Shown one piece after another: positions 1-64,000 of a stretch of 64,000 nucleotides of DNA. The stretch is from positions 10,903,274 through 10,967,273 of the forward strand of contig OZ038463.1 in the NCBI GenBank assembly GCA_964036295.1. The letters run 5' to 3'. The stretch's first letter is position 1; every line of letters begins with the position of its first letter. This stretch comes from Plumapathes pennacea. Taxonomy: Eukaryota; Cnidaria; Anthozoa; Antipatharia; Myriopathidae. The translations under genes were made by a program, and so were the position numbers. Under the pieces are notes generated by a model. The model saw only the letters and a list, made by a program, of their open reading frames with translations. It did not search any database and was not told where the DNA came from.

Positions 1-2720
1 TTATTACCAAAACCCGCGATTTATCGTGATCATCAAAACCCCCATACGTTTCCTCATAATCTTCAACAACTAGATCCAGACCCCGAGCTTTGGCTGCCTG
101 TGCGTCCCCGATCTCTTCGAGTAACTTCTGGAAGAATAATAGTATTATACAAATTTCTAACGCAAAATCGGATAATTGGCGAATTTAACATATTTAACAG
201 ACTTTTGAACCAGACCAAAGATTGACACGTTTGCGGCACTGCGTTGATGAAAATGAATTTTAAAACGGCTGGAAAACTAGAAACGCAACAGTCTCGCGAA
301 CTCAAAAGCTAACAAAGGGAGGGACCAAAAGTTGCCGCTACGAAGCGTAAAGCAAACGAGAAACAACTCGAACAGAACATGAAAGCACGTCAAATTAATT
401 CATACAGTCTGCCAAGCACGTTCTCAAAATTTAATACTTAAATTTTGAAGTTGGTCGGCCGTCGTAGTACGGAAAAAAGGAACACTAATTTTCCAATTTT
501 GAATTCATAGGCAGTACAATTAAATAGGCTTCCTGTGCGATTTGTTTTTACTCTGGACTGCATGCACCAGACCCCGGGAATGCATATTTAATAGGCTCGA
601 ATTGTTTTGTATGTAAACCCGCTCAAAACAGCATGATTTCTCCCAGAATCAAAGCAAAACTTGAACGGTTTACTTCAAATTATACACGGGCTTCAGACCT
701 AGTCATACCTCTAAAGGCTTGTGAACGATTCTCGCTGCAATCACCGCGTGTCAGATTACAGAAAAATAAGACATCTGACTAAATCATTCACCAAGTTCCG
801 ATTGCTCTGAGCGAATACGGTAGCCGAAACTGGCGACAGAAGCGTATTAAAACAATACTTCGAGGGAAAATGATCAGCACACAGATTTTAATACATTCTT
901 GAAGTGATCGAGTTGCAGGCTATACGGGATAGACGTCACGGTGATTGTTCGATTTCCACTGACTAACCTTTGTTGCTTGTCCTTTCCAAATAAGTATCTG
1001 AGTTTAACACAAAACGGCGTCTGAAGCTCCCGATTTGCTTGCAAGCGCTGTTCCCTTTGCGGAGCCGTTTCTTCGGCACGCTTCTGTTTATGATGCTGTC
1101 AATCATAACAGGATTGTCGCCTTTTCTCGAGACGAATTAGGCACTGTTCGCCCGTTTCACGATTTCGCCTTGCTCGTGCCTGTTCCCTTCTTATTTGAAG
1201 ACGAGTTTCGCAAGACTGTTGTGTTTCAAGTTTTCCAGTTTTTAAGTTTTCCATTTTCGTGAACGCAGCTACAATATATTGTTGCTTCGTTCAAATCTAA
1301 TTGCTTCGCTCAAATCTAATTTCTCTTTTTCCGAGTAAAACTACAGTGCACACGTGATCTATCCGGCCTTTGTTATTGGTTATGCAGGGTAACCGCGCCT
1401 AAAGTCGTACGCCAGACAGACTGACTGACTGACTGACTGACTGACTGACAGACGAACGTTAAATTTCGAGATGGCGACAGGCTTGGAGTCCCCAAGTTAG
1501 GCGATATTAATGCATTAGCGCCGTGATTATTACCCTCACTTCGCTTCGCTTCGCTTCGCTCGTGGACAAGATGTAGATATAAGGCCAAGCAGTTCGATGG
1601 ACGGCTATAAACGACCCGGACAAATTCTTCTTAATATTTTTGAACTTCAAAATGCTGCCAAGTTTGATGTTTTTATGCTATAATCTTGGGATTTTGCAAG
1701 TGTACATATTTATGCTCTTTCTATTCTATGATCTTTTCATTTTTGGAACACTATGCAATTTTTCAGTATCAGAGAGTCGGCGGAAACGAGGAAGCCGACT
1801 TGTCTGAGGATACGATATATCTGTCTCATTGTTGTTGATCCGTTTATTTGAGCTAGAACTTTCTCGCTTGCTTTATCGCGGTCTTCGCGCGAGTTATATT
1901 TAGTTCTTTTGGAGTTTAATTGAAGGGTAAAAAAAATAATTGTTACTCTTGGGAGGTGTTACTTTTTTGGGGGGGATGGCGTTACTTTCGGAATTGTACG
2001 GTACAAAATCAAGTATTCGCCCCAGACATCCTGTGGATTGACGCGGTCGCTTGGACAGAGATTTCTTGTGGTGTTAGAATGTTGTACACAACGCAAAAAC
2101 CGAAGGAACGAACAAAGAAACAAAGAAACAAAGAAAAAAACAGGCAAACAAAAACCACAGCAAGGACAATCATGTCGCATGAAGGCTTTTCCGAGCGAAT
2201 TATTCACCGATATATGGAATGTTAGTTTGGTAAATGAGACCACAAATTGGCTGCGTACCGGAAGTCGTAACCATAGCACTCGCCCCAGACCCCGTACAAC
2301 TAAGTGTCATGACCCCACCCCACTGCAAAGACTGTCCAAATTAATCCGAACACAAAATGCAAAAACGTCCAAACTGCAGCTCATCAACGATGCAAATATT
2401 GCTGTTAGAATGTCTTCATCGAGAGCTTTAATCATTTGAATTGTGTAGGTTTTTGTATGTCACGGTTTAGGAATTTTCTAGTTTCATCTGCCTTCAGTAA
2501 CTGAGAAATTATGTCAGTTTATTTCTGTGGCAACGGCCTGCACTCGTCCGTTTTTGTCTGAAAACGCAACTTTCTTCCCGTTCGAGAAAATTCCTCCGTT
2601 GACACAAATCGTTTCCGATTCGTTCTTGGTCGTCCACACACCGGCACTAAAACGCAAAAATGAATCGAGCCAGAGTATTTGATAAGTTCCGTTTACTTTT
2701 CGCCCGTCCACACTACAAGT
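1..2720. repeat. Long dispersed repeat, copy A (left end outside window)
   Basis: This block matches 12260-16605 almost base for base over its whole length, with only scattered substitutions. It starts at or before base 1, so the left boundary is unknown. It ends near 2720, where copy B continues into different sequence. Compared with copy B it lacks about 450 bases (12646-13095 in B) and the transposon at 14305-15472. It carries a GACT microsatellite (1416-1449), a TTCGC microsatellite near 1540-1560 and short AT-rich tracts. No open frame in it shows protein-like constraint. The last 200 bases have the GTCCACAC and AAAACGCA words common in small DNA elements. It may be a recent segmental duplication or a large non-autonomous mobile element; the sequence alone does not decide. 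Confidence 0.85.
1416..1449. repeat. GACT tetranucleotide microsatellite
   Basis: About eight GACT-type units in copy A of the long repeat. The matching site in copy B (14134-14155) has about two to three fewer units, so the tract has changed length since the two copies separated. Confidence 0.85.
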
Positions 2721-2878
2721 CTTGCGTGTTTCGCGGATATTATAAATTGCTCATTGCAACAAGGAACTTTCAGTTCCTGGACCGAAAATTCGAGCAAATT
2801 CAGTGGCACGCCAGATCATTGCAGAGGTGAGTTTTCCGGTCCGAGATGGAACTTATAAAATATGTTCTAGCAGTTCTC

Positions 2879-3038
2879 TTAACCCTTTCATTCCCAAGAG
2901 TGATCAATCTCAATTTTCTCCTTCGCTATTGCACGCCCAGAGATATATCACAGTAATCGCACCAGAGATATATCACAGTGTGGAGAACTTAAAATGCAGG
3001 GAGCATCTGCAGTTTGATCTTGGGAGTGAAAGGATTAA
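2879..3038. mobile_element. MITE of the TTAACCCTTTCA family, copy 1
   Basis: It starts TTAACCCTTTCATTCCCAAG and ends with the near-reverse complement (TTGGGAGTGAAAGGATTAA). The interior keeps the family words GTGATCAA, ATATATCA and GGAGAACTT. It has lost part of the middle and gained a duplicated ATATATCACAGT stretch. Six related copies lie at 5867, 19483, 36523, 40331, 45320 and 54631. Confidence 0.75.
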
Positions 3039-4859
3039 ACGAGACTCCTGAACAGTACCCTGTTTACAACCCTTATTTTTGACCACCAACTTTAACTGTG
3101 TTTTGCCAAGTAACGCCTTAAAGGCTAAACTACATTTAAGAACAATATAATGACTGAACCGAAGAATTTATAAGATCTAGTGACTCAACACTAACGCGAC
3201 TGTTTCTCAACTTCTTTTTTCTGTCGAGCGGCAATAGACATTCACTGGAGATAACTGTGACCCCAAGGACCAATAGAATGATGGCACTTTGATATTTCGA
3301 TTTTTACGACTAATTGCAAAACCTTTGCCGTGCGGCGCGGCGCTAAAAAATTGACTGCTCGCGTGAACAAAGAACTCCCACCAAAGCGAAAACAATAGAT
3401 GTGGGAGAATGCCGTGAGAATGCCATGGCGCTATACTTACTTATTAAAACCCTGTAGAATCCCTGAAAAGCCCATAATAGCAAAGAGTGAAAAGTTGAAA
3501 TACTGATTGTGGCCTTGTATCAACTTTGAAATTCATAAACGAAGTCAGTACGCACACAGCCGGGTCAGCTGCTGATCTTTTCGTGTCAGTCATCCTATCT
3601 CCATGGAAACAAGCTCCCTATCTTTAGAAATATTTCCTCGCCAAAGTGATAATATCAGGTGTTTTGCGTTATTTTCTCAAGCAGTCGTATCCATTGTCTA
3701 GCAACTATCCCAGAATGCTCTGCATGAAGAGGTCTAAGATAAACACCAAGATTAATAATCTCGCAAGGCAAGGCAAGGCATAGCAAGGCAATATTTACCA
3801 GAAGGTTGAGAGAAAATGACCACGTTTTTAATTAGAAATTATAGGAATTATATTACAAAAAGTCAGTCACCCCAACTATCCAGAAATCGATGCAGCAATT
3901 TAATTTGTTCCATAAAATCAAATAGGCATGTAAATTATAATTCTATGGAGTAAGAAAGAACAATGCAAAAGCTTCTTAAAAGCAATATTGAGAAGAAGGC
4001 AGATGCAATGAAATGCATTAATCTTATTTTGGTGACCGGTTTAGCCAAATAGAGACCCAATAACGTATGTCTTTTGCATAGGAATTCCTATTATAATATG
4101 CTGGATTATACTTTTCACATTTGCCGCTTACATTACCTCTGACTAAGATCGACACATTCAGAAACGTACTAGAGATAATATTACGACGACGACAATGATG
4201 ATGATCCGACGACTGGAAAATCTTTTTTCTAACACCCCATCGTTTCATATTTCTTGTAGAACAGACTCTGATTCTTGATCTTAAAAGGAGTAGTATAATT
4301 AGTTTTTAATAAAATTATGTTTGTACATTCCATTTTATTGCTGCAAGTCAGTGCAATTCCCATTTTGTAAAACTAAATTTCAAAGAAAGGTTAGGCTTTT
4401 GAAGCCGCCATAAAGCATAGAGTAAGCTCCAAATAATTAGAAAGCGAGAACATGAAGTAAATTTAATTTATTAACTTTATGTTTAATCAATCTTTTAAAA
4501 AATTAAACTAATAATGCTAAACGCTAAGCCTGACACATATTATCCCATATATCTCACACTGTGACTTAGCTGTCGGGTTATTGATGGGTAAGCAATCCAA
4601 ATATCCATCCGTTCATCCGCGTGCTCAGTTTGGCTACACATGATCTATTCGAAAAAATCAAACGTGTAGCTATTCCACGTTCGGGGTCTTGAAACCCGAA
4701 CTGTTTGAGGAATCCAGATCCAGTAAAAGTCAAATGAGAGAAACACAACTTTGAGCCGTTTACACAAGAAGGTGTCCCTGCTTGGTTTCGGTTTTTAAAG
4801 AAAAGGCTCACTCCGGGCCCTAAAGTTCCCTCAAGTCGCTGTAAGTGACGCAATGAACA

Positions 4860-5040
4860 AAATCGCCTGAAATATCTTAAGTCGCCTTAAGTCAATAAAA
4901 GAAAAAATTATGCCTTAAGTCGCCGCAGTGAAAATTGCTAGATTTTCTTGAGTTGCCTTAAGTTGCCTTTAGTCGCCTGGGTAAAATTTGCTAGACTTCC
5001 TTTAAGTCGCTTTAAATTATGGCGACTTTAGGACCCGGAG
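4860..5040. repeat. Degenerate short tandem repeat (TTAAGTCGCC words)
   Basis: Variants of CCTTAAGTCGCCTTAAGT recur roughly every 20 to 50 bases, separated by GTGAAAATTGCTAGA-like words that themselves repeat. No coding frame is kept. It is an old, decayed minisatellite. Confidence 0.55.
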
Positions 5041-5429
5041 TAGGCCTAAGAAATGAGTGAATTATAGTTGGCACGTACATACACGGGGCCTAAGCCACTT
5101 ACTCTTTAATTCGACGATTTGGCTTCGTTTCTCATAACTTTGATCAGCTGATGGTATGAAAATTACGTACAATTGATAACTGTAGCTTGCGTGGATTCCT
5201 TTCCAAGCGTGTGATTGATCGTACGTGGCTTCCCTCTTCCAATCTTTCGCGCGGCTTGAAAATGAACGCTTGCTGATGCAGACTGTTGAACACACTCATG
5301 AACATACAATGCAGTGTCATAAGTCCTGTGCACGATTAACACGAATTAAAATAGGGTAGCAGAGAACAGGAAAACACCACCTGGTAATAAAAAAAATGAG
5401 GATTACATGCATTTTCACCCACCGCCGAC

Positions 5430-5545
5430 TGGCCTATTAATTGCAAATTACAAAACCAGTTACTTTAGGAGAAGTCACAAAATAGTGCCAAGGAAGGAAT
5501 TATTTTACTCGACCAGATTACAAGAAATTTGTAATTAATAGGCCA
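5430..5545. mobile_element. Small inverted-repeat element (MITE-like)
   Basis: The left end TGGCCTATTAATTGCAAATT is mirrored by the right end, which reads as its near-exact reverse complement (one substitution in the first 18 bases). The whole element is about 116 bp. No target-site duplication is obvious by eye. Confidence 0.6.
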
Positions 5546-5866
5546 AACAGCTGGCAAATGCACTTACTTGCTTGCTTGCGTACCTAATTGGCTAAACAAA
5601 ACAACAGCTGACTTTGCTAGCTCCTGATTGGATGAGGATATTGCAAAATTTCATCCAACGTCAATTTGTGTCCCCGATTAGTAGACTCCTTGTGGTCGGC
5701 CAGGAGACTAGACACTTTAAAAGAGTGGTGATGCAGATAATAATGATCTAAATGCCATTATTTGAAGTTTGACCGGAAAATCCACGAAACAAAACTGTCC
5801 TTACAAGTATGTTCTTGAGAAACACTTTAGATAAACGTTTTTTGGGCACCAGTGTAATAAGCACGG

Positions 5867-6015
5867 TTAACCCTTTCACTCAACTTCAGTGGAAAGCTTG
5901 AATTTGATACCTAGCTCAAATATCGAGGTATCAATTATCATCTTATCACTGCTATATTTTCTTATTTCATGGTTGGGACTAGAATTTGAAATCAGGTTGA
6001 GAGTAAAAGGGTTAA
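5867..6015. mobile_element. MITE of the TTAACCCTTTCA family, copy 2 (diverged)
   Basis: Both ends are kept (TTAACCCTTTCACT on the left, AGTAAAAGGGTTAA on the right) and so are interior family words such as GATACCTAGCTCA and TTTCTTATTT. It is about 60 bp shorter than the best-preserved copies. Confidence 0.65.
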
Positions 6016-6118
6016 AACGAAAGGAGGCATTAGTTGTGACTAAGGTTTGTTGTCAAGAGTAAAGGCTGTCCAAAAGTTCCAGTGCTTTTCTGGGCGAACT
6101 ACATTGCTTTTTAACACC

Positions 6119-9100
6119 CTATACGAATTCTTTATTCCCGTCAATCGTCCCAGTCTCGATAAGTTCATGTTTGTTTCGTCCTGTGTGGCTGTTTGAAGCA
6201 ACGTAATCTCCATTCCTACTCTCTATTCTGCGCTTTGAGGCACACGTAAAGCGAGGCAGGCCAAATTTCACGGCTATGAGAAGAGCCACGACAAGTAAGG
6301 AACTGAGGAGCACAGTGAGGGCTGTGGGGAGCCCATTTTTGGCGGTCGAATTTGTCTGCTTCCCAGGCGCTGCCTTGCCTACACTCGAAGGGTTCCCAGA
6401 GGGGTCGCTGATTGTCGACGAATAATTGATGCAAGGACCACTTGTTGGTTTTACAGAATTATTACAACCATTTTCTACACTTGGAGTGTCGTTGACGTGT
6501 TTCTCTGTTGTACTTGTTGTTGGTGCCGACGTGGGAATTGGATCCTTCTCACAAACTGCCTCTAGTCTTTTGTTATCCTTTCTTATTTCCTTTTTATCCC
6601 TTCCTATTACCTTTTCATCTGGACTTCCCCAACACTCCAATGGACCAACCGTAAAGTGGGAGCTGTTATGCTTTTTGTGAAACCACAGGCTTGTGATTGG
6701 CAGTTTTCCTTTATTAGTCAAATTGAAAGTAAAGTTAGTGCAGCCGTTGAATGTTGTATGACGGTCTATGCTTGAAGCGGGAGGCTCCTTCTGGGATTCA
6801 CCAGTTATATATTTCCAGAAAGCGTGTTTGTTAGGGAAGGACTTGTCACCACAAATTGAGGAGGAAAATACTAGTATTTGCTTGCAGGCTTCGCTGTCTA
6901 TCTTCAAGCGTTCTATCTGGCCCACGGTAAAATCAAATTGGCTGTAAATGTCGTGGACATAAAAGTCATCGCCGTGTAAATTTTTGCTTTTCCCCGCGCT
7001 AACTTTTACGTTTGTTGCTTTCTTAGTTGGCTTGACGATCGTATACATCATTTGGTCACGAATCTTACACTGAGCAGAGTAACGACTATTCTTGTCGGTT
7101 CCCAGAATACACTTTGCATTCGTTGTCAAGCCCTGTTCCATGTACATCTTACAAGTTGTCTTAAAAATGCTATCCTCGCAGTTCTTGCCTTCATACTCCC
7201 TAGTACAGGTACACATAGGATCTTTTCCTTCATGAGCACATTCTCCATCATTGTTGCAAGGGTTTGGGAAACAGGGATTGTTGAGTTCGCATGAATTAAC
7301 TTTCGTATCGTTGGAATTCATTTTCCGGAAATCATGGCTATGATAGCGATGGCTGTTTAGCCGCAGATTGAACAGACATCCTCCAAACCCCGGCTCTTCT
7401 CCAACCTTACCAAGCGAAATGTTCAACTGAGACGTTTTTTTAAACACTTTCGGGGGTGAGTAGTCAAGTTTCACTTTCTCATCATCTAACGAGACTTCTA
7501 ACTTTTTTGTAGTTCCGTTAAGAGTTGCATGTACACTGTGCCATTCGCCGTCATTGAGATTGGATCCCAGAGCTTGAATGGTTGTATTTCTGTCCGATGT
7601 CACCTCGTCGCACAACAACCGACCCGAGTCGAGACGGAGACGGAACTTTAACGAGATTGTGACAACAGAAAATATACTACCACGACTTTTAAACGTCCGA
7701 AACGTAAAGCTCGCTCTGAAAGAGCCGCCGTCATGCTGCAAGGGATTTGTTGTATTAAACTTGAGAAATGACCAAGAAGATTGGAATTGCACCGGGTGAT
7801 ACTCTTTTTGTCTGCAGTTACTGGATTGTTCCAGAGGATTATAATCAGAGTCAATAAATCTGACATTTCTCATGCAGCCGACGTAGTTGTTTCTATCTGT
7901 GATTTGGGGTTGCGCCATCCCAAGAGAAATGGAGGAATTCTTTGTGGTTAGTTCCTGAACGTATCCACTGGACATTAATTGCTTGATAGGCCCGTTCATT
8001 GAGTCAAAACGAAGCTTTATTTGCCGGTCAGTAACATCAACCATCACAGAGTGCCATATATTATCGTTGAAATGGTGTCCTTTAAGGTACATATCAAACT
8101 TTTCTCTTTCAAACATTCCCGTGCATCTATACATTCAATAAATAGAGAAAGAAGGAGCTGTTAAGAGTTTTACAGAATAAATGCATTTTGCAGACGTGGT
8201 ACTGAAAGAATAAAAGAAGAGCACATGTGAAACATCAAGGCCTAGGCACTGTAAATGTACTAATAGACCTACATCTCTAAGGGAGCTAGGCGGCGTGGCA
8301 GAGTGGTCAGGGCGCCGGACTCGATATCTGGAGTTTTCAGGTTCAAGTCTCGCTCTGACCTCTAACTGAATTTGCACACGTGATTTGCAACACGGTAGCC
8401 CCGGGTTCAAATCCTTGGCTACGTTATGTAAATAGCCAACTGGTTAGTCTCTGACCTTAACAAATTTACGTTGAGTTTAAAACACGGCCCCACCAGCTTT
8501 GCTGAATTACTTACCGTGTATAAATAGAGATACTTTCCTTTTCTTTCCATAGAGAAACTTCAGTTGTTATACAGATGTCTTTATGTACAAGTTCCAACAT
8601 TCACTTTGAGCCCTTATCTTATACAATTTTGTCGCTTTTATCTTGGCATGAATCATTTTACTTAGATAAAGCGTCCTGAGTGCATATGAATTAGCAATGA
8701 AAGGAAAGTGTATTGTTTTATTGACTGAGGTATCGACTATTTAAAAATTAAATCCGGAGATTGATGACGCAAACTGTAAGGTTAACTCTTGACCGATGTA
8801 TTGTGAGGGAAGCTCGTTTGGCATGGAGCTAAACAAAAACAAGTGCATAAAAGTAATCAGAATATTTTCTGTTGGTAATGTAGGGTAAATACCATCATCA
8901 TATTAAAGGAGTGCGTTCGATTGGGTCTATTCCGGAATAGGAATAGCTAAAATGACCCAAATTTTGCTTGTTCTGAAGGAGATTTTGTTCGAAATTGTTT
9001 CTAAAAGCCTCCATGCTTGCATGATTGAACAGCTTCCGATACATCCTAACCTTAATCGGCTCCAAACCAAAGAAATTTACCAATCAGCAACGCTGTTCTT

Positions 9101-9978
9101 ATTCCGGAAATGACCCAGTCCTAAAACTTTTCTCACAAGGACTACAGTTACTCAGGTTACTATTTGATCACTCGCGTTCTTGAAAGATGTTACGGTGCGC
9201 ATTTCAGTTCTCAGCCGGGTTCGTAATCCATTACAAGTCCGTGTGTAATAATCATTTTAATGACTAGAACAATGCATTTAACCAACTATGTGTTGGAAGT
9301 TGTGCCTTAAACTGTGCCAAAGAGGGTTTATCATGTTTGGAAAACTGAGCAACTGGTGTACTTATATAATGTCCTTTAAAATGCGATTTAGTACATGAAT
9401 GCTTGGTTACATTTTTTACGTCGAGGCACCCAAAATATTACTCTGTAAGACACAGCTAATCTGTACCTTGAGAAAACTCACCAGATGAAAAAAGTATCAA
9501 AGGTATAGTGGTGCTAGCACATTGATCTATATTTAATAACTTCGTGTGGAAGAAGGGCTTAGTATGATAATTGTTCTAAAACTAGTCGGTTTGACTAATC
9601 TTGGGGCCCTCTTTCCACTACGACACTGTTGCTTTTATCCTCGTTTGAATTACCACTAAAGCTTACATGCACTAAAAGGAAAACAAACCCAAAACAAACC
9701 TACCGAACGGCACCATAGGCGAGCTCCAGCAGTAGAAAATCACCATCTGCAGCAGCTCCCTGTTTGTAGAGCAGAAGGCCATTTGGGTGGATGGTCTTGA
9801 AGTCTAGCCCTATTGTGGCTTTTTCACAACCTTTTGTTCCAGTTCTTTTTGGTTGGAAGTCAAACCTAATGGAAGTATTTCCTGTAAACTCAATTTCCTT
9901 GGTGGACACCTCAACATGGAAACAAGATCCAAGGTACAGCAGTGAGACGACGACTATGTGAAGTCTCATTTTGGACAT
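6119..9978 (-). CDS. Neurexin-like transmembrane protein (2 laminin-G, EGF, PDZ-ligand tail)
   Basis: Two exons: 9978-9704 and 8126-6119, joined phase 2 (donor GTAGGT, acceptor TATAG), giving 760 residues. Residues 1-25 form a signal peptide (RLHIVVVSLLYLGSCF). Laminin-G domain 1 spans about 30-196 and is split by the intron; laminin-G 2 covers about 203-370; both have the late GCxxN/L cysteine element. An EGF domain with six cysteines lies at about 371-408. A cysteine-bearing, N-glycosylation-rich stretch of about 200 residues follows that I do not recognise, then a Ser/Thr/Pro linker, one membrane helix (about 692-713) and a 42-residue tail ending NKEFV. The tail resembles that of neurexins (basic start, NGDYVASNS, C-terminal hydrophobic PDZ ligand). 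This implies a cell-surface adhesion or synaptic-type receptor. Neurexins usually have six LamG domains, so this is a short form; orthology to neurexin or CASPR is not settled. The stop is TAG at 6121-6119. Confidence 0.88.
8289..8530 (+). mobile_element. tRNA-derived SINE
   Basis: The head looks like a serine or leucine tRNA: an A box (TGGCAGAGTGG, 8297-8307), the GGACTCGA word of the anticodon arm and a B box (GGTTCAAGTCT, 8340-8350). The 5' and 3' halves of the acceptor stem do not pair, so it is not a working tRNA. A second B-box-like word (GGGTTCAAATCC) follows at about 8402. The 3' end is uncertain. It lies inside the laminin-G gene intron, antisense to that gene. Confidence 0.6.
8907..9118. 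mobile_element. MITE with ATTCCGGAATAGG ends, copy 1
   Basis: It begins GAGTGCGTTCGATTGGGTC followed by TATTCCGGAATAGGAATAGC, and ends with CTTATTCCGGAAATGACCC, a near-reverse complement. The same element with the same TIRs recurs at 62614-62800. It lies in the laminin-G gene intron. Confidence 0.65.
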
Positions 9979-12259
9979 TCAGTTCCACTCACACGAAAAG
10001 GATATGTAATTGCACTTCTCGTTTTTGGTGCAATGTTACACGAGAAAGCTCTTTGACTCGAATGGGCGACTTATCTGAAAAAACGGGCGACTTATCTGAA
10101 GAGGTTTTACATGCCGATTGGAGTCGTTTAGCAAAACCGCAGTCCCATGAAAATAAGTGCTGTAAAACGTATCTGTTCTTTAACTTCTGACCACAAATGG
10201 ATGTTACCAAGGAAATCTTGTCAATGGCGCTAATCTTGCATGCCCTCAATTAATAACAATCAGTGATTCTACGTGTTTATCTGGGCGTTCCTTGCCACAA
10301 AACTATATATTGAGAGAATTTTTAACATGCTGAAGGAACACCCGCATGTACTCTGAATTATGTTTCAGTCATTGCGGAAAAGTCAATTGACGACTGTGCA
10401 AAATTCAAAAAGTTAAAGCAAAACACGGCCTTTTCTCCTTAGTAATCCTAACTGATGCTTGATATTTTTTGTTCGTGCATAAACAATTAGACTTGAAACG
10501 TCTCCATATGGTCTTGGTCGAGTAGACAGGAAGCCAGGCCATGCTTTTCAAAGAGACTCTTGACACTCGGTAACTGATGAAAAACTTCCAGAGCTCGAGA
10601 AAGGCAAAAAGGGCGGTTAATGTCCAGTGAGTAAAAATTGCACTGCAAAGTTTCACTTTTGATACTTTTAATCCTTGATTTGGCTGGAAGCATAAAAATA
10701 TGAATGAAAACACTTAAACAGTGACACAATATGGCGTGATGAATATTCAATACTGAGCTGTTATACAGAAAGAAGTAATAATTTTATTAGCATGCAGGTG
10801 CGAAACAAAGTGTGTTATCTTAGGCTCCGGTCGCACTCTTAACTTTAACGACATTAATATTGAGATTTGCATCGTTTGAAGTGCAAACAACTCACCAGAA
10901 ATATATGTCAGCAAGTTGCTTCCAAACATTGAAGAATCCGTCGTTTTGCTCTCGATGCTGAGTTATTATCGACTGAACTTCCTAGTGCGACCGGGTCCTT
11001 AGAACGGTTTCTCCGACATCTTTTAAAATTGAATAATGTTATGAAGAACAGCGGATTACTTCCTGAACTCGAGACTAAACTCAGTAAACCAGAAAATTTC
11101 TATAAAATATCAGCTGAAAAAGATTATGATATTGTTGTCGTGTTTTGTTGTCTCTGCAGGTTTTTGTTAAGTTTAGGGATCAGGAGATACATTATTAAGT
11201 AACACCGTCGCTTTGCAAAGATCTAATCATCTTTATGGGTTAGAGGGGGTTTGATAAAGCCGCTTTTTATATAGTTTTTATCAGCAGCTAGCTTGAAAGT
11301 ATCTGTAAATAAATATATATATAAATAAATAAGTAGTGTTCATCGACCTCAGTACAACAGAGGGCTTTCGGCACTATTTCACTAGATGTTAATCTTGTAG
11401 ACAGTCTGCGAGATTGGTTTGCAGATACGAGAATCAGCACCTGTGTTTTCAAATGTCTAGTGTCTGCAAACTGCCAGTACCTAAGGTTGTAGTTTTTATG
11501 AGAGCTGTTGGGTTGTCGATTGAATGTCAAAAGTAATCTGCGTTGTTTTCAGGGTCGGGAGGGTCGGGTCTAGGATATTCAGAAGGGGGGGGGGGGGGGG
11601 AGCGTCGTTTGGCGCGAGGCAATAGGGGGGCCGGGGACATACCACTCCGTGAAATTTTGACCTTCTAAAACAGCGATTTCCTACATTTTTAGACCATAAG
11701 CAGGTGCAACAAGCGGATTTGAAAAGATCCCAAATATTAAGCTTTTGAAGTGAAATTTATCTTTCAGGTGACAGTAAGTTCGGCGCCGCATCGAACGTGT
11801 AACCCCTTGAAGTGTTTAGCCCATACAAGTTATATCGAGCAACAGCCGAACGGCCAACAGTTCAACGTGACTATGATTTGAATTGACGAATAAGAGCGCG
11901 GATCGCGCGGTCTTTTCAAACAGCCGTAGTTGACGAAGTGGTCCGACGAATGTTCGAATTTTCTCCGCTTGAAGCTGTCTTGTGATCGCCTTTGACTGTA
12001 AACGTGATGGGAAATTTAGCGGGCTTCATGGACATGTCGATTTTGTGGCGGTTCGTTACTTGACGTCGCGACAAAAGAACGATTTCTTAGTGGAGTCACC
12101 CATGGCTGAAAGAGATGCGAGACTCCAGCCTTTCACTTCGTTATGCAGGAGAGCAACATCGAACCGAAACTCACCTTAAATGACCTCGAATCGGCTTTCA
12201 AATTAGCGCAAGGAACACAGGGGACAACAACTAAAAGGTAGAGTATGTTTATTTCGAGT
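9979..12259. other. Gene-free spacer upstream of the laminin-G gene
   Basis: The start of this stretch should hold the promoter and 5' UTR of the laminin-G gene, but I see no clear TATA or initiator. A doubled GGGCGACTTATCTGAA word lies at about 10061-10100, a possible coding relic at 10487-10660, a run of about 16 G at 11585-11601, and AT dinucleotide tracts near 11310. Nothing else is recognisable. Confidence 0.5.
10487..10660 (-). pseudogene. Possible orphan exon or coding relic
   Basis: A minus-strand frame reads NFYSLDINRPFCLSRALEVF and continues through HQLPSVKSLFEKHGLASCLL to a stop after METFQV. The composition looks like a folded helical protein, and a plausible acceptor (ACTTTGCAG) precedes it. 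I do not recognise the family and no partner exon was found nearby. It could be a leftover of a mobile-element gene or an exon of an unannotated gene. Confidence 0.2.
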
Positions 12260-14304
12260 TTATTACCAAAACCCGCGATTTATCGTGATCATCAAAACCC
12301 CCATACGTTTCCTCACAATCTTCAACAACTAGATCCAGACCCCGAGCTTTGGCTGCCTGTGCGTCCCCCGATCTCTTCGAGTAACTTCTGGAAGAATAAT
12401 AGTATTATACAAATTTCTAACGCAAAATCGGATACTTGGCGAATTTAACATATTTAACAGACTTTTGAACCAGAACAAAGATTGACACGTTTGCAGCACT
12501 GCGTTGATGAAAATGAATTTTAAAACGGCTGGAAAACTAGAAACGCAACAGTCTCGCGAACTCAAAAGCTAACGAAGGGAGGGACCAAAAGTTGCCGCTA
12601 CGAAGCATAAAGCAAAACGAGAAACAACTCGAACAGAGCATGAAAGCTGATCGTTGAACATAACCCGAGACTTGCAAGACTTTAATGAGGTGTTGACACC
12701 TTTCGCTAAACAATGAGTTCTCGCTTTTATCCTTGATCCTTGCGAAGGTTGCTAATCGTTACACTCTCTCGATTATTAATGTTCGTCCGGAATGTGTGTC
12801 TGGCGGACGACACCCAGGCGCGGTAGCTAAGCTCGTGAAGCGGAGCACATGACCAGTGATTTTCTAAAACTAGAAATACGATAATCGCAGATATCCCCTC
12901 GCTCTGCCATTGATGAGACTTTTACTTTGGTACTCCCAACAAGAGTAGCCTTTGTTTTGCCGAAATGTTGACTCAATCTTTTCTTCGAACTCAAGTGCTA
13001 CACGCAAAGGACGGAGAAAAAGAATGGTGTGTGTTATACTTTTGCGTTAAAAAAAGAGTCGATTGCGTGACGAAGTACGTATTTTCCACGGTCGGCACGC
13101 CAAATTAATTCATACAGTCTGCCAAGCACGTTCTCAAAATTTAATACTTAAATTTTGAAGTTGGTCGGCCGTCGTAGTACGGAAAAAAGGAACACTGATT
13201 TTCCAATTTTGAATTCATAGGCAGTACAATTAAATAGGCTTCCTGTGCGATTTGTTTTTACTCTGGACTGCATGCACCAGACCCCGGGAATGCATATTTA
13301 ATAGGCTCGAATTGTTTTGTATGTAAACCCGCTCAAAACAGCATGATTTCTCCCAGAATCAAAGCAAAACTTGAACGGTTTACTTCAAATTATACACGGG
13401 CTTCAGACCTAGTCATACCTCTAAAGGCTTGTGAACGATTCTCGCTGCAATCACCGCGTGTCAGATTACAGAAAAATAAGACATCTGACTAAATCATTCA
13501 CCAAGTTCCGATTGCTCTGAGCGAATACGGTAGCCGAAACTGGCGACAGAAGCGTATTAAAACAATACTTCGAGGGAAAATGATCAGCACACAGATTTTA
13601 ATACATTCTTGAAGTGATCGAGTTACAGGCTATACGGGATAGAATATATTTGTCACGGTGATTGTTCGACTTCCACTGACTAACCTTTGTTGCTTGTCCT
13701 TTCTAAATAAGTATCTGAGTTTAACACAAAACGGCGTCTGAAGTTCCCGATTTGCTTGCAAGCGCTGTTCCCTTTGCGGAGCCGTTTCTTCGGCACGCCT
13801 CTGTTTATGATGCTGTCGATCATAACAGGATTGTCGCTATTTCTCGAGACGAATTAGGCGCTGTTCGCTCGTTTCACGATTTCGCCTTGCTCGTGCCTGT
13901 TCCCTTCTTATTTGAAGACGAGCTTCGCAAGACTGTTGTGTTTCAAGTTTTCCAGTTTTTAAGTTTTCCATTTTCGTGAACGCAGCTACAATATATTGTT
14001 GCTTCGTTCAAATCTAATTGCCTCGCTCAAATCTAATTTCTCTTATTCCGAGTAAAACTACAGTGCACACGTGATCTATCCGGCCTTTGTTATTGGTTAT
14101 GTAGGGTAACCGCGCCTAAAGTCGTACGCCAGACAGACTGACTGACTGACTGACAGACGAACGTTAAATTTCGAGATGGCGACAGGCTTGGAGTCCCCAA
14201 GTTAGGTGATATTAATGCATTAGCGCCGTGATTATTACCCTCACTTCGCTTCGCTTCGCTCGGGGACAAGATGTAGATATAAGGCCAAGCAGTTCGATGG
14301 ACGG

Positions 14305-15472
14305 CAACCTCGTTCCCAGGCTCTTTCGTCTCCCGGGCCACGCCCCCGAAGAAAGACCCTGGTTCAGGCTGGTCACGTGCATCGCTAACAAAAATAAATT
14401 GCTGGGAGGGGTCCCTTTATCAAATGAATTTGTCGTCCTGTGCGTTTGTCGAAATCTAAACGAGGCTGGAACAAACGACACATCCGCCATGTTCTTAGCA
14501 GTCTTCATTACGCTATTGTTAATAGCAGCTACTGGAACAAAATTCTCAAACCGAAACAAGTTAAGTGCTTGGAAGCAATTTATTCTGGAAGAGATACTGT
14601 CGCTGTGCTGCCAACGGGATACGGAAAGTCTATAATTTTTCATCTCCTTCCAGAACTTTTGTTCGACAAAATTAATTTTTGCGTTGTTCTTTCACAGAAC
14701 GGCAAAGCCTACAGCAACTTGACTGGTTGCTAGAAGCCGCGTAAACCTTTTTCGGGGTCACAGAGTGTAGCATTTGCCCTCCCAAGTTGAACCTGATTTC
14801 GTACTGTGACACACACGCGAGAGGTGTTAAACACGAGGGCGCTTCCCAGGGAAGCGCAGAGCCACTTGTTAGTCAACAGCGACCAACAACTCCTAATTAG
14901 TAAAACGCCAAAATTTTCCAAATTTTGTTTTTCCTTGTACTTGAATACCACGCAAAACAAGATGTTGCCTCACGAATTTTCCATCACATAAACATTCATT
15001 TTGAGTGCAATTTGAGTAAAATCCAAGAATAATCTTCAAAGCAAGAAGTTAAATATTCTTGGTGCGCAGCCATGCGTCGCATTAGACCGCGAAATTCAAA
15101 ATGTATTTTGGCAGCCAAAAGCAAAGTTTCGTTTTAGAACTCCACTTTGAAGTTGCCCGCATGTCTTTACGTTTAGGTATACTTTTAGTCGCCAAGCTGC
15201 AGAGAAATTGTATTATGGGCAGCGCGACTTCTGAACGCTGCAGGCGCACGTGCGATTCAGCAAACATTATGCAAATTTGGTGTCGAAAGCGGCGAGGCCA
15301 AAATGTTTCGTTCCCTAGTGGACAGAGTAGAGCAAATTTTCGACTTAACGGCCCCTCCCTCGGTTTCTTTTTTTGCAACCGGCCAGATTCTGGCCGACAC
15401 GTGACCAGCCTGAACCAGGGTCTTTCTTCGGGGGCGTGGCCCGGGAGACGAAAGAGCCTGGGAACGAGGTTG
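14305..15472. mobile_element. Nested DNA transposon, 75 bp perfect TIRs, 9 bp TSD
   Basis: The first 75 bases (14305-14379, starting CAACCTCGTTCCCAGGCTCT) are the exact reverse complement of the last 75 (15398-15472). The element is flanked on both sides by GATGGACGG (14296-14304 and 15473-15481), which is present once in copy A of the host repeat. This gives direct proof of insertion and its boundaries. Total length is 1,168 bp, so it is non-autonomous. A 9 bp duplication with long TIRs fits Mutator-like elements best; P or hAT elements usually make 8 bp duplications. The interior carries a fragment of a RecQ-type helicase frame. The perfect TIRs suggest recent movement. Confidence 0.92.
14488..14688 (+). 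pseudogene. RecQ-type DNA helicase fragment inside the transposon
   Basis: The frame reads LKPKQVKCLEAIYSGRDTVA then VLPTGYGKSIIFHLLPELLF. This is the start of a RecQ-family helicase core: the Q-like LKPKQ element followed by the Walker A motif (LPTGYGKS) and the hydrophobic helix after it. Homology stops about 20 residues past Walker A, before the DEAH box, so the protein cannot work. No ATG lies in this frame upstream. It is either a captured host exon or the remnant of a helicase ORF from a larger parent element. Confidence 0.72.
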
Positions 15473-16847
15473 GATGGACGGCTGTAAACGACCCGGACAA
15501 ATTCTTCTTAATATTTTTGAACTTCAAAATGCTGCCAAGTTTGATGTTTTTATGCTATACTCTTGGGATTTTGCAAGTGTACATAATTTTATGCTCTTTC
15601 CATTCTATGATCTTTTCATTTTTGGAACACTATGCAATTTTTCAGTATCAGAGAGTCGGCGGAAAAGAGGGAACCGACTTGTCTGAGGATACGATATATT
15701 TGTCTCATTGTTGTTGACCCGTTTATTTGAGCTAGAACTTTCTCGCTTGCTTTATTGCGGTCTTTGCGCGAGTTATATTTAGTTCTTTTGGAGTTTAATT
15801 GAAGGGTAAAAAAAAATAAATGTTACTCTTGGGAGATGTTACTTTTTTGGGGGGAGGGCGTTACTTTCGAAATTGTACGGTACAAAATCAAGTACTCGCC
15901 CCAGACACCCTGTGGAGTGACGCGGTTGCTCGGACAGAGATTTCTTGTGGTGTTAGAATGTTGTACACAACGCAAAAACCGAAGGAACGAACAAACAAAC
16001 AAACAAACAAACAGGCAAACAGAAACCACAGCAAGGACGATCATGTCGCATGAAGGCTTTTCCGAGCGCAATATTCACCAATATATGGAAATCAATGTTA
16101 GTTTGGTAAATGGGATCATCATTTATCAAAGAAATCGGCTGCGTACCGGAAGTCGTAACCATAGCACTCGCCCCAGACCCCGTACAACTAAGTGTCATAA
16201 CTCCACCCCACTGCAAAGACTGTCCAAATTAATCCGAACACAAAATGCAAAAACTTCCAAACTGCTGCTTATCAACGATGCGAATATTGCTGTTAGAATG
16301 TCCTCATCGAGAGCTTTAATCATTTGAATTGTGTAGGTTTTTATATGTCACGGTTTAGAAATTTTCTAGTTTCATCTGCCTTCAGTAACTGAGAAATTAT
16401 GTCAGTTTATTTCTGTGGCAACGGCCTGCACTCGTCCGTTTTTGTTTGAAAACGCAACTTTTTTCCCGTTTGCGAAAATTCCTCCGTTCACACAAATCGT
16501 TTTCGGTTCGTTCTTGGTCGTCCACATACACTAAAACGCAAAATTGAGTCGAGCCAGAGTATTTGATAAGTTCCGTTTACTTTTCGCCAGTCCACACTAC
16601 AGATTTGCGTTTTCAAAACATTGCATTTTCAAAATGATGCGTTTTCAAAAAATTCCACCCTGGAGAGCGTTTTCAAAAAGTTATGAGTTTCGTGACTGAA
16701 AAACCCGGACTGTGTGGACGGAAATCGAGCCTGCCTGTTTCATCAACGCATATTCTTGATTAAAAATCAAGAGTCGTTGATCGAGCGATCAATCCATCTA
16801 AGAATTCTTTTTTCCGCTCGTCACATTTCGATCTGCAGATGATCTGC

Positions 16848-16881
16848 AAAAAAAAAAAAAAAAAAAAAACAAACAAACAAA
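16848..16881. repeat. Poly-A tract with CAAA units
   Basis: About 22 A followed by AAACAAACAAACAA. It may be the tail of a degraded retroposed sequence, but no source element is identifiable upstream. Confidence 0.6.
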
Positions 16882-17492
16882 TTTCAGATCTACTTTAAAA
16901 ACCAAGCGCAGATGTCCCCTTGACGATGCATCCGCAAAATTGTCATTGACTATTTTTAGGCGACACGATTCTATATCTGTCACAACTGGGTACTCTTGCA
17001 GGTGATAAGGACAAAAGACAAGACGCCAACGCATTTATCGCATTGATCTATTTTAAGACTGTGAAAACAAGTCATTTTCATCAAAGCCTAAATAGAGATT
17101 CCAACCAGAAACGGTTGCCACACGCGGCCGGCCGAGTGCGCCAAATAGATTTCTCCGCGGCTCAAGGTAACTTAGTAGTCTCGAGTGATTCGGATGCAAT
17201 CGGGGTGAGGCTAGAAGATTATATAGACTCAATACACTCGGTTGCGTTCTGTGGGCGTCAGTTACTCACTAAATCTCACTAAACACAGTCGCTACAAATA
17301 AAAATTTGAACAAAAAAAGGAAAAAGAAGATGACGATCAAAAACCAAAGGAGACGAAGAAAAATGGACATGCTAAAATTTTAGTCGTTTCATCTGAAAGA
17401 TCTTTCGATCTGTAAGCGGTTTGTTTTCCTCGCCTCTAATTCAATCGATGCGTTATGCAGATTTCGTTCGTTCGCAAGCTTGCGGAAAGCTG

Positions 17493-17493
<1 letters not shown>

Positions 17494-17523
<30 letters not shown>
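17494..17523. repeat. Poly-T tract
   Basis: Thirty consecutive T bases. It would be the A-tail of a minus-strand retroposed copy, or a simple mononucleotide microsatellite. Confidence 0.7.
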
Positions 17524-17524
<1 letters not shown>

Positions 17525-19482
17525 TAATTCCACTGCAGCCATTATATGAGATGGTGGTTGAAATAAAGCAGAGGACGCCACCTCAGAAACGTGAGTCAAA
17601 GATGCGTGTATAATGCAGCTAAACGGCTTAGTGGCAGTGTAGTCCTTTGAAACAACTTTACGTCTGGTAAACTGAAGTATGTTAAATTTAACCAAACTGA
17701 TATTATTATGCTGCAGAGATCTCCGGTATACACATACTCCGGATGTTGTGAAGTCGAGTGAATTGTATATATCATAAAACTGATCCTTCGTATCAAATGT
17801 TTGATTTTGTGGTCAGTTCAGGGGTAATGCTATCAGACTTTGGTGAGCCCTTCAAGGCTTTATAAGATTATCGTCCTCCAACAGTCAAAATATTTAGAGA
17901 ATAGATCAGTAATTTTTTTCGTTTTTTAGCAGTGGGAATTTTCTGTTAAAAGCAGGCAGAACTAAGTCGACTTAACAGTCTGAGTGCTTTGGAGACGAGG
18001 TCAAAAGTGGGTTTTGGTTCAGCACGGTTAGAGGTAATTTTTCCGTTGACGGATTTTTTTGAATCAATCACAAAGTTTTCCCGTTACAGTTGCGAGAAAG
18101 CGGCAGCTCGGAAAGAACTAGCTACTTATGTCCGTTCACAGTGACTGTCTGAATCTCTCATTGACTCCCCCGCTCTCTAGTATTCTCCGAATGGTCTTCA
18201 GCGCAAGTATGGTAAAAACATAGTACACACTCGCACACATAAACGAACACGCACGCATAATGATATCATCCTCTCTTGACGACGCTACTGCATCCAAGTA
18301 CAGGAAAGACCAGTATTTTAAAAGGTCCATATAAAAACGTCACGTCAGCCAAAATAATTTTCAAAATGCTTCCCGGTAAATAGTTAGAGAAAGAGCTATC
18401 AGCCGTGACATCTTAGTCACAGTTCTTCAAAGTTTAGCCAACGATGAAACTGTAGTATCATGTGAAATGTTGTATTTACTTCCGCTATCCAAACGAAAAG
18501 TTGAGCGGAACATTCGGTTCTCCACTTCTCACCGTATGCAAACCAGTGTAACAGGATTGAATTAACGTAAGTTGCATGGAAAAGCCCGATAGAATTGTTT
18601 GGAACAACAGGTGTAATCGTGGAAGCGCGCGTATGTCGTTACTATATATAAATTACGGCTTCAGCTCGTAAATGATATGATGTACGTTTGTAATCTTTTG
18701 CGAATCTGATGTACACCCTGGTGTACACCATGAAAACTGGCTAACAGCCAAGACCAGATGCTCCACAGTTAACAGTTGCTTTCTCAGAATTCGACTTTTT
18801 AATTTATAAATTACATAGTATTCAGTTCAAAAACATGAAAACTGATCACCGGAGCTCATGCATGCAGTCATCATAATAAGTCGGTGTACTATTTTTGTAG
18901 GCGAGGCTTAACTCTAGATTAAATGTGTTTGCTTTTAGCTTCGAAAGCGCATTATTTTTAGAACATCTGTTTGCCTAAAAAGGCCAGAATTAGAAAATTA
19001 GCAATTAAAACATCACACAGTTGCTTGGGTGGATTTTTCTAGATAAAAATATGTTTGTCTAATGCGTCAGTGACAAATTGGTCGCTTCGAAAGCTATATT
19101 TAATTCTTATGAGCAATATTTCTTGACATTTCATTGAGCTTGGCAACTAGAATTCGGCGGGTTTTTCGTTACAAATTGTTATAATAATAATATATTTGGT
19201 GACGTAGTGCCAATAATGATTTAATCTGTATTGTCTCTCATATCTTTCAGCTTTCGGTTTCTAAAACGCGTGGCATGAGTATTAAGTGTGGTAACTATAC
19301 GAGTTATGATTGTCACTCGGCCATTAATAGTACTCTGCTGTCTCGGCACTCTGGAAGTCAGTGTTTATTCAGTTGAGCCAGGACTAAAGCCGCCTGTGAC
19401 GCAGGTTCAGCTGAAGTTATTACTCAGCAAGGAGGCTTCGGCTTGCTCACCTGGGCTTCAGTGAGTTGATTACTGAAAATTA

Positions 19483-19678
19483 TTAACCTTTTTTTCCCAA
19501 GAGCGATCAACTTCAATTTTTTCAGTCTCTGACACCAGAGGGAGAATTTGGCTTTTGATAGTTTGCTTAGCTATGACAGCTGATTGAACCATTAATTCTT
19601 ACCACACGTCACTCATGCATTTTCTTCTCAAAGGTTGCGAGGATCTGCATTTCGACCTTGGGAGTTAAAGGACCTTAA
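19483..19678. mobile_element. MITE of the TTAACCCTTTCA family, copy 3 (decayed)
   Basis: The interior words are well kept (AGCGATCAACTTCAATTTTT, TTGGCTTTTGATA, GCATTTTCTTCTCAAAGGTTG, CTTGGGAGTTAAAGGA), but both termini are worn (TTAACCTTTTTTTCCC). Confidence 0.7.
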
Positions 19679-19825
19679 GACCCTAATTCTCCCAACTTTG
19701 AACTGAATATAAAATGAGTAGTGCGTGTTAGAAGACTGATCTAACCTTAATTACCATCACTGACTTCAAGAAAGGAATCGCACGCCACCTTTTTTCATAC
19801 TGAACTACAAATAAAGAGAGGATAT

Positions 19826-19960
19826 TACACGGCGGCGTGAAGATATGAATTTTACTTTCGAGTGGTAAAGACAATATTTTACGAACGAGCGCTTCGCGAG
19901 TGAGTAAAATATTATTTTTACCACGACAAAATAAAATCCATATCTTCAAGCCGCCTGTAA
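19826..19960. mobile_element. Foldback element, first of an adjoining pair
   Basis: The left arm TTACACGGCGGCGTGAAGAT pairs with the right arm ATCTTCAAGCCGCCTGTAA. Inner arms GTGGTAAAGACAATATTTTAC and GTAAAATATTATTTTTACCAC pair as well. The loop is ACGAACGAGCGCTTCGCGAG, a word shared with the foldback at 30849-30986. Confidence 0.7.
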
Positions 19961-19969
19961 TTTTCTTTT

Positions 19970-20153
19970 TATTATATTAGACACGAGTGTTTTACGAGAA
20001 ATTGCACAAACAGCCGTGCAAAAGCGGGAAATGATGCCAACGATATCCTCACTAGTGAGGATATGGAAAATACGCCACTCGGGTCCCGGATGTAGTTTCG
20101 TATGGATTTTACGCACGTATATTTTCCAGTAAAACACTCGTGTCTATATAATA
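19970..20153. mobile_element. Foldback element, second of an adjoining pair
   Basis: The left end TATTATATTAGACACGAGTG and the right end CACTCGTGTCTATATAATA are near reverse complements. The centre holds the palindrome ATCCTCACTAGTGAGGAT. No ORF is present. Confidence 0.75.
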
Positions 20154-20485
20154 AAGGTGACTACGCCTTTTTTAGTGTGAAAAGGAGAAATTGTCTCTTA
20201 GGCACAAAGAGCTGTGTCATTTGACAGCTGTAAGAGTCTGGTGCTGTTTGAAGTTGAAATTTATTCACGAGAGACTCAAACTATTTGTTCGTTTATTCTT
20301 GATAGGAATGACATCATCTAGGTGATGGTCCTTTCTTGGGTTGCACCAGTGTGAATACTATTACGAGCTGTGATGATGATCATTCATCCAGATTTGGGCA
20401 AACATTTTAAATGGACTAGCAAGCGACAGAAAAAGGTAGCGTTGAACTGGTCAGTAGTCAAACTAGTTGACAATTCGGCATCGGA

Positions 20486-20840
20486 ATTCCCATATATAAG
20501 CCATACATGTGCCGCCCCAAAGGGTATCGTTTTCATACGTTTGGTCTGAAAATAGGGTATAGATTTTGTCTCTTTGGTCTGGAATAAGGTAGTATAGACT
20601 TTGCTAGTTTCGTCAATGACTGCACATTTTTAGAATACACTTCTGACACGGGGAAAAAAGTTTGAGATACAGGTCTGAAAAGGGGGGAAGTTTGGTATAC
20701 AGGTCTAAAAAGGGGGTAACGTTTGTTATACAGGTCTGAAAATGGGTGCAGTTTGGTATACAGGTTTGAAAGGGGGGGGGGGGAAGTTTGGTAGGTCTGA
20801 AAAGTGCATGGGGAAAGTTTGGGTACAGATCTGAAATAGA
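20486..20840. repeat. GGTCTGAAA-type internally repeated element, copy 1
   Basis: It begins CTCCC-like then ATATATAAGCCATACATGTG and CCGCCCCAAAGGGTATCGTT, followed by many degenerate units of the form GGTCTGAAAAGGGGGAAGTT or GGTATACAG. A second element with the same head and GGTCTGAAATAGGGTA units lies at 40875-41110. The minus-strand frames in it simply translate the repeat unit. Confidence 0.65.
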
Positions 20841-21603
20841 TCCTTACTATTTGTCGCAAAAATCTGGTTAGTGTGACCGTTGCATAATGGCAAGCGATGT
20901 TCCAAAGTGATCAACCAACCTGAAGCACTGCTTTATTGGAGAAAGTGGATATTAAACTCATCATCTACAATCTACGAACTTTCATGCCATTCCGGGCAGC
21001 CATGGTGGTATGGGGCGATTGTGTGATGGCTATCTCTAAGACGCTAACACCGTTTTACCAAAATGATAGATTATGAATAGTAAGCGTCCACGCACACAAA
21101 AAACTGACATATGAGGAGCCGTTTGATACGCAGGTCTTTTTCTGGAAAATGTCTTCGAAGTCTGCCATGTGCGCATCCTGCTGGCAATATTGCCACGTGA
21201 CGGGAAGTCCGTGTTAGGGAAAGAGTTTCGGAAACGTGGTTGCTTGACATGGCAGTGATCAAAACAAGAAAAACGTTTAACAAACAACAAGATGCCTGAC
21301 AAATGTCTGACAAACTTTAAGTGTCTCCAAATAGTTTATACCCTTATGTCACCATTATGATTTTCATTATGGAAAAATAAAAGTAGGAAGCGTAAGCACT
21401 TAAGCAAGAATGCCGTGCATTCGACTGCTCTCCAATCCTCCCCTCCCATCCTTGACTTCCTCACACAAAGCACAATATAAATGTAGTAACGGATTTGTCA
21501 GGTTACATCTTAACTGACTGAATTTACCTTCTGAGTCTTCTGAATTCACCTTCTGTTTCTGTCTTCCCTCCACGCATTCGCGTGTTCTGACCTGTGGGGG
21601 GAT

Positions 21604-21690
21604 AAAAACAAAACAAAACAAACTCAAAACAAACAAACAAACAAACAAACAAACAAACAAACAATAACAATAACAATAACGATAACAAGA
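21604..21690. repeat. CAAA microsatellite with CAATAA units
   Basis: About nine CAAA units followed by four CAATAA units. The minus-strand frame across it (FVCLFVCLF) is an artefact of the repeat. Confidence 0.85.
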
Positions 21691-23601
21691 CGTGTCAGAT
21701 GTGCGTCGGGTCATGCACGCACCATGGCTGATGTCCAGGACACGACAAAGCAAGAACAAGAGTTGTGGTTGAGTTTATAAAATTGGATTACTCAAGCTCT
21801 GCCGACTCCGCGACAACTTAACAGCTCCTGTGGCATTGTGGGATATGCGTGGGTGTGCAGCCTGATGTATTTGTTAGTCGGTCAAAGCAAAATGTTAAAA
21901 CCGGGACTAAAAAGTGACCAAGCTGACAATTTTTCACACTTTCATTGGCTTTTTACTTAAAATGGTGTCGTTATATATTTTTACAGCCCAGATGATCGGT
22001 CCTCTTTGCCACCACATAGACACATCTTTTGAAAGAAGACCCGAACGGCCCTTATATACCCTAATTAAAAATTCAAGATTTACTTGCGAGGGATTTTTCT
22101 TATTATTACCTCCAAATTTTTCTTTGGAAAAAACGCACAAGCACATCAAGCAATTTGCTCGGCACTGTATTCGGCAGCACTTCCTGGGAGTCCGCCATCA
22201 AGCAAACTCTTATCGACCGTTTGTTTCCCTTTTAGGGTTATTATTATTGCGCCTTGTGGTCTTTGTTGCGTATATCTCGGCGACTCTTCTTATTCACTTT
22301 GACATATATTTTAAAAACTGCCGGCAGTTAACGGAGTCGGGAAAAAAGGTGATCTCATGATGCGGTGAGACCCTTGAAAAAGCCACGCTTTGTCGATCAG
22401 CAGGAGTTAACCGAGGACATTCACGCTCGCACGAATTGCTTGCAGATTACGGCAATCCGTTTGATTGGGAGGCGTGCATACTGTATGACACTTTTTCGTG
22501 CGCAACTCATGCAAAATGGATGATAAACTCATAATGCAATTTCTTTTGATGGCTGTGAGAATGACACGCTATGCCATATGCTTAAATTGTTGTTGTTGTT
22601 GCTCTCCCGTAGCAACATGGTGAGACAAAGTTCATCGAAGTTGATTGTGAGTTGTGATCAGTTCATTGTTTCCCGAGTACTGACAAGTTATCACCCGTGA
22701 GAAGTTGCATCGTTACAGTGACACATATAAAGTACAGTACGCCAATTTTACTGAAGAAAATAACAAGCTTCCCAGCGGCTCAGCAACTACTCTTTCGCGC
22801 AATTGCCGGCTCGTGACGTCATATATGCGTCAACACTGTATGTATGTGCCGGCGTTGACGCGAGTTCTGACGAACACTGCATGCGCCAATCAGTCAGATT
22901 TTCCATTTTGGAACCCAAATCCAACCCTAACCCTAACTCTAATCTTTAAAGACTTCTTGAAGGTCGAGGCTTAGGATTCATTCTAAGAAATATGATAAGT
23001 TTCTAAAAATAGTTTTTTTTTTCTCTACTTTTTCTGCGAAGTGCACAGGCGCCGGATCCACTGATCCCAGGAAGACATTTTTAAAATTTTTAAATGCGAT
23101 GTAATTTTCTCCCCAGTGATCAATACTTAAATGCCGAGGTGTGACGTCATCTTTATCATTTCAGTTCTAAAAACTTGATAATTAAATAAAAGGCACTGTT
23201 GATGTGACCATATGCGATATTTTGACGAAGTACGTACTATTTCAGGCGGGAAATCTGTTTTGCCATTGGCCAGAATTAGCACTTTTTTTCCCCAGCAGCA
23301 GTGAAGTACAAGATTTACAGTATGGAACAAATATTTTGCGAAACGGCTCCTTACTCGATCTGATTTTGACGCGTGAGTCGGGAGTTGTGACGTGTTGCTC
23401 GTGCCAGGCCGCTGGGGTGCGAGGTATCCCAGAGGTCTGCGCGGCAGGGTCTCCCGTGGGCAACACCCTCAAGTGAAGTTGACGGCTTGTTGCTGTGTCT
23501 ATAAACCAAACTCTGCTGCTTTTCATCTGCGAAAAAAGAATCTTTTTATTTGCTGGTACAACGGGGGCGTTTTCCTCGTTGTGGTATCGCACTCCTGTGC
23601 G

Positions 23602-37796
<14,195 letters not shown>

Positions 37797-40140
37797 TGGC
37801 GGCCTCTCTCCATACAGTCCAAGACAAGAAAAGCGAACGAAAAACAGAAAAAGAAAAGAAACTCAACTACCTCTTGTGTCGCACCAAGTGGGAGATCACA
37901 GTTATTGAGCAGGGGCCATTGTTACTTTCAGCCTTATAAGTTAGGGACTGGCATACAAAGACAAACCACGGAGCGGCCTGCAACCATCTGATCGACCGAC
38001 ACCCTACATCTCGACTTGCTTTCCATCTGTACTGCTGTGTGCAGCACCGAAGATATGTGAGGATGCCTGAGTGACCGCGCCTTCTCCCTGCAGGCGATTC
38101 CTTGTGGCGTGCCGTTGCTGTCTGTACTCTCTGAAACGTAACTTGAAATAGTGGTGAAGAGCTAGTTTCGTACGATGTTGAAAGAGTTCAAGCAGTGCAA
38201 CTTCCCCGTGCCAAATGTTAGACATGTTGAGAAAGGCGTTTGTTGGTCCGCGAAGCATGTCGGTCAACGTTCTTTAATTTTGGTTGGCTCGCGGAGCTTC
38301 TCAGAAAAGCTACCAAGTTTGATTACATCTAAACACTCTTCTTCAGCAACGATGGGAAATTAGCTCTTTTTGTGAAGTATCTTTGTGTTGAGCGATCAGG
38401 GATGTGAGGCAGTGTACCATGTTCTCATGTCGGACAGGCAAAGTCAGGGAGTCGTATTGGAAAGAATCTCTTCAGATCTTTTTGGTCGCTCTGCTGTATC
38501 TTTAGGAAGACTCTGTTCCACAAACTGTTTCGGCGCAAAAAAAAAAAAAGAGAAAAAAGAAACTCTTATTTTTATTTTCCTTGTCTGTGGAAAGAGAGAA
38601 AGGTCGCTTTGCACAGGACAAGAAGTCAGCCAGACACGTTTGTTTTTGCGTTCACATTCTTTTCTTATTCTTCGTTCGTTCGTCGTGTGACTCGAGTTCA
38701 GTTTGGATCTGAACTGTGGAACAGGGTCTTCTGCAGTATTACGCTATCGCCGGTTCCGTAATTCTGTTTGCTGTAGGTCCGGACAAACGGTGGAAAATTT
38801 GACGTGACATGTTTTTTCTTTTTAACTTTGGGTGACGCGGCCACAACCATCACACGATGTGTGTCAGACTGGGAGCTCTGCGCATGCCAGAAACACGCCA
38901 GCCCAATAATTGAGATGCGATAAAAAATATCTTTCAGTTACTTAATATTTAAGGTTGATAAATACTTGTTCAATCGTTTGTCTGGACGTCAGTTAACAAA
39001 TCCTCCCTGTTCTTTCTCTCAGGCTTTTGGCCGCCAGTTCTGTTCAGTACAGTGTGGTCCTAAGCGTGCGCTTGATAGCTGTACTGACTTGAACTGGAGC
39101 CGAGTATGTCAACCGGCACGAGGTAGGGTTAAGAGAGAGATGCGCAAACAAAGAAAGCTTGCTTTTTCTCCTCGCAGCCAGGTAACCAGAAGTGGAAAAT
39201 TCGGACACAGCTGACTCAAATTTGACTATTGAAGGGTAATATATATTTTTTCCATTTCACGTCCATTAGGCCACACCAGTCTTTGGAACTAATCTCTCGA
39301 TTTCTAAACTGTGTTCCGTCTGAGGCCCCTTGCGCGGTTTTTCTTTGTTTGCAGGCATCCCATAATATCACTAATTTGAAAATTGTCCTTTTGGAGTGTG
39401 AATAAGTACATATAATTATTTAGATTTATATTATAAAACATTTGAACTGCGCCTTAGTCAGAGTAGCATAGATGGTCCAAAATATACTGCCACAACTGTT
39501 AATAACTGTAATATTTACCTCTTCAAGAAAAAAAAAAGAAAAGAAAAAAAAAAAAGAAAGAAAAAAAGCCCGAAACAAAGTAACTCCCAGTCTTGGGTGA
39601 GCTTCCACATATGATGACGTCAGCACCTCCCAAGCTGCTGTCTGTCGCTCGCTGTTGGAAGGCGCGCGCTTCACGGGAAGCTTCGGGAGTTTTTATACTG
39701 TGATAGCCGTTTATTGCGAGTTATACCTCGCTGTACAGAGCCAAATCGTAATGTGCATGTGGGTAGAGTAATTAAAACCTAGTGTAGTCTTTTTTTGTTC
39801 AACGAGTTAGTATAGCGCTAGAGAGCATGTTTCCCGTCTGGAAGAATGTATATTGAGCCGAAACACATCTTAAATTTTTTGTGACATGCAAGACTGCTTA
39901 CATGTATGTATAGATGTTTATGGCTGTCTATATGTATCGTCTGCCTGTATGTTTGTCCACTGGTTCATCCTGCTTGGTATCTTTGGTAGTTTTTAGAAAG
40001 AAACCGAACCTGTGTATGACAGTACCCTCCCAATGACTGATTCATTTAACATTGTTAAGTAACTATGTAAGGCGTCAGTATTTGCTCGAGCTGTCATATT
40101 GAGTTTTATGTGAGAATAAACCGTTACTCCACAGCACGGA
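37797..40140 (+). other. Probable 3' UTR and downstream flank of the Gs alpha gene
   Basis: No coding exon is seen after the TGA at 37794-37796. The best poly-A signal is AATAAA at 40115-40120, followed by GT-rich sequence, which would make a 3' UTR of about 2.3 kb. Two A-rich tracts lie at about 38538-38560 and 39528-39567. Earlier polyadenylation is possible, since AT-rich near-signals occur around 38920. Confidence 0.45.
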
Positions 40141-40330
40141 GTGTACAGTTGAACATAGTGCATGATGTTTTGGACAAGAGTGGGAGAGACTACAATGTGT
40201 ATGCCAAACGGCAAAATCAGGTTTCCACTTTAGAACGTTTTACTACCCAAAATCTAACCCTAAACCCTTAGATCGAGAGTCATATTTCTTCGCATAACGA
40301 TTATGATTGTTTGGCTCGATTTGGCGCACT

Positions 40331-40540
40331 TTAACCCTTTCACTCCCAATAGTGACCAACTTCAGTTTTCTCCTTCAGTTTTTCACCAGAAATATATCAT
40401 TCAGAAAGGAGAACTTGGCTTTTGATAACTTGCTCAGATAAAAGCTGATTGAAATATCAACTCTCGCTACATCACTCATACAGTTTCTTTTTAAAAGGTT
40501 GGGAGAATCTGCATTTTGAGTTTGGGAGTGGAAGGGTTAA
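40331..40540. mobile_element. MITE of the TTAACCCTTTCA family, copy 5
   Basis: 210 bp and complete: TTAACCCTTTCACTCCCAAT at the left, TTGGGAGTGGAAGGGTTAA at the right. Interior family words are all present. No ORF. Confidence 0.88.
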
Positions 40541-40874
40541 TGCCTCTAGATTTTGTGTAACATGAACTGCCACCTTGGATGAGAAAAAATGCCGGGTTTC
40601 AGCAAGGCCGCGATTTCTTTGTATCCTGCATCTTCGGGTTGATTGCAAACCAAGGATTGGTCGGGGAAGGGGCTTCTCCCATGATCATGGATAGGGTCTG
40701 AATGATTTAGATGTTCCTCCAACGAGATCTGTGTGTTTGAGATGTCGACACCTTGTCGTCTTGATCTCCTTGCGATATCCATCATAATCTTTCAGCGCTG
40801 AGATCTCCAGATACAAATAACTAACGATCAAACTGCTTTAAATATGGCGTGAGCCCGTGGGGGGCGGGGGGGGG

Positions 40875-41110
40875 GAACTCCCATGTATGAGCCATATAGG
40901 TATGTGCCGCCTCAAAGGGTATCATTTTCAGCATTTTAGTCTGAAATAGGGTATCGATTTTGAGCTTTTGGTCTGAAATAGGGTCGAAAATTGCACATTT
41001 TGGACTGAAATAGGGTAGAAAAACGCAAATTTTGGTCTGAAATAGGGTAAGGGTTTTCAGTCCTGGGCGGCACACTCCCACCCAAACTTTTAAGGAGTGC
41101 CCCCACCCCC
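40875..41110. repeat. GGTCTGAAATAGGGTA element, copy 2
   Basis: The head ACTCCCATGTATGAGCCATA, then TAGGTATGTGCCGCCTC, matches the head at 20486. It is followed by about five units of GGTCTGAAATAGGGTA plus 15 to 25 spacer bases, then GGCGGCACACTCCCACCC, which partly mirrors the head. A G-rich run (40860-40875) precedes it. Confidence 0.7.
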
Positions 41111-41300
41111 TGACGCGCGAGCTTGTATACAATGTTTATCAAGTTTCCTCAGAGAAACGTCTCGATATACTTCCAACAGAGTGCTCCATCCGTCCAAAAT
41201 TTGGGCCAGTGTATGAAAAGTCAAACTATGACTTAGAAATGAATCTCCCGAAGGCGGATCGTGCGAACCCTCATCACGGTGAAAAGTCGTATCTGTAGTT

Positions 41301-41746
41301 ATAGTACGTATTCCATATATGGAACAACCGGACGAGCAAATACCTGGCCCTGATGAGCAAATACATTGCCCCAACGAGCAAATACGCAACCTTGAATAAT
41401 AATTAGCCGTAAATACGTGGCGCACGAGCAAATTCGTGACATTGAATAATAATTAGCCGTAACTTTGCAACTGAATAAACAGTGTTTGTATTATAGTTTA
41501 GACTTAGATTTAAGGTTGGGGTTAGGGTTAGGGTTAGAGTTAGGGTTAGGTTTAGGGTTAGGATTAGGGTTATGGTCAGGGTTGGGCCGTAATTTTCGTA
41601 TATCTATATGTATTTCTCACTCGCATCAATTCAATTTACGGCTAATTATTATTCAAGGTTGCGTATTTGCTCATGGGGCAATGTATTTGCTCATCAGGGC
41701 CAGGTATTTGCTCGTCCGGTTGTGCCTTATAAGGAATACGTACTAT
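41301..41746. mobile_element. Inverted-repeat element with telomere-like core
   Basis: Ends ATAGTACGTATTCC and GGAATACGTACTAT mirror each other. Longer arms also pair: GACGAGCAAATACCTGGCCC, GATGAGCAAATACATTGCCC and ACCTTGAATAATAATTAGCC each have their reverse complement on the other side in mirrored order. The middle (about 41513-41585) is a GGGTTA array. No transposase is present. Confidence 0.8.
41513..41585. repeat. Interstitial telomere-like GGGTTA array
   Basis: About eleven GGGTTA or one-base variant units. GGGTTA is the animal telomere repeat. It lies inside an inverted-repeat element rather than at a chromosome end. The plus-strand frame across it (LGLGLGLEL) is a repeat artefact. 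Confidence 0.85.
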
Positions 41747-41799
41747 ATATACCTATCAAAAGTCGCGGCAAGCGCTGATTTGCAAAGCGATTTGTGTAT

Positions 41800-42063
41800 A
41801 AGGCCCAGTTCAGACGCCGATCTTTTCATGAGCCGAACTAAATTCGAATTTAGATAGACTCAAATTAATCAATTTCGCCTGTTGATTCAGACGCCGTACT
41901 TTTTCGACAGAACTTATTTAGAATTGAAGCAAATTGAAAAATACATTGAAATACAATATAATAGTTTATGCATAAATAACTAATAATAAGTTAATTTATG
42001 TACTTAATATTTGAATTTATTATGGTCGGTTTATGAAAAGAGCGGCATCTGAACTGGACCTTA
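41800..42063. mobile_element. MITE with AAGGCCCAGTTCAGACGCC ends
   Basis: The left end AAGGCCCAGTTCAGACGCCG and the right end GGCATCTGAACTGGACCTTA are imperfect mirrors. A second CAGACGCCG word lies at about 41890. The interior is AT-rich and has no ORF. It lies about 290 bases before the CLN3-like coding start. Confidence 0.55.
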
Positions 42064-42354
42064 GAACTGCGATCAGGCCTGATTGGCTACTTTAGGAATT
42101 GAATTTGAATAAGCGAAGGACTGTACAATTAAAATTTTGTAAAACAAAATTTTGACCGTGTCGAAGTATGTTGGACATGTTTGTCATCCACAGCCAGTCA
42201 TTTGACTTCTATATTTTGCTGATCAAGCGACGAAAAATGTGGAGAAAATGACTTTATTTCTGTCTTGGGATGTTGTAACCCGGCGTTAGGTTTGCGGTTG
42301 ATCTATTCAAACTCATTGAAGTATTGAAGGAACAGATTCATTATTTCTTACAGG

Positions 42355-44903
42355 ATGGAGGGCAAGAACAAGTTGACACAGTTTACCAGCGAGAAATCCA
42401 TCAATATTGTTGCCTTTGTGGTGTTCAGTTTTGTTCCGTACGCAATGTTCTACATTTCACTGTCCGCGGCACAAGAGATTTTGGCGGGGACTGAAATACC
42501 GACCGCGGTTGTTTTCTTGTGCGACTTGGCGCCTTATTGCCTCGCAACGTTTGTTCTGCCTCTTTTCGTAGATAAACTGTCACATTTATCGTCCATGTTG
42601 TTCACATTTGGCTTTGATTCATTTGGAATTACATTTCTTGCATTTGCGAACAACAGAGACGCGAAGTTGGTCGCACTTTGTATGATATCTACGGGCAATG
42701 CCTTCGCTGATGTTGGCCTTCTATCGTTGACCGCTCTGCATGGAGAAGCTACTGTGAGCGCGTATGTTGCAGGAGCAGGTAGCGGAGCTTTTGTGGCTGC
42801 TGTCTATTATGCAGGTAAGAACCAACTTCTTAAATTATAGACCAGTTTCTCAAGGTTGCGTGCAAATATACAAGTTTGACGGGCCAAGACTTTTAAAATC
42901 AACTTTCTTTCACGGCGGACTGTACCCGTCCTCTGTACAAATTCTTCACGTTCCGCCCTTATTTGAGTTAGGATGCATATCTAGAATTTTAAAGCCGTTT
43001 TTTTACGACATTCGCGCATGCGCGTGCTCGCTAAACAATTCTTGTATCGGAGGTCGTGGCTCATCAAGCTTGGATGAACGTATTACTTCCTTTTTAAAAT
43101 AACACGGAGCGCATAAATTCAATTTGTTTTGTATGTGAAGCTCAAAACAGGTTAAAATTCTCCCAAAATCAAAGCAAGACCTAAAGAGTTTACTTCAAAG
43201 TACACGGACCTTACCTCGCTAGCTTCTGTGGCGCTCAAATCTAGCCATACTTCGAACGGCTTGTCAACGGTTCTCACTTGCCCGGCCCAAATCGCGGCAT
43301 ATTTATTGAATAGACAGCTTTCCAACCCGACAAATTTTAAATATTGAAAGAAGAAAGAAGTCGTCTGTACCTCGTTCACACCAATGCTTAAACCTGTTTA
43401 AAAGGTGTGTAAAATGCTGTGTAATTAACACAAAATCAAAACAGGTTTTAGAAATCGCAGTCTAGTAAACTTGGTTTAATTAAATAGGTTTAGTTGGTGT
43501 GAATAGGGTATAAGTTAAGACTGTCGACAGAAAATTATTCATTGGGTTCGTGTAAAAATCACTGGCCCGTAGCATAAACAAGAACAGCAGGCTTTTACAT
43601 TTTCTTCAAGTGATTGAGTCAGTAATACACACAAGGATATGGCTATAGCATAACTTGCCGTCTTCAATCATTTCGAAACAAAGAGCAGTCCTGATGCAGC
43701 TTGCGATAATTATCATTTCCATTGCAGCGCCTCTTACGAGCAAAACATTTCGGCAATGGACCCTGTAAACTCCATATAGAAACGGTGAAACTTGTCTTGG
43801 CGACTGCTCGATTTTCACCGACTGAACTTTGCTTTTCCTTTCTGATAATGTATCTCAGTTTTAAGACAAACGACGTGGCGTGTAATTTGTGCTTCGTTGT
43901 GTTCGAGCTTCGCTTCGCTTCATCCGCCATTAATCAAACTTGAAGACGTTAGCCTCACCATTTCAAGTTTTGAGAGATGAGCTACCGCGCGTCACAGCTC
44001 ACGACCGAGCCCCTTTAATTGGCATCTGTCTAAAGCAGAGTCATACGTACAGTACTAACTCGAAGCTTGTGTCTCGTTTCAGGTATGACCACGTGGTTGT
44101 GTGTGTCGATGAACACCACGCTGATGATGATCATATGGCTGCCACTTCTCCTTCCAATATTTTATTTTCTGATGGACAAGAAATCCAGCAACGAGGGGTC
44201 GGTTACCAAGCCAGCCAGCTATGAAGACGTTCCTTACAGCCCCCTTTCACAGTCACAGGAAAACCATGACGAGAAAGAGCTACAGCTAACGTGTAAGGAT
44301 AAATTTACAATCGTGTGGAATGACATGCCTCTATTTCTTTCACTCTATGTAGGAGTATTCGGCAAGTACATTCTGTTGGATTCCCTTGTGACGTCTTTGG
44401 CGTTTTCAAATGCTCCCTTTGAGCCACGAGACCACTATAAATACTACATGTTTGCAGCACTATTTGGAAGTTTAATTGGCGCTTCATATAGTTTGGTCAT
44501 GCATTGCTTCAAGTGCAATATACCCAGTCATACCAGGCACACTTGGATCTTTGCCTCAGTAAACACTGCAAGTGTGGTATTCTTGGTGTTAGCAAGTTGG
44601 TTCCGTTTCCTCAACAGCGTATGGTACGTTGTCTTTGTCGCGTTTCTCGTTGGACTGAACGAAGGAGCGCTTGTATACTGCACATTCGCATCGGCTTCTT
44701 GCAAAACACGGAGCTCCAGACACAAGCGATTTTCCCGCGCTTTTTTAACAGGCGGTTTGGGACTGGGGCTGATTTGCGCTTCATTATTTGGCCTGTATAT
44801 TGAATCGATGTTGCGCGAACACTGTTTTCAGATAGCAGATTATTCAACGAATTGTCTAACAAGGGTGATGCACAATGAGACTAATAAGTGCCACTTCAAT
44901 TAG
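42355..44903 (+). CDS. CLN3: CLN3-like (battenin) lysosomal membrane protein
   Basis: Two coding exons, 42355-42814 and 44083-44903, join phase 1 (CAG/GTAAGA to TTTCAG), giving 426 residues (human CLN3 438). An acceptor (TTTCTTACAG) sits one base before the ATG, so a non-coding upstream exon is likely. The protein is polytopic, with about ten hydrophobic segments. CLN3 hallmarks: LSAAQEIL in the first luminal region, LLSLTALHGEATVSAYVAGA with following GSGAF near residue 135-155, and VGLNEGALVYCTFA near the end. The middle carries a Ser/Glu-rich cytosolic loop (about 175-210). Known family role: endo-lysosomal membrane protein of the MFS fold needed for glycerophosphodiester clearance. It is a divergent member; the C-terminus (HNETNKCHFN) lacks an obvious prenylation box. 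Paralogues may exist elsewhere, so strict orthology is unproven. Confidence 0.85.
43108..43885. repeat. Diverged third copy (C) of the long repeat, in the CLN3 intron
   Basis: The stretch lines up with about 585-1015 of copy A: GTTTTGTATGTGAAGCTCAA, ATTCTCCCAAAATCAAAGCA, GAGTTTACTTCAAAGTACAC, GGCTTGTCAACGGTTCTCAC and TTTGCTTTTCCTTTCTGATA all have close counterparts in order. It is far more diverged than A and B are from each other, and it is interrupted by a nested element (43375-43503). Confidence 0.7.
43375..43503. mobile_element. Small MITE nested in repeat copy C
   Basis: TTCACACCAATGCTTAAACC at the left mirrors GGTTTAGTTGGTGTGAA at the right. Copies A and B lack this segment at the matching place, so it inserted after the copies separated. 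Confidence 0.6.
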
Positions 44904-45184
44904 TCACTTTGCTTCTGACATCAACCCAGACAGAGGCCGAGGTTGAATATGTCATTTTATAAAAATACTATACTACGCGCGTCCCAATACTCCTGCGAGG
45001 TTTTAACACAATTACTTCGAAAACGTCGGAGATTTCATGCCTTGAAAAGTGCTACCTTCGATTAATTTTTGCCTCATTAAATATCCATGACCTTGTGTCC
45101 AGCGTAACCTTAATATTTACTCGATATCACTTTTGTTTGTCTTTGTTAGATAAAAGAAATCAAAGCTACTTGAGAAAAAAAAGT

Positions 45185-45321
45185 AAAGGCTGGTTCACAC
45201 GGTAAAGCAAGCGCAAGAGAAAGGAAACTTTTCCGTTCTCTTGTTTCCATTTGCTTCACAAATGTTACCGTGTGAACCGGTCACTTGCGCGTGCTTTACT
45301 CGTGTGAACCGTGCAGCCTTT
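45185..45321. mobile_element. MITE with AAAGGCTGGTTCACACGGTA ends
   Basis: The left end AAAGGCTGGTTCACACGGTA mirrors the right end GTGTGAACCGTGCAGCCTTT. Interior GTTACCGTGTGAACCGG gives a second partial mirror. Its right end abuts the next MITE directly. Confidence 0.65.
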
Positions 45322-45530
45322 AACCCCATTCACTCCCAAGAGTGATCAACTTCCATTTTCTCCTTCAGTTTCTCACCAGAAATATGTCATATAGTAAGGT
45401 GAACTTGGCTTTTGATACCTTGCTCAGATGATGGCTGACTAAACTATCAATTCTCACTACATCACTCATACATTTTCCTCTTAAAAGGTTGGGAGAATCT
45501 GCATTTTGAACTTGGGAGTGAAAGGGTTAA
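45320..45530. mobile_element. MITE of the TTAACCCTTTCA family, copy 6
   Basis: 211 bp and complete: TTAACCCCATTCACTCCCAA at the left, TTGGGAGTGAAAGGGTTAA at the right. It is very close to copies 4 and 5 in the interior. It touches the end of another MITE, suggesting insertion into or beside its terminus. Confidence 0.88.
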
Positions 45531-46046
45531 TTCCGACCTTCAGTCGATCATTTTGATTCTTGTGCTTTGCGCTTGTGTGGAGCCTGTTTCACTGTGAATG
45601 AGGACCTTGTGCTTGCGCTGGCGTCGCTCGTAAAAACCAGGCTTAATTGCAAATAATGCGGATGTCTCCGACTTGAGGGAGGGATCTTCTAGCTCTCCTC
45701 CCATCCTTGTAATATTATCGATATTCAAGTCGATTTATTTATTAATCATAAATATTACAATTTCCTCGAATGTGATTGGTTTATAACGCCACCGATTAAT
45801 CATTAATTGGACACCTATTGTTCTGTAATTGGATACTTCTTTGCTCTGTAATCGGACAGTTGGCTTAACCAATCATAAGCAAGAGCGAAATTTAAATGCA
45901 CCAATCAGCCTTACGCTGATTTTCAGTGGAAAAAACGATTGCCGGTGTGAGTTTGTGGCATCTCGAAAGGCGAAGTTTGTTAGTTCTTGGACAACTTAAC
46001 ATGTAAGGAACAGTTTGTGGTCAGTCGAAGAACGTGAACAGTCACT

Positions 46047-46214
46047 ATGGAACGAAAGAAGACAGGAAATTTTCGCCGCTTGACGCGTTTGTTTAGTTCA
46101 CGACGTCGCCAGCAAGCTGGGACGTGCTGTAGGCACTCTGCAACTTACGGCTCAATGTCAGTGAACGTCGTTAATTCATTTCAAAATCATGGAAGACTTT
46201 TAACTTTGTTGTGA
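46047..46214 (+). CDS. Small basic ORF in a candidate first exon (doubtful)
   Basis: An ATG at 46047 opens a 55-codon frame starting MERKKTGNFRRLTRLFSSRR and ending GRLLTLL. It is rich in Arg/Ser and has no known domain. It lies on a stretch (about 45900-46264) that ends in a strong donor (AGTCG/GTAAGT). It could be a non-coding first exon of the TRIM-NHL gene with a chance uORF, or the first exon of an unrelated transcript. Coding status is unproven. Confidence 0.2.
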   Translation: MERKKTGNFRRLTRLFSSRRRQQAGTCCRHSATYGSMSVNVVNSFQNHGRLLTLL

Positions 46215-46801
46215 TGGATTGTGATGGACAAACATTCCTCGAGAATTAAGCCGTCAAGAAGTCGGTAAGTTTGGATTTGCTGTGCCGACCCGCTAAATAC
46301 AGATTTTTTCAGTCCTAAATATTTCCTTTGAATGCCTTGTAAACTTCTATGAAAAAGTAAACTAGTATTCTGAGTTTCAAAGCACCTGTTTTGTTCAAAA
46401 ATGTAAACCTGAAAGTCGAATGAAACTGTCTTTCAATTTGTGAGTTCGTGATGGTTTACTGATTTTTACTGAGTTTACAGAACTTACACACTTTTTACTT
46501 TTACTTCGAAAATCCGCATTCAACTCAAATCATTGGGTAAATTAGCTTCTTGTTTCTCTCAAGTATTTTAAGTTGATAAACTGAGAGCTAGATGACTACG
46601 AACAATCGGTTAACGTGTTTACAAACGCCGAGCCGAGCCGTGTGTATGCGCGTGTTAAAATCGATCGGCGATGAAGTACTTGTTGATGCTTTGTTTTTAT
46701 GTATAGTACAGCAGAAGACACTGAAGATATATGATCATTTCATTCTCAGAAATTGTAATATTTATGATTAATTGGTAAGAGGACTTCGTGTCATCCGATG
46801 T

Positions 46802-46890
46802 CGGTCTGTAATCATACTCGTGCTTATGAAATCGGACTCCCGCGAACCGCGGTCGTCCGATTTCGTAATCACTCGTATGATTACAGACCG
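46802..46890. mobile_element. Foldback palindrome with CGGTCTGTAATCATAC arms
   Basis: Arms of 35 bases (46802-46836 and 46856-46890) pair with about five mismatches and flank a GC-rich loop containing CCGCGAACCGCGG. It is probably the core of a small MITE. Confidence 0.65.
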
Positions 46891-47385
46891 AATCGGACTC
46901 CACTCAGTCCTATTACCATTATTGACAGATGCTCATCAGTTCTTCAGCTTCCCGTGATCTTCCCTAATCCAATAAGTAATTAGATACTAAAAAAAGAAAC
47001 CCTTATCTCGAACATTCTTGCTCGTTGCGCGCGTTACATTTATGTGTTGAAGGAGAATTAGAATCTAAATATTTGCTGCTCAAAGCTGTGTACTAACAAA
47101 AACATCCGTGGGTTGCCATTGACCTTGTGTTCTTTCTTTTTGTGAAACAACCCTACCTCTCCCCCTGTCCTTGAGTATGCAACCACTTGCTTTTATCAAA
47201 CCTGCTCTACTTTTCCACCCTTGTTTCCTGACAGAGTTGCCTTCGAACAAACCCAAATACATTGTATCACCTCCGACAGGCACATATCAGTTTCATGGTA
47301 TCACGCGATTTCGTGTCACATGATATGATAGGCATGTATACTACTGAATCGTCTTTATCAAAAGCCAACGCCTATGTTTATCAAG

Positions 47386-49599
47386 ATGGCTGCTTCAGGT
47401 TTATCTACTGCACTCAAGGAACAGCTATCTTGTTCGATCTGTTTAAGTGTCTACACCGAACCCAAGACTCTCAAGTGTCTCCACAGCTTCTGCTTGCCAT
47501 GTCTCAAAGAGATGGCTCTCAAAACTCGACCAGATATACCTTTGCGATGCCCCGATTGTCAAGAAGAAATTCAACTCCCACCGGGCGCTTCCTTTGACGT
47601 CCTTCCGAATTCTTTCTACTTTAAGCGCTTGTTGGAACTTCTCGCCATACAAGAGCCTCAGCAAACCACGGCGAACTGTGGCAGTTGTGACAGAAAGCAG
47701 CCCCTGACGAGCTTCTGTTTTGACTGTGGGCAGTTCCTGTGTGGCGAGTGCGAAAACGCTCACAGCTTCGTGGGTCTCTTGAAAGGTCACAGACGCGTTA
47801 CCCTGTTGCAGCTTAAAGATAAAGACATGCACGACTTCTTGGAGCGACCAGAAATCTGTAGCATCGAGTATCACGACCAAGAAAAGCTGGAATACTTCTG
47901 TGAAGATTGCCAAAGTTGCATTTGTCAGAAGTGCGCGCTAGTGGAACACAAACCGCACCAGTATGTCCACATCAAGAAAGCTGCCGACCAGTGCAAAGCA
48001 GCCATGACGGAAGCGGTCAACGAAGTGAAAACGAAGATTCCTTTTGTCCAGCAAGCGATAAAGAAAGCAGAAGAGAGTTTTGTCATGACCGAGCAAGAAA
48101 TAAGAGCTGTAAGGCTTAAAGTTGACGAACAAGTTGAACATTTCATTCGACTTTTGAGGCAACACAAAACCAAAATGATCTCGGAACTTGAGAGCATTGA
48201 ACAAAGCGAGAGGCGTCGGTGCGAAGCGAAGCGAATTGATTTGGAAGTACGGTTGGCGCAGCTGAATAGTGGAGTGGAATTTGTGGACGCTGTGGTGGAG
48301 AGAAACCTGACGAATGAGATCATCAACACACACGACTCGGCTATCAATCGATGCGCCGAGCTGGCAGCCGACGACGAACGAGGAAACGAAGGAGGAAAAA
48401 TCAGAATAAGATACAAAGCTTTCAAAGAGTTTGTTGTGACAGCAGCCAAAGTCACGCCAGGTCGTGTGCTTGTAACAGGTCTGGTACATCCTTCCCGTTC
48501 AACTGTCGAAGGCGAAAAGCTAAGAGAGACGACTGCTGGAAAACAAGCCGAATTTGCTGTTATCACGAGAGATTCACAAGGCAACGTTTGTTCCGATGAA
48601 GGAGATTGTGTTGAAGTGACAATCAAGTCAAGTGCTGGAGAAGCTGTGGAATCGACCGTGCTGGACCGGAAGGACGGACACTACACAGTACAGTACACTC
48701 CAAGGAATGTTGGCAGCTGTGAAGTGACGGTGCTGATCACAGGATCCCGACAGGCTGTAGCCGGGAGTCCTTTTGAGGTGCGCGTCAGAGAGAGGGAGTT
48801 CAAGCCGCTGAAGACGTTTGGTTCACAAGGAAGTGGAGCAGGACAGTTTTTATGCCCAAGGGGGATTGCCGTGAGCAGCACAGGTGAAGTGGCTGTGGCA
48901 GATTCCGGTAATCACCGCATCCAGTTGTTCACCAGTGACGGCCAACACCTGAGAACGATTGGTAGCAAAGGTTCAGGAAGAGGAGAAGTGAACGGACCTA
49001 CAGGAATAGCATTTGATTACCAGGATAGACTTATTGTTGCAGACTATTACAACAATAGGGTACAAATTGTAACCACAGCGGGACAGTCCGTAAAGATATT
49101 TGGTGAGAAGGAGCTGGAACATCCGTTAGGTGTTTGCGTGACGAATGAAGGGAACATTGCTGTTTGTAGTCAACATGAACAGCGAGGCGTGAAGGTGTTC
49201 ACTCAAGATGGATTGCTGATCAGGCAGTTTCATGACTCAAAAAGAAACAACAATCCTGTTGGTGTTACTTTCAGCAGCGACAAGTTCTTTGTGAGTTACG
49301 CTGAGGACCATGGTGTGTCGGTGTTCAGCAGGGAGGGGATTCTCCAGTTCTCATTTGGTCTGGATACACAGTTCTACCCCTACAGTCTAGCGATCGAGAA
49401 AAGTAACAAACTTCTTTTGTGTGACCATTTAAATAACAGAATCCTAGTCTTCACAATAGAAGGTCAGTTTTTACAGAAGATAGGATCCAAGGGAACTGCC
49501 CTTGGAGAATTTTCTCAGCCTGTGGGCATCACAGCAAGTCCCAGTGGAGAAGTTTATGTGAGCGAGTTGTCAGGTCACAGAGTGCAAGTTTTGGCGTGA
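47386..49599 (+). CDS. TRIM-NHL protein (RING, 2 B-boxes, coiled coil, filamin, 6 NHL)
   Basis: A single uninterrupted exon of 737 codons. An in-frame ATG lies four codons upstream (47374), but the one at 47386 has the better context (CAAGATGG) and begins MAASGLSTALKEQ like other TRIMs. Domains: C3HC4 RING (about 16-60, CSICL...CPDC), B-box 1 (about 96-140), B-box 2 (about 155-200), coiled coil (about 200-320), filamin/Ig domain (about 365-465), and six NHL repeats (about 472-737) that should close a beta-propeller. This is the TRIM2/TRIM3/TRIM71 architecture: RING-dependent ubiquitin ligases whose NHL propellers bind protein or RNA in the cytoplasm. It is intronless, unlike many vertebrate relatives, so it may be an old retrocopy or a member of an intronless expansion. 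Which of TRIM2, 3 or 71 it is closest to cannot be told by eye. Confidence 0.93.
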   Translation: MAASGLSTALKEQLSCSICLSVYTEPKTLKCLHSFCLPCLKEMALKTRPDIPLRCPDCQEEIQLPPGASFDVLPNSFYFKRLLELLAIQEPQQTTANCGSCDRKQPLTSFCFDCGQFLCGECENAHSFVGLLKGHRRVTLLQLKDKDMHDFLERPEICSIEYHDQEKLEYFCEDCQSCICQKCALVEHKPHQYVHIKKAADQCKAAMTEAVNEVKTKIPFVQQAIKKAEESFVMTEQEIRAVRLKVDEQVEHFIRLLRQHKTKMISELESIEQSERRRCEAKRIDLEVRLAQLNSGVEFVDAVVERNLTNEIINTHDSAINRCAELAADDERGNEGGKIRIRYKAFKEFVVTAAKVTPGRVLVTGLVHPSRSTVEGEKLRETTAGKQAEFAVITRDSQGNVCSDEGDCVEVTIKSSAGEAVESTVLDRKDGHYTVQYTPRNVGSCEVTVLITGSRQAVAGSPFEVRVREREFKPLKTFGSQGSGAGQFLCPRGIAVSSTGEVAVADSGNHRIQLFTSDGQHLRTIGSKGSGRGEVNGPTGIAFDYQDRLIVADYYNNRVQIVTTAGQSVKIFGEKELEHPLGVCVTNEGNIAVCSQHEQRGVKVFTQDGLLIRQFHDSKRNNNPVGVTFSSDKFFVSYAEDHGVSVFSREGILQFSFGLDTQFYPYSLAIEKSNKLLLCDHLNNRILVFTIEGQFLQKIGSKGTALGEFSQPVGITASPSGEVYVSELSGHRVQVLA

Positions 49600-51060
49600 A
49601 TAGTAAGGTTGCTATTTAGACGATTGAGTGGAATAGTTTGAAAATATTTTCTCGGCTATACTTTTCAACTTCCGTCAACTCCTGCAAGCTTTCGAATCTG
49701 TTCAGGAACACTTAACATTGACTGATGCTTGAGTTTCCACGCAGTCTTTAGCTTAGAGTGTGCCGTGACTCCATGGAGAGAGACGAAACTTTTACTGGTG
49801 CGCTTAATTTCCCAGTAGTTGGTATATGCTTATGAATTCTTTTTGAGTTTAAAAGATATAAGTGGCAACTTAACGTAACATGCTGCAATAATAATAATAA
49901 TGATAACAATGATAACTAATTGGGGACACTATAACAAAAGTTCTCAAAATTAAGCGGCTAAATAACGTGAGACAGAGTCTTGATGTACAAATTCTTCACA
50001 AAGAGACAGTATGACCATGTGAAAGTAACGAAATTAAAGTAGAGGTTTCCACAGCGTAAATACATTTCCTGCCCTGAGTAGGCTTGGATAAATTATGCTC
50101 GTAAATTGGCGAATTATGCCTGCCTGCAGTACTCGTAAAATTCGTGAATTATGCCGAAAATTATGCTCGAGGGACGAAATTATGCTCGAATTATGCTCGG
50201 AACAAGCCTCGCCCCAGTCCCTTGCCGCGCATGGTTTTGCCCCCAGCCCTACGCGGCTGCGTATCCCGCGGTTCCGAGAGCCAGACCCGAGGTGGTAGCT
50301 GACTTTATACTTCATAGCGTGTGATCCGGGCGCGTTTTAGCGAATCACAAGATATTTGTTTTGAATTTGTGTATATATATTTTTGAACTATATGATAATC
50401 GGGAGTGCGGGAGTCGTAATCGGGAGTGGTAATCGGGATGGCAACTGACATTCCCGATTACCACTTCCGATTATCACTCACAATTATCACTCCCGATTGC
50501 CACTCCCGATTATCACTCACAATTACCACTCTCGATTGCGTGTGATGCGGGCGCGTTTTAGCGAATTTTGGGCAAATCACAAGGTATTTTCGATTTGGTT
50601 TGAATTTTTTTTTTCCAACTGTGATGCATGTCTTACTGATTTTTTCATGTTATACTCGAAAATGCGGAATTATACCGGCATAATGCTCGCTGCCCGAAGT
50701 AGTTAATTATGCTCGAAATTATGCCTGCAGAATTTATGCAAGCCTAGCCCTGAGATGCTTAGAAGAAACACGGCCGCATAACAGAAGTTAGTATGTGCAA
50801 TCTGTGTGGTTATCTTTACTTAGTTTAGTCAAGCTACACTGTCGTCTTAGCAATTGTGCTTACTGGTAAATTCTCCTTCATCAGAGGCTGATCTAGAGAC
50901 GCTTTTGTGACAAAGCTCACATTGGCATAACTGGGAAAAATGCTGGAGTTTGACCAGTGCAGGAGAGAAATAATCTTTAGCCCCTACTAGACGGCTTTAT
51001 TCAGGCGAAATTTAAGCGAGAATTAAAGCAGGAGTAGAAACCGGGTGAGCGACTTTGAGC
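49600..51060. other. 3' flank of the TRIM-NHL gene and spacer
   Basis: A candidate poly-A signal (ATTAAA) lies at 50033-50038, giving a 3' UTR of about 450 bases. The remainder is mostly the composite repeat at 50074-50754, then about 300 bases without recognisable content before the satellite. Confidence 0.5.
50074..50754. mobile_element. Composite element with AATTATGCTCG words and inner duplication
   Basis: The left end (GAGTAGGCTTGGATAAATTA) is mirrored by the right end (GAATTTATGCAAGCCTAGCC). Both flanks are packed with AATTATGCTCG or AATTATGCC words. Inside, GTGTGATCCGGGCGCGTTTT near 50319 recurs as GTGTGATGCGGGCGCGTTTT near 50540. Between these direct repeats lies a region of opposed GTAATCGGGAGTGG and CACTCCCGATTATCAC words. 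Confidence 0.6.
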
Positions 51061-54000
51061 CGCGGGTCGCGAGTAATAAGATCAAATTATCCCTAAAACT
51101 TTTCAAAGAAAAGAGCATAATTATGCGTAGTTTTCTTGCTATATCTCGTGAACGGCTGAAGAAAATAAGACAAATGTATTGCAGAAAGTTTCGATATAGT
51201 CCTAGGAAGGTTTCCTGAAAGTTTCAAGAGTTTCAAAATTTTGCTCAAAATCGGCTATTTTTGGCAAAAAGCATGGGCTTTAGCCTTACCATTTTTTCAA
51301 AAATTGGCCATTTTCGGCCTAATCTCAGATTCCCATGAAACTTTCAGGAAATGTTCCTGGGAGTATAGCGAAGGTTTTGATATAAAATTTGTGGCATTTT
51401 ATAGAGCGGGTCGCGAGTAATAAGAGCATATTATCCCCTAAAACTCCACCCTTTTCAAACAAAACAGCATAATTATGCGTAGTTTTCTTGCTATATCTCG
51501 TGAACGGCTGAAGAATAAAAGACAAATGTATTGCAGAAAGTCTCGATATAGTCCTAGGAAGGTTTCCTGAAAGTTTCAAGAGTTTAAAAATTTTGCTCAA
51601 AATCGGCTATTTTTGGCAAAAAGCATGGGCTATAGCCTTACCATTTTTTCAAAAATGGGCCATTTTCGGCCTAATCTCAGATTCGCATGAGACTTTCAGG
51701 AAATGTTCCTGGGAGTATAGCGAAGGTTTTGAAATAAAATTTGGGGCATTTTATAGAGCGGGTCGCGAGTAATAAGAGCATATTATCCCCTAAAACTTCA
51801 CCCTTTTCAAAGAAAAGAGCATGATAATTATGCGTAGTTTTCTTGCTACATCTCGTGAACGGCTGAAGAAAGTAAGACAAATGTATTGCAGAAAGTCTCG
51901 ATATAGTCCTAGGAAGATTTCCTGAAAGTTTCAAGAGTTTCAAAATTTTGCTCAAAATCGGCTATTTTTGGCAAAAAGCATGGGCTATAGCCTTACCATT
52001 TTTCAAAAATTGGCCATTTTCGGCCTAATCTCAGATTCGCATGAGACTTTCAGGAAATGCTCCTGGGAGTATAGCGAAGGTTTTGATATAAAATTTGGGG
52101 CATTTTATAGAGCGGGTCGCGAGTAATAAGAGCATATTATCCCCTAAAACTTCACCCTTTTTAAACAAAAGAGCATAATTATGCGTAGTTTTCTTGCTAT
52201 ATCTCGTGAACGGCTGAAGAATAAAAGACAAATGTATTGCAGAAAGTCTCGATATAGTCCTAGGAAGGTTTCCTGAAAGTTTCAAGAGTTTAAAAATTTT
52301 GCTCAAAATCGGCTATTTTTGGCAAAAAGCATGGGCTATAGCCTTACCATTTTTTCAAAAATGGGCCATTTTCGGCCTAATCTCAGATTCACATGAGACT
52401 TTCAGGAAATGTTCCTGGGAGTATAGCGAAGGTTTTGATATAAAATTTGTGGCATTTTATAGAGCGGGTCGCGAGTAATAAGAGCATATTATCCCCTAAA
52501 ACTTCACCCTTTTCAAAGAAAAGAGCATGATAATTATGCATAGTTTTCTTGCTATATCTCGTGAACGGCTGAAGAAAATAAGACAAATGTATTGCAGAAA
52601 GTCTCGACAAAGTCCTAGGAAGGTTTCCTGAAAGTTTCAAGAGTTTCAAAATTTTGCTCAAAATCGGCTATTTTTGGCAAAAAGCACGGGCTATAGCCTT
52701 ACCATTTTTTCAAAAATGGGCCATTTTCGGCCTAATCTCAGATTCGCATGAAACTTTGAGGAAATGTTTCTGGGAGTATAGCGAAGGTTTTGATATAAAA
52801 TCTGTGGTATTTTATAGAGCGGGTCGCGAGTAATAAGAGCATATTATCCCCTAAAACTTCACCCTTTTTAAACAAAAGAGCATAATTATGCGTAGTTTTC
52901 TTGCTATATCTCGTGAACGGCTGAAGAAAATAAGACAAATGTATTGCAGAAAGTCTCGACATAGTCCTAGGAAGGTTTCCTGAAAGTTTCAAGAGTTTTA
53001 AAATTTTGCTCAAAAATTGGCTGTTTTTGGCAAAAAGCATGGGCTATAGCCTTACCATTTTTCAAAAATTGGCCATTTTCGGCCTAATCTCAGATTCGCA
53101 AGAGACATTCAGGAAATGTTCCTGGAAGTATAGCGAAGGTTTTGATATAAAATTTGGGGCATTTTATAGAGCGGGTCGCAAGTAATAAGAGCATATTATC
53201 CCCTAAAACTTCACCCTTTTCAAACAAAACAGCATAATTATGCGTAATTTTCTTGCTATATCTCGTGAACGGCTGAAGAATAAAAGACAAATGTATTGCA
53301 GAAAGTCTCGATATAGTCCTAGGACGGTTTCCTGAGAGTTTCAAGAGTTTTAAAATTTTGCTCAAAATTGGCTATTTTTGGCAAAAAGCATATCTTACTA
53401 TTTTTTCAAAAATTGGCCATTTTCGGCCTAATCTCAGATTCGCATGAGACTTTCAGGAAATGTTCCTGGGAGTATAGCGAAGGTTTTGATATAAAATTTG
53501 GGGCATTTTATAGAGCGGGTCGCGAGTAATAAGAGCATATTATCCCCTAAAACTTCACCCTTTTCAAAGAAAAGAGCATGATAATTATGCGTAGTTTTCT
53601 TGCTACATCTCGTGAACGGCTGAAGAATAAAAGACAAATGTATTGCAGAAAGTCTCGATATAGTCCTAGGAAGGTTTCCTGAAAGTTTCAAGAGTTTAAA
53701 AATTTTGCCCAAAATCGGCTATTTTTGACAAAAAGCATGGGCTATAGCCTTACCATTTTTTCAAAAATGGGCCATTTTCGGCCTAATCTCAGATTCACAT
53801 GAGACTTTCAGGAAATGTTCCTGGGAGTATAGCAAAGGTTTTGATATAAAATCTGTGGCATTTTATAGAGCGGATCGCAAGTAATAAGAGCATATTATCC
53901 CCTAAAACTTCACCCTTTTCAAACAAAACAGCATAATTATGCGTAGTTTTCTTGCTACATCTCGTTAACGGCTGAAGAAAATAAGGCAAATGTATTGCAG

Positions 54001-54384
54001 AAAGTCTCGATATAGTCCTAGGAAGGTTTCCTGAAAGTTTCAAGAGTTTTAAAATTTTGCTCAAAATCGGCTATTTTTGGCTTCGGCCTAATCTCAGATT
54101 CGCATGAGACTTTCAGGAAATGTTCCTGGGAGTATAGCGAAGTTTTGATATAAAATCTGTGGCATTTTATAGAGCGGGTCGCGAGTAATAAGAGCATATT
54201 ATCCCCTAAAACTTCACCCTTTTCAAACAAAAGAGCAAAATTGTAGTTTTCTTGCTATATCTCATGAACGGCTGAAGAAAATAAGACAAATGTATTGCAG
54301 AAAGTCTCGAGATAGTCCTAGGAAGGTTTCTGAAAGTTTCAAGAGTTTTAAAGTTTTGCTCCTGGGAGTATAGCGAAGGTTTGA
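51061..54384. repeat. Satellite array, about ten units of about 350 bp
   Basis: The word GCGGGTCGCGAGTAATAAG recurs near 51063, 51405, 51758, 52113, 52464, 52818, 53173, 53515, 53870 and 54175, so unit lengths are about 342 to 355 bases; the last unit is truncated. Units are very similar. Each contains a 12-base palindrome GCATAATTATGC and a longer imperfect hairpin: CGATATAGTCCTAGGAAGG then TTTCCTGAAAGTTTCA on one side mirrors TGAAACTTTCAGGAAATGTT then CCTGGGAGTATAGCG on the other, with GGCTATAGCC at the centre in most units (for example 51628-51637). Minus-strand frames of about 90 codons occur in eight units, but they follow from the unit sequence and show no known domain. Confidence 0.93.
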
Positions 54385-55493
54385 AATATGGTAAACCGTA
54401 TGCTTTTGTATTGTAAAAGATCGAAATACGGTATTGTTTTCTAAAAGGTGTCAAATATGTTTTTGACAGGATCTAGAATTATTGGTTGACAGGATCTAGA
54501 ATTATTGGTTATGTAACGGAAATTAAGATCTCGAAAATTTGCTCACAAAAATTAACGCGACTTAAAATAACGGGATGTTTTTAAATTCGCGTTAATTTCC
54601 TATAAGGTATAACTTCACGCGGTACGTCGATTAATCCTTTCACTCCCAAGTGATCAACTTCAATTTTCTCCTTCAGTTTCTCACCAGAAACATATGATAT
54701 AGTAGGGAGAACTTGACTTTTAACATCTTGTTGATAGCTGACTAAACTATCAATTCTCACTAAATTACTCATACATTTTACTCTTAAAAGGTTGGGAGAA
54801 TCTGTATTTTGAGCATGGAAGTAAAAGGGTTAAATTATCTTTTGTACCGCACGCCGAGACAATATGGTCGAATCTTGCATTACGATAATTGAACAAAACA
54901 AGATGTGTAGCTATTCAGTGAGCAAGTACAACCCACGAAGAGTTCTGGAAAACGATGACGCCCGAGACTTGTTAATAATACTAGGTTATCAATGCCTAGT
55001 CCCAGGCGTTAGCGCTTTTTTAACCGGGCCCTGGACGAAACGAGCCTCGAAGCGAAGAGGTTTCTATAACAGATTCACTTTGTGGTTTCAGAAAACAACT
55101 TTCAGGTTATAATATCAGCCGTACTTTATATGCGACGACAAATTTAAACTAAACAGTACAATTATTTGAATTGATATATTTAATCATTCATTGGCTCTAC
55201 TTATCTTTATAGACCCTTAAGCCACCGTATTTGTACAACATATTGGCCGAAGCAGCCTCGTTTTTGAAATATAATTTCCAGTCCATCGACTGGACCGCCA
55301 TTTTACGTGTGGTCATCAAAACCACGACTGAGCTAATCGCTAGCCTATCTAAGCTTCTAGATTCGTATAGGTTTAGGGTTAAAGTTAGGCCTGGTTAGTG
55401 CATGCTTTAAAGCAAGAAAGTCTGATTTCGGCGTAACTGTTCATTAATGTCTCATGTGGGCATCCCCAACATGCCTTATTTGTGGCTAAAGTG
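54385..55493. other. Spacer between the satellite and the EEPD1 3' end
   Basis: It holds a doubled GACAGGATCTAGAATTATTG word (about 54466-54510), a TTAACCC-family element (54631-54833) and a telomere-like GGTTTAGGGTTAAAGTTAGG word (about 55370). The part nearest 55494 should be the EEPD1 3' UTR on the minus strand. No other gene is seen. Confidence 0.5.
54631..54833. mobile_element. MITE of the TTAACCCTTTCA family, copy 7
   Basis: 203 bp: TTAATCCTTTCACTCCCAAG at the left, ATGGAAGTAAAAGGGTTAA at the right. All interior family words are recognisable (GTGATCAACTTCAATTTTCT, CAATTCTCACTAAATTACTC). Confidence 0.85.
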
Positions 55494-58400
55494 TCATTTA
55501 TTTACACCAATTGAGATCCCTGCAAGATTTCCCTCCCCAGTCCTATCATCATGATCCCGATCACAGTAGAACTCAGCCCACACAGGGCAGTGGTCTGACA
55601 CAAGCCCATTCCACTTCCAGCCGTCTGGGATGGCCTGGTGACGAAGGCCATGTCGAATGACTCCTAAAAAGCGAAACGAGATTCGTACAGATGGAGACCT
55701 TTGAACAAAAAGTATTTACATTGGATAGATGTAATAACTAGTGTTGTTATATACGATGGCAGCGCGTAAAACTATGTGATCACTTTACTTTTGTAGCCAG
55801 CTGTCACTCCCCATGATTGACTCTCCGCCACCAAATTTAATGAACAGTTTGTGTAAATAAGAGACGTGTTCCAAAATGATCCATCCATTTTACAAGGGAC
55901 AAAAATCGCTGACATCGTCTTTTATATAACTCTTTACTGAGTATCGGAAAATAGCTATTTTAGGATTTTTGAGCGAAACTAACACAATAATAAATAATAA
56001 TAATAATAATAATGTAAATGAGTCTGACCTGTTCTGGTCGTGAAGTTGTTTCTCTTTGTTTCACGTGCAATCCACATGTTGTCATAACACTTGGAGCCGT
56101 ACATGTTCTTGACACTGATGTTGGTGAATATGGAGCCGGGGATCACGTTTTCATGACCACTTGCACGCAAGGATTCAAACTCTGAGCACGGAGGACAGAA
56201 CTGACATATCAGCAAGTGCAAGAACATACAGATAAGTTTAACGACTATTATTTGGACTTGGCAAAATACGGTATGACACGAACGGGACTGAGCCCGTGCG
56301 AGGCTTGTCATTGTCATTAGATACATTAGAATAGATAGAAACTACGGGATTAGACTTGTCAGTAACAACAACAGGTTAACTATAGTTAAGAGGAAAAAAG
56401 TAGAAAACGACTTTCATTTTTAGAGTGCGCTATTTGGTCAATTATACCGGAATGGCACTAGTGAAGGAATGTAAGATGTATTCTTTTGGGCGACTCTTTT
56501 TTATTCCGGAATGAACGGAATGCTATTGCGGACAATTCGCCACAAAAACTGGGATGAACAGAATAATTCCTAAACAATGGTTTATTCGGAAAAGTCGAAT
56601 TATAGTCGAAGCTCCCTGAGGGGGGGAAGGGGACACTCTCGTAAGCGGATAGCTGTACTTATGGACGCCTGTACGAAACCCTGTTTAAACTCTACATTTA
56701 CACATTCTCGCAAGAGGACTCCAGTTACGGACACTTTTTCTGCTTCCCAAGGGTGTCTGCTTGCGGGAGCTTTAACTGTATATTAGTCAATGAATGCGTT
56801 GTTTTGGCCGTATAACCGACCCTTCGTTTTCGGGTTACTCGCTCATCCAGTTGACGATACTGTAGTTAGTAGTATTCCGCTATTCTTATTTCGTGTATTT
56901 TCATTCCAGAATAGTCCCAGAAAAAAAATGCAACTTTAACTTAGTAGTAGAAACCCAATCTGAGAGTATACCTTTCTCTTCAGGTCCGAGATTGAAATCT
57001 CCAACAATAATTGTGTCCTGTTCACCTGTGGACAGTCAAGAAGCCGAGGGTTTGAGCAGTTAAAGGTACTGGAGTAACACCTGTTTTATTTCTATTTTTT
57101 CATTTTATTTTATTTACTTATTTATTTGAAGAAACACGTGTTAGCAGGGCTCCAAAAAGTTGCTTTTGCCTCACTAGTGCGCCATGGGCTGACCTAGTAT
57201 AAAAGGTGAGGCAGCCCGGATCTATACAATTCTTTGTGAATTACAAGGACCTGTTAATTTATACTGAGCGACAAAAGAAACGTTACACCAGTAAATTAGT
57301 CAAATATTTTATCAATTTCAAAAAGAATTCAGCGAAGATAGAAGATAATTATCTACCTGGAACATGATCATGTAAGGCCTGGACCAGATCTGGAACGTGA
57401 GCAATCTCCTCCTGCAAAGGCCATGGATAAGGGAAGAAAACTCATACATGTGATATGTCATCTTTGATCAGCAAAAACATGATGAAACATGACGAATTTG
57501 GCAGCATTCTTGGAATCAGGAACAACAAGGAAACCCAGGTTGCAATCTGCTCATACAAACAAGCAAGTGGCAATGTTATTTTCTCTAACTGCTGATTAGT
57601 CTCTTTAAAGTAAGATCAAACACAATTTGCTATATGGCTTCTGGTTGGTTGAGAGTTATTCCTACAGCCTTTGTAATATTGGTTGTTGGTTAAGAGTGAT
57701 TCTTACATTCTTTGTGATTGGTTGTTGGTTAAGAGTGATTCTTACATTCTTTGTGATTGGTTGTTGGTTAAGAGTGATTCTTACATTCCTTGTGATTGGT
57801 TGTTGGTGAAGAGTAGTGATTCTTACAGCCTTTGTGATTTGTTGTTGATTAAGAGTGATTCTTACAGCCTCTGATGTGATTGCAATGAATTTTGGTCTGG
57901 GGATGTGAACATGAAAGAAGGGAATGTATTGGCTTGCACTGCTGGTTAGTAGTTTTATGCTGGGAGAGATGGAAAAGATCCTGTGCTGTCACTTGGAAGA
58001 ACTGAAACTACGAAAATGTCGTTTTATATTAATGGAACTAAACTGTTTAAATGAGTACATGGTTATTTATGTACGCAATGATTGAGAGGAGCCCAGACAA
58101 ATAACAGCAGCAAATCTGCACCTGTAACCTGCTGATGTCTTCGTTCTCAAGTCCAGCGGCCTTCAAATGAACACTAACCAAAATAAAATCAAATTCCTTG
58201 GCCTGTAGAAAGAAGCAAAAACCTTTATAAAATATGTGAGAGCAAGAACTACACATCTGGTAGTGCTGTACATAATGTTATGCATGCTGCTTAGTTCCCT
58301 GTGCCGCCTGCCCATAGAGATTATCCAAACTTGTGTGGAAGGAAAAACTTCTTTATACCACAGATTAACCACTCACTCCCAAACTCACAATGTAAAATAA

Positions 58401-60245
58401 AATATTAAGAATTGATACCTACCTTCTACATATGTCTCGAGAAAATGAAGCAGAACATTGAAATTGATCACACTTGGCAGTGAAAGAAAACTTCACAAAA
58501 TGTAGAAAATACAGTACAATTCCTAAACAGTACAGTTATTCTACAGTTTCATAAAGCTATGTTATAATAACAAACTCAATTCCACGGGGTTACAACCTTA
58601 AAGTAGCCCAAGAATGGTCTCCTAGCAAACTGTTTTTTCCCTTTCGTTGGCTTTTCTAGTAAGTCGGCACTCTTGAGTTCAATTCCAAGTGAAGCATCCC
58701 AGAGAAATCCATTAAACTCTTTGGACTGAAAAGTAATGCATATTAAGCAAAGTCATTCAATTTGATAATTCGTATTAACTCTCCTCCCTCTAAAACAAAC
58801 CAGTAATGATGCTGTTTCTGTAGTGTTTTCTAATAATAATATATTTTGGGTAAAAGTTTCATGCTTTGTTTTATTTGTGCACAAATTTAAACATCATCGT
58901 ATAATTAACAAATAAACCAGCTTCAAGCGTGCTCCGTTCAGAAATAAAGCACGCAGCAAGTGACGAGAGCACGAAAGAAGTGTAGGGAGAAACGCGAGCC
59001 GAAGGCGAGCGTTTTTCCCCACTTCTTGAGTGCTCTCGGCACTTGCTAAGTGCTTTATTTCTGAACGGAGCACGCTTGAAGCTGGTTTATTTGTTTTATA
59101 ACATAGAACTTCAAAACTTTCACAATAAAACTGTCTTTATTCATCAAAAATGTTGGAATGCTAACAGCGATGAAAAAATAGATTCTCCTAAACGGCTCGG
59201 CGGTCCGAATTGCCAAGTCAGTACAGTTTCGCTTCAATTTTTCAACCAGGCCGTTTGTTCTATAAAATTAGACAACATCTCACAGTAAAGAACTATATTT
59301 CCTGTAGAACTTTGGACTACAAGTACATGAAATCATACAGTCGGCTAGTGCATAAAATGCAAATTTGAAGGGAATCAACAAATGCTCCAACGGCCGACTC
59401 GAAAATTGTGTGAATGAAAACTTACCGATTTCTTGACTCTACCTCGTAGTACAATCATTTGAAGTCCGTCCGAAAATTCTTCAATCATTTTTTTCAGTCA
59501 CATCGTCGGAAATTCTTTCTCTTGCATCACTACAAACACGTCTGTTCGTCTGTCTTCGCCGTTCGTGTTCAGTGATTGCTCACGGCTGATCTTCTTCAAC
59601 TGAACGATTTGCTCTCCTTCCTTGTTGAAGGATTCAACTTCATTCAAACAACCCACTGATGTAATTGTGATTCCCAAATATGCTGTACTTAGGGACAGTG
59701 CTTAAACCGAGTCGCTTTCCACGACGCTGACAAGAAACTTGCCGTTCTTCGACATAGATTTTCCCTCTCCAAACTGTTGAAGTGCTTTTTGATGAGGTCA
59801 CGTTCTTTACCGATTCACGGTGAACCGTACTAGCCGGTGCCTTCACTTAAAGCCAAATTTTATCTCGAAGTTGGGCATTGGTGACTCCATTCTCGCATTA
59901 TTTTCTCTTTTTTTGCCAGAGGATGACGTAAGCGTGGTTTATAACTTATAAACCACGGGTAAGTGTGGTTTATACTCTGGCAAACCACGGTTTTCGACCA
60001 ATCAGCGCGCGGCTTGTATCGTGACTATGTTATAAAATGTTATAAAGTAAATAATAAACAATGAGATTTTAAAGTGAACCCAGTCAGCTGTCAGCAACAA
60101 TGAATGTACATGTACTGTGATACAATCACACAGTTTGGGTGAGAGGAAGTTAGTTTATAGCTACACAGGGGAATTTTCACAGATTCCAGGAGTGTCAGTT
60201 TTGTACAAGTACCTGTAGCATCTTATGTCCAATTAATAGGTGCTT

Positions 60246-60277
<32 letters not shown>

Positions 60278-62328
60278 AATTGCACACTGATTGACATTGG
60301 ATAACCAACAGTCTTTTACTCACTCTAAACATATATCCGGCAACATCTGAAGTCCTGCATTCCCACTGCCTGTGATTTCCTCTACATTTCTTTACTGCTT
60401 TGAGAGATGGTTTGTTTAATTCATCCCTGATCTAGGAAAAGAAATAAAGAATTATGTTCAGTACAAATGAGTAAACTGAATAAAATAATAATTATTTTAT
60501 ATTGTACAGGCACCCAACAGTACAGTATAAAATAATTACAAGGTATGTGTGAAGATTGGTTTTCCTTGCAGAAAATCTTTTGCTCATACAGTACATACTG
60601 TACCTTGCATTTCACACAATGTTTTTTTTTTTTAGAAATTAAAGTATGGACCCTGCGGACTTTGACTGAATATTTATTAAGGTGAGCTCAGTAGGTGTGA
60701 ATTTTATTTAATGCAATATTACATGATTGAGCAATGTTTACTGACTGCTAGAGACTAGAAGATTTTTACGAGTCAGTTTTAGTTTTTTCTTGCCTGCTAT
60801 ATGATGCATAATTATGCAATTGCACCGCAGTGACTAACCTGTTCAAGTGCCCCTGCATCTCCAATTTCCTGGACTGCCAAAATATTGATGCTACCAAAAA
60901 TGTACAAAATAATGTAAGTATCACAAAAGCATCAAGATCAGCTCAGAAATAATCTAAGTAATGTTTTAGGTTATAATGTACATTAGGAAAAGCTTGGTAT
61001 TAATAATACACAATGTGAATACAAAAACAATACAAGCACAGATATATTCATTACTGTAATAATTAAAACTGATTGTATGTACACACTGAATTAAAAAAGA
61101 TGGTGGGTGCACCAATCAGTCACTTGCGGTGAGAAATGGAAAGACATTTCAGGGCTGTTGGTGGTAGCAGCAGCATTACTGTGTCTTCCGATTCTCTTTG
61201 TAAGTGGCATGTCTAATTAACAGAACTGATGGAACCAGTAGAACCCTAAACCATAACCCTAACTAAGGGTTAGAAGTGGTTAGGATTAGGGTTCCATTGG
61301 TTCTGTGAATTAGACATGCAGCTTTGCAAGAGCAACATTCTCAGTTGTACTTTGCCGTGCTCTTATGGCCACGGCTTCCGTTTTCATAATGCTACAAATC
61401 AGCTGGCTTAAACATACAATTCATGTACATTGTAGTACAGTAGCTAGACTTACCCATTTTCTATAATTGTTCTGCACACTACTTCTCTGACTCCATCATT
61501 TGCAACCTTGTCACTACTGAATCGCAGCAAGTTCCAAGAAGCTAAACGCACCACATCTCGGTTGTTGAACTTTGTTTCAACAACTTTCGAAGAAATCCAT
61601 CTGAAACTTTCCCTCCAGCCACTGGTACTAATTCCCCTGTTCTTAAGGTTAGAGCCTTTCTCCTCCTTCCTTGAATACTCCAGTGTGAGATGGGGCTGGA
61701 TTTTCTGCAGTAATCTTTTACTAACACCCCTGACAGCTGTGAGATCCTCAATCTGAGAGAAGGGCCCATGGGTGTTTCTGTACTCTATTATCCTTACAGC
61801 CAACACTGGGCCAATACCTTTGATGACTTCAAGAGTTTCTGCTCCTGCACTGTTTAAATTGATTTTTCCATCGATTGCCGAAGGCTCATCATTGCTTTGA
61901 GTAGGTCTGCATTTGTTGTGATCACTAGGGGGTAAATATTCAATAGATGTGGGATCTTTGTGCGAAGATGTAGGTAAACTTTCTTTGTCCTCAGAATGTG
62001 GACTGGCTTGCTCGATAACAATCTGTTGTTCTGAGTTCACTCTTAACAACACTCTTCCCTCAACTTGGACTTCGTATGGCAAAGAATTCTTCTCTATAAC
62101 TGAGACGATGTTGCTCAGCACTTCAATTTTTCCTTGGTCTTGAAGATTTCTCATGACACCTGTAAAGTTGTCGCTCAATCCAAAGTTGTCAAAGTCGTTT
62201 TGGGTTGCTCTGTTCAGTGGTACAGAGTATTTTACCGATATTCTCTCCGTCTCCACTTCTTCGAGCTCTTCTTCGACTTCATCGCTTCCCTTGCGTTTGA
62301 ATATCTCTTTTGATAGCTTACTTCCCAT
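55494..62328 (-). CDS. EEPD1: EEPD1-like endonuclease/exonuclease/phosphatase protein (complete)
   Basis: Nine exons: 62328-61454, 60890-60839, 60431-60324, 58725-58597, 58202-58122, 57411-57357, 57025-56972, 56181-56029, 55663-55494. All are GT-AG with consistent phases; 558 residues (human 569). The start MGSKLSKE carries Gly2 for likely myristoylation, as in the family. Residues about 156-212 form a ComEA-type helix-hairpin-helix (INLNSAG...VIKGIGPVLA). The nuclease fold follows: LASWNLLRF, LAVQE with Glu300, GDFN (Asp443, Asn445), FTNISVKNMYGSKCYDNMW and SDH (Asp526, His527), so the catalytic set is present. EEPD1 acts in replication-fork repair and, in vertebrates, at the membrane in cholesterol efflux. 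The N-terminal HhH seen in the vertebrate protein is not recognisable here. A uORF ends one base before the start. Confidence 0.94.
57637..57880. repeat. 39 bp minisatellite in EEPD1 intron 5
   Basis: About six units of GGTTGTTGGTTAAGAGTGAT followed by TCTTACATTCTTTGTGATT. The two central units are identical; outer ones differ by small changes. It lies between exon 5 (58122) and exon 6 (57411). Confidence 0.9.
58909..59093. mobile_element. Large foldback MITE in EEPD1 intron 3
   Basis: The left arm (CAAATAAACCAGCTTCAAGC, then GTGCTCCGTTCAGAAATAAA) is the exact reverse complement of the right arm over about 44 bases. Inner arms CACGAAAGAAGTG and CACTTCTTGAGTG also pair. The core has CGCGAGCCGAAGGCGAGCG. 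It lies inside an intron of the nuclease gene. Confidence 0.85.
59426..59870 (-). other. Possible alternative exon or coding relic in EEPD1 intron 3
   Basis: On the gene's strand, an ATG at 59488 opens 21 codons (MIEEFSDGLQMIVLRGRVKK then S) that run straight into a strong donor (AAATCG/GTAAGT at 59426/59425). Upstream, two more protein-like stretches occur in shifted frames (about 59846-59640 and 59640-59520). It could be an alternative first exon for the nuclease half of EEPD1 or a decayed inserted gene. I do not recognise the peptide. Confidence 0.25.
59915..59981. mobile_element. Small palindromic element (GTGGTTTATAACTTATAAACCAC)
   Basis: GCCAGAGGATGACG at the left mirrors the TATACTCTGGC end at the right. 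The core GTGGTTTATAAC/TTATAAACCAC is a near-perfect palindrome, with the GTGGTTTATA word repeated. It lies in EEPD1 intron 3. Confidence 0.6.
60247..60276. repeat. Poly-A tract (30 A) in EEPD1 intron 3
   Basis: Thirty consecutive A bases, 48 bases downstream of nothing recognisable. It could be a retroposon tail or a simple microsatellite. Confidence 0.75.
61207..61319. mobile_element. MITE with GCATGTCTAATT ends and telomere-like core
   Basis: GCATGTCTAATT at the left and AATTAGACATGC at the right are exact mirrors. Further in, GAACCCTAAACCATAACCCT faces GGTTAGGATTAGGGTTC, so the core is an inverted pair of telomere-like words. It lies in EEPD1 intron 1. Confidence 0.75.
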
Positions 62329-62329
62329 G

Positions 62330-62458
62330 TCAAACAACAAAATTAGATATGATTAGAGCCTGCACCTCGTGGAAAGACAAAGAACGAGCATATTCTTTTG
62401 TTCCCTGAGATCCACGCACATCAGAAAGGCCGTCGGACTCCGACTCTCTGTCAGCCAT
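62330..62458 (-). promoter_or_regulatory. Upstream ORF directly before the EEPD1 start
   Basis: An ATG at 62458 in a strong context (AACATGG) opens a 42-codon frame beginning MADRESESDGLSDVRGSQGT. It ends at TGA (62332-62330), one base before the EEPD1 ATG (sequence TGACATG). Ribosomes initiating here would have to reinitiate to make EEPD1, so it may repress translation. If transcription starts inside this stretch, the uORF would be absent; the transcription start is unknown. Confidence 0.5.
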
Positions 62459-62613
62459 GTTGAAACTTACCCAGCAGTCTTTACGAAAGCGCGGCCCCAG
62501 TCTTTCGCCGTGTCCTAAACCTCGTCCCAGGGCTGTCCGCGTGAAAACTCTTAAAAAATCTGATTGGCTTGCATTGTTTAGTATGACCGTATAATTTTCA
62601 GTCAAGAAAATTC

Positions 62614-62800
62614 AGGGTGCACTCGATTGGCCGTATTCCGGAATAGGAATAGCTAAAATAGTTCAAAATTTTATTTATTTTGGGGGAAATACTTCTCGGG
62701 ACTGTTTTAAAAACCCACGCTGACATTTCGAGCAGCAAAATATTTTATCAATCAGTATAGTCCTATTTCTATTCCTATTCGACCCAATCGAACGCGCTTT
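62614..62800. mobile_element. MITE with ATTCCGGAATAGG ends, copy 2
   Basis: The left end GGGTGCACTCGATTGGCCGT is followed by ATTCCGGAATAGGAATAGCT; the right end TATTCGACCCAATCGAACGC mirrors the outer part. It is the same family as 8907-9118. Confidence 0.7.
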
Positions 62801-62985
62801 AAGTTGAAAATCCGAAGTTTATAGCTCTATCTTGCAACTAAACTAGCCTGGACACCGTGGCGGGACACAATGTCATCTGATCCGACGACATGCTGCAAAC
62901 TGACTTATACTTAAAGCAGCAAGAACAACAATACAACACTAAATAAAGTAAACAGACGGGCCGTGAAGTGTGCTTTTATATCATG

Positions 62986-62991
62986 TTTATT
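62986..62991 (-). terminator. Candidate poly-A signal of the right-edge gene
   Basis: AATAAA on the minus strand, about 175 bases after the stop codon of the gene ending at 63165. It is the only perfect signal close to that stop. Confidence 0.5.
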
Positions 62992-63164
62992 TTCCATTCC
63001 CACTACATGAGCAACTACTATGTTTATCAGTAAATCGACCTTTACAAGCCAACAATTTACGATTTTCCCCTTTACATTTTATGCGACTCTACGTGCCCCG
63101 CAAACGAATGTCCGAGTTCGGTCCGAGTCCATTTTTGTTTTCCGTTCCGAAAGCTTAACCTTCT

Positions 63165-64000
63165 TCAAGCATCAGGAACTACATCCAAGAATCTTGGATG
63201 ACGATCCCAACATCTTTCCTTGGCGGTGTCCCGCGCATCACAGTAATTTATGATCCATATCGGCTTTCCGCCTCTCTTGGTGTAACTGATCTTGAGGTTA
63301 TGCTCGTGCCCGGACGCTGTTTCGGTGGTCTTTCTAATAGAAACTCCATCCTGTGCCAGTTCCGCTTCGTCGGCCGTCAAAGTGAACAGATGCCTGTGAG
63401 CACCTGGTGGTGTCCTTTTCGCGTCTTGAGTTTGCAGCCTGATTGGTTTTTTTCCTGGTGGAGTAGGTAGGGGCCCGGACCCTCCCAATGGCTGCAGACA
63501 CATGTAACCAAACGACTTGGACTTCATGAGGATTTCCTTGGTTGCTTCGAGTTCTTTCCAGACAGAGCTGCCATGTCCATGAACTGGCATGATGGGATAC
63601 CTTTGCCGTAGGGTTCCCACCCCGGCAATGGGAGGGAAGAAAACTCTTGTGCCACTTGCTCGAGTGATGCGAACTTTGCCCGTCTTATCCAGAACTCCAA
63701 CCGTGCTCTGTGTTGTGTCAGCGGCATCCGAGCTCACCTCTCCTCCAGTGAAGAACGCTGAGGGTGTCAGATAGTATATTTTGCTGTTTACTCCGTCATA
63801 AGCAGTCTTCGCTGTCCTTCCACCATTTCTTCCATTGGCAGTTACAGTTTTTCCCAAGGGCGATCGAATATCACCTTTGTAGTGTATGTCAAATGGGTTC
63901 CATCTGCTCAACGGGGTCATATAGATGATTTCCAGAGGGATAGCGTAAGTGAACTTTTGGTGAACCTGTTTGCATTTCTTGGGGTTGTTCTTTTTGCAGG
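63165..64000 (-). CDS. Unrecognised protein, C-terminal exon (partial at right edge)
   Basis: A long open frame enters from beyond base 64000 and ends at the stop at 63165, giving at least 277 residues. No acceptor with a pyrimidine tract is visible inside, so the exon probably starts outside the window. Visible features: CKKNNPKKCKQ at the start, FTYAIPLEIIYMTPLSRWNP, HGHGSSVWKELEATKEIL, HRHLFTLTADEAEL, GHEHNLKISY and a cysteine pair in INYCDARDTAKERCWDRHP. The repeated His-x-His words (HGH, HRH, HEH) suggest a metal-binding fold, and the Lys/Cys pattern suggests a secreted protein, but both are inference. I do not know the family. The composition and unbroken length make it a real gene. Confidence 0.8.
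   Translation of the reverse strand, partial: CKKNNPKKCKQVHQKFTYAIPLEIIYMTPLSRWNPFDIHYKGDIRSPLGKTVTANGRNGGRTAKTAYDGVNSKIYYLTPSAFFTGGEVSSDAADTTQSTVGVLDKTGKVRITRASGTRVFFPPIAGVGTLRQRYPIMPVHGHGSSVWKELEATKEILMKSKSFGYMCLQPLGGSGPLPTPPGKKPIRLQTQDAKRTPPGAHRHLFTLTADEAELAQDGVSIRKTTETASGHEHNLKISYTKRGGKPIWIINYCDARDTAKERCWDRHPRFLDVVPDA

What the first reader, a model, noticed from the sequence alone, without database searches (positions are those of the whole stretch)
14296..15481. Transposon with perfect 75 bp TIRs and 9 bp TSD carrying a RecQ helicase fragment
Boundaries are proved by comparison with the empty site in copy A (GATGGACGG once there, twice here). The long TIRs and the 9 bp duplication fit Mutator-like elements. 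The cargo is the Q-like and Walker A part of a RecQ-type helicase, cut off before the DEAH box. Plant Pack-MULEs carry host gene pieces this way; animal cases are little described. The alternative is that this is an internally deleted child of a larger element that encodes its own helicase.
Basis: partly seen in the sequence, partly recalled or inferred. Interest (0 to 1): 0.72.

Follow-up and report, generated by a model that had tools for sequence, protein, structure and literature searches.

The report
Gutted offspring of helicase-carrying jumping gene
This is a short copy of a jumping DNA element that seems to have kept only the first pieces of its parent's two genes (a RecQ-type helicase and a probable transposase), so the helicase piece looks like the parent's own and not like one stolen from the host.

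Summary
In detail: 14305-15472 has perfect 75 bp TIRs, an exact 9 bp duplication, and an empty site in the window's other copy of the region. I compared 19 complete copies (mean difference 1.3%) and 24 of a sister form; the TIR tip occurs 625 times in the genome.

A long C1 relative carries the same helicase start (98.4% DNA identity), which runs on to the DEAH box; convergent to it lies a DUF6589 gene. A full-length C9 relative (6,249 bp, similar TIR tips, exact 9 bp duplication) has the same pair. Of 32 DUF6589 loci, 18 have a helicase match within 13 kb, 16 convergent (random mean 0.55). The window element's other half starts a zf-AD exon on the minus strand; in the C9 element such an exon precedes DUF6589.

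So it is an internal-deletion derivative, junction 14675/14676. It works like AcademH (helicase, 9-10 bp duplications); Academ membership could not be tested. DUF6589 ("unknown function") is the likely transposase, by inference.

The parts
14296..14304 (.). left target site duplication GATGGACGG
   Evidence: exact match to 15473-15481; single copy at 1596-1604 in the empty site
14305..14379 (+). left terminal inverted repeat (helicase-gene end)
   Evidence: 75 nt, 100% complementary to 15398-15472
14488..14675 (+). start of the family's RecQ-type helicase gene (up to LPELLFDKIN, Walker A included); the ATG just upstream is in another frame in this copy
   Evidence: element positions 56-371 are 98.4% identical to the long C1 relative
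14674..14676 (.). deletion junction between helicase end and zf-AD end; 2 bp (AA, 14674-14675) shared by both sides
   Evidence: three-way comparison with the two ends at C1:26.03-26.04 Mb
14675..14773 (-). first 33 codons of a zf-AD exon, taken to be the 5' exon of the DUF6589 (putative transposase) gene; that link is inferred from the C9 element
   Evidence: tblastn to the exon at C1:26034005-26034340, which matches Pfam zf-AD at 5.5e-11
14774..15397 (-). end region outside the zf-AD exon, no gene recognised
   Evidence: element positions 366-1168 align to C1:26033309-26034108 at 96.9%
15398..15472 (-). right terminal inverted repeat (zf-AD end)
15473..15481 (.). right target site duplication GATGGACGG
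1596..1604 (.). empty target site in the other copy of the duplicated window region

Best explanation
The element is a non-autonomous, internally deleted derivative of a TIR DNA transposon whose full form carries two convergent genes: a RecQ-type helicase reading in from one end and a zf-AD + DUF6589 protein, the putative DDE-type transposase, reading in from the other. A deletion with 2 bp of microhomology removed the middle and left the starts of both genes between intact 75 bp TIRs. Shown: the anatomy; the source of the helicase half; that the other half is the start of a zf-AD exon; the 9 bp duplications; low divergence between copies. Inferred: that the zf-AD exon is the 5' exon of a DUF6589 gene in this family; that full-length relatives supply the DUF6589 protein, and perhaps the helicase, in trans; that these act on the TIRs, cut the element out and insert it with a 9 bp stagger. 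Among known elements it works most like AcademH transposons.
For: Same helicase start in a long C1 relative, running on 205 aa to DEAHC. Right half is the start of a zf-AD exon; a zf-AD-like exon (33% identity, E 8.8e-9) lies just inside one TIR of the C9 element, ahead of and in the direction of its DUF6589 frame. Full-length C9 relative with both genes, 80 bp TIRs beginning CAACCTCGTT and exact 9 bp TSD AGAAGGCTG. A second full-length type (7.6 kb, 102 bp TIRs, same convergent pair) on C8 and C11, TSDs of 8 and 9 bp. DUF6589 and helicase paired at 18 of 32 loci, 16 convergent; random placement, any orientation, mean 0.55, maximum 4 in 500 trials. Of 45 TIR pairs (two of them cross-pairs of neighbouring elements) 35 have an exact 9 bp TSD and 40 at most 1 mismatch; swapped flanks 4 of 1980. 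Sister form e2 has a different junction further along the same helicase gene.
Against: No intact long copy with exactly this TIR was found. The C1 long copy holds a Gypsy-like insertion, has its DUF6589 frame in pieces, lacks 30 bp of one TIR and has no matching TSD; its own DUF6589 end matches the window element only at 83-87% and in another order, and no zf-AD exon was found in it. The zf-AD exon that the window matches lies in a neighbouring piece cut off by that long element's TIR, not in a complete copy. The C9 element shows no DNA match to the window element at E 0.01, only protein likeness and similar TIR tips. No zf-AD match was found in the C8 element. 14 of 32 DUF6589 loci have no helicase match within 13 kb and two pairs are not convergent. 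That DUF6589 is the transposase rests on association and on conserved D, D and E motifs; no fold could be predicted, and the PDB profile search found nothing meaningful.
Confidence: 0.88

Rival explanations
1. Pack-MULE-like capture: a Mutator-like element picked up a fragment of a host RecQ gene.
Against: The 50 residues before the junction are identical to the helicase of the TIR-bounded C1 long element, which runs on to the DEAH box. In one search (150 of 265 candidates scored) no place that I took for a host gene matches as well; weaker matches of 72% and 68% were not traced, and the 58% one lies in the full-length C9 element. No Mutator domain at E 0.1 in Pfam scans of pieces of the long elements. 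The other half is a zf-AD exon start.
Confidence: 0.03
2. It is formally an AcademH element (non-autonomous member of the Academ superfamily).
For: AcademH generates 9 or 10 bp TSDs and encodes a helicase (PMC10045372, passage). Here: RecQ-type helicase in relatives, mostly 9 bp TSDs, one exact 10 bp (L029).
Against: The Academ transposase could not be compared: the describing paper is not held and no reference sequence was on hand. XPG_I, sought as a link to AcademX, gave 4 matches, none near the DUF6589 loci. One full-length copy of another subfamily has an 8 bp TSD.
Confidence: 0.75
3. The helicase/DUF6589 elements are a superfamily of their own, distinct from Academ and the other named superfamilies.
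For: Pfam calls DUF6589 a family of unknown function, and the word occurs in 0 papers of the open-licence library searched.
Against: Helicase plus 9-10 bp TSD is already described for AcademH.
Confidence: 0.2

Closest known systems
AcademH DNA transposons (Kojima 2020, not held; seen only through a passage and reference entries in PMC10045372)
   Same: DNA transposon with a helicase and 9 or 10 bp target duplications; animals and fungi, by the paper's title
   Different: transposase homology to DUF6589 not tested; an 8 bp TSD in one full-length copy of a related subfamily; the window copy has lost most of both genes
KolobokH DNA transposons (PMC9587614, passages)
   Same: transposase plus RecQ helicase; a rhodophyte Kolobok also has RecQ on the complementary strand
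   Different: Kolobok makes TTAA 4 bp duplications and KolobokH is reported there only from fungi; here 9 bp with variable sequence
Mutator-like elements / Pack-MULEs
   Same: long TIRs, 9 bp duplications
   Different: no Mutator domain found; cargo matches the family's own gene ends
Ds/dSpm-type internal deletion derivatives and MITEs (recalled)
   Same: both ends of a longer element kept, middle lost, many near-identical short copies
   Different: no difference of principle seen

Membership tests
AcademH | helicase gene inside the element | tested here: met
   in long relatives, not whole in the window copy: DEAD 7.2e-16 (C1) and 7.8e-14 (C9), Helicase_C 1.4e-14 (C9) and 1.3e-19 (C8); nearest solved chains WRN, BLM, RecQ
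AcademH | 9 or 10 bp target site duplication | tested here: met
   45 TIR pairs, two of them cross-pairs: 35 exact 9 bp, 5 with one mismatch, one exact 10 bp (L029), L017 and L045 without; one full-length copy of another subfamily with 8 bp
AcademH | Academ-type DDE transposase | not testable with these tools
   no Academ reference sequence; structure prediction off. Motifs written by me after seeing the sequences: DLxxE-like in 14 of 14 loci scanned; DN, GDxLT and E all in the 3 loci whose whole DUF6589 region was in hand
Mutator-like element | Mutator transposase in the autonomous partner | tested here: not met
   Pfam matches over the cut-off in the pieces scanned are DUF6589, helicase families (DEAD, ResIII, Helicase_C) and zf-AD
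Pack-MULE | cargo copied from a host gene outside the element | tested here: not met
   helicase part 98.4% identical to the family's own long relative; other part is the start of a zf-AD exon found beside a family TIR
KolobokH | TTAA 4 bp duplication | tested here: not met
   9 bp, variable sequence
internal-deletion (non-autonomous) derivative | both ends of a longer element kept, middle lost at one junction | tested here: met
   left 371 bp match a helicase end, right 797 bp match a zf-AD end, junction 14675/14676; one complete parent holding both exact ends was not found

The most novel reading that the evidence does not exclude
DUF6589 proteins are the transposases of a large, unrecognised animal superfamily of helicase-bearing TIR transposons, separate from Academ, in which a RecQ-type helicase helps transposition; many RecQ-like and DUF6589 genes annotated in such genomes would then be its members.
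Probability: 0.2. Interest if true: 0.6.

Novelty: new member of a known kind. Interest (0 to 1): 0.38.

Why it matters
It clears up an apparent gene capture: the helicase piece is most likely the transposon's own. It also proposes a role for DUF6589 (Pfam: family of unknown function) as the transposase of helicase-carrying elements, which makes the function of such proteins testable, and it warns that RecQ-like genes in such genomes can be transposon genes rather than host repair genes.

Tried and rejected
Pack-MULE capture of host RecQ: see rivals. Kolobok: rejected on the TSD. Structure of DUF6589: prediction switched off. PDB profile search with alignment A2: 2 chains, best E 0.095, meaningless. 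Viral contigs with the DUF6589 protein: no match. XPG_I in the genome as a link to AcademX: 4 matches, none near DUF6589 loci. TIRs of the C2 pair (L090) were not established. Literature, in the open-licence library only: 'DUF6589' 0 papers; 'Academ'+'XPG'+'transposase' as whole words 0 papers; other searches. The C1 long stretch was first taken for the direct parent; it is a broken relative without a TSD. I noted a 4 bp microhomology at first (note); the three-way comparison gives 2 bp. That note also writes 'C9 parent flanks L078: no TSD'; L078 is on C1. Host species not identified: 290 Mb in 24 contigs.

Rows dropped or limited: one search used 47 sources and gave 45 TIR pairs, two of which are cross-pairs in L030; sources without two TIR ends gave no row. 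In one search, 33 DUF6589 rows were merged to 32 loci; helicase rows were typed by hand by start position, rows repeating one search place left out, and merged to 185 loci; both helicase searches scored 150 candidates (of 265 and 255). DUF6589 places seen only in the later family search are not in that count. A2 left out 5 of the 19 rows.

Full report
What is there. The window element spans 14305-15472 (1168 bp) with 75 bp TIRs that are perfectly complementary and the exact 9 bp duplication GATGGACGG on both sides. The window holds a second copy of the surrounding region without the insertion; there GATGGACGG occurs once, at 1596-1604. Most simply, the insertion came after the duplication.

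It is a family. A search of the window's own genome (290 Mb, 24 contigs) found many copies; 40 of 591 candidates were scored. I compared 19 complete copies of this form (mean pairwise difference 1.33%, maximum 3.16%) and 24 of a sister form, e2 (mean 1.56%). Of 45 TIR pairs, two are cross-pairs between the neighbouring elements of L030; 35 have an exact 9 bp duplication and 40 at most one mismatch; swapping left and right flanks between rows gives 4 of 1980. One copy (L029) has an exact 10 bp duplication; L017 and L045 have no good one. The first 26 bases of the TIR occur 625 times with at most one mismatch, against 0 for the backward control.

The helicase piece looks like the family's own. 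Element positions 56-371 are 98.4% identical to one end of a long element at C1:26034342-26043840, where the open frame runs on, 205 aa in all, through Walker A to DEAHC. Pfam finds DEAD at 7.2e-16; the nearest solved chains are WRN, BLM and RecQ. A further piece of that gene matches Helicase_C and RecQ_Zn_bind only below the cut-offs. The sister form e2 keeps more of the same gene, up to QSPPY, and has its own junction. Two different deletions of one gene fit internal-deletion derivatives better than capture of a host exon. Caution: the helicase search scored 150 of 265 candidates, and matches of 72% and 68% were not traced.

The other half is the start of a zf-AD exon. Element positions 366-1168 match C1:26033309-26034108 at 96.9%, and there the sequence continues into an exon for a zf-AD zinc finger (Pfam zf-AD, 5.5e-11). 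This piece lies beside the long C1 element and is cut off by that element's TIR. The window element keeps the exon's first 33 codons on the minus strand, 14773 to 14675. At the junction the helicase side fits through 14675 and the zf-AD side from 14674, so two bases (AA) are shared. That the exon belongs to a DUF6589 gene is inferred from the C9 element below; the long C1 element gave no zf-AD match of its own, and its DUF6589 end is only 83-87% like the window element, in another order.

Full-length relatives. At C9:8326589-8332837 lies a 6,249 bp element with 80 bp TIRs (96% alike) that open with CAACCTCGTT, as the window's do, and an exact 9 bp duplication AGAAGGCTG. It holds, from one end, a zf-AD-like exon (33% identity, E 8.8e-9) and a 622-aa open frame with DUF6589 (3.4e-31), and from the other, convergent, a helicase with DEAD (7.8e-14) and Helicase_C (1.4e-14). 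It has no DNA match to the window element at E 0.01. A second type, at C8:4399283-4406891 and C11:10407821-10415428, is about 7.6 kb long with 102 bp TIRs; the copies are 99.9% identical and carry a DUF6589 frame and a convergent helicase; no zf-AD match was found; their duplications are 8 bp (AGATTAAA) and 9 bp (AGCTGGACG). Of 32 DUF6589 loci, 18 have a helicase match within 13 kb and 16 of these are convergent; random placement gives 0.55 on average and 4 at most in 500 trials. Fourteen have no such match and two pairs are not convergent. A profile search with PF20231 gives 44 matched stretches here and none in 14 control genomes; the controls named are archaea, so this control says little about animals.

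Is DUF6589 the transposase? It is the other recognisable gene that these elements share. Among the rows of A2 that cover it, one glutamate (E506 of the C9 frame) is invariant. Motifs that I wrote after seeing the sequences (DN, GDxLT, DLxxE) give the E motif in 14 of 14 loci scanned and all three in the three loci whose gene region was covered. This fits a DDE transposase, but the fold could not be tested, so the step is inferred.

How it works. Inferred from the anatomy: full-length relatives supply the DUF6589 protein, which recognises the TIRs and cuts and pastes the short copy with a 9 bp stagger; the helicase may help at the ends. The short copies spread as passengers. In this copy the ATG before the helicase start is in another frame, and most of the gene is gone, so it cannot make a working helicase.

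What it is like. AcademH generates 9 or 10 bp duplications and encodes a helicase (PMC10045372, a passage). The paper that describes it (Kojima 2020) is not held. KolobokH carries RecQ helicases too, but Kolobok makes TTAA duplications and KolobokH is reported only from fungi (PMC9587614, passages). No Mutator domain appeared in the pieces scanned. So it works like AcademH and probably is one; the defining transposase comparison is open.

Verdict. Real and mobile in the past; not a Pack-MULE; a non-autonomous member of a helicase-bearing transposon family. Of moderate interest, mainly for linking DUF6589 to transposition.

Noticed in passing
window 1-2732 and 12260-16614: Segmental duplication, 92.6-97.7% identical in pieces; only the second copy holds the transposon.
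   Followed up: partly
window 51062-54361: Tandem array with a unit of about 350 bp, copies about 94% alike.
   Followed up: no
G000:C1:12158820-12159968 (L030) and other places: A more diverged non-autonomous subfamily (about 83-93% like the window element in pieces) carries a decayed zf-AD exon; many of the 150 zf-AD matches listed show two in-frame TGA stops.
   Followed up: partly
L078 (C1:26036300-26044000): A Gypsy-like LTR retrotransposon (recognised by eye) with about 170 bp repeats at its ends (99.4% alike) lies just behind the DUF6589 frame of the long C1 copy.
   Followed up: no
G000:C9:8326172-8333415 (L105, L089): A second inverted pair (GTAGTCTGCT..., about 86 bp, 85%) encloses the full-length C9 element, as if that had inserted into another, roughly 1 kb TIR element.
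   Followed up: no
G000:C11:10486654-10489436: A further DUF6589 match (family search only) lies convergent to a helicase match and was not in the pair count.
   Followed up: no
G000:C9:371732-371791: Two TIR ends face each other within 60 bp.
   Followed up: no
window 47332-49599: Single open frame for a RING, B-box, filamin and NHL protein (TRIM type).
   Followed up: no
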